Source: an uncultured bacterium (GTDB taxonomy: Bacteria > CAIWAD01). Taken from it: a DNA stretch of 64,000 bases. The notes beneath the pieces are model-generated. The model was not told where the DNA came from, did no database searches, and saw only the letters and a program-made list of their open reading frames with translations. Shown one piece after another: positions 1-64,000 of the stretch. A program made the translations under genes and the position numbers. The DNA is taken from positions 1 to 64,000 of the forward strand of contig CAIWAD010000158.1 of the NCBI GenBank assembly GCA_903910645.1, written 5' to 3'. How positions within the stretch are numbered: the stretch's first letter is position 1; the number at the start of each line of letters is the position of its first letter.

Positions 1-546
1 GCGGCGCTGGTGGGCGTCCGCTTCGGACAAACGCTCCAGGCTGTCCAGTTCAAAAACCGTGCGCTCGCCGTGTCCGGGATCCTCCTGCAGCAAGTCGGAG
101 AGATCCTGCTCCACCGTGTCCAGACCTTCATCCGGCATTACGCGCTCGCGGCCAATGGCGCAGAGTTCCTTCACCCATGCGTCCCAGTCCATCGAGCGGC
201 GTCCGGGCAGCGGAGCTTCCTGCGGCATGACTTCCCCATGCACGCGGCGCAATTCCGGCAACAGCAGGGCCGTCAACTGTCCCAAACGCTGGCTGGAAGA
301 CGCGGCGGCACACAAGGAGTCCGCCCACAGATCCAGCGGGCGCCCATTCTTCAATACTTCGTCCACGCGCGCCAGGCGAAGGCTGTCCCTCTCCTGGGGA
401 AGCAAGGGAAAGGCCAGGTCCACTGGCCGCAGGCCGGCTCCAGCCAATGCCTCCTGTGAAGCACTGGTGGGCGCTTGGGCGAAAAGCGGAAGCCAGGCGA
501 AAAGAAGCAGAAGCGCAGCAGCCACGAATTCCGTGGGCCAGCCCAT
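1..546 (-). CDS. hypothetical secreted protein, 3' truncated by window edge
   Basis: Open minus frame from ATG at 546 to the edge (MGWPTEFVAAALLLLFAWLPLFAQAP...), signal-peptide-like N-terminus; not in the ORF track because no stop lies in the window. Confidence 0.6.
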   Translation of the reverse strand, partial: MGWPTEFVAAALLLLFAWLPLFAQAPTSASQEALAGAGLRPVDLAFPLLPQERDSLRLARVDEVLKNGRPLDLWADSLCAAASSSQRLGQLTALLLPELRRVHGEVMPQEAPLPGRRSMDWDAWVKELCAIGRERVMPDEGLDTVEQDLSDLLQEDPGHGERTVFELDSLERLSEADAHQRR

Positions 547-707
547 CGGGAGACGGGACCTGCCAACTTGAAGTCCATCACCTCCCTGTGGAAACGGCCC
601 TTCCGGTAGAGCCGCCGCAGGTAAGGGAATCCCCCCGCCGAATGCACAAGACCCCCAGGTCCGGCCCTGGCGACGTGTAGCGCTCTGCGACCAAGTTTCA
701 CTGAATC

Positions 708-1145
708 CTATGCGCATGGCCCCTCCCGCAATTGCAGGAGATAGTGGGCGGCGGCTTCATACCCCCACAGACCCATGCCGCACACCACGGCCCGGGCGCC
801 CCGCGCGCTGAGCAGGGTGCGCCGGAAATCCTCGCGGGCCAGCACCTGGCTAATGTGCACCTCCACCACCGGCGTCTTGAGAACCAGCAGGGCGTCCAGC
901 AACACCACGCTGGTGTGCGAAAGGCCGCCGGGATTGATGATCACGCCATCCACGCGGTCATCCACGCTGTGGAGGCGTTCAATCAGCTCACCTTCATGGT
1001 TGCTGTGGAAGAAACTCCATCGCACGGCGGGAAAGCGCGCTGTCAACTGATCTTGAAGTTCCTGAAGCCCTTGGCTTCCATAGATTTCCACTTGCCGCGA
1101 GCCCAATCTGTCCAGGTTGGGTCCATTGATCAGCTCCAGCTTCAT
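708..1145 (-). CDS. aroQ: type II 3-dehydroquinate dehydratase
   Basis: MKLELINGPNLDRLGSRQVEIYG... with GVIINPGGLSHTSVVLLDAL; typical 145 aa. Confidence 0.95.
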   Translation of the reverse strand: MKLELINGPNLDRLGSRQVEIYGSQGLQELQDQLTARFPAVRWSFFHSNHEGELIERLHSVDDRVDGVIINPGGLSHTSVVLLDALLVLKTPVVEVHISQVLAREDFRRTLLSARGARAVVCGMGLWGYEAAAHYLLQLREGPCA

Positions 1146-2275
1146 GACAGCCTTTCCTTCCAGGCTTGCAGCCCTTTGAGCACCTGGGCGGCTTCAATCT
1201 CACGCACCACACAGTCCCCCACCCGTCGAGGCAGCACCATGCGCAAGCGGCCATGGCGCACCTTTTTGTCCTGGGCCATGGCCTCCACCAGCTCCTGGGA
1301 GGGCAGGGCCGCCAGATCCGGCCTGGGCAGCAGTTTCACGCCCTTGAGCAGGCCAATCAGGCGTTTCTCCATTTCCGTGGCATCCCCGGGCTCGGCCTCC
1401 CCAACCTGCCGCGCCACGAGCAGGGCTGCCAGCATGCCCAACAGGACGGCCTGTCCATGGGGAAGCTCCACTTCCTCACGCGCCTCCAGCACATGGGCCA
1501 GGGTATGGCCCAGATTGAGCAGGGCCCGTTCGCCCTGCTCCTTCTCGTCGCGTTGGGTTAACTGGATTTTATAGCGCAGGGCCTGTTCAACATGATGGTC
1601 AAGGCGGTGATGGTCGTGGCGGAAGAGCGCGGAGCCTTCGGCTTCCAGTTCCTCCGCCCAGGCTGGGGAGCTTAGCCAGGCAGTCTTGAGCAATTCTCCA
1701 AAGCCGCTGAGCCATTCATGCTGGGGCAGGGTTTCCAGACAGTCCAGATCCACCACCACATGGTCCGCCGGCCAAAAAGTGCCCACGGAATTGCGCGTGC
1801 CGCCAAAATTAATGGCGGTTTTGCCGCCCACACAGGCGTCCACCATGGCAAGCAGGGAGCTTGGGGCCAGCACCAAAGGCATGCCGCGCTTCCACAGGCT
1901 GGCGGCAAGGCCACCCAGATCCCCCACCATGCCGCCACCGAAGGCCACCAGCACGCTTCCGCGTTCTGCTTGCAGTTCATGGAGTTCCGCCAGGATTGCC
2001 AAGAGGCTGACCGAGGATTTCCCCTCTTCACCGGCGCGCAGGACCAGGCGCCCATGCTCCACGCGATCCTGCAAATCCTCGAGCTGGCGCTGTCTGGCCC
2101 GCGCCACCTGGGATTCACTGACCAGCAGGCGGGGCGCAGGATAGGCGCGCAGCACTTCCGCCAACTGTTCGTTCAGATTTCGACCAATTCGCAGATGGGT
2201 TGTGCCTCCGGCATAGCGGGCCCGCAGGGTCCGTGAGCCGCCCCGCCGGGACGATCTGTTCGCGCTGCCTGACAT
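1142..2275 (-). CDS. aroB: 3-dehydroquinate synthase
   Basis: GGGMVGDLGGLAASLWKRG, APSSLLAMVDACVGGKTAINF, GFGELLKTAWL, LLNLGHTLAHVLE; start trimmed to MSGSANRS; overlaps aroQ start. Confidence 0.95.
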   Translation of the reverse strand: MSGSANRSSRRGGSRTLRARYAGGTTHLRIGRNLNEQLAEVLRAYPAPRLLVSESQVARARQRQLEDLQDRVEHGRLVLRAGEEGKSSVSLLAILAELHELQAERGSVLVAFGGGMVGDLGGLAASLWKRGMPLVLAPSSLLAMVDACVGGKTAINFGGTRNSVGTFWPADHVVVDLDCLETLPQHEWLSGFGELLKTAWLSSPAWAEELEAEGSALFRHDHHRLDHHVEQALRYKIQLTQRDEKEQGERALLNLGHTLAHVLEAREEVELPHGQAVLLGMLAALLVARQVGEAEPGDATEMEKRLIGLLKGVKLLPRPDLAALPSQELVEAMAQDKKVRHGRLRMVLPRRVGDCVVREIEAAQVLKGLQAWKERLS

Positions 2276-2725
2276 GTGGACTCCCTGTGGGGCGGTGAAA
2301 GCTGCTTTCTGAAATGCGGGTGAAAGATAGCACCCAACAGGCTCCCGTGAAGCGCTCGCGCAAAGCTGCGCACCACTGGCACAGGGCTTGCCAGGAAGAT
2401 CGACAGGAGGTGGACGGCATGCACAATCTCGTTCGACTGCACCTGGAGGATCTGCTTCGCCGTCATGGTGAAGGCTGCGCCAGTCTGCACTGGGATAGTC
2501 CAGATTTCCGCCTGGGAGTCCTGGATCCCGGCGCTTCCCATTTGCTGCCCCTGCTGCAATTGCAGGTGAGGCGTCTGGCCGGCCGCCTGGGACTGCGTCC
2601 GCCCGTGTTGCGCCTTCATTCCCCAACTGCTATTATCAGCCTTCTTGAACAGGAGATGCGGGCGCGGAAGGCCGAAGGGAATGCCACCGCCGGACCCCCT
2701 CCAGGCAGCGAAGGTGAGGATCAGG

Positions 2726-2911
2726 ATGAGCCGAGTGTGCCAGATCTGCGGCAAGGGCCCCATGAGCGGGAACAATGTCAGCCACGCCAACAATCATACG
2801 AAGCGTCGCTTCCTTCCCAACCTGCAAACGGTTCACGCCCGCGTGGACGGCGAGCGTCGCAAGATGCGCGTGTGCACCTGCTGCATCCAGGCCGAGAAGG
2901 TCCAGAAGTAG
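2726..2911 (+). CDS. rpmB: 50S ribosomal protein L28
   Basis: [34 protein letters not shown]... with CxxC pairs, 61 aa. Confidence 0.95.
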
Positions 2912-2978
2912 CCAGGCTGGGTCCACGGCGGACCGGCTAAGGTTCGCGGCGCCCAAAGCCTTTGATCAACATGCTTAT

Positions 2979-3015
2979 AAGAAGCGGCGACCCCTGGGGA
3001 TCGCCGCTTTCTTCG
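2979..3015. terminator. putative terminator between convergent rpmB and the Clp-like gene
   Basis: GCGGCGA-CCCCTGGGGA-TCGCCGC stem with A-rich left flank and TTTCTT right flank. Confidence 0.7.
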
Positions 3016-3034
3016 TAAACGCTGGCGCCGCTGT

Positions 3035-5290
3035 TCAGGCCGTGGGCATGCCGGGTGGCAAAGGCTGGCTCAACAGCTGAAGGTGTCCTTCGGCCACGGC
3101 CACATGAATCTGCAGGGCCCCGCCGGTGGAGGCCAGAATCTCCTCATTCACCCGCTCCGCCACCAATTCCTCGAACTTGCGGTCCACATTGCGCGCGCTC
3201 AAATCCTGACGGGCGCCCTGGCGGGCCACCCACTGGGGAACATCCTCGCCAATGGTCAGGCTGTGACCCAGGCGCGCCACCTTGCCCTGGAATGCGGGCA
3301 TGATGCGCTCTTGCAGGATGCGCAGGAGGTCCTGCTCCTTCAAGGGCTGGAAGACCACCAGCTTGTCCACCCCGCGCAGCAGCTCGCCGGCAAAGTAATC
3401 CGCCACCTGGTCCGCTCCCAGGCGTTCCGCGTCCGGACTCTGGAAGCCCATGCCGCCTTTCTGGTCCATGCCAATCAAATCCGAGAGCAGCACCACGGTG
3501 GTGTCGCACACCGCCAACTGCTGACCCGATGCATCCTTCAGGAAACCCTCTTCAAAACTCTTCAGGAAGAAATGCATGATCTCCCCCGAGGCGTACTCGA
3601 TGTTCTTCAAAATCAGCACGCGACGGGGTTCGGCACGCAAGCGCTCCAGCACGGTGGGCGAGGGATAGCCCCCTTCCGCCTGGGCCCCGCGACCGGTGAT
3701 CAGTGCCATGCTCTCAGCGTCCTGGAACTCGCTCATGTCCACCAGGAAAGGGTCCCGGTTGTAGAGGATGCGTGACAGTTCCGTGGCGAAGAGCTGCTTG
3801 CCCACGCCGGCTGGCCCGGCAAAGAGGAAGACACCATCGGGCCGCTCCGGGTTCAGATCCAGATCGCTCTTGGTGAAGCGGATGGTGCGGCAAACCTCCT
3901 GGATGGCGGCGTCCTGGCCGATGATGCGCGCGCTAAGCAGCTCCTCCAGCCGACTGAGCCGCTCCTGCAAATCCGGAAAGGCGTTTTCGTCCCGCCCGGT
4001 AATGCGCCCCAGGGCCATGCGCAGCACCACCTCCCAGTCCGGCGGGGTCTCGTCCTCCGCCAGAGCCAGAATGGACAAGGCCACATCCAGCAGCACCAGC
4101 GCCTTCTTGGGGAACTGCATGGTGCGCACATGCTCGTCGGCCATTTCAATCAGACGACCAAGTTGCGAGGCGGACAGGCTGACCGCGTACTGCTCCTCGA
4201 ACTTGTCCTTCACCTCCTCCAGGATGGCCAGCACATCATTGCGGGTGAGCGGCTTCACATACAAGGGCGCCAGCAGCTCATCAAAGACAGGATTGCTGCG
4301 CACGATGCGGTTGTAGAAGTCCACATCCGCCACCACCACAAAGTGAAGCTTCTTGTATTTGAACATGCCCAGCAGACGCTGGAGGAAGTCCTGCACCACG
4401 GGGGATTCCGTGGCAAACCAGTGGTGGAAGCTGTCCAGCACCAGGATGATCTCCGGGTGCTGCTCCAGGAAGCGGCGCAGCACATCGAAGCGGCCCGACA
4501 AATCCTGCTGGCTCTGCACATCCTTCAGGAAGACATCCCGGGAGAACTCGAAGAAGCGTTTGCCGCTGAAGATGCACGGCACGCGGCCGGCGGCGGTCTC
4601 CTCGATGAGGCGCCGCAGCACCATGCTTTTGCCCACGCCAGGCTGGCCGTAGATGAGCAGGTTCTGGCGGTAGCGCCTTACCAGCACTTCCATGGCGGCG
4701 CGACGATATTCGGGATAGGGCAGCAGGCCCTTCATGGGATCGTCCCCGAAGCGGCGGTTCAAATCCAGATCCGCTGCGAACATGGCGCGCAGGAAGGTGG
4801 CGGCGCCGTCGCCCTTGCGCTCCAATTGAACTCCCAGCTTCTCAAGAGGCACCGGATAAAGCTGGTTCCAATTGTAAAGGAGCAATTGGAGCATGCCATC
4901 GGCGTCCAGCTCCTCCTCGCCCTGCTCCTGCTCCCAACTGGCCAGCACGCTAAGCACGGTGTCGTCCGGCGGAGGCTGCAGGCTGGACAGGGCCTCGCGC
5001 AGCTCCTCCAGCTCGTCCTCCTCGCTCTCGGCCACGGCATCATCTCCCCGCGCGGCCTCCTGGGCGGCCACGGCGGTGGAGGATTGGGTGAAGTGGCTGA
5101 GCAGGGCCTGCCGATGCTCCTCATTCTTCAACAAACCCTGCCAGAGTTCGGCCAGGGTCTCCGCGCCAAGGCTGGCCATCATCAGTTCCGGCAGGCCGAA
5201 ATCCACCCGCTTGTGCGCGCGGGCAGCCAGGGATGCTTGCTGGAACCAGCTTTGAAGATCCGTGCTGAGCTGCATGGAAGGGCCTTTCAC
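3035..5290 (-). CDS. Clp/Hsp100-like protein with two AAA+ modules, catalytic motifs degenerate
   Basis: Clp-N-like N-terminus, GQPGVGKS (D1) and GPAGVGKQ (D2) P-loops, ClpB D2-like FLVDMSEF, VVFQPL and GAR segments; Walker B and Arg-finger positions diverged. Confidence 0.8.
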   Translation of the reverse strand: MKGPSMQLSTDLQSWFQQASLAARAHKRVDFGLPELMMASLGAETLAELWQGLLKNEEHRQALLSHFTQSSTAVAAQEAARGDDAVAESEEDELEELREALSSLQPPPDDTVLSVLASWEQEQGEEELDADGMLQLLLYNWNQLYPVPLEKLGVQLERKGDGAATFLRAMFAADLDLNRRFGDDPMKGLLPYPEYRRAAMEVLVRRYRQNLLIYGQPGVGKSMVLRRLIEETAAGRVPCIFSGKRFFEFSRDVFLKDVQSQQDLSGRFDVLRRFLEQHPEIILVLDSFHHWFATESPVVQDFLQRLLGMFKYKKLHFVVVADVDFYNRIVRSNPVFDELLAPLYVKPLTRNDVLAILEEVKDKFEEQYAVSLSASQLGRLIEMADEHVRTMQFPKKALVLLDVALSILALAEDETPPDWEVVLRMALGRITGRDENAFPDLQERLSRLEELLSARIIGQDAAIQEVCRTIRFTKSDLDLNPERPDGVFLFAGPAGVGKQLFATELSRILYNRDPFLVDMSEFQDAESMALITGRGAQAEGGYPSPTVLERLRAEPRRVLILKNIEYASGEIMHFFLKSFEEGFLKDASGQQLAVCDTTVVLLSDLIGMDQKGGMGFQSPDAERLGADQVADYFAGELLRGVDKLVVFQPLKEQDLLRILQERIMPAFQGKVARLGHSLTIGEDVPQWVARQGARQDLSARNVDRKFEELVAERVNEEILASTGGALQIHVAVAEGHLQLLSQPLPPGMPTA

Positions 5291-5590
5291 TTGGGGCGTG
5301 CTGTTCCCAATCTAACATGAACATGCCTGCTTCCGACCTCTGGAAAGGCTGGTGGACAGGTTCAGGGGATCCGCCAAAAGCGGCCTGGGCAGGCCAGGTG
5401 AAGGAAAGGGGCCGGGCATTCCCTGCGTGAATGGTCCATGCCATCCCGCAGCCTTGCCAGGCCCATCCGCAGAACTCGTTCAATCTCAACAAGTGAACCA
5501 ATGGTTTCAGCGCCGGCTTGCGGGATCAAGCGCCGTTTGGGATGCTGGAAGAGCGTCCCGGCACGGTGCCGCGGATGTGGAAAGGACAAG

Positions 5591-8376
<2,786 letters not shown>

Positions 8377-8380
<4 letters not shown>

Positions 8381-9831
8381 GCCGCAGCCGACCTTCCCTG
8401 GTGCGCACGCTCTTCGCGGCCATGGCCCTGCTCAGTGTGGCGGGGCTGGCGTTCAGCACCTGGCAGGGTCTGTTGGCGTTGAAAGAAGGCTGGAACCTGA
8501 CTCTTGCCGGCTCCACCGCCGCCCCCCTGGCCTGGCGCTTGGTCCAGACGGCGGCGCTGGGGCTGGGCGCCGCCCTGCTGCTGGCCGGATGGCTTAGCCT
8601 GCGTTTGCGCCGGGAATTGCGGGAACTGCGCCAGGGGGCGGATCGAATGGCCTCCGGCCACCTGGGGCACCGCCTGCCCCTGCATCGTCACCATCGCGAA
8701 CTGGCGGAGGTGGCCGACGCCTTGAACCGCATGGCGGGCACGCTTGCCCACCACATTGACAGCCTGGAAGGCCACAGCCGGGAGCAGGCGGCCCTGCTGG
8801 GCGGCATGCGGGAAGGCGTGCTGGCAATGGATCGCCATGGCCGGGTGCGCAGCTGCAACCGCGCGGCGGCGGAACTGCTTGGCTTGGGGTCCCATCCCAC
8901 GGGCGCTCTGTTGGAGGAGCTTCTGGCGGAGCGCCGGGAACTGGTGGAGCTTTTCCACCGCGCCTGGGAGCATGGTGAAGGATGGGAAAACCAGCTGGTG
9001 CTCCCCAGCGGCCAGGAGCTGCGCATTTGGACCCAGCCCCAGCAGGCGGCAGGTGGGCAGGCCCTGCTGCTGGGGGTCCTGACAGACATGAGCGCCGCCA
9101 ATCAGGCGGAGCGCCTGCGCCGGGAGTTCGTGGCCAACGTCTCCCATGAGCTGAAAACGCCGGTGACCAGCATCCGTGGTTATGTGGAGACCTTGCAGGA
9201 GGGTGCCGGAGAGGATCCCGAACTGCGCGGGCGCTTCCATGCGGTCATTGAGCGCCAAAGCCAGCGGCTGGATGCCATCATCGATGACCTGCTGGAGCTC
9301 TCACGCATCGAGCGCCGCGAAGAGGGGAGGGCCATCCAGCGGGAGGTCGTGGAGTTGGAGAGCTTCCTGCGCCACCTGGTGGAGGATCACGCCCCCCTGG
9401 CCAGAGCGAAGGATCTGGAACTGCGCCTGGAAATCCACTCGCTTGACCCACTATCCGTCCAGGTGGACAAGGCTCTGCTGGAGCGTGCCCTGGTGAATCT
9501 GCTGAGCAATGCCATCCGCTACGGAGGCACAAAGAGCACGGTGGAGATCCAGGCCGGGCTGGATGGCGGGGAGTTGCTGCTGGAAGTGCGGGATCACGGG
9601 GTGGGCATAGCGCCGGAGCACCTGCCCCGCCTCTTTGAACGCTTCTATGTGGTGGACAAGGCGCGCAGCCGCAGTCTGGGTGGAACGGGGCTGGGCCTTA
9701 GCATAGTGAAGCACGCCATTCAGGCCCAGGGTGGCCAGGTGGGGGTGCAGAGCGTCCTGGGCCAGGGCGCCACTTTCTGGATTCGCCTTCCCCTGGAAGC
9801 TGGAAATTCTCCCGCCAGGCGGAAGCACTAG
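8377..9831 (+). CDS. PhoR-like sensor histidine kinase (TM, HAMP, PAS, HisKA, HATPase)
   Basis: FVANVSHELKTPVTSIRGYVETL H-box, LVNLLSNAIRYGG N-box, GTGLGLSIVKHAI G-box; ATGA overlap with upstream gene. Confidence 0.92.
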
Positions 9832-9921
9832 ACCTTTTCAAGCGATTTGGCAGAGACCGGGCGTGAGGATGAGTCCTTCCTGCTTGCCCTCAGCATGTGC
9901 ACGAATCGTCAGGGAATGGGC

Positions 9922-10920
9922 TTAACCCGCCTCCACTGTGCAGGTTCCATGGAAGGGAAGGCATATGCGCGGCGCGGTGTGCCCGAAGGGCAGACCGCTG
10001 AACACGGGGCCCGGCACGCACTGGGCCGCCTGGCGCAGCAGCTCCTCCGCCGTGAAAGTGGACTTCTGCGGATCCGGCTCCTCACAGTTGAGGAATGAGC
10101 CCAACAGCAGGGCCGAGCAGTCCTTCAGCGCACCGCTGTTGGCCAGCTGGGCCAGGTGGCGGTCCAGCCGGAACGGATACTCCCCATGGTCCTCCAGCCA
10201 CAGGCAGCGCGCCCGGGCATGGAAAGGGACCCTTCCACCAAAGAGGCTGGTGAGCACGCTAAGGTTGCCGCCCACGCTTAGGGCTTCCGCCCGGCCTGGT
10301 CCCCACACGCATTCCGCAGGCAGACCCAGGATCTGTTCGAATCCTGGCACCCGCAGATGCAGCCGGGCCGGAAAGGCCGCCACTTCTTCTTTGGAGCAAA
10401 GGCGCCAATCTCCCGTGGAATCCCGACCTGCAGCCAGCAGTGAAGGGTGGGTGGCCTTCCCAAGGGCAGCCAGCATGCCGTTCAGCGACGCATCGCTCAA
10501 CGGATCCCTTTCCTGGCACAGTTCGGTGGCCACCATGGGGGCATGCCAGCAAGGCCAGTCCAAGAGAAGGTGAAGGGCGTTCTGCAGGCTGGTAAGATCG
10601 CTGTAGCCGATCAGCGGCGGGCGCTCCATTGGTGGCACTGCCCGCAGGCGCTCCCAATCCAGGTGCTCCAACAGACGCAAACCGCCAAAGCCGCCCCGGG
10701 CGGCCCACACCGCATGGGCGGCGGGATCCAGCAGCGCGTCCATCAGGTCGGCGGCACGCTGGGCATCCGTTCCGGCCAAGTGGCCGTGCACCAGGCGCAG
10801 CGCTTTCCCCTCCACCACCTGGTGTCCCCGTCCGCGCAGGAAGTCCAGACCCTGCTCCAGCTTGTGGGGCTGAACCGGGCCGGCGGGGGCCACCACGCGC
10901 AGGCGCAAGAAGGCGGCCAT
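9922..10920 (-). CDS. LD-carboxypeptidase (S66 family)
   Basis: VVAPAGPV N-terminus, ARGGFGGLRLLEHLDW, IGYSDLTSL nucleophile motif, C-terminal LPFGHTAPRICLPFH. Confidence 0.88.
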   Translation of the reverse strand: MAAFLRLRVVAPAGPVQPHKLEQGLDFLRGRGHQVVEGKALRLVHGHLAGTDAQRAADLMDALLDPAAHAVWAARGGFGGLRLLEHLDWERLRAVPPMERPPLIGYSDLTSLQNALHLLLDWPCWHAPMVATELCQERDPLSDASLNGMLAALGKATHPSLLAAGRDSTGDWRLCSKEEVAAFPARLHLRVPGFEQILGLPAECVWGPGRAEALSVGGNLSVLTSLFGGRVPFHARARCLWLEDHGEYPFRLDRHLAQLANSGALKDCSALLLGSFLNCEEPDPQKSTFTAEELLRQAAQCVPGPVFSGLPFGHTAPRICLPFHGTCTVEAG

Positions 10921-12290
10921 CAGGGGTTCAGCACCAACTGGTAATCCCCGAAACCCTGGCGGTCCACGAACAGGAAGTCCCGTCCACTGTCATGGTAGGA
11001 CCAGCGTTCCCAGGCTGGATGATCCAGGTCACCGTCCTGACGCTCCACCTGATCGGGATCCCCGTAAAGCATGTAGGTGCGTCCGCGGTCGCTGCGCCAT
11101 CCGGCGAAGCGTGACCACGAGAAGCGGCGGTCGGCGAACTCCGCCCGGCGGTAGTATTCGCCCAGCAGCTCATTCACATCATCCCCGGGAGAGGGATCCA
11201 CCGAGGCCCAGAAGTCGTCGAAGAGGACCTTCTTGCGGCTCATGGGCGCTTCCTGCATCTCCTTGAAGGCACGAGGCGGCAGGAGGTAGCGCAACTGCTC
11301 CACGGCGCGGTCCAGGTCGCTGGGGCTGGCGGGCTCACCCTGCCAGCGCACGGTGAAATAGCCCACTTGCCAGGCGGGCAAGGCATCCTCGTCTCTCCAT
11401 TCATCCTCCCGCCAGGGCAGGCGCCTGGAGGAAGAAGTGCCCTTGCGCGATTTCGCGCCCGCCTTCCCTCCGCCCAGTGCCAGTTCCACCCGGTAGTCGC
11501 CGCTACCCAGCTCGTGCAAGGGCACGCGCAACAGGTTGCGGGTGACTCCGGCGGGATAATGCCGATCCTGTGCCCGGCGGTGGCGCTCCCGGTCCCGACG
11601 GTCCACAATGCGCGATTCCAGCTCCAGATCTGCGCCGTGGCGGCTCCACACTTCATAATAGACCACAAGTTCCGGCGGGTGGGCGCCGCCGCGCTGCTCC
11701 AGGAAGGGCGGCGCCTGTTCCGGATCCGGCGCAAGGCTGTCCGCGTCCGCAAGCAGCCACAAGCGGCTCAGGGCGGCATCCCCCTTCTCCAGGTCCAGCA
11801 CGGTGAACTCACCCTCCCGACGCACCTGTCGACGGGAAAGCAGGTCCTTGAACTCCACCCACCAGCTGTAGCGTCCGGGAGGCAAATCCACGCTGAAATG
11901 GGTCCAACGCCACGCCTCCAGGCTTTCCGTGCGACCGCTCTCCAGCGCCAGTGCCTCGTGGAACTGGCGGGATGCGCGGCTCTTGCGGTGGCGTCCTTTG
12001 CCGGAGAAGATTTCCAGGGTGATCTCGTACTCCGCTCGATAACAGGGCGCCAGGCTGTCCTGCCTTGACCCAGTGCCGTCGCAGCGGCGCACCTGCAAGT
12101 CTCCCTGGCTGATCAGACAGGTGAAGACCTGCCGCTCGCCGGGGGCTGACAGACTGTCCGCCAGCACCAGACGCGTGCCCCGCAGGACCCGCACATCGGG
12201 CTCCCATTCGCGCCCGGCGAAGATGTCCGGCCGGGCCCAGGCCTGGGTGCAGGTCCACACCAGGGCCAGCAGCATGCACCAGCTTCTCAC
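10920..12290 (-). CDS. GWxTD-domain secreted protein
   Basis: N-terminal signal peptide; C-terminal AGWRSDRGRTYMLYGDPDQVE...WERWSY matches GWxTD-domain pattern. Confidence 0.75.
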   Translation of the reverse strand: MRSWCMLLALVWTCTQAWARPDIFAGREWEPDVRVLRGTRLVLADSLSAPGERQVFTCLISQGDLQVRRCDGTGSRQDSLAPCYRAEYEITLEIFSGKGRHRKSRASRQFHEALALESGRTESLEAWRWTHFSVDLPPGRYSWWVEFKDLLSRRQVRREGEFTVLDLEKGDAALSRLWLLADADSLAPDPEQAPPFLEQRGGAHPPELVVYYEVWSRHGADLELESRIVDRRDRERHRRAQDRHYPAGVTRNLLRVPLHELGSGDYRVELALGGGKAGAKSRKGTSSSRRLPWREDEWRDEDALPAWQVGYFTVRWQGEPASPSDLDRAVEQLRYLLPPRAFKEMQEAPMSRKKVLFDDFWASVDPSPGDDVNELLGEYYRRAEFADRRFSWSRFAGWRSDRGRTYMLYGDPDQVERQDGDLDHPAWERWSYHDSGRDFLFVDRQGFGDYQLVLNP

Positions 12291-13591
12291 GAAGTGGCCC
12301 CTTGGGAAAGGGGACGGGCGAAGAGGTCGTACTCCATGGCCTCCGTGTACTCCACCTCCACGAAACTGCCCGGCGTGTGGCAGCCTTCCACCTCCACGCT
12401 GTTGTCAATGTCCAGGGCATCCCGATAGCTGCGCGCCAGACTGGTGCCCGCCGCCGCATCGCTCTCATCCACCAGCACGACATCCCGGCTACCCACCAGG
12501 AGCTGGTTGGCGGCAAGACTGCGCGCCATTTGTTCTTCCATGATGCGCGCCTGGCGCTCCAGAGCGAGCTCACGGGGAACCTGGCCTTCATAGTTCACAC
12601 TGGGCGTGCCCTCCTCCGGACTCCACACAAAGACGCCCAGACGATCGAAGGGGTTCTGGTCCAGGAAGCTGAGCAGCTCCTGGAAATCCTCCTCACGCTC
12701 GCCGGGAAAGCCGGTGATGATGGAGGTGCGCAGCACCAGTCCGGGCACCACGCGGCGCAACATGGCCATCTGTCCGGCCAGGGTGGCGGCATCGCCCTTG
12801 CGGCCCATGCGGCGCAGCACGGGGCCGGCGATGTGCTCCACAGGGAAGTCCAGGTAGGGGATCACATGGGAACAGTCCGCCATGGCCTGGGCGAAGGCCT
12901 CATCCACCAGGGGAGGATGTGAATAGAGCAGACGGATCCAGCGCACGCCGCAACCGTCCAGGCTACGCAGCAGGCTGCCAATGTCCGGGCCGCCCAAATC
13001 ACGCCCGTAGCTGGAGATCTCCTGCCCGATGATATTCAGCTCTTTTACGCCACGGCGGGCCAGATGCTCGGCCTCCTTCAGCAGATCGTCCACGGGGCGA
13101 GACTTCATGCGGCCCCGCATGAGGGGAATGGAGCAGTAGGTGCAGTGCTGGTCGCAACCGTCAGAGACGCGCAAGTAGGCGCTGTGGGAAGGGCTGAGCA
13201 GCACGCGTCGGGTGAAGAGCTCCAGCTCGTTACCACCGTCTGGACGCAGGCCGGCCTCGCGCAACAGGGCGCCGAACTCCCCCACGCCATAGACGCCGTC
13301 CAGCTCCGGGATCTCCGCGCGGATCTCCTCCCGGTAGCGCTCGGTCAGGCAGCCCATCACCGCCACGCGGCGGTCGGGCCGCTCTTCCTTCAGGCGCACG
13401 GCTTCCATCACCGCATCGATGCTCTCCACCCGCGCCGCGTCAATGAAACCGCAGGTGTTCACCACAATCAGGTCGGCGGCGGACCCTTCCTCCACCAGCT
13501 CCACGGCGGAACCCATTTGCCCCAGCAGCATCTCCGAGTCCACCAGGTTCTTGGCGCAGCCCACCGTGTGCACATAGACTTTAAGGGACAT
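12287..13591 (-). CDS. rimO: ribosomal protein S12 methylthiotransferase
   Basis: HTVGCAKNLVDSEMLLG, YLRVSDGCDQHCTYCSIPLMRGRMKSR, RimO-type C-terminus. Confidence 0.95.
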   Translation of the reverse strand: MSLKVYVHTVGCAKNLVDSEMLLGQMGSAVELVEEGSAADLIVVNTCGFIDAARVESIDAVMEAVRLKEERPDRRVAVMGCLTERYREEIRAEIPELDGVYGVGEFGALLREAGLRPDGGNELELFTRRVLLSPSHSAYLRVSDGCDQHCTYCSIPLMRGRMKSRPVDDLLKEAEHLARRGVKELNIIGQEISSYGRDLGGPDIGSLLRSLDGCGVRWIRLLYSHPPLVDEAFAQAMADCSHVIPYLDFPVEHIAGPVLRRMGRKGDAATLAGQMAMLRRVVPGLVLRTSIITGFPGEREEDFQELLSFLDQNPFDRLGVFVWSPEEGTPSVNYEGQVPRELALERQARIMEEQMARSLAANQLLVGSRDVVLVDESDAAAGTSLARSYRDALDIDNSVEVEGCHTPGSFVEVEYTEAMEYDLFARPLSQGATS

Positions 13592-14538
13592 CAGGCGCGC
13601 TCCTCGCTGGCCAGTGCGCCCAGGCCCTCAAAAAGGGCGCGGGCGTAGAGGGATGGATCGAAGGGTTCCAGATCCTCCAGGCCTTCGCCCACGCCAATCC
13701 AGCGCACGGGCAGACCCAGTTCCTGGTGAATGGCCAGGGCGATGCCGCCCCGCGCCGTGCCGTCCAGTTTGGTGAGAACCAGGCCGGTTACCCCCGTGGC
13801 TTCCGTGAAGATGCGCGCCTGGCTTAGGGCATTCTGCCCGGTGGTGCCATCCAGCACCAGCAGCACCTCGTGGGGCGCTCCCGGCAGACGGCGGCTGAGC
13901 ACGCGGGTGATCTTGTCCAGTTCACTCATCAGGTTCTTCTTGTTGTGCAGGCGGCCCGCCGTGTCCACCAGCACCACCTGGTGGCCTCGTGCCATGGCGG
14001 CATTCAGGCCGTCAAAGGCCACGGCGGCCGGATCGGCTCCGTGCGCGGCTTTCACCAGATCCACGCCGGCCCGGCCCGCCCAGATTTCCAGCTGCTCCAC
14101 AGCGGCGGCGCGAAAGGTGTCCGCAGCCACCAGCATGACCCGGCGTCCTTCCCGCTTCTCGCGGGCCGCCAGCTTGGCCACCGTGGTGGTCTTGCCCGTG
14201 CCGTTCACGCCCACCACCAGCACCACGCGGGGCTGATCGCCGAAGTTCTCCGCCTGCGGAACCAGGCCGGAAGAGGTGGGCTTCAACAAAGCCAGGACCT
14301 CTTCCTCGATAAGGCGGTCTAGGGGCGTGTCGGCATCATGCTTCACCCGTTCGCGCAGGCCGGACACCACGCGCTCCGCCGTGTCCACACCCAGATCCGC
14401 CGACAGGAGAATCTCCTCCAGCTCGTCCAGCATGGCCTCATCCACCCGCCGGCCCGTGCCCAGCAGCTCGCGGATGCGGCCTCCAATCTCTTCCCGAGTG
14501 CGACTAACCGCCTGGGAAAGGCGACGCAACACATTCAA
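13591..14538 (-). CDS. ftsY: signal recognition particle receptor
   Basis: GVNGTGKTTTVAKLA, AADTFRAAAVEQLEIWAGR, DTAGRLHNKKNLMSEL, TKLDGTARGG. Confidence 0.96.
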   Translation of the reverse strand: MNVLRRLSQAVSRTREEIGGRIRELLGTGRRVDEAMLDELEEILLSADLGVDTAERVVSGLRERVKHDADTPLDRLIEEEVLALLKPTSSGLVPQAENFGDQPRVVLVVGVNGTGKTTTVAKLAAREKREGRRVMLVAADTFRAAAVEQLEIWAGRAGVDLVKAAHGADPAAVAFDGLNAAMARGHQVVLVDTAGRLHNKKNLMSELDKITRVLSRRLPGAPHEVLLVLDGTTGQNALSQARIFTEATGVTGLVLTKLDGTARGGIALAIHQELGLPVRWIGVGEGLEDLEPFDPSLYARALFEGLGALASEERA

Positions 14539-14542
14539 CGGA

Positions 14543-15478
14543 TCAATCCTCCTGGTTCCACTTCAACTTGGCGCGCAACACGCCCACAAAGCCCGGGCGG
14601 GCCCGCTTGAGCAGCCGCGCCACGCGGGGACTGCGTTCCACACGCACGGTGGCGCCCTCGGCCAGGGGCCGGTTCAGGCGCCCATCCACGGAGAGCAGCA
14701 TGCGACCGTGTCGGCTGCGCACCTCTGTTTCGATGCGCGCACCGGGTGAGAGCACAATGGGCCGCACGCTAACGCTGTGGGGCATCACCGGCGTGAGCAC
14801 AATGGCCTCCATGGCGGGGTCCAGGATGGGACCGCCGCCGCCCAGATTGTAGGCCGTGGAGCCCGTGGGCGTGGCATGGATCAGGCCGTCGCCGGTCATC
14901 ATGAACAAGGTCTCGTCATCCAGCCGGGTCACCAGACGCACCACGCGTCCGGGCAGGCCGCTGGTGATCACCACATCGTTCAGGGCGTCCATGCACAGGC
15001 CTTCGCCCGGGCTGCCCCCCTCCACCACGGCACGCAGCATGAGGCGGCGCTCTTCCATCAAGCCATGGCGTCCCAGCTCCTCCAGGCAGCCCGGCAGATC
15101 CTCCGGCGTGGCGGCGGTGAGATAGCCCATGCTGCCCATGTGCAAGCCCAGCACGGGCAGGTCGCGGCGCAAGTCCCCCACGGCGGCCAGCAAGGAGCCA
15201 TCGCCACCCAGGCTGATGACCAGATCCGCGCCCTCGTCCAGGCTGCTTTCAGGCAAAAGACCCAGGCAGTGGACCAGTTCCTCGTCTTTCAGCCGGGCGC
15301 GGGCGGCCAGCTCCCGGGCCACTTGATAACGCAGGCCCCAGGCAGCCAGGCCTTCCAGCAGGCCGGGCCACACCTGGCGAAGCCCCTCGGCGCGCACGGT
15401 GCCGCGAATGCCCACCACGGCGCCGGGTTGAGGTTTCCAAAGGCGCCCCTCGGGCAAGGCCTCAGAAGGGGAGTTCAT
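14543..15478 (-). CDS. nadK: NAD kinase
   Basis: SLGGDGSLLAAV, LNDVVITSG, TGDGLIHATPTGSTAYNLGGGGPI. Confidence 0.94.
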   Translation of the reverse strand: MNSPSEALPEGRLWKPQPGAVVGIRGTVRAEGLRQVWPGLLEGLAAWGLRYQVARELAARARLKDEELVHCLGLLPESSLDEGADLVISLGGDGSLLAAVGDLRRDLPVLGLHMGSMGYLTAATPEDLPGCLEELGRHGLMEERRLMLRAVVEGGSPGEGLCMDALNDVVITSGLPGRVVRLVTRLDDETLFMMTGDGLIHATPTGSTAYNLGGGGPILDPAMEAIVLTPVMPHSVSVRPIVLSPGARIETEVRSRHGRMLLSVDGRLNRPLAEGATVRVERSPRVARLLKRARPGFVGVLRAKLKWNQED

Positions 15479-15734
15479 CCCTGTTCCCATTGTTGGTGGC
15501 CGCTTCCGTGGTTCCGGAAGGCTGGATGGGGGCAAGCGAACCATCCTCCTGCAAAACCGTCAGCAGCTCCTCCTCCACCTTGCGCAAACGCTCCTGGCAA
15601 AGGCGGTGCAGGGCCATGCCCTCGCGGTAGGCGGCCAGGCTGTCCTCCAGGCCGATTTCCCCTTCCTCAAGGCGCTGGACCAGCTCCTCAAGGCGCTGCA
15701 AGGCCTGTTCAAAACTGAGCGGTGCCGTGCTCAT
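15462..15734 (-). CDS. xseB: exodeoxyribonuclease VII small subunit
   Basis: SFEQALQRLEELVQRLEEGEIGLEDSLAAYREGMALHRLCQERL, 90 aa, downstream of xseA. Confidence 0.93.
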   Translation of the reverse strand: MSTAPLSFEQALQRLEELVQRLEEGEIGLEDSLAAYREGMALHRLCQERLRKVEEELLTVLQEDGSLAPIQPSGTTEAATNNGNRDELPF

Positions 15735-17182
15735 GCTTCGTGCTCCTTGATGCGCAGCAGCTGGGCATCCGCCTCGCCGCCGTGGAATTCCAACTGAACA
15801 TGCGTGCCGGGCTCCAGATTCCGCAAGGTGGCCAGGGGCCGTCCCACCTCGTCACGGGCAAGCAGGAAGCCCATGCGCAACATGCGCTGACGCAAACGCC
15901 CCTGCTCCAAGCGGTCAAGCCGGGCTTCCAACTGAAGCAGGCTCTGGGAATGACGATCCAGGATGCCCCGCATGGCGCGGCCCAGGGCTCCCAGGGCCAG
16001 GCGAGACCGGGCATCGTCCTCCCGCAGGCGGCGGCGCAGTGGCATGTCCAGCCGCCGGGGCCAGTCCAGCACGCGCTGGGCCGCCTCCCCCTGCAAACGC
16101 TGCAAGGCCACGCGCAAACGTCTGCCCTGCATGTCCACGGCTTCCATGCGCCCGGCCAGTGCCTGCTTTCCCCGCAAGCGCAAGCGGGTCTCCAGTTCGT
16201 CAAGACGCTGGCTGGCCATGCCCAGACGCGCCTCCGGGCGGGCCAGGGCCCGGTGGGTGCGCAGGGCGTCCAGGTGGCGGGAAAGCTCCTGCACCCTTCC
16301 CTTCAAGGCTCCCTCAAGACGCCGTCCCAAGTCGTCCACCAACTGCAGCACAGCCTCGCGCTCCGGCACCGCCAACTCCGCGGCGGCTGATGGCGTGGGC
16401 GCCCGCAAATCGGCGGCGTGGTCGCTCAAGGTGGTGTCAATCTCATGCCCCACGGCAGAGATGACGGGCAGAGGACAATCGGCAATGGCCCGCACCAGAC
16501 CTTCATCGTTGAAGGCGTGCAAATCCTCGAAGCTGCCCCCCCCCCTGCCCAGGATGATCAGGTCAAGCCCAAGTCCCGGCCAGGCCGCCAGGCGACGCAA
16601 GCCCTGTTCCAGCGCCGGCCCCGCCCCGGGACCCTGCACGGGCACGGGCAACAGGAAACAGCGAAGCAGGGGCCAGCGTCGGGACAGGACCTTGAGCATG
16701 TCCTGCAGGGCCGCCCCGCCCACGGCGGTGAGCAGGCCGATGCGCCAGGGATAGGTGGGCAAGGCCTTTTTGCGGGAGGCATCGAACAGGCCCTCGGCGG
16801 CCAGCTTCGCCTTCAGCTCCAGCAGGGCCTGCATCAAATCCCCGCGTCCGGCGGCGCGCAGCCGTTGCACATCCAACTGCAAGCGGCCCTGGGGAGGGTA
16901 GAACACCAGGCGCACCAAGGCCTCCACCAACATGCCGCTGGCGGGTTGCACGGGAGAGGGCTCCGCACGGGAGCGCCACATCACCGCGGAAAACTGGGCC
17001 TGGGAATCTTTAAGGGTGAAATAATGATGGCCGGATGCGGCGTGGCGGGAATGGCCGCTGATTTCGCCACGCACCCAAAGGGCAGGCCACTCCCGATCCA
17101 ACCGGGCAGAGAACTCCGTGGCCAGTCGGGCCAGGGTCCAGACCTGGTCGGTGGAAGCAGGATCGGGCCGGGTGGGATTCAC
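15731..17182 (-). CDS. xseA: exodeoxyribonuclease VII large subunit
   Basis: VWTLARLATEFSARLDREWPALWVRGEISG, YFTLKDSQAQF, ILGRGGGSFEDLHAFNDEGLVRAI, SAVGHEIDTTLSDHAADLRAPTPSAAAE. Confidence 0.96.
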   Translation of the reverse strand: MNPTRPDPASTDQVWTLARLATEFSARLDREWPALWVRGEISGHSRHAASGHHYFTLKDSQAQFSAVMWRSRAEPSPVQPASGMLVEALVRLVFYPPQGRLQLDVQRLRAAGRGDLMQALLELKAKLAAEGLFDASRKKALPTYPWRIGLLTAVGGAALQDMLKVLSRRWPLLRCFLLPVPVQGPGAGPALEQGLRRLAAWPGLGLDLIILGRGGGSFEDLHAFNDEGLVRAIADCPLPVISAVGHEIDTTLSDHAADLRAPTPSAAAELAVPEREAVLQLVDDLGRRLEGALKGRVQELSRHLDALRTHRALARPEARLGMASQRLDELETRLRLRGKQALAGRMEAVDMQGRRLRVALQRLQGEAAQRVLDWPRRLDMPLRRRLREDDARSRLALGALGRAMRGILDRHSQSLLQLEARLDRLEQGRLRQRMLRMGFLLARDEVGRPLATLRNLEPGTHVQLEFHGGEADAQLLRIKEHEA

Positions 17183-17227
17183 GGGGCCTTCCTTCTACCC
17201 AGGGGCCGGGATGAGGAGTTGTCCTGA

Positions 17228-17270
17228 AGCTGCCGCGGGGGTGCGAACACCCCCACGGCCAAAGGCAGCT
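17228..17270 (-). terminator. strong stem-loop after the 29-aa gene (terminator or processing hairpin)
   Basis: Outer arms AGCTGCC/GGCAGCT and inner GGGGGTG-CGAA-CACCCCC; TTCG loop on the minus transcript; no clear U-run. Confidence 0.45.
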
Positions 17271-17277
17271 TGATGCC

Positions 17278-17367
17278 TTACTTCTTCTTGTGGCGGTTCT
17301 TGCGAAGCCGCTTCTTGCGTTTGTGCGTGGCAATCTTGTGACGCTTGCGCTTCCTTCCGCAGGGCAC
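17278..17367 (-). CDS. COX24/AURKAIP1-like small basic ribosomal-type protein (29 aa)
   Basis: GTG start with AGGAGG five bases upstream; (M)PCGRKRKRHKIATHKRKKRLRKNRHKKK. Confidence 0.85.
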   Translation of the reverse strand: MPCGRKRKRHKIATHKRKKRLRKNRHKKK

Positions 17368-17388
17368 GGTAGCCTCCTGTCGACTGAA

Positions 17389-17673
17389 TTAGCTCTGAAT
17401 GTCCTGAATACGCTGCTTGAGTTTCTGGGCCGGCTTGAAGCTGGCCACCCGCCGTTCTTCCAGCCACACGGTCTCGCCGCTGCGGGGGTTGCGGGCCGGG
17501 CGGGGACGCCGCTCCTGAATGCTGAAGACGCCGAAGCCGCGCAGCTCGACTCTTCCGCCTTTGCACAATTCATCGGAAATGGTGGTCAGGAAGTGTTCCA
17601 GCACGACTTTCACCTCTTCACGGTTCAGTCCACTGGCATCAGTCACAGCCTCGACCAGGGCTTCTCGATTCAT
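17389..17673 (-). CDS. HU/IHF family DNA-binding protein
   Basis: MNREALVEAVTDASGLNREEVKVVLEHFLTTISDELCKGGRVELRGFGVFSIQERRPRPARNPRSGE. Confidence 0.93.
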   Translation of the reverse strand: MNREALVEAVTDASGLNREEVKVVLEHFLTTISDELCKGGRVELRGFGVFSIQERRPRPARNPRSGETVWLEERRVASFKPAQKLKQRIQDIQS

Positions 17674-20078
17674 CCTTCCTCCGATAGAATGATCACCAGG
17701 CGCGTCCCGACCTGTATGTCGCTGCCACGCAGATTGTTCCATTTACGGATATCGGCCTCTTCAACCTTGTATTGTTTGGCCAGACTCCAAAGACTGTCCC
17801 CGCTGCGCACAATGTGGACAACCTGCTGATTGTCCACCGCGCCGCCTCCCGGGATTTGCAGGCGCTGCCCAGTGGCAATGCGGGCCTTGCGTCCCAGCTT
17901 GTTCTGCCTTACCAGATCCTTCACCGACACGCCATAGCGCTGGGCAATGGCTCCGGCGGTTTCACCCGCGCGCACCACATGCACGCGGGGCTCCCGGGAT
18001 TTGGCTTTGGGCGCCTCCGCCTTGGCCTTCTCCGGTTTGCGTTTGCCGGCCGCCGCCTTCAGCGCCAGCTCTTTCTGATCCACCTGCTCCACCGAATCCG
18101 GATCCGCCAGCAGCAGCTCCTGACCGGGATAGATGCGCGCCTTGCGTCCCAACTGATTCCAGCGGAGCAAGTTGTTGACACTCAATCCGTAACGACGGGC
18201 GATGCGGTCCAGCACCTCACCGCGTTTCACTTTGTGCACCGGCACAATTCCCGGACGCGCAGCGCTCTTTTCCAGAGCAGGGGCGGCCGCCTCCTCCACA
18301 TCATCCGGTGCCTCGTCCTGCCCCTTCAGCTGGGCCTCATCGGGCGCCTCGCGGGACAGATCCTCCTGCTGGCTTTGGCGGCCGGGAATGCGCAGTTTGT
18401 CACCAGCCTTCAACTTGCTGCGCGTGCTCAGCTTGTTGGCGGCGGCAAGCTCGCCCACGCTCAACTTGTAGCGCTTGGCCAAAGCGCTGAGCGTATCCCC
18501 ACGCTTCACTTTGTGGGTAAGGCTCTTGCTTCGCTGGGGAGCCTTGGCCGTTGCCACGCGCTCTTCCCGCTCCTCAGGCACCACGCGCTCCTGGGTTCCC
18601 AGGGGAATGAGCAGCACGCGTCCGCTTTTCAGCTTCGTCTTCTTGCCCAGATTGTTGGCCTGGCGCAATTCCGCCGTGCCCACACCGTAACGGCGGGCGA
18701 TGGCGCTAAGGGACTCACCCCGCCTCACCTTGTGGCGCACCCAGTCCTGGAAGGCGCTCTCGGGCAGCTCCTGCAGGCGTTCGCGGCAAAGATCCCCTTG
18801 TCCGGCAGGCACATACACATTGCCACCATCGGGCGGCGTGCTGCCCTGCACCAAATGCAGATTCCACTTGCCCAGCTGGGCCTCATCCATGCCGAACAGA
18901 TCCGCCAGACGGCTGACGCGCATGGCACCATCCACCTGCACCACTTCCATGGGCATGGGGGGCGGCGGTGTCTCCAGCGTGAAGCCGTATAGCTCACGAT
19001 CCTGGAAGACCCTGCGGGCCGCCAGATAGGTGGGCACATAAGCGCGGGTTTCACTGGGCATGCGCTCAATGTCCCAGAAGCTGGTGATGCCCCGGGCCTT
19101 GGCGCGGTCGATGCGACCGGGTCCCCAGTTGTAGGCGGCAAAGGCCATGTACCAGTCGCCATAGCGGGTGTAGAGCTTGCGCAGGAAGCGGCAGGCGGCG
19201 CGGGTGCCCAGTTCCAGATCCAGGCGCTCGTCCACCCAGTAGTCCACCCGCAGGTCGAACAAATGGGCCGTGCCCGTGATGAACTGCCAGGGACCGCGGG
19301 CCTTGGCGCGGCTGGTGGCGCTCAACCGGAAGCCGGACTCGATCATGGCCAGGAAGATGAGATCCTGGGGCAGGCCCTCTTCCGCCAGCACACGCTGGAT
19401 GGTGGGGGCCACCGTGGGGTAGCGGTCCAGCCAGATCTGGTAGAACTTGCGCCCACGCCCGTTCACGAAGTACTCCACCATGCGGTCCACTTCCGCGCGG
19501 TCGCACTCGGGAATTTCCGTGATGCCCTTGCCCAGAGCGGGGAAGGAGTCAGGCTCGCTGACATCCTGGGTGAGCAGGCTGTCGATTTCCAGCTCCCGCT
19601 CGGAGCGGTCCGCCAAGACCTCGCCCAACACATCCTCGGCTTCCGGACCCTGGGCGCGCAAGCTGTCGCTGCGTAATTGAAGCTGGAAGTCCAGCGATCC
19701 GAAGCCTTCATCCTCGCCGGGATCCGGTCCCGTGCGCTCCAGGAGATCCACCATGCGGCGGGTGGCCGCCAGCTGCAGGGACCAATGCAGGCTGTCCTGG
19801 CGGCCGGGCAGATCCCTAAGATCATAGACAAGGCTGCGCAGGCTGTCCAAGGCCGCCAGCTCCTGTCCCTTGGCCATCAGGCTTTCCGCGGAATGGAAGC
19901 GGGCTTCCAGCTGGCGGTATTCCTGGGTGGGATTGGGGCTGTCAGCCTCGGCGGGAACATCATCGGATGAATCCAGGGCAGAGCGGATCGGGAAACTGGA
20001 GCAGGAACTAAGCAGGAAGGCGGCCACACCTGTGGTGAACAGGGCAAGGCGCATCCATCCCTTGCGGGGCTCCCCCAT
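17670..20078 (-). CDS. MltD-like lytic transglycosylase lipoprotein with about five LysM repeats
   Basis: Lipobox LLSSCSS; SLT-type LPQDLIFLAMIESGFRLSATSRAKARGPWQFI, AAYNWGPGRIDRA; five LysM-like HKVRRGESL..LAKRYG blocks. Confidence 0.9.
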   Translation of the reverse strand: MGEPRKGWMRLALFTTGVAAFLLSSCSSFPIRSALDSSDDVPAEADSPNPTQEYRQLEARFHSAESLMAKGQELAALDSLRSLVYDLRDLPGRQDSLHWSLQLAATRRMVDLLERTGPDPGEDEGFGSLDFQLQLRSDSLRAQGPEAEDVLGEVLADRSERELEIDSLLTQDVSEPDSFPALGKGITEIPECDRAEVDRMVEYFVNGRGRKFYQIWLDRYPTVAPTIQRVLAEEGLPQDLIFLAMIESGFRLSATSRAKARGPWQFITGTAHLFDLRVDYWVDERLDLELGTRAACRFLRKLYTRYGDWYMAFAAYNWGPGRIDRAKARGITSFWDIERMPSETRAYVPTYLAARRVFQDRELYGFTLETPPPPMPMEVVQVDGAMRVSRLADLFGMDEAQLGKWNLHLVQGSTPPDGGNVYVPAGQGDLCRERLQELPESAFQDWVRHKVRRGESLSAIARRYGVGTAELRQANNLGKKTKLKSGRVLLIPLGTQERVVPEEREERVATAKAPQRSKSLTHKVKRGDTLSALAKRYKLSVGELAAANKLSTRSKLKAGDKLRIPGRQSQQEDLSREAPDEAQLKGQDEAPDDVEEAAAPALEKSAARPGIVPVHKVKRGEVLDRIARRYGLSVNNLLRWNQLGRKARIYPGQELLLADPDSVEQVDQKELALKAAAGKRKPEKAKAEAPKAKSREPRVHVVRAGETAGAIAQRYGVSVKDLVRQNKLGRKARIATGQRLQIPGGGAVDNQQVVHIVRSGDSLWSLAKQYKVEEADIRKWNNLRGSDIQVGTRLVIILSEEG

Positions 20079-20277
20079 GTCTCTTCTCCTTGACCTCGTG
20101 TGAAGTGTCGGCCCGGGTGAGTCCGGCACAGGGCGGGTCTCGGTCGGGCGGTGCTCCGCGGCGAGTCCGGCACCGTGGGCCCGACTGCGGCAGGTGGTCG
20201 AAAGTAGAATCGTCGGGGCTTAAATCCAAGAGCAGGTTGGTCTTCCGCCTGCCAAACTCCCTGGAAGGCCGGAATTT

Positions 20278-21000
20278 TCAGTCCTTCATCTCCTCCATGT
20301 CCAAGGAATCCAGGGCTTCAAGGCGCAGGAGGGGATTGGGCGCACAGGCCAGGGTGAGTGCTCCCACCACCTGTCCGCCTGCGGATTCCAGCACTTGTCG
20401 GCAAAGCTGAAGCGTGGCGCCCGTGGTCATCACATCATCCACCAGCACCAGGGGAGGCATGTCCTGCAGGCGGATATGCCCTCGCAAAACATATTGCCCA
20501 TCAAGGTTTCGGCGGCGTTCCCCTGCCCCCAAACCGCGCTGGTGGCGTCCTGCCCGACGCCGGAGCAGGCGCCGCCACTTCAGCTTCCAGGCCTTGCTCC
20601 ACAGGGCGCACAAGTCCTCCACCGGGTCACCGCCCCGTTCCCGGCGCCGGTGGGCATGGGTGGGCACGGGCACCAGCAGGAAATGAGCTTCACCATCAAG
20701 GGGAAAGTTCGCCCACTGGGCAGCCAGGCAGCGCAAGAGGCCGCTGTGCCCGCCCTCCTTGATGAGTCGGACCAGGCGCGCGGCTTCATCTTCATACCAC
20801 AGCAGTGCGCGACCCTCCAGACCCTCCACAAGGAACCTGGGTTGCTGCGCTTGACGGCACAGGTTCCCCAGACAATCCTGGCACAAGTTTCGAGGCATGG
20901 GTGCCCGGCTCTGGGGCAAGAGCGCGCAACCGCAGCTTTGGCAATGGGCGGGAAAGCACAGGTGCAGCAGGGACTGCCGCAGGAAAAGCACAGGATTCAT
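20278..21000 (-). CDS. comF: ComF family phosphoribosyltransferase-like protein
   Basis: Zn-finger-like CxxC pairs at the N-terminus and PRPP-type LVLVDDVMTTGATLQ. Confidence 0.85.
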   Translation of the reverse strand: MNPVLFLRQSLLHLCFPAHCQSCGCALLPQSRAPMPRNLCQDCLGNLCRQAQQPRFLVEGLEGRALLWYEDEAARLVRLIKEGGHSGLLRCLAAQWANFPLDGEAHFLLVPVPTHAHRRRERGGDPVEDLCALWSKAWKLKWRRLLRRRAGRHQRGLGAGERRRNLDGQYVLRGHIRLQDMPPLVLVDDVMTTGATLQLCRQVLESAGGQVVGALTLACAPNPLLRLEALDSLDMEEMKD

Positions 21001-21132
21001 GGCGTCCTCCTGCCGGTTGATGCAAGGCCAACGCCACTTCCCCCAGCCAGGTTGCCGGTAAACAAGAAAAAGGGCCAGCGCGGGCGGGCCCTTGATCAAT
21101 GACGTGTACAGGCGGCGGGAGGGGTGGGCGCG

Positions 21133-22413
21133 CTACAGCAGCATGTCCAGCGCGCCGCGCAGATCGGCTTCCAGATCCACCACCGCTTCCAACCCCACGC
21201 TTAGACGGATCATGGCCGGTCCGATGCCAGCCATGGCCTTGGTTTCATCATCCAGGTCGCTGTGCGTCATGGTGGATGGGTGTTCCACCAAACTTTCCGT
21301 GCCTCCCAGACTGACGGCCAGCTTGCAGATCTCCACCGCGTCCAGCACGCGGAAGGCCTCCGCCTCGCCGCCCTTCACATCAAAGGAGATGAGGCTGCCG
21401 GAGCCCTGACACTGGCGACTCCAGATGGCGTTCTGCGCCTCATCCAGGTGACCCGGATAATAGACCCGTGCCACGGCGGGATGAGCGGCCAGCATCCTGG
21501 CCAAATGCAGGGCTGTTTCCTGCTGCTTCTCCATGCGCACGCTCAGGGTTTCAAGGCTGCGCAGCAGCAACCAACAGGTGAAGGGCTCGGCCATGGTCCC
21601 TAGAATGGTGCGATACACGCCCACTTCCTGAAGCAGACGGCTGCTGCCGAGCAAGGCCCCGGCCACCAGATCGCTGTGGCCGCCCAGGAACTTGGTGGCG
21701 CTGTAGACGCTCAAATCCGCCCCGCATTGCAGCGGCTGTTGAAAAAGCGGGCCCAGAAAAGTGTTGTCCACCACCAGCAGAATCTCCTGGCCCTCGGGCG
21801 GCGTGCCCACGCGCTGGATGACTTCACGCAGGGCTGCCAGATCCGTCATGCAGTTGGTGGGGTTGGAAGGGCTTTCCACATAAACCAGCCGCACGCGCCC
21901 CGGCCGCTCACGCAATAGCTTTTCCACCTGGGCGGCGGCGTCCGTGCCGGCCCTGACCCGATGCACGGGCGTGTTCCAGCGCGGACAAATGTGCTCGAAA
22001 TAGAAGTCCGTGCCGCCGTAGACGGGATTGGTGCTGATGATCTCCTGCCCCGGAGCCACCAGGCTGAGCAGGGTGGTGGTGATGGCGCTCATGCCGCTGC
22101 TGAACACGAGGCCCTGTTCGGCGCCCTCCCAGCAGGCCAGGCGATTCTCCAGGATCTCCAGATCCGGATTGTTCAGGCGGGAATAAATGAGGCCCATTTC
22201 CGGGTCGCGGCTGGGATCGCGCTCCTTCAGGCCATAGGCCCATTCGAAGTAGCGCTTGCCTTCGGCGGAATTGCGGAAGGCAAATGTGCTGGTCAGGAAG
22301 ACGGGCGGCTTGACGGATCCTTCCGAAAGAAAAGGATCGTAGCCATAGCCCATCATCAAGGTCTGGGGGTCGAAGGGACGCCCGGTGCGGGCGGAGTGGC
22401 GGTGGTGGCTCAT
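21133..22413 (-). CDS. cystathionine gamma-synthase family PLP enzyme
   Basis: SVKPPVFLTSTFAF, YSRLNNPDLEILENRLACWEGAEQGLVFSSGMSAI, YSATKFLGGHSDLVAGAL. Confidence 0.92.
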   Translation of the reverse strand: MSHHRHSARTGRPFDPQTLMMGYGYDPFLSEGSVKPPVFLTSTFAFRNSAEGKRYFEWAYGLKERDPSRDPEMGLIYSRLNNPDLEILENRLACWEGAEQGLVFSSGMSAITTTLLSLVAPGQEIISTNPVYGGTDFYFEHICPRWNTPVHRVRAGTDAAAQVEKLLRERPGRVRLVYVESPSNPTNCMTDLAALREVIQRVGTPPEGQEILLVVDNTFLGPLFQQPLQCGADLSVYSATKFLGGHSDLVAGALLGSSRLLQEVGVYRTILGTMAEPFTCWLLLRSLETLSVRMEKQQETALHLARMLAAHPAVARVYYPGHLDEAQNAIWSRQCQGSGSLISFDVKGGEAEAFRVLDAVEICKLAVSLGGTESLVEHPSTMTHSDLDDETKAMAGIGPAMIRLSVGLEAVVDLEADLRGALDMLL

Positions 22414-22537
22414 GGAGCCCTCCAGCTGCTTGGATGAAGGTTGTGGGATGCGCGGCGGGGAACAGCTCAGCGGGGCGGCGAACTGCCGGATTCCCGACCC
22501 CAATGCAGGGCGGGACGGGGGGCGGAAGAGTGTCGGC

Positions 22538-23590
22538 TCATGTCTGCGCACCCTCCATGGTGCGCTGGGTGGCGAAAAGCTCCAGCACGGCGGGGAGGAT
22601 TTCCTGGGGATCCAGATCCTGCAAACAGGCCAAAGTGCCCAGGGGACAACGGCGATGGCCGTGGATGCCGCAAGGCACGCACTCCAGCCGATGCTGGAAG
22701 ATGCGGTCCCGTTGGCCACGAGGTCCAAAGCCGAATTCCGGCACGGTGGATCCAAAAATGGCGAAGGTGGGCACGCCGGCCGCCTGGGCCAGATGGAGGG
22801 GCGCGCTGTCGTTCACCAATGCCAGTCGGCACAATCGCAAAGCCTGGAAACTCTCACGCAGGGTGAACGCTCCGGCCAGGTTGTGCACGCGATGTTTGCG
22901 GCAATTGTGCACTTCTGCGGCGACTTCCTGGCACAGGGCCTGGTCGGCGGGTCCACCCAGCAGCACGATGTCCGCCGGCGTGGCCTCCAGGATCAAATCC
23001 GCCAGGCGTCCGAAATGGGAAGCCGGCCAGCATTTGGTGGCCCACAAAGAGGCCGGCGCCATGGCCACGGGAAGCAGCAGTCCGCGTTCCTCGAACGAAG
23101 AGCGCACGCGGGCTTCCTCGGCGGGATCTTTGTGAAGAGTGGGCATGGCCTGGGCAGGATCCTGCTCATCCCGCGGTCCGGCCAGTGCCAGGTTGCGCTC
23201 CACTTCATGCAGCGCGCGATTGTCGTAGACCAGCTCCGTGTAGGCCAGAGTTCCCACCGCGCTGGCGAAACCCACCCGCTCGTAGGCGTCACTGAACCAG
23301 GCCAGGGCGCTGCTGCGCAGACTGCGATGGGGCACAATCACCCGATCCACCCGCAAGGCCTTCAGCTGGCGCACCAGTTGGCGGAAAGCCGACCAGCCCT
23401 TGTCCCGGCCGCGCTTGTCGTAAACAATCAGTTCGTCCAGCCGGGGATCACCGTGGAAGAGCGGGGCGCAGGCCGGATTCACCACAAGACCCAGCCATTC
23501 CAGGTCCGACTCCCGGCGCAGGCGGTCCAGCAGGGGCGTCAGCAGAATCAGATCGCCGGGGAAGGCGGTATGGATGACGAGATTGCGCAT
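22538..23590 (-). CDS. glycosyltransferase family 9 / heptosyltransferase-like protein
   Basis: MRNLVIHTAFPGDLILLTPLLDRL, LVNDSAPLHLAQAAGVPTFAIFGSTVPEFGFGP. Confidence 0.88.
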   Translation of the reverse strand: MRNLVIHTAFPGDLILLTPLLDRLRRESDLEWLGLVVNPACAPLFHGDPRLDELIVYDKRGRDKGWSAFRQLVRQLKALRVDRVIVPHRSLRSSALAWFSDAYERVGFASAVGTLAYTELVYDNRALHEVERNLALAGPRDEQDPAQAMPTLHKDPAEEARVRSSFEERGLLLPVAMAPASLWATKCWPASHFGRLADLILEATPADIVLLGGPADQALCQEVAAEVHNCRKHRVHNLAGAFTLRESFQALRLCRLALVNDSAPLHLAQAAGVPTFAIFGSTVPEFGFGPRGQRDRIFQHRLECVPCGIHGHRRCPLGTLACLQDLDPQEILPAVLELFATQRTMEGAQT

Positions 23591-23649
23591 GGTGTGAAGA
23601 ACATAACAGTAGCCACCCACCAATGACTCTCGGACTCGACGCGCGAATC

Positions 23650-23712
23650 TGTCATTCCCACGAAAGCAGGAATCCAGGCTGACAAGGGATCCCGGCGTTC
23701 GCTGGGATGACA
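23650..23712. repeat. 63-bp interspersed inverted-repeat element, copy 1
   Basis: TGTCATTCCC...GGGATGACA; reverse complement aligns to 39739-39801 over its full length with about 10 mismatches by eye. Confidence 0.75.
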
Positions 23713-23782
23713 GTCTTTTAAGAGCGGGAACCGCATTTGCCAAGAAGGAAATCCGAGGCTCGAGGACGAGCGAATCATTCCA

Positions 23783-24382
23783 TTAGAGCTTCAACAGGAA
23801 GCAGGAACGGCAATGGAAGTCCGGGCTCTCTGAAGGGTGGGACAAGGCCCAGAACTCCCGCGTTCCATCCTGCCGCTGCAAGATGGCGCTGATTCCCAGC
23901 TCCAGGCCCTGGGCAGGATCAAGCGCCAGGCGGTTCAGCTCCAGCGCCACGCGGAAGCCCAAATGGCCCGTCACCCGATGGTGCTTGGTGGACAGCGTGC
24001 ATAGCGCCGTTTCATGGCGCATGCCCTGGCGGGGCGCGTTGAACGCATAGGCCGCCCAGTGGCCCTCCAGCGCCATGTTGAACTCATGATAACCCGCAGA
24101 GCCTGGCGTGGCCAGGAAGGCCTCAAAACAGGTGGCCTGCCACAAGCCGTCCAAGCGGCGCGGCGTGTCCTCGGCCAGAGGCAGGACAAGATCCTCCAGC
24201 TCCCCTTCCAGCACATAGCGAATGGCCAACCGGTGGCCTTCCAGGCGCAGGCGGGCACGCAGGGTGCGCGGGCGGGGCGGAGGCTGGAATGGCAAGAGCC
24301 AGGCCTCCCGAGCCAGCACTCCCGGGGCGCCTGGGCGGGTTTCGCGCTCCAGCAGGCTGGATGCCAACACGGCGTCTACCAT
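23783..24382 (-). CDS. DOMON-like domain protein
   Basis: LDGLWQATCFEAFLATPGSAGYHEFNMALEGHWAAYAFNAPRQGMR resembles bacterial DOMON-like proteins; TGATG overlap with BCCP gene. Confidence 0.6.
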   Translation of the reverse strand: MVDAVLASSLLERETRPGAPGVLAREAWLLPFQPPPRPRTLRARLRLEGHRLAIRYVLEGELEDLVLPLAEDTPRRLDGLWQATCFEAFLATPGSAGYHEFNMALEGHWAAYAFNAPRQGMRHETALCTLSTKHHRVTGHLGFRVALELNRLALDPAQGLELGISAILQRQDGTREFWALSHPSESPDFHCRSCFLLKL

Positions 24383-24873
24383 CAGGCGAAGTCCACCAAT
24401 ACCGTGCCCTTTTCCACACCCTGTCCCTCCTGCACACGCACGGCCGCCACCACGGCGGCGCGGGGCGCCTTCAACTCGTTCTCCATCTTCATGGCTTCCA
24501 CAATGACCAGCCCCTGGCCCTTGGCCACCTCCTGTCCGGCCTGCACCAGCACCTTCACCACACGACCGGGCATGGGCACCACCAGGTGCAAGGCCGCGTC
24601 CTCTTCAGCGCCAGCTCCGAAGCCAGCGAAACGGTGCTCCAGCTCCGTCAGCACGCGACAGTCCAGCTCACGGCCGTCCACCCGCCAGCGATGCGGGCCC
24701 AGCCGCTCCACGCGATGCACGCGGTCCCCCACCTTCACACTCAGGAGGCCGTCCAGCGTCTGCACATCCACGGACCACTCCCCGTCGGGAAGACACAAGA
24801 CGCCTTCATGGCCCTCGCCCTTCCAGGCCAGGTCCCGGGGGCCATCCGGACCCATCGCCACAAAGCGCTTCAT
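24382..24873 (-). CDS. biotin carboxyl carrier protein-type biotin/lipoyl attachment protein
   Basis: VVPMPGRVVKVLVQAGQEVAKGQGLVIVEAMKMENELKAP. Confidence 0.9.
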   Translation of the reverse strand: MKRFVAMGPDGPRDLAWKGEGHEGVLCLPDGEWSVDVQTLDGLLSVKVGDRVHRVERLGPHRWRVDGRELDCRVLTELEHRFAGFGAGAEEDAALHLVVPMPGRVVKVLVQAGQEVAKGQGLVIVEAMKMENELKAPRAAVVAAVRVQEGQGVEKGTVLVDFA

Positions 24874-26369
24874 GCTCCCCTCCGATGCTGCCAGCGCCAG
24901 CCGCTCTCCTGCTCCGCCCCCCGCATCTCTGTCTGTGCGGCTTCCCCTCCGGCATCCGCCCGCTCCAGCAGGCCTGCCAGCTCCGCCGCCAGGCGCTCGT
25001 GGGCGGTGGCCTCGCCCTGACGCTCCTCCGGCCTCCAATGCTCGGCAATGAAGTGGGTGGTGGTAACACCGCCCTGGAAGACCGGATGCTCCATCACCCA
25101 TCGGCAGAAGTCCAGATTGTGGGCTACTCCCTGCAGGCGGTACTCGCCCAGGGCGCGATGCATGCGCGCAATGGCCGCGGCGCGATCCTGGCCCCACACG
25201 CTCAGCTTGGCCAGCATGGGATCGTAGTGCACGCTCACTTCGCCGCCAGTCTCCACGCCGCTGTCCAGGCGCACACCGGGACCGGTGGGCGGAAGATGCA
25301 GGCGGATTTTCCCCGTGTCCGGCAGAAAACCCTGCATGGGATCTTCGGCGCACACGCGGCACTCAATGGCGTGGCCACGGGCCTGAATGTCCTCCTGGCG
25401 CAATTCCAGGGGAAGTCCCGCCGCCACGCGCAGTTGCTCGCGCACCAGATCCAGGCCGGTGACCCATTCGGTGACGGGATGCTCCACCTGTAAACGCGTG
25501 TTCATTTCCAGGAAATAGCAGCGGCGGTGCCGGTCCACCAGGAACTCGATGGTGCCGGCGTTCACATAGCCCACCGCCTGGGCGGCTTTCACCGCTATGG
25601 CGCAAAGCTCGGCGCGCAATTCTGGTGTAACAAAGGCGCTGGGGCTCTCCTCCACCACCTTTTGGTGTCTGCGCTGGATGCTGCACTCCCGCTCACCCAG
25701 ATGCAGAACCCTGCCATGGGCATCCGCCAGGATCTGCACCTCGATGTGGTGCGGCTCCTCCACGAATTTCTCCAGGTACACGGCCCCGTCGCCAAAAGCG
25801 CCTTCCGCCTCCCGGCGGGCGGCTTCCAGCGCGGACAGGAAGGCGGATTCCTCCGCCACCAGGCGCATGCCTTTGCCGCCTCCTCCCGCGGCCGCCTTGA
25901 GCATGACTGGAAAGCCAATCTCCCTGGCAATGTCCAGCGCAAGGGCGGGATCCGTGATGGCCTCCTCCGTGCCCGGCACCACCGGCACACCGGCGCGCAG
26001 CATGGCCTGGCGGGCCGCGGTCTTGGATCCCATGGCCTCGATGACTTCCGGTGGCGGTCCCACGAAGATCAGCCCCGCATCCGCACAGGAGCGGGCAAAG
26101 GCCGCATTCTCCGACAGGAAGCCGTAGCCGGGATGGATGGCATCCACGCCCAGGCGCAGGGCCTCCTCGATGATGCGTCCCGCGCGCAAGTAGCTTTCGC
26201 GGCTGGGGGCCGGCCCCAGGCAGACGGCCTCGTGGGCCTGGGCCACATGGGGGGCCCGGCGGTCCGCCTCTGAATACACCGCCACGGTGGCGATGCCCAT
26301 CTCCCGGGCCGTGCGGATCACCCGCAGGGCAATTTCACCGCGATTGGCGATGAGCACTTTGCGCACCAT
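24870..26369 (-). CDS. biotin carboxylase (acetyl/acyl-CoA carboxylase subunit)
   Basis: VLIANRGEIALRVIRTAREMGI, HPGYGFLSENAAFA, GGGGKGMR, EMNTRLQVEHPVTEWVTGLDLV. Confidence 0.94.
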   Translation of the reverse strand: MVRKVLIANRGEIALRVIRTAREMGIATVAVYSEADRRAPHVAQAHEAVCLGPAPSRESYLRAGRIIEEALRLGVDAIHPGYGFLSENAAFARSCADAGLIFVGPPPEVIEAMGSKTAARQAMLRAGVPVVPGTEEAITDPALALDIAREIGFPVMLKAAAGGGGKGMRLVAEESAFLSALEAARREAEGAFGDGAVYLEKFVEEPHHIEVQILADAHGRVLHLGERECSIQRRHQKVVEESPSAFVTPELRAELCAIAVKAAQAVGYVNAGTIEFLVDRHRRCYFLEMNTRLQVEHPVTEWVTGLDLVREQLRVAAGLPLELRQEDIQARGHAIECRVCAEDPMQGFLPDTGKIRLHLPPTGPGVRLDSGVETGGEVSVHYDPMLAKLSVWGQDRAAAIARMHRALGEYRLQGVAHNLDFCRWVMEHPVFQGGVTTTHFIAEHWRPEERQGEATAHERLAAELAGLLERADAGGEAAQTEMRGAEQESGWRWQHRRGA

Positions 26370-26392
26370 GCGCACTCCCGCTTGTCCGCCCA

Positions 26393-27094
26393 TCACGCCG
26401 GCGGTGTGGTTGTGTTTGTGGGTGGGAAGTCCAGCCGCCAGGATCGCGGACGCCGCTCTTCCACCAAAGTCCAATGCGCTGGCGGCGCAAGGATCTGGTG
26501 GGCGTGGGGCCACTCCAGCCAAAGGTCCAGGGCCCCATGGGCCGCCAGGGCGCTCAGGCCCGCCTCCAATGTGGCGGCGTCCAATTGGCCGGGAGCCCAG
26601 CGGCCCTCATCCCCATCCAGCTCCGCGCCCTCGGGCAGGCTGCCTTCAGCCTTTCCCGCCAAAGCCGTGCGGCGCAAATGCCAATGACAGACACCGGGCT
26701 CTTCCAGAAAGCCCAACTCTTTCAAACGATGTTCCAGGGCGGGTGGCAAGCGGTCCAAAGCCTCCTGAGGCAGGCGCAGGAATGAAACTCCACGACGCCG
26801 GGCTTCTGCTTCAACGGCCTCCACCAGTCGCCGCAGGCTGCCGCTCCACGCGCCCTCCCAGGGCAGGCGCAACAAGCCCACACGCAAGCCCTTGTCCTCC
26901 CGGGCAAGCAGCAGACGGCCCAGGATGCGGCCCTCTTCCCTTAGCCACCACAACAAGGCGGGCTCGGAGGCACCTTCCTTGAAGAGTCCGCGCACCTGGT
27001 TCCACACGGTTTTGCGCGCGGTGGAAGACTTCTCCTCCCGGCACCAGACCTCCACTTCGGCGGCGGCCAGGGAAGCAACCCGGGGTGCGGCCAT
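26393..27094 (-). CDS. hypothetical protein, possibly GNAT-like
   Basis: Tightly packed between biotin carboxylase and M16C genes; GRLLLAREDKGLRVGLLRLPWEG...LEHRLKELGFLEEPGVCHWHL loosely GNAT-like. Confidence 0.6.
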   Translation of the reverse strand: MAAPRVASLAAAEVEVWCREEKSSTARKTVWNQVRGLFKEGASEPALLWWLREEGRILGRLLLAREDKGLRVGLLRLPWEGAWSGSLRRLVEAVEAEARRRGVSFLRLPQEALDRLPPALEHRLKELGFLEEPGVCHWHLRRTALAGKAEGSLPEGAELDGDEGRWAPGQLDAATLEAGLSALAAHGALDLWLEWPHAHQILAPPAHWTLVEERRPRSWRLDFPPTNTTTPPA

Positions 27095-30042
27095 CAGGCG
27101 CTCCGCCCGGGAGTGCCCAGCGCCTCCTCGGCTTCAATCACCAGCCCCTGCACCACATCCGGGCGCAGCATGGCCTGGGGACAAACCACCACCCGACGCT
27201 CGCCGCCATCGTCCGCCAGCCAGCGGGAAGCACATTCCGCCACATCAGCGGCGGTGGCGTCCAACAGGCCCTGGCGGTACTGGTTGCGCAGTTCCAGACT
27301 TACGCCATGCAGGGCATGCTGGAAGGAACGTGAGGCCCGCTCGTGGGGAAGCAAGGGGCGGTCCAGTCGGCGCAGGGCCTCGATCTTGGCCCGATCCAAC
27401 TCCTCACGGGAGATTTGCGCGCCAAGGGCCAAGCGACGCACCTCGTCGAAATCCGCCCAGGTGCCGGCAATGCGCGGATCCCGCCAACTGACGAAACTGA
27501 ACACACGCTGGCCGGAATCGTAGGTGGCCATGGCGCCATAGGCTCCGCCCTTGGCGCGGATGCGCTCGTACAAGGGCTGTTCCATCCATGCTGCCAGCAG
27601 GCTAAGACGCGCGGCGTCAGGATCGCCAAGGGAAGGCGCCACGCGGCTTTCCGCCACGAAAGCACCGTCCACATCCACCAGCAAGGCGCGGGCTGCACGC
27701 GTGGCGGTGGCGGCACCCTGGGGCAGTCTCTCGTCCTGCCCTTGCAGAGGCAGCGAGTTCAGCAGATTTTCCAGACCCGGACGCACAGCCTGCATATCGG
27801 CGCCATCGGCACAGAGCAGGGCCTGGCGTCCACGCTGGGAAAGGCAGCGCTCCAACAGGGCCTGCAGACGCTGGCCCAGGCTCTCATCGGCTGGATCCAG
27901 GGCCGCCAGGTGGCGCAGGAAGCCCAGCCCCTCCGCCTGCTCCACGCAGGACCCAATGGGGCTTAAGGCATGCTGGCTGGCCTGCATGGCAATCTGCGAG
28001 GCGCCTCCCGCCAGCTCGCCGTGCAGCCCCGCTTGCCGCATGCGCAAAAGTTCCGACACTCGACGGGCATCGTGCAGATCCGGACGGCGCAGGAGGTCCT
28101 CAATCATGGACAGCCAGTCCTCATGGCGGCGGGCCAGGGCATGGAAGCCCACATGCAAATGGTGCACGGACTTGAACTCCACGGCCTCCAGGCTGTGGTG
28201 GCTGCCCAGGCTGACGCCGCCGCTAAGGCCGCGCAGTCGGCGTTCAGAGGCCTCCGTGCCCAGGCCGGCGTGGCTGATGCGCGTGATCCAGCCCATCAGA
28301 TCCACCAGGGCCAGGTCGGGATCCCGGGGATCCAGTGGCAGGGCCAGCTTCACATGGGCCAGGCCATTCACCGGCTGATCGTGCACATGCAAGACGCCGC
28401 CCGCCAGTTGGAACTCCGTGCCCGGCCACACCGTGGACTGGCGGGGCTGACGCGCGGGGTCCAGCACGGGCATGCAGCTGAGATCCCCCTGATTCCCACG
28501 CCAGGCCTCCACCCGGCGCGCCTCCTGCACCAGAGTGTGGCAGGCCTCCTCATCCATGGCGGCGCGCTGCTCCGCCAGACGGTGGGCCAGCTGCTCCTCC
28601 CGGGCCTCCACAGCGCCTTCCCTGGGTTCCAGCTCAAGGCGCAGGCGCTCCGGGTTTTCCAGCAACCAGCGGCGGATGAGACCCGGCAGGAAGTCCGGAT
28701 CCAGAGCATCCTTGCGCAGGGATTCCAGCAGGAGATCGTTGCGCAGCATGGGGGCAGGATCGCCCCCCGCCATCCAATGCGGCATGCTGAAGTAGAGCAG
28801 GGAGAGGCCCCAGGGCATGCCCCACACGCGGCTCTGCTCGCGGTTCTCCAGTTCGAAGCGGTCCAGGGCCGCCTGCAGCTGGCCAGGATCCAGACCATCC
28901 CGGGCCAAGGCTGTCAAGGCCTCCAGCACCACCCGCTCCACGGCTTCGGCGCTGCCCTTCTCCACACCTTTCAAGCCAATGCCAAAGGTGAGGCTTGCGC
29001 TGCCACTGTCCAGTCCCACTGGCGCCAGGGCCGGACCCAGGCCGCTCTGCAACAGGGCATGATTCAAGGGGGCGGCCAGCCCGCCGCACAACACTTCAAA
29101 CAGGAAGGCCAGACGCAGCATTTCCGGCATGTCCTGCTGGGAACACAGGCGCCACCCAACGGCGGCGAACCGCGGCGCGGGAGGGCCGCCCTTGCCGGCC
29201 AGGACGGGATAGTGGCCATCCACCACCACGGGGGCGCCCAGGGAGGGATGGGCCCCCAGCTCCAGGGCCTCCCGGTGTTCAAAGCCCTGGAAGGCCTGGT
29301 CCAGACGCGCCAGCGTGGACTCCAGTGCTTGGTTGCCAAAGGTGGCGGTCCAGGAGTTGCCGGGATGGTAGTGCCGTTCATGGAAGGCCCGCCACGCCTC
29401 CACGCTCAACTGGGGAATGGCCGCCGGATCTCCGCCGGATTCGTTGGCGTAGCAGAGGTCGGGCAGGAGCTCACGACGGAAGCGCCGGGCGAACTGGCCC
29501 TCGGCGCTGGACATGGCGGCTTTCATCTCATTGTAGACCACCCCGCGCAGAACCAGGGGCGTGGCCGGATTCTCCGCCTCCTGGAACTCAAGACGCCAGC
29601 CCTCCTGCAGGAAGGCCTCCTCCTCCAGCAAGGGGTGGAAGACGGCGTCCAGATAGCGCGTCAGCAAATTGTCCCAATCCTCGTCATTGGGCGTGGCAAA
29701 GGGATAGGCTGTGCGGTCCGGGCCGGTGAAGGCGTTAAGGAAGCTGTTCAGGCTGCGGCCGCGCAGCTCGGTGAACATTTTCACCGGGTATTGGCGGGAG
29801 CCCTCCAGCACCGTGTGCTCCAGGATGTGCGGCACGCCCGTGTCATCCTGGGGCAGAGTGCGCAGGCAGGTGATGAACACTTTCTCGTCCAGCTCGTGGC
29901 TGATGTGCAAATGGCGGGCGCCGGTGGCCTGGTGGCGCAGCTCCCAGCAATGGGCACGCAGGTTGGGCAAGTCGTTGCCCTTCTCCACAAGAAAGCCGTT
30001 GATCAGCTGGCCGGGTGCCAACAAGGGGTTGCGGGGATCCAT
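27094..30042 (-). CDS. M16C insulinase-family metalloprotease, presequence protease (PreP)-like
   Basis: HILEHTVLEGSRQYPVKMFTELRGRSLNSFLNAFTGPDRTAYPFAT with inverted HxxEH zinc motif; 982 aa. Confidence 0.93.
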   Translation of the reverse strand: MDPRNPLLAPGQLINGFLVEKGNDLPNLRAHCWELRHQATGARHLHISHELDEKVFITCLRTLPQDDTGVPHILEHTVLEGSRQYPVKMFTELRGRSLNSFLNAFTGPDRTAYPFATPNDEDWDNLLTRYLDAVFHPLLEEEAFLQEGWRLEFQEAENPATPLVLRGVVYNEMKAAMSSAEGQFARRFRRELLPDLCYANESGGDPAAIPQLSVEAWRAFHERHYHPGNSWTATFGNQALESTLARLDQAFQGFEHREALELGAHPSLGAPVVVDGHYPVLAGKGGPPAPRFAAVGWRLCSQQDMPEMLRLAFLFEVLCGGLAAPLNHALLQSGLGPALAPVGLDSGSASLTFGIGLKGVEKGSAEAVERVVLEALTALARDGLDPGQLQAALDRFELENREQSRVWGMPWGLSLLYFSMPHWMAGGDPAPMLRNDLLLESLRKDALDPDFLPGLIRRWLLENPERLRLELEPREGAVEAREEQLAHRLAEQRAAMDEEACHTLVQEARRVEAWRGNQGDLSCMPVLDPARQPRQSTVWPGTEFQLAGGVLHVHDQPVNGLAHVKLALPLDPRDPDLALVDLMGWITRISHAGLGTEASERRLRGLSGGVSLGSHHSLEAVEFKSVHHLHVGFHALARRHEDWLSMIEDLLRRPDLHDARRVSELLRMRQAGLHGELAGGASQIAMQASQHALSPIGSCVEQAEGLGFLRHLAALDPADESLGQRLQALLERCLSQRGRQALLCADGADMQAVRPGLENLLNSLPLQGQDERLPQGAATATRAARALLVDVDGAFVAESRVAPSLGDPDAARLSLLAAWMEQPLYERIRAKGGAYGAMATYDSGQRVFSFVSWRDPRIAGTWADFDEVRRLALGAQISREELDRAKIEALRRLDRPLLPHERASRSFQHALHGVSLELRNQYRQGLLDATAADVAECASRWLADDGGERRVVVCPQAMLRPDVVQGLVIEAEEALGTPGRSA

Positions 30043-30052
30043 TGTCCGGCTC

Positions 30053-33000
30053 CTAAAAATCGGTGCCCAGGGTCAGCACGAATTGCGGCCCCAGGGGATT
30101 GCCATCCCAGCGTGTGCGCCAGGCCCAGTCCATTTTCAACAAGGCCATGCCGGCATCCACGCGAATGCCCCAGCCATAGCTCATGAGCAGGTCCTCCAGG
30201 TGGCCCGCTTCATCCACCGCGCGCCAGGAACCGTCCTGGTCCCAGGCGCCGCCCACATCCGTGAACACCACGCCACGCAGGTCCTGCCACACAATGGTCA
30301 GGGGCCAGCCCGTCACCAGATAACGCAGCACGGGTACGCGCAGCTCCACATTGCCCATGAGATAGCGGTCGCCTTCCCGCTGGTAAAGGGCCGCGCCGCG
30401 AAGTGGCTGCACCAGTCTGGAGTAGTAGAGCTCCTGGATCCCGCTGCGCAATTTGTTTGTGCGCTGATCCTCCAGACGGCGGAAATACTGCGTGTTGATC
30501 CAATTGCGCGCGCCGCCCAGGAAGAAGCGTTGGGGCGTGGAGCCGTCACTCAGGCCACCCGCCACGCGCAGCGCCAACTGCACATCCTGGTTCAGTCGCA
30601 GGTAGCGGCGCAGATCCAGTTCCAGGGTATGGAAGTTGTTGCCCGCGTCCGCCCCTCCACGCACAGGGAAGCCTCTGGTGTAGCCCACATTCCCGCGCCA
30701 GCCATTCACCGGGCCGGTGGCCCCCCACAGGGTGTTGTCGAATATCCACGACAAGCCGCCCGTGAGGAAGCGGCCGCTCTGGTATTCACCATAAACCGGC
30801 GTGCCATAGGCGTCTTCCTTGTAGTCTCCAACGTTCAGGCTGTCACGATCCACCAGGGTCCAGCGGCTGTCCAGCTGCAGGCGGCTGAAACGCGAGAAGG
30901 GCCAGGACACGCTGCCTTCCAGGCCGGCCAGACCGTCCCGGTAGTAGCGATCCTGCACTTCGCCCTGCAGGTAGTGCACATAGCGGAATGCGCCACCCAC
31001 CCAACGCAAGCGGCGGGCGTTGTATTCGTAGTAGGTGTAGATGTTCGAGAACTCGATGCGGTTGTAGAAGTTCAGGTAGGCATACAGGGTGTGGTTGCCC
31101 AGCAGGTCGCTGAACACCAGCTGACTCACGCCCTGGAAGCCGAAGATGTCATCGTATTGGGCGCTGGCCTGGCTCATGTCCGGGCTCAGGCGCAGTTTGT
31201 AGGGGCGTGGCACGAAGTTGCCCTGGGCATCCACGCGGGGCGCTTCCACGCCCACTTTCAATCCCAGGTCCTCCTCACGCGATCGGCGGTTCATCCACCG
31301 CTGATAGCTTTCGGTGCCGAACTCGCCCAGGTCGCTGAAGTCCACCTGGCGCCAGCGTTCGTCCTCGCCTTTCAAGTCCGGCGCTTCGTGGCGAGGAGCC
31401 TCCTCGCGGCGGCTGCGCACCCGGTTGAAGGGAAGCAGGGCGCTGTCGTCCTCAGGCATGGGGCCCAGGCGCTCCAGACGGCGGATATCCTTGTGCAGGT
31501 ACACATCATAGCCGCCCTGCTCGAAACTGGAAAAGAGCAGGCGTCCTTCCCGGGACAGGCTGGGTTGGAAAATGCCTGTCACCATGTTGGTGCGCCGCTC
31601 GGGCAGGCTCAGGCTCGTATCCGCCGAGGCGGGAAGGCTCCACAGATTCCACGCTCCACCCACATCGCTGATGAACAGGATCTCGTCCGCCACGGGAGAC
31701 CACACCGGCGTGCGCTTGCCATAAGGCGAACGGGTAAGGCGCCGCAGGCTCAGTCCCACGCTGCTGTCCGCCAGAAAGGCCTCCACATTGGCCAGGTAGA
31801 TTTCATCCTTGGGCAGGCGCGAGGCCAGGGGCAGGGCTTGGGTATCCCGCCCCAAGTCGTCTCCACGATCGCTGACAAAGAGCAGCTGGCGGCCATCGGG
31901 GCTGAAGGAAGGATCACTGTCGCTGTGGCGGTCCCGGGTAAGGGGACGGGCCTGACCGCTTTCCACATCCAGCAGCCAGATGTCGCTGCGTCCCTCCTGC
32001 TGGGCCACGAAGGCGATGTGGCGGCCATCGGGGCTGAACGCCGGACTGAACAGACCCTTCAATCCAAAAGTCCAGCGCTGAAGGATGCGGCCATCCCGGG
32101 CGTCCAGCAGGAAGAGGGCGTCCTCCGCCCCGGCCTTGGAGGCGAAAGCGATGCGCTCACCGTCCGGCGCCCAGGAGATTCCCGGCTGCAGCCAGTGCAG
32201 CTCCTCGAAATTCCCTGATTGCTGGCCCCCCAGCAGGCGGCGGGGCTTCTCCGGTTGGGTGATGTGCGCCAGGTAAAGGTCGAAGTAGCCCGTGCGGTCG
32301 CTGAGGTAGACCATGCGGTCCCCATCAGGGCTGATGGCCGGGCTGTTGTTGACGAAGTTGCCCAGGCGCGTGTGGTCAGTCACGGCATCGGCGAAGTCCC
32401 GGGCGCGGCGGCGATCCTGCACGCCGGGCCAGTAGAGTCGTTTCAAATAGTCCTTCCACTGGCGCGAGAGCTCCTCCAACCCGAAGCCCAGGCTGCTCTC
32501 CAGGCCGCGCTCCACGCTGCGCAGACTGCGCACCTTGTGGTTCAGCAGGGCGATGCGCTCCCGCCCGAACTCGTCTTCCAGGTAGCAGAAGACGCTTTGC
32601 CCGCCCTTGTAGGCCAGGAAGCCCCCCAGGTAGGGGATGTCCGGCAGGTAGCCCGAAGTGACAGCGTCGGCCATGAACATGTTGGCCTCGCGGTCCCAGC
32701 CGCCCCGGCTGGTGTACTCGCTGGAGCCCTCCACGAACCACAGCGGCAGGGGAAAACGGATGACTCCCGCCAGCACGCGATCCCCATAGAACATGGCCAG
32801 CTGGAACGCGTGGTTCAGCTCGTGGTGGATCACATGGCGGTAGGCTTCCCAGTCCCCCTGGAAAGGGACCACCACGCGGTTGCGGTAGAACTCGGTGAAG
32901 CCGCCCACGCTCTCGGGCACCACGCCGCCGGTGAGGTTGGTGCCGGAAAAATCGTTGTGGCCCTGGTAGGTGACAATGGTGATGCGCTCGCCCTGGGGCA

Positions 33001-33256
33001 GTTCCCAGTTGTAGTCCCGGGTGAGCAGCACATAGGCGCTGTCCGCCGTGCGGGCGGTGAACACCGCCTGGTCGTAACCGCCCTGGTAGTAGTAGATGTC
33101 GAAGTGGTCGGTCTGGATGTAGGACCAGTCCTTCACCCCGTACTGCACCTTGTTCTGGCCAAAGTCCTGGCCCAGGGCGTAGGGGGCCCAGGCCATCAGG
33201 ACGGCCACCAGAAAAATCAGCAGGACACGGCTTGGCGATGGGCGCATGGAACTCAT
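30053..33256 (-). CDS. peptidase MA-like / TolB-type beta-propeller / outer-membrane barrel fusion (copy A)
   Basis: VIHHELNHAFQ...LWFVEGSSEYTSRG zinc motif; repeated SPDGxxxxFxSDR propeller blades; C-terminal BamA-like barrel ending in LGTDF. Confidence 0.85.
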   Translation of the reverse strand: MSSMRPSPSRVLLIFLVAVLMAWAPYALGQDFGQNKVQYGVKDWSYIQTDHFDIYYYQGGYDQAVFTARTADSAYVLLTRDYNWELPQGERITIVTYQGHNDFSGTNLTGGVVPESVGGFTEFYRNRVVVPFQGDWEAYRHVIHHELNHAFQLAMFYGDRVLAGVIRFPLPLWFVEGSSEYTSRGGWDREANMFMADAVTSGYLPDIPYLGGFLAYKGGQSVFCYLEDEFGRERIALLNHKVRSLRSVERGLESSLGFGLEELSRQWKDYLKRLYWPGVQDRRRARDFADAVTDHTRLGNFVNNSPAISPDGDRMVYLSDRTGYFDLYLAHITQPEKPRRLLGGQQSGNFEELHWLQPGISWAPDGERIAFASKAGAEDALFLLDARDGRILQRWTFGLKGLFSPAFSPDGRHIAFVAQQEGRSDIWLLDVESGQARPLTRDRHSDSDPSFSPDGRQLLFVSDRGDDLGRDTQALPLASRLPKDEIYLANVEAFLADSSVGLSLRRLTRSPYGKRTPVWSPVADEILFISDVGGAWNLWSLPASADTSLSLPERRTNMVTGIFQPSLSREGRLLFSSFEQGGYDVYLHKDIRRLERLGPMPEDDSALLPFNRVRSRREEAPRHEAPDLKGEDERWRQVDFSDLGEFGTESYQRWMNRRSREEDLGLKVGVEAPRVDAQGNFVPRPYKLRLSPDMSQASAQYDDIFGFQGVSQLVFSDLLGNHTLYAYLNFYNRIEFSNIYTYYEYNARRLRWVGGAFRYVHYLQGEVQDRYYRDGLAGLEGSVSWPFSRFSRLQLDSRWTLVDRDSLNVGDYKEDAYGTPVYGEYQSGRFLTGGLSWIFDNTLWGATGPVNGWRGNVGYTRGFPVRGGADAGNNFHTLELDLRRYLRLNQDVQLALRVAGGLSDGSTPQRFFLGGARNWINTQYFRRLEDQRTNKLRSGIQELYYSRLVQPLRGAALYQREGDRYLMGNVELRVPVLRYLVTGWPLTIVWQDLRGVVFTDVGGAWDQDGSWRAVDEAGHLEDLLMSYGWGIRVDAGMALLKMDWAWRTRWDGNPLGPQFVLTLGTDF

Positions 33257-33268
33257 GGGGCGCTTTCT

Positions 33269-33895
33269 TCAGTTCCGCCGCGGCAGGGCCAATGCCCGTT
33301 GGCGCAGCGCATCCAGCAACTGGGCGAAGAGGCGATCCTCATCACCATCATTGTGCAAGACCAGCCCGGCGTGGCAGGCCATGGCATCCTGCGTCCACTG
33401 GCGCTGCAGACGCTCACGGGCCTCGTCCTGCGACAATCCCAGGCGCAGGGCCGCCCGGGCCAGACGCACCTCGTCCGGGGCCCGCACCAACCACAACTCG
33501 TCAAAGGCATCCTGGATGCCCCATTCCAACACCAGGGCCGCATCCAGGAAAAGGGCAAGTTGCGGCCGGTCGTCCAAGGCCCTCTGCTCTTCCTGAAGCC
33601 GCTCCAACAGACGCCTGTGAAGGTAAGGAAAGACCCGTGCGTTGAGGGCCTGCAGGGCTTCGGCGGAGGCGAAGGCGCGGCGTCCCAGGGCGGCGCGATC
33701 CAGGCGGCCCTCAACATCCAGGATCGCCCTCCCGAAATGATCGGCCAGCTCCCCAACCAATGCGGCGTTGCCCTCCAGCAGATGGCGGCCCTCCAGATCC
33801 GCATCCACCACCGGGTGGCCGGCCTGACGAAGCCAGGAGGCCAGCAAGCTCTTGCCAGCCCCCATCCCCCCGGTGATGGCAATGCGCCGCGCCAT
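33269..33895 (-). CDS. coaE: dephospho-CoA kinase
   Basis: IAITGGMGAGKSLLASWLRQAGHPVVDADLEGRHLL. Confidence 0.9.
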   Translation of the reverse strand: MARRIAITGGMGAGKSLLASWLRQAGHPVVDADLEGRHLLEGNAALVGELADHFGRAILDVEGRLDRAALGRRAFASAEALQALNARVFPYLHRRLLERLQEEQRALDDRPQLALFLDAALVLEWGIQDAFDELWLVRAPDEVRLARAALRLGLSQDEARERLQRQWTQDAMACHAGLVLHNDGDEDRLFAQLLDALRQRALALPRRN

Positions 33896-33898
33896 GGG

Positions 33899-34885
33899 CT
33901 AACTCCCGCAACTGTCCAGACGGGCCGCCAACTGGGAAAGGCCCTGACCCCTCCCCGCCGGCGCGGCTTCCCGCACCCAGGCCAGAGTGTCCAGCGTCGT
34001 CTCCTCCAGGCTGCGCTGGATCCAGCCGGCGTCCCGGGCAGACCGGGTGTCCAGGTCGAAGGTGTTGTGGGAATGTTCGGGCAACCACAAGGGGCATTCG
34101 GACCAGGGGCGGATGCCCGCCTTCCTCCACTGCTCGGCGGATTGGACGATGGGATCCAGCCCAGGCGCCAGACAGGCCGCCATGCGCTGCCACACTTCCA
34201 TCAGCGGCAGGGCGGGATCCGGCCCCGCCACATGCACGGCGCCCTCCGCCCCTTCCTCCAGCACATGCAGGCAGAAGGACGCCAGATCCCGCACATCCAG
34301 CCATTGGACAGGCTGCTGTCCCGCATCCGGCCAGCGCGGGGACCTGCCTTCCCGGGCGCAGGCATCCAGCTCCCGCACCCACCAGGCGAAGCGCTCGCTG
34401 GGATCCTCCGGCCCCACAATCAGGCCCGGGCGCACCACCAGCGCGCGATCCTCCAGCTCCTCCTGGACCATGTCCTCGCACATGGCTTTCAGCGCGCCGT
34501 AATGCTCGGCCAGTTCCGCGTGGGGATCCACTGGCGGCAGCAGGGGAGACTCCTCCGTCCCGCGGGGGGACATGGGCTCCTGGTACACGCTGATGGTGGA
34601 CACCAGCAGGTAGGCGCCGCAGCGCTCACCCAGCAGGTCCAGCGCTGCCTCCAGATCGGCGGGGCGATAGGCGCAGGTGTCCACAATGGCGTCCCAGTCC
34701 TGGGAAGCCAGTGGGCGCAAGTCCTCGGCCCGATGACGGTCGCCCTGCACCCAAGCAACACCCTCCACTGGGCCGGGCTTCTGGTGTCCGCGGGTAAGAC
34801 AGGTCAGCTCCCATCCCTTGGACAGGGCCTCCCGGGCCAAGGCCCGCCCCAGAAACACGCCTCCACCGAGCATGAGCAGCTTCAT
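33899..34885 (-). CDS. NAD-dependent epimerase/dehydratase family protein
   Basis: MKLLMLGGGVFLGRALAREALSKGWELTCLTRG Rossmann motif; YLLVSTISVYQE. Confidence 0.85.
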   Translation of the reverse strand: MKLLMLGGGVFLGRALAREALSKGWELTCLTRGHQKPGPVEGVAWVQGDRHRAEDLRPLASQDWDAIVDTCAYRPADLEAALDLLGERCGAYLLVSTISVYQEPMSPRGTEESPLLPPVDPHAELAEHYGALKAMCEDMVQEELEDRALVVRPGLIVGPEDPSERFAWWVRELDACAREGRSPRWPDAGQQPVQWLDVRDLASFCLHVLEEGAEGAVHVAGPDPALPLMEVWQRMAACLAPGLDPIVQSAEQWRKAGIRPWSECPLWLPEHSHNTFDLDTRSARDAGWIQRSLEETTLDTLAWVREAAPAGRGQGLSQLAARLDSCGS

Positions 34886-34900
34886 GGTTCCACCTCGTGA

Positions 34901-35803
34901 TTACCGTTCCAGCAGAGCTTCCAGTTCCTTGTCGCGCAGGCCTTCCAGGGCCTCCGCCGCCTCGCGACGCAGAGCGCGCGGGGCATCCTTCAATTGGGCC
35001 AGCAAGGCCTGGCGGCCCTCCGCGCAGCGGGACAGCGCCAGACCCAGCCATGCCGCACGCCGTGCGTGGGGAAGCACAGCTTCGTCCAGCAAGGCCCACA
35101 GCAACAGCGCGCCGGGGGCACCGCCCTGTTCGCCCAGCGCAATGGCCGCCGCCTCGCGGGTCTCCGGACGCCCCAGACGCAGCGCCGTGGCCACCAGTTG
35201 AAACGCGCTGTCATTGTCCCGCTCAAGCAGGCCCTGGAAGAGGTCCAGCTGCAGGTCCATGCTTTCCACATCCGCCACGGCTCGGTGGGCCAGCAAGGGC
35301 AAGGCCCACAGTTCGGGCGCCTCCCGCAGGGCCCGCACAGCGCCCTGGCGGCACTCCGGTTCCGCGTCCGCCAACAGGGCAGCCAGCGCCACGGCACCAC
35401 GGGGATCGCCACAGCGCACGAAACCCAGGGCGCAGCGTCCGCGCAGCGCGGCGGCGGCATCCACGCGCCCGCCCCACACGGCTTCCCATTGCACCGTTTG
35501 CAGACCGCTCCACCAGGGCTCGCTCTGAGGCCACTCCACTTCCAGCAAGGCATCCGCCAGCGCCAGGCGCCCCAGGCAACCAGGGTCCACCTTGGCGCCA
35601 TCCACACCCAGTCGCTCAAAGGCGTCCACCGCCAGATGCTCCCATCCCGGGTACTCTTGCTGGCGCAGGAAGCCTGCCGCCCGGGCCACCGCCGCGCCTG
35701 GCGCCTTGGCCAGCGCCTCCTGGCAAAGGGTCAGCCGCTGGGACGCTTCCCCGTCACGAGCCGCATCCAGCCGCGCCAGCCATTGCTCAAGCCTGCTTGC
35801 CAT
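34901..35803 (-). CDS. HEAT-repeat-like protein
   Basis: Tandem helical repeats such as ALLADAEPECRQGAVRALREAPEL and LGRPETREAAAIALGEQGG. Confidence 0.7.
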   Translation of the reverse strand: MASRLEQWLARLDAARDGEASQRLTLCQEALAKAPGAAVARAAGFLRQQEYPGWEHLAVDAFERLGVDGAKVDPGCLGRLALADALLEVEWPQSEPWWSGLQTVQWEAVWGGRVDAAAALRGRCALGFVRCGDPRGAVALAALLADAEPECRQGAVRALREAPELWALPLLAHRAVADVESMDLQLDLFQGLLERDNDSAFQLVATALRLGRPETREAAAIALGEQGGAPGALLLWALLDEAVLPHARRAAWLGLALSRCAEGRQALLAQLKDAPRALRREAAEALEGLRDKELEALLER

Positions 35804-36273
35804 TAGCGGTCCACAGCGGATGATTTGCCGGAGGCTGTTTGCAGAGCGCGAACCGGGCCGAACACTGCATGGATGTCCCTTCCCTTGGAGAAACAGCCAT
35901 GCCGCACCTTGACGCAGCACCACTGCGGCGCGGCACCCTGCGCTGGATGGCATTGACTCATCATCAGGCTCATCCTTTGAATCCGCCCTCTAGTCATCCA
36001 CCCGCCCCTGGATCCTGATCTGGCTGGAAAGGTCACACATGGGCCAGGGCCACGGAAGGGCACGGCCACTCCGGCAGCCTTGTTTTCCGCTTAACTTTTC
36101 ACTTCTTGGGGCATCAATGGAGACGACCATGGGCACCGCCCTTCACTTCGCATTCAACAGGACCCCCTTCACCGGCCACACCTGAGGCGGCCCGGCGGCG
36201 GCGAGTTCGACCCCACTTAACATCTGACGCCCTCCCCGCTCCTTGAGACGCGGAGGCGTCCCAAGGAGGCATC

Positions 36274-37554
36274 ATGTCCACCGATTATCATCCCATGTGG
36301 CAGGAACTGGGCCTGGACCTGGACGCGCACGATGCGCTGCTGGGCGTGCTGGGACCGCTCTATGAGAAGACCTTTCTGACCCAGCCCAACCGGCCCCAAG
36401 GCATGGACTACTTCAACTTCGTCATGAGCGAAGTGCACGGGCTGCGCGTGAAAGAGCTGCTGGACCACAAGGAGAAGGGCGGCTTCGTGACGGGCACCTT
36501 CTGCACCTTCGTGCCCGAGGAGCTGGTGCTGGCGGCGGGCGGCATTTGCGTGGGGCTCTGCGCCGGTGCCGAGTGGAGCACGCCCGAAGTGGACGCCCTG
36601 TTGCCGCGCACCACCTGCGCCCTCATCAAGGGCGCCTTCGGCTTCGCCTCCGCCAGGGTCTGTCCTTATCTGGCCGCCAGCGATCTGGTGGTGGGCGAGA
36701 ACACCTGTGATGGCAAGAAGAAGGCCTGGGAGAGCTTTCACCGCTTCGTGAAGGAACTCCATGTGATGGACATGCCCCAGGTGAAGAACAGCACCGGCCA
36801 CGCCCTGTTGCGTGAGCAGTACGGCATCCTGCTGAAGAAGCTGGAGGATGTGGGAGGCCGCAAGGTCACACCGGAGGCGCTTGAGGGGGCCATTTCCACC
36901 GTGAACGCCAAGCGCCGCGCCCTGGCCCGCTTGACCGTGCTGCGCCAGGCCAATCCCGCCCCCATCAGCGGCCTGGACGCCCTGCTGGTGCAGCAGGTCT
37001 CTTTCTACGACGATCCGGTGCGCTTCACTGCCAGTGTGGAAGCCCTGTGCGACGAGCTGGAGGAGCGCGTGCGCCAGGGCAAGGGCGTGCACGAAGGCCG
37101 CCGTCCGCGCCTGCTCATGAGCGGCTGTCCCATGGCGGTACCCAACTGGAAGCTGCCCCACATCGTGGAGCAGGCCGGCGCCATCATCGTGGGTGAGGAG
37201 AGCTGCATTGGCACTCGTGGCTTGCGCAACGAGGTGCGCCAGGGAAGCGGGGGCCTGGATGCACAGCTTGAGGCCCTTACCGAACGCTACTTCGCCATTG
37301 ACTGCGCCATCTTCTCGCCCAATCCCGAGCGCCAGGAGCATGTGGTGGACATGAGCGCCACCCAGCAGGCAGATGGTGTCATCCACTTCAGCCTGCCCTT
37401 CTGCACACCCTACCAGAGTGAAGCCCTGCGCATGGAACCCGCATTGGAAGCGGGCGGCCTGCCGGTGCTGCGCATTGACACGGACTACAGTCCGGAGGAC
37501 GCGGGGCAGCTGTCCACCCGGGTGGAAGCATTCCTGGAACGGTTGGAGGCTTGA
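36274..37554 (+). CDS. 2-hydroxyacyl-CoA dehydratase family protein, double-cubane-cluster reductase type
   Basis: GTFCTFVPEELVLAAGGICVGLC, TTCALIKGAFGF, VVGENTCDGKKKAWE, SGCPMAVPNWKLPHIVEQAGAIIVGEESC. Confidence 0.88.
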   Translation: MSTDYHPMWQELGLDLDAHDALLGVLGPLYEKTFLTQPNRPQGMDYFNFVMSEVHGLRVKELLDHKEKGGFVTGTFCTFVPEELVLAAGGICVGLCAGAEWSTPEVDALLPRTTCALIKGAFGFASARVCPYLAASDLVVGENTCDGKKKAWESFHRFVKELHVMDMPQVKNSTGHALLREQYGILLKKLEDVGGRKVTPEALEGAISTVNAKRRALARLTVLRQANPAPISGLDALLVQQVSFYDDPVRFTASVEALCDELEERVRQGKGVHEGRRPRLLMSGCPMAVPNWKLPHIVEQAGAIIVGEESCIGTRGLRNEVRQGSGGLDAQLEALTERYFAIDCAIFSPNPERQEHVVDMSATQQADGVIHFSLPFCTPYQSEALRMEPALEAGGLPVLRIDTDYSPEDAGQLSTRVEAFLERLEA

Positions 37555-38300
37555 TGCGCCGCCTGGGCCTGGACATGGGTTCCCGCGCCGTGAAGGTGGC
37601 CCTGCTGGAGGACTCCCGGCCCCCGGTGCTCAAATGGGCGCCGGGGGGCTGGGATCCCGTGCAGGTGGCGCTGGATCTGTTGCGGGGTGAATCCTGGGAC
37701 CACATGGCGGTGACGGGCTACGGGCGTCAGCTGGGCGCCCGCCACTTCTCCTGCCCTTCGTTGACCGAACTGAAGGCCGTGGCGCTGGGGGCGGCCCACC
37801 TGCACCCGGAAGCCCGGGGCGTGGTGGATGTGGGGGGACAGGACACCAAGGCCTTGGCACTGGATGCCCGTGGCCGCATGCAAAAGTTCACCATGAACGA
37901 CCGTTGCGCCGCGGGAACTGGGCGCTTTCTGGAGGTGATGGCCACGGCCATGGGCCTGCGCATGGACGAGTTCGTGACCACGGCCCTGGGCGCAGGGGAA
38001 GCCGAGCAGCTGAGCAGTCTGTGCGCGGTGTTCGCCGAGTCGGAGGTGGTGTCGGCCATTGGGCGCGGTGCGCCCAGGGAAAGCCTGGCCCTGGGCATTC
38101 ACCGCAGCGTGGCCCAGCGCATTGTCTCCATGGTTCGTGCGCTGGGTCTGGAAGGTCCGCTGCTGTTCACCGGCGGAGGCGCCCTTAACGCCTGTCTGGC
38201 GCGGGAAATGCGGCAAGGGGGCCTGGAGCTGCTGGACACGGCCCATCCCCAACATGTGGCCGCCCTGGGCTGCGCCTTGTCCATTGTGGAGGAGTCTTAG
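37551..38300 (+). CDS. acyl-CoA dehydratase activase (HgdC/BadF-type ATPase)
   Basis: LGLDMGSRAVKVALL, VVDVGGQDTKALALD, MNDRCAAGTGRFLEVMATAMG, CAVFAESEVVS, FTGGGALN. Confidence 0.93.
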   Translation: MMRRLGLDMGSRAVKVALLEDSRPPVLKWAPGGWDPVQVALDLLRGESWDHMAVTGYGRQLGARHFSCPSLTELKAVALGAAHLHPEARGVVDVGGQDTKALALDARGRMQKFTMNDRCAAGTGRFLEVMATAMGLRMDEFVTTALGAGEAEQLSSLCAVFAESEVVSAIGRGAPRESLALGIHRSVAQRIVSMVRALGLEGPLLFTGGGALNACLAREMRQGGLELLDTAHPQHVAALGCALSIVEES

Positions 38301-38351
38301 GGCGCTGAATCAAGACACCGCTCCAGAACCCAGGCCCACTACTGGCGAAGT

Positions 38352-38372
38352 CGTCTTCACCGGCAGAAGACG
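38352..38372. terminator. weak candidate hairpin between convergent genes
   Basis: CGTCTTC-ACCGGCA-GAAGACG perfect 7-bp stem; no clear U-run. Confidence 0.35.
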
Positions 38373-38377
38373 GTGGA

Positions 38378-38788
38378 CTAAAGGGTCAGCTCCACTTTCA
38401 GGCGCTCCGGACCTTCGAAAAAAAGGGCCAGGCTGTCCACACCGCCGGCATGGGGATGGCGCTCCGCATAAAGCAGGTTCCAGCCGCGCTGCTGAATCTC
38501 CTGCGTCAGGCTTTCCACCTGCTCCCGGTCCCGGGCCTGGAAGGCCAGATGGTTCAGGCCTGGTCGGCAGCGGTGGAAAGGCGCATCCAGCACAGTGGCC
38601 TGGCAGAAAACCAGATAGCAGCCGCCATGGCGCCAGCTGAAGCCCTCCGCCCAGTCCTGATAGGGCTCCCAGCCCAACTGGCCAAGCCACCAGGACCAGA
38701 AGTCCCGGGCCAGGGCCAAATTGGTCACATACATCTCCACATGGTGCAAGGCACCGGGACCGGGTTCGGGGCTGGATTGCGCATGCAT
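38378..38788 (-). CDS. VOC (glyoxalase/bleomycin resistance) family protein
   Basis: ALHHVEMYVTNLALARDFWSWWLGQLGWEPYQ...GLNHLAFQARDREQVE. Confidence 0.88.
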   Translation of the reverse strand: MHAQSSPEPGPGALHHVEMYVTNLALARDFWSWWLGQLGWEPYQDWAEGFSWRHGGCYLVFCQATVLDAPFHRCRPGLNHLAFQARDREQVESLTQEIQQRGWNLLYAERHPHAGGVDSLALFFEGPERLKVELTL

Positions 38789-39666
38789 CACAAAGCGTCC
38801 TCCGGCCAACCGCGCACCACCACCAGCTCCAGGGCCTCACGGCCAAGGCTCCGCCAGCCGCGCTGGGCGCCGCCCTCCACCAGGGCCGCATCCCCCGCCT
38901 CCAGCAAGTGAAGGCCACCATCCACATGCAACTCCCCTTTGCCACCCAGCACCCAGAAGAGGGCGCGGTCGGGCACGGCATGAGGTGGCAGGGCCGCTCC
39001 CGTCTCCAAACTCACACGGATCAGGCGCCGGGGGCCATCCACACCCAGACGAAAGCCAAGGATGCCCGGCTCGTTTAGCACGCGCTGGGCGTCCACACCC
39101 CGCAGGACACGCAATCCAGTCCCTTCCTGCACTGGCAGTTGCGGCAGATAGCGTTCCTTCAGCACGGCCAGATGGTGGCAGGCATGGCCGGCCATCATCC
39201 AGGCCAGTTGACGCACACTGTAAGCCCTGTCCTCCACCTGGCCCCGCCTCTCCCAGGCCTCCACAGGAAGGCGATCCAGCAGGTCCACCACCAGGCGGCG
39301 CTGCAGGCTCCAGCGCCCCAGCTCGGCGGCGAGATCCGGCTCCCACAAGGCGGCAAAGGCGTCCTCGTCATAGGCGGGCTGGGGACCCCCATCGCCACGG
39401 GCGGCGCGCAGCAGGCGCTCCAGCAGGACCAACTCGCTATCGGCCATGTGCCCCATCAGGCGGGCCAGACTCCACTTGCCCGGCGCATAAGTCCAGTGGT
39501 CATGGATTCCCGCCAACCCACCCAGGGCCAGGCGCCACTCGCTTCGCTGTCCGTCCAGGATGCGGCGAACATCCCCAAGGGGACATTGGGACAAATAGCC
39601 TTGCCACGCGGCCGGGCCTTCTCCAGGCTGAGGCGCCTGGCAGGCCGGATGCAGTGTTTCTGTCAT
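38788..39666 (-). CDS. DinB-like four-helix domain fused to C-terminal cupin-like domain
   Basis: APGKWSLARLMGHMADSELVLLERLLRAARGD...MAGHACHHLAVLKERY then LFWVLGGKGELHVDGGLHLLEAGDAALVEGG. Confidence 0.8.
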   Translation of the reverse strand: MTETLHPACQAPQPGEGPAAWQGYLSQCPLGDVRRILDGQRSEWRLALGGLAGIHDHWTYAPGKWSLARLMGHMADSELVLLERLLRAARGDGGPQPAYDEDAFAALWEPDLAAELGRWSLQRRLVVDLLDRLPVEAWERRGQVEDRAYSVRQLAWMMAGHACHHLAVLKERYLPQLPVQEGTGLRVLRGVDAQRVLNEPGILGFRLGVDGPRRLIRVSLETGAALPPHAVPDRALFWVLGGKGELHVDGGLHLLEAGDAALVEGGAQRGWRSLGREALELVVVRGWPEDAL

Positions 39667-39738
39667 GTTGAGTCCCCCGTTATTCCCACCACCACTCTTG
39701 TATTCAAGTCACGGATGCGTTCCGCGATCCGCCGGCGC

Positions 39739-39801
39739 TGTCATCCCAGCGAAAACTGGGATCTCTTGTCCGCATGGACTCCCGCGTTCGCGGGAATGAC
39801 A
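39739..39801. repeat. 63-bp interspersed inverted-repeat element, copy 2
   Basis: TGTCATCCCAGCGAAAACTGGGATC...GACTCCCGCGTTCGCGGGAATGACA; opposite orientation to copy 1. Confidence 0.75.
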
Positions 39802-39887
39802 GGCCCGTGTCCCCTTGCTAGGCCCAGCAGCTCTCGTTCTCCAGCCTTGAGTACTAGGCGGTTTCAGTCCATTGAAAACGGTGGCGC

Positions 39888-40925
39888 CTAATCCACTTCA
39901 AAATCCACGCGAAACAGATCCAGCAGCATGCCGAAGTGGCGGGCCTGCCGCCAGAAGCGGAGGCCGCACTTCTCCAGCACACGCCGGGATGCCGTGTTGG
40001 GGGGATCCACCGCGGCCACCAATCCCGGCAGGCCCAGTGCCACCCGGGCGGCCTCCACGCACAAAGCGGCGGCTTCACTGGCCAGACCGCGTCCCCAGGC
40101 GCCGCGCTCCAGACAGTAGAGCAGCTCCACATGGCCCGTGCTGTCAAAGTCCGCCAGGCCGCACCATCCCAGGCAATGGTCGGACCCGTCTTCACACAGC
40201 GCCCAGGCGCTGTAGCCATCCCGCGCATGTTGGCGGCGGAAGTAATCCAGGGTGCGGGCGCTCTGTTCCCTTGTGCGTGCCGGACCCGGCAGGTGGCGCA
40301 CCACCTGCTCATCCGCCAGCATGGCGGCCACGGCGTCCAGATCTTCGTCGCGGAACGCCCGCAAGCGCACACGCGCGCCGCGCAGCGGCAGGGAAACGGG
40401 CCCCAGCCCCGGCAGGGGGGCCATGGGCGGCACCAGCGCGGGATCCAGGCGCCCCAGATGATGCCAAAGGTGCCCCAGGTAATCGCGAATGAGATCATCC
40501 AGCGTGACGGGATCCTCGACCCTGAACGGCTGCCAGGCGATGCGATGCAGACTGTGGGGATGTCGGGGTCGCAGACAAGTATCCGCATCCAGGCGTCGGG
40601 CCAACTGCAGCAGGCGATGGTTGTCCGCCCGCCAGCCTTCCACCAGGAGGGGCCAGGGCAGCTCTTCCATGCCTTGCACGTCCACCCAGCGGTCCTGGTT
40701 GTAGCCCTCAAGCTCCAGGCCGGGCTGCTCCAGGGCGCGCAGGATGCGCAGATGGTTCACCTGCACGCTGTCCCACAAGTGTCCCAACACCTGTGCGGCA
40801 TTCCAGGCACCGGCGGGCTGAAAAGCCTCCCGGCCCCTTTCCAGCAGGCGGCGCGCCGCGGCATCCACCCGCGCCGCACTCTGGACCAGCAAATGCCGCC
40901 GGGCGGCTTCAACGGTAAGGGCCAT
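39888..40925 (-). CDS. DinB-like domain fused to C-terminal GNAT acetyltransferase
   Basis: NAAQVLGHLWDSVQVNHLRIL...YLGHLWHHLGRLDP then VRLRAFRDEDLDAVAAML...GRGLASEAAALCVEAA...NTASRRVLEKCGLRFW. Confidence 0.85.
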   Translation of the reverse strand: MALTVEAARRHLLVQSAARVDAAARRLLERGREAFQPAGAWNAAQVLGHLWDSVQVNHLRILRALEQPGLELEGYNQDRWVDVQGMEELPWPLLVEGWRADNHRLLQLARRLDADTCLRPRHPHSLHRIAWQPFRVEDPVTLDDLIRDYLGHLWHHLGRLDPALVPPMAPLPGLGPVSLPLRGARVRLRAFRDEDLDAVAAMLADEQVVRHLPGPARTREQSARTLDYFRRQHARDGYSAWALCEDGSDHCLGWCGLADFDSTGHVELLYCLERGAWGRGLASEAAALCVEAARVALGLPGLVAAVDPPNTASRRVLEKCGLRFWRQARHFGMLLDLFRVDFEVD

Positions 40926-40988
40926 TTCCCCCTCCCATACAAAAGGGCGCCCCATGGGACGCCCTTGAACATTGCCTGTGCGAGAAGA

Positions 40989-41225
40989 TCAGTCCTCGCC
41001 GTCGTCCCCGATGCAATTCACCGGGCACTCCGCCATGGCGTCCATGCACTGCTGCATCTCGGCGTCGTTCTCCGGCTGCTTGTACACGTAGTCGTGTCCG
41101 CCGTCGTCGGACTCCTTGAAGTTGTTGGGAGCGGCATCCACGCAGGCACCGCACACAATGCACTCTTCGTCCACATAGAACTTGCCCGAAACGTTGGTGG
41201 GGAAGCGGCGCGTCTTGTCGGCCAT
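40989..41225 (-). CDS. [4Fe-4S] ferredoxin
   Basis: CIVCGACVDAAPNNF and AMAECPVNCIG cysteine motifs, acidic 78-aa protein. Confidence 0.88.
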   Translation of the reverse strand: MADKTRRFPTNVSGKFYVDEECIVCGACVDAAPNNFKESDDGGHDYVYKQPENDAEMQQCMDAMAECPVNCIGDDGED

Positions 41226-41308
41226 TATCGTCTCCTTTCATGGTGACCGTCTTTGGTGCAGGAAGGTGGCAAAGAGGGGCCTGTCCGTCCACCCGTCCCG
41301 CCACGGGA

Positions 41309-42532
41309 TCAGGTCAAGCTGTCCCGGCGGTGCCAGCTGAAATTCAGCAAGAGGCCCACCATGGCCATGCAGGTCCACAGGAAGGTGCCGCCATAGGTCA
41401 GAAAGGGCAGGGGCAGGCCGGTGACCGGAGCGATGCCCGTGGCCATGCCAATGTTCACCACCACATGGAAAACCAGCACGGAGGCGAAGCCGGTCATGGC
41501 CAGGCCGCAGAAGCCGTTGCGATGCTTCAAGGCGATCACCAGGGTGCGCGTGAGCAGGACGCCGAACAGGGCCACCACGGTGAAGGTGCCCACAAAGCCC
41601 CATTCCTCACCCAGCACGCTGAAAATGAAATCTGTCTGGCGCTCCGGCAGGAAGCTGAGCTGGGTTTGCCCGCCTTCCATGTAACCCTTGCCCCACAGGC
41701 CGCCGGATCCAATGGCCACCTTGGATTGGATGATCTGATAGCCCGCCCCCAGGGGATCGGATTCAGGATTGAGAAAGACGAGGATGCGCTTCTGCTGGTA
41801 CTCGTGCAGAAGGGTCCACAACTGGGGCAGGGCGAAGCCAATGGTGGCGCTCACGCTGAGAGCCGCCGCCATGACCCAGATGCCCGCCTCGCTGTAGTAG
41901 AGCACGGCAGCCAGAATGAGGATGAACAGCAGGAGCACGAAGATGTTCAGGCTGCACATGGCGGCAATGATGGGCGAAAGCAGGATGAGCACCCAGCTCC
42001 AGGGCAGCCCGGCGCGGATGAGCATGGGCACCGTCACAAAGGAATAGGTAAGGCTGGTGCCCAGATCCGGCTGGGTGAGTACCAGCAGCAGGGGCAGGCC
42101 GGCCAGTCCCAGGGCGGCCAGCACCCATTTCAATTGGGACAGATCCGCGCGGTTGTCCGACAACAGGCGCGCCAGGCTGAGCACCAGGGCGAGCTTGCCG
42201 ATTTCCGAGGGCTGGAAGTGCAGATCGCCAATGGCCAGCCAGCGTTCAGCCCCCATGCCCACCAGTCCCATGAGATCCACCAGCAGTAGAAGCAGCACGG
42301 CTACGCCCCAGGCCACCCAACTGATGGCGAACCAGAAGGAGGGCGGCGTAAGGGCGCACACCAGGAGCAGGGGCAGGCCCATGACGAACCACAACAGCTG
42401 GCGCAGGCCGTAATCCGTCTCCTGTCCGCCGGATGCCGAGTGCAGCACGGTCATGCCAATGGCCATCAAGGCCAGGAAACTGAGCAACAGGGTCCAATCC
42501 AGCCTGCGCAGCAGGGTGTGCAACCAGCTCAT
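41309..42532 (-). CDS. rodA: rod shape-determining SEDS protein
   Basis: Polytopic SEDS protein; GSGGLWGKGYMEGGQTQLSFLPERQTDFIFSVLGEEWGFVG. Confidence 0.95.
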   Translation of the reverse strand: MSWLHTLLRRLDWTLLLSFLALMAIGMTVLHSASGGQETDYGLRQLLWFVMGLPLLLVCALTPPSFWFAISWVAWGVAVLLLLLVDLMGLVGMGAERWLAIGDLHFQPSEIGKLALVLSLARLLSDNRADLSQLKWVLAALGLAGLPLLLVLTQPDLGTSLTYSFVTVPMLIRAGLPWSWVLILLSPIIAAMCSLNIFVLLLFILILAAVLYYSEAGIWVMAAALSVSATIGFALPQLWTLLHEYQQKRILVFLNPESDPLGAGYQIIQSKVAIGSGGLWGKGYMEGGQTQLSFLPERQTDFIFSVLGEEWGFVGTFTVVALFGVLLTRTLVIALKHRNGFCGLAMTGFASVLVFHVVVNIGMATGIAPVTGLPLPFLTYGGTFLWTCMAMVGLLLNFSWHRRDSLT

Positions 42533-44433
42533 TCCGCTCCCCTCCCCACCATGGGCGGAGCCGGAAAGGCACCGCCACCACCCCGGGAGGCCGAATTTGT
42601 GGGAGCGGCATTCCCCTGGCGCGTGCTGTCCGGTGTCCCCAGGCTGTCCGGGGGAGCGGCCAGTCCCTTGCCCTCCTTCAAATCCAGCCAGGCATCGAAG
42701 AGCTTGAAGGCCACGGGAGCCGCCGCCTCGCTGCCATGGCCGGCGTTCTCCACAATCACCACCGACACCACCTCAGGATTCGGCTCCGGCATCCAGCCCA
42801 TGTACCAGGCGTGGGCCTCGCCATGGGGATTCTCCGCCGTGCCGGTTTTGCCGGCGGCCTGGTAGCGGGGGCGCTTTTGCCCGTGGGCCGTGCCTCCCAC
42901 ATCCTCCACCACCGCCCGGGTGGCGCGCTCCACCATGCTCCAGGTGCGCGCAGATAGTCGCAGATCCTTCACCGGATAGGTGAGCACGCGTTCCCCTCCC
43001 GTGGCGTGATCCACCAGACGCACGCCAAAGTGGGGCGTGGGTCCGCGGCCGCGACCCGCTACCAGACCGGCGAAGCGCAGGGCCTGCATGGGTGTCACCA
43101 GGATTTCCCCCTGACCAATGGCCAGATTAAGCATCACGCCCTTGGTCCAGCCCCGGCGTCCGAAACGCTTGTCGTACCAGGCATTGCCCGGCACAAGGCC
43201 CGTTTTCTCCCCGTCCAGATCCACGCCGGTGGCTTCGGTCAGGCCCCACCAGGAAGCGGCCTCGCGAATGTGGTCCGGGCTCAGCTTCAAGCCCAGCTGG
43301 TAGAAATAGACATCGCAGCTCTGTTGGATGGCCTTGTGCATGTTCACCGTGCCGTGACCCTTCAGGTTCCAGCAATGGGCCACGCGCTGGCCCAGGCGCA
43401 GGGAGCCGCCACAACTGACGCTCCAGTTCTCATCCACAATGCCCTTCTCCAGCGCCCAGGCGGCCAGGCCCACCTTGAACAGGCTGCCTGGAGGATAAAT
43501 GCCCTGGATGCAGCGGTTGAGCAAGGGGCGCGCGTCAGCGTCGTTCAAGTTGGCCCAGATCTCCGGCGGCATGCGGCCACTGAACCAGTCCAGCAGGAAA
43601 TCCGGCTTGCTCACCGCTGCCAGCAGGCGCCCCGTGCGCACCTCCATGAGCAGGACCACGCCCCGACGACCCGCCAGTTGCGCCTCCGCCATGCGTTGCA
43701 AATCCAGATCCAGCCCTGTTTCCAGATCAAATCCATTGCGCGGTGCCAGGGGCGGCAGAATGTCCGTGGGCCCCAGCACGCGCCCACGCACATCCACTCG
43801 CAGGTAATCCACGCCTTTGCGTCCGCGCAGATCCCCGTCATAGTGGCGCTCCAGGCCACGGCGCCCGATGAGGTCGCCAGGGGTGCCATCGGAAAGACGG
43901 CCCTCCGCCAGCTCCTTTTCATCCACTTCACCCAGGTAGCCCAGCATGTGTGGCGCAATGGGCTCGTCGTACTGGCGTCGCGGTTCCACCAGCACCTGTA
44001 GGCCGGGAAAATCCAGGCGGTGCTCGGCCAGGAAGGCGCGCTGATCGAAGGTGATGTCGGGAACCAGTTTCACCGCCTTCAGGCTGTGGCGTCCACCCTG
44101 GTTCAGACGACGGCGCAGGAAGTCCTCTTCCCAGTTGAACACGGCGGCCAGGCGGGGCAGGGCCGTGCTGTCCTTGAACAAGGTGGCGGGGATGCCATAG
44201 AGGGTGTAGGAGGGCCGGTTGCCCGCCAGCGGCCTGCCCTTGCGGTCCAGGAAGAGCCCGCGGTGGGGGGCGATCTCCTGGGTGCGCACCTGGTTGCGCA
44301 GGCTGCGCGAGTCCCAATCCTCCCGGCCAATGATCTGCATGTGCACCAGGCGTCCCAGCAGAATGAGCAGCAGGGTCAACTGGATGAAGACCAGCACGCC
44401 GCCGCGCAGCTGGATGTCCGTGGGTTGTCTCAC
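42529..44433 (-). CDS. mrdA: penicillin-binding protein 2
   Basis: PPGSLFK (SxxK), SCDVYFYQLG, AGKTGTAENPHGEAHAW; GTG start overlapping mreD stop. Confidence 0.93.
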   Translation of the reverse strand: MRQPTDIQLRGGVLVFIQLTLLLILLGRLVHMQIIGREDWDSRSLRNQVRTQEIAPHRGLFLDRKGRPLAGNRPSYTLYGIPATLFKDSTALPRLAAVFNWEEDFLRRRLNQGGRHSLKAVKLVPDITFDQRAFLAEHRLDFPGLQVLVEPRRQYDEPIAPHMLGYLGEVDEKELAEGRLSDGTPGDLIGRRGLERHYDGDLRGRKGVDYLRVDVRGRVLGPTDILPPLAPRNGFDLETGLDLDLQRMAEAQLAGRRGVVLLMEVRTGRLLAAVSKPDFLLDWFSGRMPPEIWANLNDADARPLLNRCIQGIYPPGSLFKVGLAAWALEKGIVDENWSVSCGGSLRLGQRVAHCWNLKGHGTVNMHKAIQQSCDVYFYQLGLKLSPDHIREAASWWGLTEATGVDLDGEKTGLVPGNAWYDKRFGRRGWTKGVMLNLAIGQGEILVTPMQALRFAGLVAGRGRGPTPHFGVRLVDHATGGERVLTYPVKDLRLSARTWSMVERATRAVVEDVGGTAHGQKRPRYQAAGKTGTAENPHGEAHAWYMGWMPEPNPEVVSVVIVENAGHGSEAAAPVAFKLFDAWLDLKEGKGLAAPPDSLGTPDSTRQGNAAPTNSASRGGGGAFPAPPMVGRGAE

Positions 44434-44903
44434 CGCCGCTGGTCTCCCCTGCGGCCTCCCCACAGCCAGCTGAGCAGGACGCCCAGCGCCACGGTGTAAA
44501 GCCACACGGGCAGGGCAAGACGCAGGGTGATGTCCCAGGCATCGTAATCCATGCCGCTGTAGCGCACATGGGCCAGGAACAGATCCAGCGGTCCCAGGAT
44601 GAGGGCCAGACGCAACAGCGTGCGCCACAGGGGCAGACGCAGGGCTGGATGCAAGAAGAGTGACGCAAAGAAGCCCGCGCTGGTGCCCGCCAGAGCCGCC
44701 GCGCCCAAGGGATCCAGGGCGCCCGTGAGATCGGCGGCCAGTCCGGCAGCGAAGCCGAAAAGGGCAGCGCCCCAGGGAGCCAATGGCGCCGCCGCCCACA
44801 GGATGCCCAGCAACAGCAAGTCAGGCGAGCGGCCCTGGATGCCCAGCAGGTCGCCCCAGGCCAGCTGCAGGATGAAACAGGCGGCGAAAAAGGCCCAGCG
44901 CAT
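44430..44903 (-). CDS. mreD: rod shape-determining protein MreD
   Basis: Small polytopic protein between mreC and PBP2; MRWAFFAACFILQLAWGDLLGIQGRSPDLLLLGILWAA. Confidence 0.85.
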   Translation of the reverse strand: MRWAFFAACFILQLAWGDLLGIQGRSPDLLLLGILWAAAPLAPWGAALFGFAAGLAADLTGALDPLGAAALAGTSAGFFASLFLHPALRLPLWRTLLRLALILGPLDLFLAHVRYSGMDYDAWDITLRLALPVWLYTVALGVLLSWLWGGRRGDQRR

Positions 44904-45754
44904 CAGGGTGTGCCTTTCACGCTGTCCGGACGCTGGGGCAGGGTGGCCCAACGCAAGCCCAGACTGTCACTGGGCGCTTCCCGGCTCTGGGCCAGATAGA
45001 GTTCCTCCAGGCCGCCCAGACGGCTAAGGGGCGCCACGCGCACTTCACGGAACAGGCCACCGGATTCCAGCACTCGGGACACCACGCCCACGGGCAGGCC
45101 GCCGGGAAAGCGGGTGCCGGAATAGGCGCTGAGCACCGTGTCGCCCGTGGCCACGGGACTGGAAAAGGGGATGTCGGACAGTATCAACTCCTCGGCGCCA
45201 CCGCTGAGGATGCCCTCCTCCCTGGTGCGCTGCAAAAGGGCGCGCAAGCGGAAGTCCCGATGGCTGAGCAGCAGGGCGCGGCTCTCCCGTGGGGAGGACT
45301 CCACCAGTAGGCCCACCAGCCCGTGGGGACTGACCAGGGCTTCGCCGCCGGAGACTCCATCCAGGCTTCCCTTGTCCACCACCACGCTCTGGGTGCCGAA
45401 GGGGCTGGAACGGGCGATGATGCGCGCAGGCAGGTAGAGCAGGCCGGGACGGGATTGCAGGCCGATCATCTGCTCCAGGCGGCCGGCTTCCCGCGCCAGC
45501 TCCTGGAGACGGCTGTTCTCCACGAAGAGCACGGTGGCGCGACGACGCAGCTCCGCATTCTCCCGGGCCAGATCCATGCGCTGGGGTATCCAGCTCACCA
45601 GGGCCAGGGGCCCGGCGGCCACGCGTCCCAGCGAGGCGCGGAAGACCTGCGCCGGCCAGGAATCCTGGGCCAGGATGATGACGCAGGAAAGCAGGCTGAG
45701 TCCCGTCCACAGGGCCCAGCCAAGCAGTGGTTGATGAACGGGTCGCGCGGGCAG
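44903..45754 (-). CDS. mreC: rod shape-determining protein MreC (CTG start proposed)
   Basis: RENAELRRRATVLFVENSRLQELAREAGRLEQMIGL, position after mreB; extension to CTG at 45754 adds TM helix LLGWALWTGLSLLSCVIILA. Confidence 0.85.
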   Translation of the reverse strand: MPARPVHQPLLGWALWTGLSLLSCVIILAQDSWPAQVFRASLGRVAAGPLALVSWIPQRMDLARENAELRRRATVLFVENSRLQELAREAGRLEQMIGLQSRPGLLYLPARIIARSSPFGTQSVVVDKGSLDGVSGGEALVSPHGLVGLLVESSPRESRALLLSHRDFRLRALLQRTREEGILSGGAEELILSDIPFSSPVATGDTVLSAYSGTRFPGGLPVGVVSRVLESGGLFREVRVAPLSRLGGLEELYLAQSREAPSDSLGLRWATLPQRPDSVKGTP

Positions 45755-45766
45755 GGCAGCCTCCGC

Positions 45767-46813
<1,047 letters not shown>

Positions 46814-48376
46814 TTAGTGGCGGAAGTGCCGCCGGTCCGTGAAGAGCATGGCCAGTCCGGCCTCGTCGGCGGCGCGGACCACATCCTCGTCGCGCACGCT
46901 GCCGCCAGGCTGGATCACCGCCGTGACACCCGCGGCGGCGGCGGCCTGGATACCGTCGGGGAAGGGGAAGAAGGCATCACTGCCCAGGGCGCAACCTTGC
47001 AGGTTGTGGCCCTCCTTGCGGGCCTTGGCCACGGCCAGCTCGCTGGCATCCACGCGGCTCATCTGACCCGCGCCCATGCCCAGTGTGCGACCCTCCGCCG
47101 CCAGCACAATGGCGTTGGATTTCACATGACGCACCACGCGCCAGGCGAAAAGGAGATTGCGCAGTTCCTCCGCCGTGGGTTGGCGTTGGGTGACGCAGCG
47201 ATAAGCGGCGCTGTCCTCCTCATGCACATGGTCCCGACCCTGCACCAGAAGGCCGCCGAAGAAATGGCGCACCTGCAGGGCTGGTCCCGCCAGGGCAGGC
47301 GCGGCCAACAGGCGGCGATCCTTCTTCTTGCGCAGCAGGGCCAGGGCCTCTTCGTCATAGGATGGCGCAATCAGGATTTCCATGAAGAGACCGTGCACGT
47401 CCCGGGCGGCCTCCAGATTCAAATGGCCGTTCCACACCACAATGCCGCCGAACGGGCTAAGGGAATCCGTGGCCAGCGCACGCTGGAAAGCCTCCAGCTG
47501 GGTGGTGCCCAGGGCGGCGCCGCAGGGATTGGTGTGCTTCAGGATGGCGCAGGCCGGACCTTCTTTTAGGGGAAAATCCCCCATGAGTTCCAGCGCGGCG
47601 TCCACATCGAGGAGGTTGTTGTAGGACAGGGCCTTGCCATGCAGGATTTCCAGCCCGGCCAGGCTGCCATACACGGCGGCGCGCTGATGGGGGTTCTCGC
47701 CATAGCGCAAGTCCTGCACGCGGGGCAGGGTAAGGGAAAAGACCGGCGGCATGGCCGGCGCGGCGTCTCCCGCCGCCTCCGCTTCGAAACGCGCGCCCAG
47801 CACCTGGGCGATAAGGCCGTCGTACGCCGCCGTGCGCGCATAGACCTTGGCGGCCATTCCGCGCCGAAAGGCCAGATCGGGACCGCCCTGGGCCATTTGA
47901 TCCAACAAGGCGCCGTAGTCTTCCGTGCTGCTGAGCACGGTGACGAACGCGTGGTTCTTGGCCGCGCTGCGCAGCATGGCGGGTCCGCCGATGTCAATGT
48001 TTTCCACCAGATCGGCCAAGTCCACACCCGGGCGTCGGCTGACTTCTTCGAAAGGATAAAGGGTGACCACCACCAGATCGATCATGCCAATGCCGTGCTC
48101 ACGCGCCAGCTCCAGATCCTCCGGCTGGTCGCGGCGGGCCAGCAGGCCGCCGTGCACGCGGGGATGCAGGGTCTTCACCCGGCCGTCCATCATCTCGGGA
48201 AAACCCGTCAGATCGCTCACATCCCGCACCGTCAGGCCATTGTCCCGCAACAGGCGCGCCGTGCCACCCGTGGAGACCAGCTCGCAACCCTGATCCGCCA
48301 AGGCACGGGCCAACTCCACCACGCCGCTCTTGTCGTGGACGCTGATGAGGGCGCGCTTCAGCGGGATTCGGGACAT
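46814..48376 (-). CDS. purH: bifunctional AICAR transformylase/IMP cyclohydrolase
   Basis: [74 protein letters not shown]. Confidence 0.97.
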
Positions 48377-48987
48377 GGGATTACCCGTCCTTCCTGGATG
48401 ATGACTCCCCCGGCCAACAGGGCCAGGGCCTGGGAATACACGCGATGTTCCGCCTCAAGAACCCGTGCGGCAATGGCTTCCGGGCCATCCTCCGCCTGCA
48501 GGGCAACGGCCTCCTGCAAAAGGATGGGACCACGGTCGTACACCTCGTCCACCAGATGCACCGTGGCACCGCTCACACGGCAGCCAGCTTTCCACACAGC
48601 CTCGTGCACGAAGTGGCCGTACATGCCGGCGCCACCGAAGGAAGGCAACAAGGCCGGGTGGATGTTCACCATGCGACCCCGATAAGCTTCCACCAGCAAG
48701 GGCGGAACCTTGCGCAGGAATCCGGCCAGGGCCACCGCGTCCACGTGAAGCTCCTGAAGCCAGTGCAGCAGCTCGGGTGCCCCGGGCGCTTCCTGTGACC
48801 AGCAGGATTTGCCGAAGAAACGGGCCTCAATTCCGGCATCCCGCGCCTTGTCCAGCACGGGAGCCCGCCTGTCCGCCACCAGGGCCACCGGCTCCAAGGG
48901 ATGAATTCCCTCCTGCCAGCCCCTCAAGATGGCCTCAAAATTGCTGCCTCCTCCGGAGGCAAACAGCGCCAGACGGCGGAGACCCAT
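48358..48987 (-). CDS. purN: phosphoribosylglycinamide formyltransferase
   Basis: LALFASGGGSNFEAIL, VNIHPALLPSFGGAGMYG, ATVHLVDEVYDRGPILLQ; AGGAG upstream of ATG 48987. Confidence 0.93.
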   Translation of the reverse strand: MGLRRLALFASGGGSNFEAILRGWQEGIHPLEPVALVADRRAPVLDKARDAGIEARFFGKSCWSQEAPGAPELLHWLQELHVDAVALAGFLRKVPPLLVEAYRGRMVNIHPALLPSFGGAGMYGHFVHEAVWKAGCRVSGATVHLVDEVYDRGPILLQEAVALQAEDGPEAIAARVLEAEHRVYSQALALLAGGVIIQEGRVIPCPESR

Positions 48988-49150
48988 TGGCGGAACTCCT
49001 TGCGGAATGGGCAGATCCATCCGAATCCACCCCTGCAAACAAAGTAGGGAGAAGGTCAGGCAAATTCAATTGCAGGATCGTTCAGATTTCGAGCTATTCT
49101 CGTGATCAAGTCTCAATGCCTATGCCGCCACCAGGATCATCGTGATCGGA

Positions 49151-49212
49151 TGGACATTCCGTGAAAGCAGGAATCCATGCTGAAGAGAGTCCCAGCTTTC
49201 GCAGGCTTGACA
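49151..49212. repeat. degenerate copy 3 of the interspersed element
   Basis: TGGACATTCCGTGAAAGCAGGAATCCATGCTGAAGAGAGTCCCAGCTTTCGCAGGCTTGACA, same orientation as copy 1. Confidence 0.55.
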
Positions 49213-49334
49213 CCGCTCGCCATTGTCAACAGCCGCGGTGGGACTCATCCCCAAGGCTCCTTGCTGCAATCTGGGATTACAGGGTTGGGCGGGAGTTGCT
49301 TTCTTCTTCATCACACACCCAAGGAGCAGGATCA

Positions 49335-51536
49335 ATGGCCACAACCCCCGCCTCCGAGCATCGTCCCCTGGTGCCCGCGTCCACCATCCTGCCCGAGCTG
49401 CGGCCCATGCCGCTGTTGGTGGGCGTGGTGCTGGGCGTGGTCTTCGGCGCAGCCAGCCTTTATCTGGCACTGCGCATTGGCATGACCATCAGCGCCTCCA
49501 TCCCAATTGCGGTGATGAGCATCAGCATTTTCCGCTGGATGTCCAGGGCCTTTGGCGCGCGCCCGGCCACCATCCTGGAAAACAACATTGTGCAGACCAC
49601 GGGATCGGCGGGGGAATCCATCGCTTTCGGCGTGGCGGTGACCATGCCCGCCCTGCTGGTGCTGGGTCACGACATGGATTTGTGGCGCATCATGACCGTG
49701 GCGGTGCTGGGCGGACTGTTGGGCATCCTGCTCATGATCCCGTTGCGCCGGGGCCTGATTGTGAAGGAACACGGCCGCCTGGCCTATCCCGAGGGCACAG
49801 CCTGCGCTGAGGTGCTGCGCGTGGGTGAGGAAGGCGGCATGAATGCCCGCACGGTCTTCGCCGGTTTCGGTCTGGGCTTCCTGTTCAAACTGCTTTCCGG
49901 GGATGGCGGCCTGCGCCTTTTCAAAACCGTGCCTGAGCGTGTGCTTTCCTTCTACAAGGGTGGCAGCATTGGCATGGAGGCCGCGCCTGAGCTGCTGGGC
50001 GTGGGCTACATCATTGGGCCGCGCATTGCCGGCATCATGTGCGCGGGCGGCGTGTTGGCCTACCTGGTGCTCATTCCCGCCATCGCCATTTTCGGCGGCG
50101 GCCTGCCAGAACCCCTCTTTCCCGCCTCCACACTCATCCGCGACATGGGTCCCCACGAGATCCGCAATGCCTACATCCTCTACATCGGCGCAGGCGCGGT
50201 GGCCACGGGCGGCATCATCAGCATGCTCAAGGTGCTGCCCCTTATCGCCCAGGCCTTCGCCGCGGGCATGAAGGACCTCCTGGCCTCCCGCAGCGGCGCG
50301 CCCAGGATGGAAGTGTCACGCACGGATCGCGACCTGCCCATGGGCGTGGTGGTGCTGGGCAGCATGGCCCTGGTCTTGGCCCTTAGCCTGGTGCCCAGCC
50401 TGCACATCAGCCTGCTCGGCGCCGTGCTGGTGGTGCTCTTCGGATTTCTCTTCGTCACGGTGTCCAGCCGCCTGACCGGGGAGATCGGCTCATCCTCCAA
50501 TCCCATCAGCGGCATGACGGTGGCCACCCTGCTGCTTACCTGCCTGCTCTACCTGGCCCTGGGCATGACCAGCCCCACGGACCGGGTGGCGGCGCTGATG
50601 GTGGCGGCCATTGTGTGCATTGCCTCCAGCAACGGCGGCACCACCAGCCAGGACCTGAAAACCGGCTACCTCCTGGGTGCCACGCCACGGGCCCAGCAGA
50701 TCGGCATCCTGGTGGGCGCCCTTACCAGCGCCATAGTCATCGGGCTCACACTCAAGCTCTTCAACGATTCGGCCACGGTTTTCGCCAGGCAGGATCTGCA
50801 GTGGCGCGTGCCCACGGAGCAACTGGGCCCGCTTGAGCATTTGCACGGGCCGGAGGCCACCCGGGACGCTGCCGCCTATCACGGAGTGCACATCACTTCC
50901 GAGACCGCACCCAGGGACTCCGCCGGCGCCTTCCTTGTGCCTCCCGGCAAGTACCTGGCCGACGATTCCGGTCGCATCCACTACCTGGTGGATCCGGGCA
51001 TCAATGGCAGCGTGGATCATCGGGATGCGGCGCCAGGGCAGACGGAAGGCACTTTCGTGCGCAAATTCGACGCCCCCAAGGCCCGGCTCATGAGCCTGAT
51101 CATTGACGGCATCCTCACGCGGAAACTCCCCTGGGGCCTGGTGCTCATCGGCGTGTTCATCGCCCTTACCCTTGAGCTTTCCGGCATCAGCAGCCTGCCT
51201 TTTGCGGTGGGTGTCTACCTGCCTCTTTCCGCCTCCACGCCCATTTGGGTGGGCGGCCTGGTGCGCTGGTGGGTGGATCGCAAGCAGGGAAAGGCGGCGT
51301 CGGAGTCGGAAGGCGACAGCAGTCCCGGTGTGCTTTTGTCCAGCGGCCTCATCGCGGGTGGCGCCATTGCCGGCATGGTGCTGGCCATCGTGGCGGGCAC
51401 CAGCGAGAGCACCAGCCTGGCCCTGGGCAAAGTGGGCGAAGCCATTGGCCTGGGCGGCAGCGATCTGGCTTCCCTGGCGGCCTTTGCCTTGCTGGGCTAC
51501 CTGCTCTTGCGGTCGGGGGTGAAAGCGAGAGCCTAA
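49335..51536 (+). CDS. OPT family oligopeptide transporter
   Basis: Polytopic; GVVFGAASLYLALRIGMTISASIPIAVMSISIFR, TTGSAGESIAFGVAVTMPAL, RRGLIVKEHGRLAYPEGTACAEVL. Confidence 0.93.
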   Translation: MATTPASEHRPLVPASTILPELRPMPLLVGVVLGVVFGAASLYLALRIGMTISASIPIAVMSISIFRWMSRAFGARPATILENNIVQTTGSAGESIAFGVAVTMPALLVLGHDMDLWRIMTVAVLGGLLGILLMIPLRRGLIVKEHGRLAYPEGTACAEVLRVGEEGGMNARTVFAGFGLGFLFKLLSGDGGLRLFKTVPERVLSFYKGGSIGMEAAPELLGVGYIIGPRIAGIMCAGGVLAYLVLIPAIAIFGGGLPEPLFPASTLIRDMGPHEIRNAYILYIGAGAVATGGIISMLKVLPLIAQAFAAGMKDLLASRSGAPRMEVSRTDRDLPMGVVVLGSMALVLALSLVPSLHISLLGAVLVVLFGFLFVTVSSRLTGEIGSSSNPISGMTVATLLLTCLLYLALGMTSPTDRVAALMVAAIVCIASSNGGTTSQDLKTGYLLGATPRAQQIGILVGALTSAIVIGLTLKLFNDSATVFARQDLQWRVPTEQLGPLEHLHGPEATRDAAAYHGVHITSETAPRDSAGAFLVPPGKYLADDSGRIHYLVDPGINGSVDHRDAAPGQTEGTFVRKFDAPKARLMSLIIDGILTRKLPWGLVLIGVFIALTLELSGISSLPFAVGVYLPLSASTPIWVGGLVRWWVDRKQGKAASESEGDSSPGVLLSSGLIAGGAIAGMVLAIVAGTSESTSLALGKVGEAIGLGGSDLASLAAFALLGYLLLRSGVKARA

Positions 51537-51651
51537 GTCCCAGCCCTTCCTTCGCAAGTCGTAATCTCGAAGCTCGGGATCACTTTCGGGATCATACTCA
51601 CGCACTGCGGAACGAATCCGGGAACGCGAACAGCTGCGCTGAGATGGAATT

Positions 51652-51676
51652 CGAGGCTCGAGGCTCGAGGCTCGAG
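51652..51676. repeat. short tandem heptamer array
   Basis: CGAGGCT x3 followed by CGAG. Confidence 0.85.
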
Positions 51677-51704
51677 TCGGCAAGCTGCCGCGCCGGGGAA
51701 AGGT

Positions 51705-52631
51705 CTACGCGGCGGGATACTCCGTTCCCAACCACTCCTCCACCCGGGGCAAGACCCCAAGCACCTGCTCCAACCGATTGAGATCCAGGGGAAGCTCCCG
51801 CGCCGGTGCTTCGGCCAACTGCGCATCCGCCGTGTCCATGGCCTGCAGACGGCCCTCGTCAAGCCCCAGGTGTCGGAAAAGCTGCCGGGCAAAGTCCTCG
51901 CGGCTCAGGTATTGGGCGCCACCCAGATTGATGGGGCCCTGCAGTGGACTTGCCGCCTCACCCCCCGCCAACAGCTTGCCCAACAGGCGGTCCAACATGT
52001 CCGTCAACGCCCCTGCCGCCAACATGTGGCGCCGATTGTCCCGGAAGACAGGCACGGGCGCATCCTGCGCCACGCGCCCCAGCAGCCAGCCGGAAAAGGA
52101 GTTCTGCCCCGGCAGGCTGCGTCCCCATAAAAGGCTGCTGCGCAACAGGATGGCGCTGGGCAGCTGTTCCCGCACCGCCGCCTCCATGTCCGCCTTGCTG
52201 CGCCCGTACAAATGGGCGGGGGCGCAGGCCGCCTGCTCCGTCCAGCCTCCGGCCGGCGCCTCTTCAAGGGCGGCATCGCCATAAACCGTGTCAGAGCTGA
52301 AGGCAATGAGCGGACGATCCCGTCGGCGACACCAGCGGGCAATCCAATGGGCGGCTTCCACATTCACCCTGCGACCGCGCACAAGATCCCGAGCCAGCAG
52401 GGCAGGCTGGGAGACCGCCGCCGTGTGAACCACCACATCGGGTTTCAGGGCCTCCAGCAGATCCTCCATGCGGCGGGGATCCTCCGCCAGATCCACCACC
52501 TGATGCTCCATGGCCTGCATGGGAGCGGCCTGGCGGCTGCAGCCCGCCAGTTCATGCGTGGCGCACCAGGCTTCCGCCAGTCGGCTGCCCACAAAGCCCG
52601 TGTCACCTGTCACATAAATGCGCAGGCCCAT
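51705..52631 (-). CDS. SDR / dTDP-4-dehydrorhamnose reductase-like protein
   Basis: IYVTGDTGFVGSRLAEAW, PDVVVHTAAVSQP, IAFSSDTVYGD, LYGRSKADME. Confidence 0.85.
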   Translation of the reverse strand: MGLRIYVTGDTGFVGSRLAEAWCATHELAGCSRQAAPMQAMEHQVVDLAEDPRRMEDLLEALKPDVVVHTAAVSQPALLARDLVRGRRVNVEAAHWIARWCRRRDRPLIAFSSDTVYGDAALEEAPAGGWTEQAACAPAHLYGRSKADMEAAVREQLPSAILLRSSLLWGRSLPGQNSFSGWLLGRVAQDAPVPVFRDNRRHMLAAGALTDMLDRLLGKLLAGGEAASPLQGPINLGGAQYLSREDFARQLFRHLGLDEGRLQAMDTADAQLAEAPARELPLDLNRLEQVLGVLPRVEEWLGTEYPAA

Positions 52632-52652
52632 GCTTTCTCCTGTCTGGTGGAT

Positions 52653-53390
52653 TCAGTGCAGCAGGCGGCCCAGGTCGAAGGAAGCCTCCAGGCCAATGCC
52701 CGGCAGGACAGCGCCGGTGGTGGCGTGCAGCTCCACAGGACCCGGAGTGCGTGCCAAGCGCAGGGCCTGTACGCCGCTCAGCACATGGTTCACGAAGATG
52801 ACACCGCAGGTGGCCAGGGCCTGTGACTGGGCGCGTTCGGACATGGCGCGCAAATCGCGGTAGCGGATCAGACGATCGCGCTCGCCCCAGTTCCAGTCGT
52901 CCGCCTGATCCAGGTAGCGGCGATCGGGCAGGTTGGATTCCAGCATGGCCTGATTGAAGTCATCGCGACTGATGTAGTTGGACACATCCACCCAGTAGTC
53001 GCTGCCAGAGCCGTGTCGCGCCGCGCCGGCCTCCTGCATGGCATAGGAGCGGTACTCCGCCGCCTTGATCTCCGAGTAGCGGGACAGGCCCCACACACCC
53101 GCAGCCAGGCCCATGTCCAGCCAAAATCCCTTCCGGCCTTTCCCCTTCAAGTCCGGGCGGCTGCGGGCCAGCACAGCCTGACCCCAGCCGGGCACCACCA
53201 GGCTGCGCAGGAAGAGAGCGCCCGGGGAAGGTCCTGCCAAATCCTCTGTCTGCTCCGCATCCCGCAGAATCTGACTCAGGCTGTCCTGGCTGGCCTTTCG
53301 CGCTTCATCCACGGGCGAGGAGCGGAAGCCGCCCGCCACCGCCACGCCGGCCGCAAGAAGCAAAAGGAAAGCGGCCCATGCGCGTATCAT
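52653..53390 (-). CDS. membrane/secreted protein of DUF5683-like type
   Basis: Signal peptide AAFLLLLAAGVAVAGG; SLVVPGWGQAVLARSRPDLKGKGRKGFWLDMGLAAGVWGL; TAATG coupling with upstream gene. Confidence 0.6.
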   Translation of the reverse strand: MIRAWAAFLLLLAAGVAVAGGFRSSPVDEARKASQDSLSQILRDAEQTEDLAGPSPGALFLRSLVVPGWGQAVLARSRPDLKGKGRKGFWLDMGLAAGVWGLSRYSEIKAAEYRSYAMQEAGAARHGSGSDYWVDVSNYISRDDFNQAMLESNLPDRRYLDQADDWNWGERDRLIRYRDLRAMSERAQSQALATCGVIFVNHVLSGVQALRLARTPGPVELHATTGAVLPGIGLEASFDLGRLLH

Positions 53391-54379
53391 TAGAAGTTCC
53401 ATCCCATACCCAGGCCCGCCTGGCGCCCATGGCCCGTTTCCAGGCTGGTGGCACGCAGATCCAGGCGCCCAGCCAGGGCTTTGTTGCGCTGCATCAACAC
53501 ATCCACGAAGCTTGCCAGATGGTTGACCACCAGGATGCCCAGGATGCGGTCCGCCAGAATGAGCTTGTCATTGGAATCCGTGCGCATGGCCATGTAGGCG
53601 CTGCTCTGGGCGCAGAAGGAATTCACGCTCCACGCTCCCTGGGCCACGGCAAGGTCACTGGCGAATTCCCAGTCACTGCCGCTGCCATAGCCGGACCAGC
53701 CCCGCTGGAACTGGGCGTACTTGCCAATCATCTCATAGAACTGCTGGGTCTTGCTCAGGCTGAAGTGGTCCCAGGCGCCGTTCTCGCCAGCGGCGTAGCC
53801 ATCCAGATAGGTGCCGGGCAGGATGTGGCTGCCCTCTCCCGCGCTGGCATCGAAGACATCATTGCCCACTTCCGCGAACAGTGCCTCCAGGTCCATAAGA
53901 TTGTCGGCCGCGGCCAGGGCGGCAGGATCGATGTTGCGGTCCAGCCAGCCCTCTTCCAGGGCGAACTCGCCGGGGTGTTGGCGCCACGCCACATAGCGGT
54001 CAAAGCTCCAGTTGGCATTGGCAAAGTTCCGGAAATCCGCATCCAGGGCCTGGCCCTGATCCTCCAGATCCTGGGCCCACATGAGCACTCCCGCTTCCAC
54101 CGCCACAAAACAGGCCGCCTTCAGCCACTGGCCGTGCTGGGCCTGGTCAAGGCCGGGCACGATGATGGCTTGCAGCAGGTCCGCGCCGTCCCGCGCCTGC
54201 CCCTCCTCCATGAAGGAAATCATTAGCGGTGTGGGGGCCGTCACCTGGGGCAGGGCCTTGGCCTGAAGCCATGCCGGCTCCTGCTGGAACAAGCGTGTGG
54301 CCAGGTTCTCTTCCGCACGCACGGTGGCGCAGGCGAGCAAGAATCCCAGGCTCAAGGTGCAAGGTGCCGTCATGGCCAT
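53390..54379 (-). CDS. membrane/secreted protein, distant paralog of the 52653-53390 product
   Basis: Signal peptide; AIIVPGLDQAQHGQWLKAACFVAVEAGVLMWA; late ILVVNHLASFVDVL segment matching VIFVNHVLSGVQAL in the neighbour. Confidence 0.6.
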   Translation of the reverse strand: MAMTAPCTLSLGFLLACATVRAEENLATRLFQQEPAWLQAKALPQVTAPTPLMISFMEEGQARDGADLLQAIIVPGLDQAQHGQWLKAACFVAVEAGVLMWAQDLEDQGQALDADFRNFANANWSFDRYVAWRQHPGEFALEEGWLDRNIDPAALAAADNLMDLEALFAEVGNDVFDASAGEGSHILPGTYLDGYAAGENGAWDHFSLSKTQQFYEMIGKYAQFQRGWSGYGSGSDWEFASDLAVAQGAWSVNSFCAQSSAYMAMRTDSNDKLILADRILGILVVNHLASFVDVLMQRNKALAGRLDLRATSLETGHGRQAGLGMGWNF

Positions 54380-54382
54380 CTC

Positions 54383-57300
54383 CTAAAAGGCATCGAAATC
54401 GAAGAGCACGGTGGCGTACCAGCGCCACTCCTTCCCATAGGACTCGCCGGGATCCAGTTCCGGCACGCGGAAACTGTCCAGGCCATAGGCGCCGCCCAGG
54501 GTCACCGCCGTGGGGATCATGGCCCAACTGGTCATGAAAAGGCGCAATTCACCGCCCACATCCCGCTTGAGGGAGGGATCGCGCTGGCGGCTCCAGGCGT
54601 CCCCCAGGCCGGCTTGCACAGCGCCATAGAGCCGCTTCACATGCCAGGGCCCCACCTGCTGTCCCACCCGGCGCAGGATGGGGAAGCCCAGCTTCACATG
54701 GGCCAGGGCCTTGCGCGTGCCTCCCAAGGCGTAGTAGGAATAGCCCTTCAAGCCCATCAAGCCACCGGCGTAGGTATAGAAGAAGTCGTCCACCCGGGGA
54801 TCGCTGATCCATGCCGCCTTGGCGTCCACGGTAAGAGACAGGGCGGGCAACAAGGGTGCGGGCCAGCTGCGGCCCCATTCCCCCTCGCCTTCCAGGAAGG
54901 CGGCGGGTTTGAAGACTTCCTTCAGCAAGCCAGCGCTGCTCACTTCAAAGCCATCAATCAGGCGGTCCCAGTGGCGGCGCACTTCCACACCCAACCATTG
55001 ACGGTGATGGGGATTGATGAAGTCATCCACCCGCCGACCGCTTTCCGTGGCGAAGTCCAGGCGCAGGCGAAGGGCGCGGCTCTTGTAGTAGTCGTAATTC
55101 ACCGTCAGTGGCGGGCGCTTGTAGCTGGCTTTGTACTGGGCCACACTGAAGGCCGCCTCCGCCGTCCAGGCATCGTTCAGGCGCCGACGCAGACCCAGGT
55201 GCCCCTCTGCCAGACTGAAGCGGTAATGCACGCCGTACTGGTCGAAAACCGGCGCGCCGTTCTCCTCCCCAACGATGACATAGGGATCGTCGAAGCGGGA
55301 ATCATGGTCCCGCGCCATGCCGTAGATCTCGGTGAACACCGTGCTGTGGCCCACCTGGGCGCTGGCGGAGGCGAAGAGATCCATGTTGGTGAGGCGTGCG
55401 GCGGCCACGCCGCCGGAGAGCTGCACTTTTTCAAAGACATCGGTGTTGAGGAAGAAGATGCCCGGCTTCAGCTCGCCATCATCCACCACCAGCCGGGGAA
55501 TGAGGAAGGGCTTTTCAAATTCCGCCTTCAGCGGCTCCCAGGTGCGCGGGGCCGGAGACTGGTCGTCGGTGCCCAGGGGCGGAATGCTGTGGGCCAGCTC
55601 CGGACGGGCCGCCGGCTGGCTGCCCAGATCCCGCAGCCCAGCCACCTCGAAGAGCCGGAAGCCCATGTCCTGATAGCCACTGTAGTACAGCGTGTCACCC
55701 GCCACCACCGGCATGAAGGCGCCACCGCGCACCGCGCTGATGCGCTGGGCCGCGCCACCTTCCGCCGACTGGCGCCAAATGTTGAAAATGCCGCCCTCGT
55801 CACAGGCATAGTAAAGCCATTGGCCATCGGCGCTCCAGCTTCCCTGGCGCTCGTCCAGTGGCGTTGCCACCAGGCTGCGGGAAGCGCCACTGACATTCAT
55901 TTCAACCAGGTCGCGCCCATGCCCCCAGGCCCGGCTAAGCACGAAACGCGTGCCATCCGGATGCCAACGCGGCTGAAAATGCTGAGTGCCATAAGCTTCC
56001 TTCCCCAGCCGCTGGGCCGCCAAATGGGGGGCCTTGGCGCGGGCCTTCTTGGAAAGGGCCTTCCATGCCACGCCATCCAGGCTGTCCAGCTCCAGCAGGA
56101 CCGGCCAGGTGCTGCCTCCGCCGTTCTGAATGGCCACCAGGCGGCGTCCGTCCGGCGTCACATCCGGCTGGGTCAGACGCGCTCCCTTGGTCAGGCGTCG
56201 GGTGAGTTTCTCCTCGAACCAGTACTGGTATAAGTCGCGGAGATGGCGGCCCTCCTTGTCGGCGGGACTGGTGCGCGAGAAGATCACGCTGCGCCCGTCC
56301 GGCGTCAGGGTGAAGGAGCCGCGAATGCCCGCCAGCACCTTTTCCGGCTCCACGGCAGGATCCCGGCGGTCCAGGCGCCACAAGTCCGTCATACCCAGCC
56401 ACTCCGCATCCCCGTTGGAGGCATAGTAAAGCCAGCGGCCATCAGGGCTCACACGGGAATAGAGGTTGTTGGTGGGTCCAAGCTCGTCTTCGGGTTCGGG
56501 GAAGCCGCCCTCCGCCAGCGCCGCGCAGCAGGATCCAGACGGCATCAGTCCCGTGGGTGGGGTGCGCAGCTCCTCCTGATGCTCATCGCCGCCGCCGCCG
56601 GACAAGCCATGATGGTGGCGCGCCGTGAGCAGACGGCCTTCCACGGGTTCGCCGGGAAGAGTGGCCAGCTGGGCCGTGTAGCGCTTTTCCAGATCCGCCT
56701 TCCAGCGGCGCCAGATCTCGTGGCCATCCACGCCCAGCACTTTCTTCATGGCCGTGGCCATGCTCAGCCGGGCGGGGCGGGCCAACTCCTCCGACAATCG
56801 GCGCAACGCCTGGTCGCCGTAGTGGGTGGCAATCCACTCCACCAGACTGAAACCCTGGTTGTAGACGGATTCCCCGCCCACCGAACTCTTGTCGAAGGCG
56901 GCCATTTCGTCCAGATCGTAAAGGGTGCCATGCACCACACGGTCGCGCAGCACCATGTCCCGGTGGCTGTCCCAGTAGTCGTAGCGATGGCCCTCCACCA
57001 TGTGTTGGGCCGCGCCTTCCGCCAGCCAGGCGGGCACCATGGTTCCCGCCACCGGCCAGGAGACGATGCGGTTGGGAAAGCCCTGCACCACATCGTCGCG
57101 CTTCTCCGGCTCGTAGCCCATCAACTGGAAATAGGCGAAGGGCACCTGGCGGCTGGCCTTGCGCGCCGCCCCCAGCTGCACGATATGGGTGAATTCGTGG
57201 GTAAGGACATTGCGCAGCCAATTGTGCTGGCCACGCAGGTCGAAATCCAGGCTGGTGGCCCAGATGATGATCTTGTTGTTGTAGAAGTAGGCGCCACCGT

Positions 57301-57577
57301 TGCTGTAATCGTCAGTGTCGTAGAAAATGAGGTGGATGCGCGTGTCCGGTACATAGCCATAAAGGCTGGTGACTGGCCCCCACACCTCTTCCATGACCTG
57401 GGCCGCCACAACACCCAATTCCTCCAGGCCCTGGTGCACATGGATGACGCAGTGCTCCAGCTCCGTGCTGCTCCACTCCAGTTCGGGGTGGTTGTAAGCC
57501 ACAGGCTGTGCCTGCAGGCGGGCCGCCAGGAAGCCAAATGCCAAAATCAGTGTGGAAAGGAAGGTGCGCGCTGTCAT
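54383..57577 (-). CDS. peptidase MA-like / TolB-type beta-propeller / outer-membrane barrel fusion (copy B)
   Basis: VLTHEFTHIVQ...PAWLAEGAAQHMVEG zinc motif; propeller blades with SPDGRWLYYAS; C-terminal barrel ending in VLFDFDAF; length close to copy A. Confidence 0.85.
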   Translation of the reverse strand: MTARTFLSTLILAFGFLAARLQAQPVAYNHPELEWSSTELEHCVIHVHQGLEELGVVAAQVMEEVWGPVTSLYGYVPDTRIHLIFYDTDDYSNGGAYFYNNKIIIWATSLDFDLRGQHNWLRNVLTHEFTHIVQLGAARKASRQVPFAYFQLMGYEPEKRDDVVQGFPNRIVSWPVAGTMVPAWLAEGAAQHMVEGHRYDYWDSHRDMVLRDRVVHGTLYDLDEMAAFDKSSVGGESVYNQGFSLVEWIATHYGDQALRRLSEELARPARLSMATAMKKVLGVDGHEIWRRWKADLEKRYTAQLATLPGEPVEGRLLTARHHHGLSGGGGDEHQEELRTPPTGLMPSGSCCAALAEGGFPEPEDELGPTNNLYSRVSPDGRWLYYASNGDAEWLGMTDLWRLDRRDPAVEPEKVLAGIRGSFTLTPDGRSVIFSRTSPADKEGRHLRDLYQYWFEEKLTRRLTKGARLTQPDVTPDGRRLVAIQNGGGSTWPVLLELDSLDGVAWKALSKKARAKAPHLAAQRLGKEAYGTQHFQPRWHPDGTRFVLSRAWGHGRDLVEMNVSGASRSLVATPLDERQGSWSADGQWLYYACDEGGIFNIWRQSAEGGAAQRISAVRGGAFMPVVAGDTLYYSGYQDMGFRLFEVAGLRDLGSQPAARPELAHSIPPLGTDDQSPAPRTWEPLKAEFEKPFLIPRLVVDDGELKPGIFFLNTDVFEKVQLSGGVAAARLTNMDLFASASAQVGHSTVFTEIYGMARDHDSRFDDPYVIVGEENGAPVFDQYGVHYRFSLAEGHLGLRRRLNDAWTAEAAFSVAQYKASYKRPPLTVNYDYYKSRALRLRLDFATESGRRVDDFINPHHRQWLGVEVRRHWDRLIDGFEVSSAGLLKEVFKPAAFLEGEGEWGRSWPAPLLPALSLTVDAKAAWISDPRVDDFFYTYAGGLMGLKGYSYYALGGTRKALAHVKLGFPILRRVGQQVGPWHVKRLYGAVQAGLGDAWSRQRDPSLKRDVGGELRLFMTSWAMIPTAVTLGGAYGLDSFRVPELDPGESYGKEWRWYATVLFDFDAF

Positions 57578-60500
57578 TTCAACACCGCCACTTTCACCCG
57601 TCTGGTCCAGCTTTCCCCGCCGGAGGCTTCCAACAGGGCGAAGTAGGCGCCGGGCGCCACGCCGTTCAGCTGCCAATGCTGCTCCTGCTCACCCGCCGCG
57701 CCATGTTCCTGCTCCAGCCGCTGGGCCACATGTCCCGCTGTGTCGTAAAGGGTAATGCGCACCCGCGCCGGGGCTTCAAGGACATAATGGAAATGCGCCA
57801 CCTCCGCGCAGGGGTTGGGCCACACATAGGCCGCATGTTCCTGCACGGCACGCACCGCTTCCCCATGGACAAAACCTGTGCCCGTGGGGCGTTGGCCACC
57901 ATTGGCGTCGCCCCGGGGCTGGGTCCACACGGGGGCATCCAGTTCGGCCTCCCAGGCGCACAGAGTGCCGTCCGAAGCCAGGCCCAGGATCTGACCAAGC
58001 TGGGGCAGATAGAGTGGGGCATCCACGGCCCCGGCCCACACACGGGGCCAGGTGGCGGGCGTGCTTCCTGTGGCATCCAGGGCGCTCAGGCGCTCCGGCG
58101 CCGCGGCCACCACGGCCACGCCACCTTCATTGGTGCGGGAGGCGGTGAGCGGACTTCCGTGACCAGCGTCCATGGGCAGGCGGGCCAGCGCCACGGCGGC
58201 CTGGTTGAAAATCCTGCAATCGCCGCCAGGTTCCTGCACCAGGATCTCGTAACCCTTGTCGGGGCCGAACTGGATGGGACGAATAGCCTGATTAGCCATT
58301 TCCACTTCACGAATCCCGTGGGAGCCACGGTAAAGACGGAAGCCGCCGGACCAGCGCAGCAGGGCCGTGGCCACCAGGCTATCCAGGGCGTTCTCCGGGA
58401 TGCTCAAAACGGACTGGGTATCCAGGGCCAAGAGTTCGGCGCCGCTTTGCTCCACGACCTGCACTGTGCCATCCCCGAACCTTAGCCAGGATGGGTTTCC
58501 TTGACTCAACACGGCAGGCCACTGGCTGGCGTCCCGCACATCCACCAACTGCAGAGGGCCGCCGGGCAAAACCGCGCCGGGTGCCGTGTCCAAGTCCAAC
58601 AGCGTGGCAGGATCCAAGCGCCGCAGGCTGTCCCCCTCGGCCACAAAGAGCAGGGCGTTGCCCAGACCTTCATCCACCGCACGCAAGGCACGCAGGCCAA
58701 GTGGGAAATGCCGCGCCACCGCCAGATCCAGGCGCGGACCCGCGTCCGTGTCCTGGGGCAGGAACAAGGCCAGGCTGTCCCCGCGCCAGGCCAGCAGACC
58801 GGTTTGAGCCCCCACCGGCAGAGCCTGCACTTCCTTCAGCTCATCCTGCCAGGCCAGGGGCAAGGGGCTTTGGTGCCCATCCGCGCGGGGCCACAGGCCC
58901 AGGTCGCCACGATGCATCAGGCCGAAGCTGCGTCCCAGGCCATCCACCAGAACGAGCATGACGGTGCCCAGGGAATCGCTCTCATGACTCCAGCTGAAGC
59001 CCTGCAGGCGCGCCTCCGTGCGGGCAGCGACATCCAGGGGAGGACAAAGGTGGAGGCCATGGGCGGTGGGGCGCAGGTCCCAACCCAAGCGGAAGCGGCC
59101 GGCTTCCGGCCATTGGCGCTCGTCGCCACTGCCGCTGGGTCCGTTGAAGTGGTCCAGGCGCAGGCCGGTGAAAAGGCCATCATTGGTGGCGGTGGAAGGC
59201 TCCGTGTCCCAGGCAAGGCTCACATTGTTGAAGGGATAGTGACGGTTCACATAGATCCAGCCGGTGCTGGGCTGCTGCCAGGGGTCCTCAGGACCACCAA
59301 GCCCCACGGAGGAGCGTGGCGAGAACAGGCCGTAGTCCCGGCCCATGTCCTGCACGCCATCCCCCTCCTCCAGATCCACACCCCGGCGCCGGGGGTCATC
59401 ATTCACGGCATTGGCGGCCACGGCCTCCGGAGTGGCGGCGCGATGGTCCACATGCCACACCAGCAGACCGCTGCCCGGCAGGTCGAAGTCCAGGTTGCCC
59501 GCTTCCACCAGCACGCCTGTGCTATCCCCCTCCACACCCAGGGTGTCTTCAAAGCTCATGGTGAAATTGCTGTGCAGGCGGGCCCAGCGGCCTTCGCGGT
59601 CTCGCGCCCAGGTCCAGTCCCTGCCCGGCGCCAGCCGGCGACGGTATTCCACCAGATAATCTTCGTGGGCGGAAAGGGGAATGCGCAGCACGCGAGGCGC
59701 ATCCGCCGGTCCATCCGGCGCGGACACCCATACACTGTCCGCCGCCTCCCGCACGCCCGTCTCATTTCCCCAACCCAGCCAGAGGCGGCTCCAGGCGTCC
59801 AGGGGAGCGGGCAGGAGACCCATGTAATTGGCACTGCCCTGGTCCATCAGGCCCCATTTGCCAATCACGCTGCGTCCCGAGGTGCTTTCATAGAGGTTGG
59901 GCAAGCCCAGTTCGTGGCCAAACTGCAGCACCAGCAGGCCCGCAAGCCCGTGGGAGAAGGTCTCGTGGTTCTCGCTCTCGGGCACCAGCAGCCCCTGGCC
60001 CACGGTCCAGCTCAAGGTGTCGCCCGGCGCCCGTAGATCATGCAGAGTGCCTTCATGGGGAGCAGGCAAACCGTCCAGGGAAGGACCAAGCCAGGCGCTG
60101 GGCAGGTCGTGGGGCGTGTCGTCATCACCGAAATCCTGCCCCACGCCGGCGTGCATGACAATCACCGTGTCAAAGCGCCGGTTGCCCGCTCCATCAAAGA
60201 GCAGCAGTTCCTCATCGGCGTCCGCCTTGGCCAAGGCATGGCGAAAAAGTTCCGCCAACTGCTCGTCCGTGCGCTGGGCCGACTGGTTCCAGTGGTAGTG
60301 CCACATGGGATGGTCCAGCCGGTAGGCCGCCTGCAAACCCCGGGGCCAGATCTCCCAATCCAGATCCAGACTATCGCGGGAGGCCCTGCCATACCAGTGT
60401 TTCAGAAAGCGCATGTGGGAGTCCACATAGAGAGAGTCGTGAGGTAGAGGGTCCAAGGGGCCGGGCGCGGCGAAGCGGAAGGCACTTTCAAAACTTCCAT

Positions 60501-60678
60501 CGCCGGTGGTGCTCTCCAGCGTGTCCGGCTGGAAATCCACACGCAGCACCAGGATGCGTCGAGTTTCCGCATGGGCCGCCAGGGCCACCAAGAGCAAGAT
60601 TAGGGTGAAAAGCCCCCGGGCCGCGCTATGCGGCCCAGGGGCGGGGATGATGTGTGTTCCAGCTTCCCGGGTGATCAT
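57574..60678 (-). CDS. M6 metalloprotease-like protein with degenerate active site and C-terminal sorting-like domain
   Basis: LVLQFGHELGLPNLYEST aligns with HEFGHxLGLPDLYDT; PAPLDAWSRLWLGWG; C-terminal YVWPNPCAEVAHFHYVLEAPARVRITLYDTAGHVAQRLEQ...APGAYFALLEA. Confidence 0.8.
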   Translation of the reverse strand: MITREAGTHIIPAPGPHSAARGLFTLILLLVALAAHAETRRILVLRVDFQPDTLESTTGDGSFESAFRFAAPGPLDPLPHDSLYVDSHMRFLKHWYGRASRDSLDLDWEIWPRGLQAAYRLDHPMWHYHWNQSAQRTDEQLAELFRHALAKADADEELLLFDGAGNRRFDTVIVMHAGVGQDFGDDDTPHDLPSAWLGPSLDGLPAPHEGTLHDLRAPGDTLSWTVGQGLLVPESENHETFSHGLAGLLVLQFGHELGLPNLYESTSGRSVIGKWGLMDQGSANYMGLLPAPLDAWSRLWLGWGNETGVREAADSVWVSAPDGPADAPRVLRIPLSAHEDYLVEYRRRLAPGRDWTWARDREGRWARLHSNFTMSFEDTLGVEGDSTGVLVEAGNLDFDLPGSGLLVWHVDHRAATPEAVAANAVNDDPRRRGVDLEEGDGVQDMGRDYGLFSPRSSVGLGGPEDPWQQPSTGWIYVNRHYPFNNVSLAWDTEPSTATNDGLFTGLRLDHFNGPSGSGDERQWPEAGRFRLGWDLRPTAHGLHLCPPLDVAARTEARLQGFSWSHESDSLGTVMLVLVDGLGRSFGLMHRGDLGLWPRADGHQSPLPLAWQDELKEVQALPVGAQTGLLAWRGDSLALFLPQDTDAGPRLDLAVARHFPLGLRALRAVDEGLGNALLFVAEGDSLRRLDPATLLDLDTAPGAVLPGGPLQLVDVRDASQWPAVLSQGNPSWLRFGDGTVQVVEQSGAELLALDTQSVLSIPENALDSLVATALLRWSGGFRLYRGSHGIREVEMANQAIRPIQFGPDKGYEILVQEPGGDCRIFNQAAVALARLPMDAGHGSPLTASRTNEGGVAVVAAAPERLSALDATGSTPATWPRVWAGAVDAPLYLPQLGQILGLASDGTLCAWEAELDAPVWTQPRGDANGGQRPTGTGFVHGEAVRAVQEHAAYVWPNPCAEVAHFHYVLEAPARVRITLYDTAGHVAQRLEQEHGAAGEQEQHWQLNGVAPGAYFALLEASGGESWTRRVKVAVLK

Positions 60679-60682
60679 GGCC

Positions 60683-61900
60683 TTAGAAAGTGAAGCCCAG
60701 GGAGTAACGGATGGTTTTGTCACGGGGCGAGGGGTTGTCCTTGTCCGTGCTAAGCTCATAGCTGAAGTCCAGACTGACCATGTTCACCAGCAAGGACATG
60801 CCCAACGTGTAGGACTTGATGCTGCCGCTCATGTCATTCAGGTAGCCACCGCGCAGGCCGAAGGCCGTTTTGCCCAGGCCGCCCGCCTCGCCCTTGTACC
60901 AGTATTCCGCGCCCACATTGTAGACATAGCTCTGCAGCTCCTTCTGCAAGCCGTCGGGAGCCCAGGAGCTGAACATGGCCTTGAACACCGGATCGGTTGA
61001 GTACTCGGTCTCATATGCCAACTGGTTCGGGTTGCCATCGTCATCGAACTGCTCGGTGGTCAACTCGCCTGCATTATCCCAGTAAAGCGGCGCGTTGTTT
61101 GCATCCGTCTTTGGAGTCCGGCTGCTCAATTCCTTGTGCACCAGCTGCTTGTTCACATCCAGCACCAGGTTCACTTCGTTGTGCTCGTCGGCGTAGGCCT
61201 GAAGGGCCGTGCCCAGCTTCAAATTGGTGGGCAGGGGATCGGCCTGGGCCTCATCGGCATAGCTGATTTCCGGACCAATATTGGCCACGTTGAAGCCCAG
61301 ATTGAGGGGCATGTCCGTCATGGGCACGCGCGTGCGCCACAACATGCCCAGATCCACGGCGAAACTGATGCCCGTGCCCGCCTCCTGCTGGCCCACTTCC
61401 ACACCGCTGGCCAGATCGGAGACAATAAGCTTGCCCGTCAGACCCAGGGCCAGTTCGGGGTTCAGATTGGTGCCGTAGCTCAGACCCAGGGCGTATTCCT
61501 TGCTGGTGATCACACCCAGCACATCGCCGGCTTCGTTGGTGTGGGTCTGGTCGCCTTCATTCAAGTAGATGACGCTGGCGCCCACAGTGCCGCCCAGACT
61601 TTCCACCCGCCACGAGGCGGCGGCGAAGTCGAAAAAGATGTCGTCCAGGTTGAAGGCGGGGAGCCAGTCGCTGTGCATGATGCGCACATCGCGGCCCTCA
61701 CTGAAGGCCAGTCCGGCGGGGTTCCACCAGGTGGCGCTGGCGTCGTCGGCCAGGGCCACGAAGGCCTCGCCCATGCCGGCGGGACGCGAGCCCGGGCTGA
61801 TGAGCAGCCAGATCACCGCGGCTTCGGACACCGCGTGGGCCTGCTGCCAGGGAATCACCATTGCCGTCAGGACCGCCGCGCCGAGGGTGAGTCGCTTCAT
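60683..61900 (-). CDS. PorV/PorQ family outer membrane protein
   Basis: Signal peptide; ISPGSRPAGMGEAFVALADDASATWWNPAGLAF; C-terminal strand ending IRYSLGFTF. Confidence 0.88.
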   Translation of the reverse strand: MKRLTLGAAVLTAMVIPWQQAHAVSEAAVIWLLISPGSRPAGMGEAFVALADDASATWWNPAGLAFSEGRDVRIMHSDWLPAFNLDDIFFDFAAASWRVESLGGTVGASVIYLNEGDQTHTNEAGDVLGVITSKEYALGLSYGTNLNPELALGLTGKLIVSDLASGVEVGQQEAGTGISFAVDLGMLWRTRVPMTDMPLNLGFNVANIGPEISYADEAQADPLPTNLKLGTALQAYADEHNEVNLVLDVNKQLVHKELSSRTPKTDANNAPLYWDNAGELTTEQFDDDGNPNQLAYETEYSTDPVFKAMFSSWAPDGLQKELQSYVYNVGAEYWYKGEAGGLGKTAFGLRGGYLNDMSGSIKSYTLGMSLLVNMVSLDFSYELSTDKDNPSPRDKTIRYSLGFTF

Positions 61901-61966
61901 TCCGTCCTCCTGCTTGCTTTTATTTGCCGGCCCCAGCCGGAGACCTTGATTGTCCCCACCCGGCAT

Positions 61967-61989
61967 AAAAAAACCGGACTCGCGTCCGG
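61967..61989 (-). terminator. Rho-independent terminator in the leader of the PorV-like operon
   Basis: Minus strand CCGGAC-GCGA-GTCCGG-TTTTTTT. Confidence 0.8.
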
Positions 61990-62330
61990 AAAGGACGCCA
62001 TGAGGGAATTATCGTCTCCGTGTCGACCGACTTCATGCACACGAAACAACAATTCCGCCAGGCGTCGATAGAATTCCTTCGATTTGATCCACGCCCTCTC
62101 CATCGGCAGGGCGGATCCCTTCTTGAGACAAAAAGACCGCGCACAGCATAACACCGGTGAGATGTCCATGCAAGGGGAAAATCATTCCCATTCGAAGAAA
62201 GGGGGCGAAGACCATGGCCTTCACCCCCATCAAAAGCTTGTCCGTGTCCAAGCAGCTCTCCGGACATGGCCCTTCGGAAGACTCGCAAACGGGTCCCGAG
62301 CGCTTCGCGAAGTCGACGCCGCGCGCAATT

Positions 62331-64000
62331 CTAAGGCAGGGCCACCACCCGGTAGAGGCCCAATGGTGCGCCACTGTCCGGTACCAACAAGCTGGTGCCG
62401 GTTTGGGTGGCCAGCGTGCTCCACGGCCCGTTCGTGCTGATTGCACTCTCCACGCGATAACTGGCGGCCCCGTTCACCGCCATCCAACTGAGCAGGCGTC
62501 CACCCGTGACGGGGGCAATGGCCACCACCGGCGAAGCCGGGGCCGCCGCGCTCCAGCTCCACAGGAAGGGGATGGCGCGTGTGCCTGTGCTGGAACTTAC
62601 CGTCACCGTGGCCACGCCGTCGCAAGGCCCGCCAATGGTGATGGGAACGCTGGCAGAGGCCCCCGGCGCCAGGCTGGCCGGCCAAGTGCCCAGACTGAGG
62701 CAGGAGCTCTCATTGGTGCTGATGTTGGTGATGCCCAGACTGCTCCCCCCGGTGTTGGTCAGCCACAAGCGGGCCGTGAGCGGGCTGCCGGCGCTGGCCA
62801 CCTGGAAGGTGTCGGGCAGGCTGGCCAGGCTGGCGGCCGTGGCGGGAATATCCGCGCTGCCGGACAGGGATGCCAGGCGCAGCAACAGACCGGGCTGGTC
62901 GATGAAAGGATTGCGCTTCACCTGGATGGCGGCGATGTCATTGTTGCGATTGATCTCCTTGGTGGACACAGGGTCGAAGCTGTGCCACGCGCGCAGCACA
63001 TTTTCCTGGGCGGCCATGTCAAGGAAACCGAAAAGATTGCCGTAGCGCAGGGCGAAGTACATCACCGCCCGCGCGCAGTCACCCTTGTGCAGATCCCGGG
63101 GCTCGAAGACCGTGACGCCGGCGGCATTGGTGCCCCGGTCGGCGCCTCCAATGGGGTAACCGGAGGACGACACCACCACCTCGCCAAAGGGCAGATTGCC
63201 CCGGCTGCTGTTCACGCCACTGTCCGTGGGGAAGAGATGGTGCAGATCCGAACGCGCGTCGCCCTCTGCGCCGTAGGACTGGGGCCAGGTATGCTCCGTG
63301 TTCATCACCGTGTTGTCAGGAATGCCCGTGGTTTGCACATCCAGGCCGGTGTAGACGCACTCCACCCAGCCGTTCACATTGTCCAGGTCGCTGAACATCT
63401 CCAAGCGGGCGGCATCGTAGCTGATCACTGTCTGATTGTTCACCAGGGAGGCCAGCGTGGTCTTCAAAGTGGTGCCGCTCTGGTTGTAGGTGGCGTCCCA
63501 GGTGGTGCCGGGATAGTCTCCGCTGGCGCTTAGTGCCAAGGCCGTGGCGCCCCAGTTTCCGCTGGCGCTGAGCCATCCCGTGTAGGCCAGGTTGTGGGGA
63601 GGCTGGATCTGCACTGTGATGCTCAAGGTCTGGCCCGCCGCCAGGGTGGCGGAGGAAGGCGTGCAGGTGAAGGGCCCGCCGTGGGTCTGGATGCGCTCCA
63701 CCACCACCGGCGTCGATCCCGTGTTGGTCAGGTGGGCCGTGGCTGTGCCCGTGCCCGTGGTGAGCACGGTGCCCAGGGCCAGACTGCTTTCAGTGAAGGT
63801 GGGCGCCGTCACCGGCTGGGGGGCGGGCTGGTTGTTCACCGTGTAGGTGCCCGCCGTGCCCAGGCTGACAAGGCCCAGATTGTCCGTGGCCTCCACCTGG
63901 TATCCCACCAGGGCGCCATTGACCTGTGCAGGAACAAGGCCACTCCACACTGGCGCCGCGCCCGCTGCCATGGCCACTTGCTGTTGGGCGCCGCTGTTCA
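62331..64000 (-). CDS. secreted endonuclease I family protein with flanking Ig/Fn3-like regions, 5' truncated
   Basis: VMNTEHTWPQSYGAEGDARSDLHHLFPTDSGVNSSRGNLPFGEV endonuclease I core; frame open to the window edge. Confidence 0.85.
   Translation of the reverse strand, partial: NSGAQQQVAMAAGAAPVWSGLVPAQVNGALVGYQVEATDNLGLVSLGTAGTYTVNNQPAPQPVTAPTFTESSLALGTVLTTGTGTATAHLTNTGSTPVVVERIQTHGGPFTCTPSSATLAAGQTLSITVQIQPPHNLAYTGWLSASGNWGATALALSASGDYPGTTWDATYNQSGTTLKTTLASLVNNQTVISYDAARLEMFSDLDNVNGWVECVYTGLDVQTTGIPDNTVMNTEHTWPQSYGAEGDARSDLHHLFPTDSGVNSSRGNLPFGEVVVSSSGYPIGGADRGTNAAGVTVFEPRDLHKGDCARAVMYFALRYGNLFGFLDMAAQENVLRAWHSFDPVSTKEINRNNDIAAIQVKRNPFIDQPGLLLRLASLSGSADIPATAASLASLPDTFQVASAGSPLTARLWLTNTGGSSLGITNISTNESSCLSLGTWPASLAPGASASVPITIGGPCDGVATVTVSSSTGTRAIPFLWSWSAAAPASPVVAIAPVTGGRLLSWMAVNGAASYRVESAISTNGPWSTLATQTGTSLLVPDSGAPLGLYRVVALP

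Follow-up and report, generated by a model that had tools for sequence, protein, structure and literature searches.

A ClpA/ClpC-type tandem AAA+ protein with dismantled catalytic sites, conserved among relatives of an uncultured bacterium, and its possible link to ClpP

A protein with the two AAA+ modules of an Hsp100 unfoldase, in both of which the catalytic motifs are degenerate, raises the question of whether its gene is simply broken or whether the protein is maintained for something other than motor activity. Such a protein, which we call pseudo-Hsp100, is encoded in the stretch of DNA analyzed here (64,000 nucleotides of contig CAIWAD010000158.1, assembly GCA_903910645.1, from an uncultured bacterium; hereafter, the window). 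The gene lies where the preliminary description had placed it (3035..5290), with the correction that it is on the minus strand. It runs from a GTG start at 5290 to a stop codon at 3035-3037 and encodes 751 aa; with 0 internal stops, the frame is intact, as had been claimed. An alternative ATG start at 5275 is where the orthologs begin.

To which branch of the Hsp100 proteins does it belong? Pfam models matched at residues 206-421 (AAA_22/AAA_lid_9) and 483-721 (AAA_2, with a weak D2-small match), and PDB and Foldseek matches span both modules, giving the tandem Clp-type AAA+ layout of Hsp100/Clp class I. Sequence matches in the PDB were ClpB, ClpC, and ClpA chains (E down to 2.5e-48), and the best NCBIfam model was ClpA (TIGR02639; E=1e-56); judged from both, Hsp100 homology is far above chance. 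The ClpA score was 192.5 bits against a curated cut-off of 993, which leaves the protein outside the ClpA equivalog family. An AlphaFold2 model built from five sequences (pLDDT 76) had a pTM of 0.44, so that its domain arrangement is unsure; its best fold matches were ClpC-ClpP complexes, and it also matched ClpB and ClpA. The N-terminal helical region (residues 6-165; 4796..5275, minus strand; pLDDT 58) had no Pfam Clp_N match, and its best Foldseek matches were ClpB/Hsp104 N-domains, with probabilities of 0.95-0.99 but, for this low-confidence model, E of 0.14 or worse; it is probably a diverged, weakly assigned Clp N-domain. The ClpB-type comparison made in the preliminary description holds for the tandem AAA+ architecture and is otherwise loose, since the length, the lack of an M-domain, and an MGF loop place pseudo-Hsp100 on the ClpA/ClpC side. 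By its sequence, then, it is a ClpA/ClpC-type tandem AAA+ protein (Hsp100) with the catalytic sites dismantled in both modules.

The register of the motifs was checked by alignment against 32 canonical Hsp100s. Those quoted previously for D1 (GQPGVGKS as Walker A, ILVLDSFH as Walker B, DELLAP for ERRF) and for D2 (GPAGVGKQ, VLILKNIEYA, and LLRGVD for FINRID) were all present and aligned as claimed. In D1, Walker A (residues 215-222; 4625..4648, minus strand) is intact within the genus; two more distant orthologs (G003, G004) read GSGRH/GSGRS, with the P-loop Lys changed to Arg. D1 Walker B, IILVLDSFHH (residues 281-290; 4421..4450, minus strand), has Ser at residue 287 in place of the catalytic Glu. 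This position reads S, G, G, Q, and D in five orthologs and Glu in 31 of 32 canonical rows; the Walker-B Asp is retained in 4/5 orthologs. All five orthologs have E-L or E-W instead of the D1 Arg pair and Asp in place of Thr322 of the sensor-1 region.

The second module is altered as well. D2 Walker A, FAGPAGVGKQLF (residues 490-501; 3788..3823, minus strand), keeps Lys498 and has Gln at residue 499 instead of Thr/Ser (Q, Q, K, Q, and R in the five orthologs). D2 Walker B, VLILKNIEYAS (residues 558-568; 3587..3619, minus strand), carries Lys-Asn for Asp-Glu at 562-563, a change found in 4/5 orthologs, as is the replacement of the sensor-1 Asn by Asp. The Arg-finger region reads LLRGVDKL (residues 637-644; 3359..3382, minus strand; canonical FINRIDEI), without Arg at aligned position 640. 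The "GAR sensor-2-like" element of the preliminary description (residues 692-694) proved to be out of register: in the alignment, sensor 2 falls at residue 700. The window protein has SAR there, and orthologs include SGQ, SAS, and NAH (R, R, Q, S, and H at the Arg site across the five). Pseudo-Hsp100 thus lacks the full set of catalytic Walker A/B, sensor, and Arg-finger residues of Hsp100 class I; the Walker-B Glu is absent from both modules in all five orthologs, and the replacement residues at the lost sites are largely common to them.

The loops that contact substrate and ClpP have fared differently from each other. At the D2 pore loop site (canonical GYVG) the aligned segment reads GRGAQAEGGYPS (residues 533-544; 3659..3694, minus strand) and is shortened in distant orthologs; the substrate-gripping loops KYRG (D1) and GYVG (D2) are both lost in the five orthologs and in three other degenerate groups described below. 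At the position of the ClpP-docking loop, by contrast, an MGF tripeptide is kept (residues 614-616; 3443..3451, minus strand) within a flexible loop (pLDDT<50). The orthologs read MGF, IGF, MGF, MGF, and VGF, aligned with the IGF/MGF of ClpC, and G615 and F616 are the sole invariant residues between T598 and F633. The tripeptide has the [LIV]-G-[FL] form of ClpP-partner unfoldases, Met in first place being found also in canonical Clp rows, and ClpC of these genomes themselves has IGF/MGF at this position. ClpB makes no use of ClpP, and the ClpB rows have no such tripeptide, which argues that the fold does not require it. The loss of both pore loops, the Asn-to-Asp change at D2 sensor 1, and the retained MGF are features that the preliminary description did not contain.

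Is this a decayed gene? A full-length ortholog was found in 5/5 genomes examined of the phylum (the window genome included), with identities to the window protein of 74 and 69% in the same genus, ~45% in the same family, and ~31% in another family (locus L051, Candidatus Delongbacteria). Within the genus, NG86 dN/dS for pseudo-Hsp100 was 0.22-0.31, on a par with the neighboring radical-SAM and aroB genes (0.25-0.43; ClpC, 0.15-0.17). Conserved orthologs, conserved replacement residues, and these ratios together rule out simple decay. Canonical DE and GKT motifs, which would have pointed to error or strain-specific loss, were looked for in the orthologs and found in none of the five. A pseudogene, or an assembly or sequencing error in one strain, is accordingly very improbable: nothing besides the motif losses themselves speaks for it, and five genomes from separate assemblies, with intact frames under purifying selection, speak against it. 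The earlier reading of a pseudo-unfoldase rather than a pseudogene is therefore upheld by five orthologs lacking both Walker-B Glu and the D2 Thr, by the purifying selection, and by a canonical ClpB elsewhere in the genome, found along with a canonical ClpC. The same loss kept in every relative found, together with similar proteins in at least two other lineages, indicates that pseudo-Hsp100 is probably a maintained non-motor regulator; it may be a "scaffold, adaptor or regulator", as first put forward.

Apart from ClpB and ClpC, the window genome has one high-scoring ClpP, adjoined by a ClpX-sized AAA gene that we take, from its position and size, to be ClpX. All genomes tested have a canonical ClpP. 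A partner of the ClpS type was considered and set aside, as ClpS was not detectable in 15 genomes. Around the pseudo-Hsp100 gene, the order aroQ-aroB-rpmB-pseudo-Hsp100 is kept in genus and family. The rpmB gene (ribosomal protein L28; 2726-2911, plus strand), which at ~61 aa is easily missed, stands between aroB and pseudo-Hsp100. An operon with aroB was ruled out, as rpmB intervenes in the opposite orientation, convergent with pseudo-Hsp100, which thus appears to be transcribed alone. On the other side, a gene for a radical SAM protein fused to DUF2344 (5438-8377, plus strand) is divergent from it. No neighboring gene that would tie pseudo-Hsp100 to ClpP was seen.

Comparable proteins occur beyond the phylum. 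When the ortholog profile was run over 386 genomes across the domain, the orthologs scored 1045-1349 bits and the next protein 276. The top-scoring protein outside the phylum in these genomes was a TPR-fused canonical Hsp100 (G056, L083); it shares an RPDG box (NPERPDGVFLF) ahead of the D2 Walker A, but its N-terminus is TPR and its catalytic motifs and pore loops are all intact. The lesser profile matches and a second search yielded three further degenerate Hsp100 sets (15 proteins). With the five orthologs in the phylum of the window genome as group I, these are group II (6/7 genomes of one phylum; 610-630 aa, no N-domain), group III (six genomes of one family; ~742 aa), and group IV (three genomes of one family; no N-domain). 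Across 19 aligned degenerate rows of groups I-IV, the Walker-B Glu is present in 0/19 in D1 and 0/19 in D2, and the D2 Arg finger in 0/19; the D2 P-loop Lys and a ClpP-docking-type tripeptide ([VILM]-G-[FY]) are each present in 19/19. In group III, D1 is nearly normal (RRF, GKST in most, Asp in place of Glu) and might hydrolyze slowly. Groups II and IV are sister groups (support 100/99), and a single clade of all degenerate groups was not rejected (AU p 0.41). In motif-masked trees the groups fall near each other, weakly, and long branches warn of artifact; what they have is a shared pattern, not proven common descent.

The neighbors differ by group: rpmB/aroB in I, a TPR protein in II, an M23 peptidase in III, and a CvpA-like protein with infC-rpmI-rplT-pheS-like genes in IV. 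In group III (L136-L139) the M23 peptidase gene comes after the Hsp100 gene, in the same direction, in the four genomes compared. In group IV (L171-L173; G342, G213, G072) the gene sits between that for the CvpA-like membrane protein and the infC-rpmI-rplT-pheS-like genes in 3/3 genomes, these names being our presumption from the appearance of the sequences. Deriving a function from the neighbors was tried and set aside, since beyond the Hsp100 itself no gene is common to groups I, II, and III or to II, III, and IV.

What could such a protein do? For Clp proteins it is established that hydrolysis needs the Walker-B Glu and the Arg finger, and that pulling needs the pore loops. An AAA+ module without the first two should not hydrolyze ATP, and one without pore loops should not pull a chain. 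Catalytic inactivity of pseudo-Hsp100 is well supported by these absences, and it is very probably not a working unfoldase. The Walker-B roles are restated in a study in which engineered double Walker-B ClpC1 formed inactive mixed oligomers and jammed the Clp core (PMC7966870), and Clp ATPases dock on ClpP via IGF loops (PMC9035409). That the P-loop Lys and the ClpP loop are retained suggests a subunit held by nucleotide and docking on ClpP. We propose, at a little under an even chance, that pseudo-Hsp100 is a ClpP/ClpC-linked regulator that has lost hydrolysis and threading and kept the fold. It would bind nucleotide without hydrolyzing it and so remain fixed in a single state, much as engineered Walker-B "trap" mutants do. 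Its [MIV]GF loop, three residues in a flexible loop from which docking is predicted, would dock on ClpP, either as a ring of its own or, within mixed rings with ClpC, as a poison subunit; once docked, it would limit or redirect access to ClpP, while pulling substrate itself would be impossible. If a dead ring were to jam ClpP, harm would follow unless the protein were scarce or conditional. Arg fingers aid hexamer formation, so that without them pseudo-Hsp100 may not assemble into rings, and since group I also lacks the D2 Walker-B Asp and P-loop Thr, even Mg-nucleotide binding is uncertain. Extended to all groups, the proposal is more tentative: there may be a scattered class of natural non-hydrolyzing, non-threading Hsp100s, long kept in at least three bacterial lineages, that dock on ClpP or join rings of ClpC, with a regulatory effect on Clp proteolysis.

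Two other readings retain the protein as functional. It could be a non-catalytic Hsp100 scaffold unrelated to ClpP, whose N-domain and AAA shell bind clients or an adaptor and whose xGF loop is left over from an earlier role or makes a contact of another kind. A bacterial pseudo-ATPase that has lost its motor parts fits this, and the plant SMXL proteins set a precedent for Clp-derived proteins in other jobs, such as transcriptional regulation (PMC9133912). The N-domain, moreover, varies more than any other part, and groups II and IV have none, so different groups could have different partners. This scaffold is a credible possibility, though we would sooner doubt it than adopt it; it leaves unexplained why the ClpP-type tripeptide persists in 19/19 rows within an otherwise varying loop. 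It is also conceivable that one module is a slow, unorthodox ATPase that uses other acidic residues and works as a switch, not a motor. The GVGKS P-loop intact in the genus, the D1 Walker-B Asp in 4/5 orthologs, and group III, with its D1 Arg pair and Asp for Glu, are in keeping with residual activity, but the five orthologs have lost the D1 Arg pair (EL, EW) and all have lost Thr322, and in G003/G004 Arg replaces the D1 P-loop Lys, which makes it unlikely.

Set against known systems, pseudo-Hsp100 resembles ClpA (TIGR02639) and ClpC in its N-terminal helical region, two AAA+ modules, and D2 [LIVM]-G-F loop, and ClpA also in having no M-domain; it differs from them in lacking both Walker-B Glu, the Arg fingers, and both pore loops, with D2 sensor 2 lost in three orthologs. 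With the ClpB/Hsp104 disaggregases it shares the two modules and the superfamily, whereas it has neither an M-domain nor complete catalytic motifs and carries the ClpP-type tripeptide that ClpB lacks. Plant SMXL/D53 proteins (SMAX1; PMC9133912) are likewise Clp-derived tandem-AAA proteins diverted from the motor role, and the SMAX1 D2 gave a weak sequence match (E=3e-4); pseudo-Hsp100, unlike these, is bacterial, has no M-domain, and keeps the ClpP-type tripeptide. Engineered double Walker-B "trap" mutants such as plastid ClpC1-TRAP (PMC7966870) also lack both Walker-B Glu and keep the P-loop Lys and ClpP loop; pseudo-Hsp100 is natural and conserved, and also lacks the pore loops needed for holding substrates.

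We found no named family and, in the open-access literature, no paper describing such a bacterial protein. Kinases and proteases have well-studied pseudo-enzymes (e.g., plastid ClpR); for Hsp100 motors, no description of a bacterial counterpart was found in the same literature. If pseudo-Hsp100s do meet ClpP, bacteria would possess a natural counterpart of the "trap" mutants made in the laboratory, and it could then be tested by what means cells prevent such a subunit from poisoning proteolysis. If ClpP plays no part, the same residues have still been lost repeatedly while the same loop was retained, which is a natural experiment on the roles of the parts of an AAA+ ring.

Other Hsp100-like proteins were also observed. 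A separate canonical ClpA-like set (L089, L097, L104, L107) has GMPRGIVG as its D2 pore loop and a PLGF/PMGF ClpP-type loop. A 1139-aa Hsp100-like protein (L039, 4671-8090; G001:C59), seen in G001 and in no other of these genomes, has extra N- and C-terminal regions and intact D2 catalytic motifs (DEFEKAH, GTGKTE, FINRLD), but its D1 is degenerate (WRIQDL) and lacks the Arg pair.
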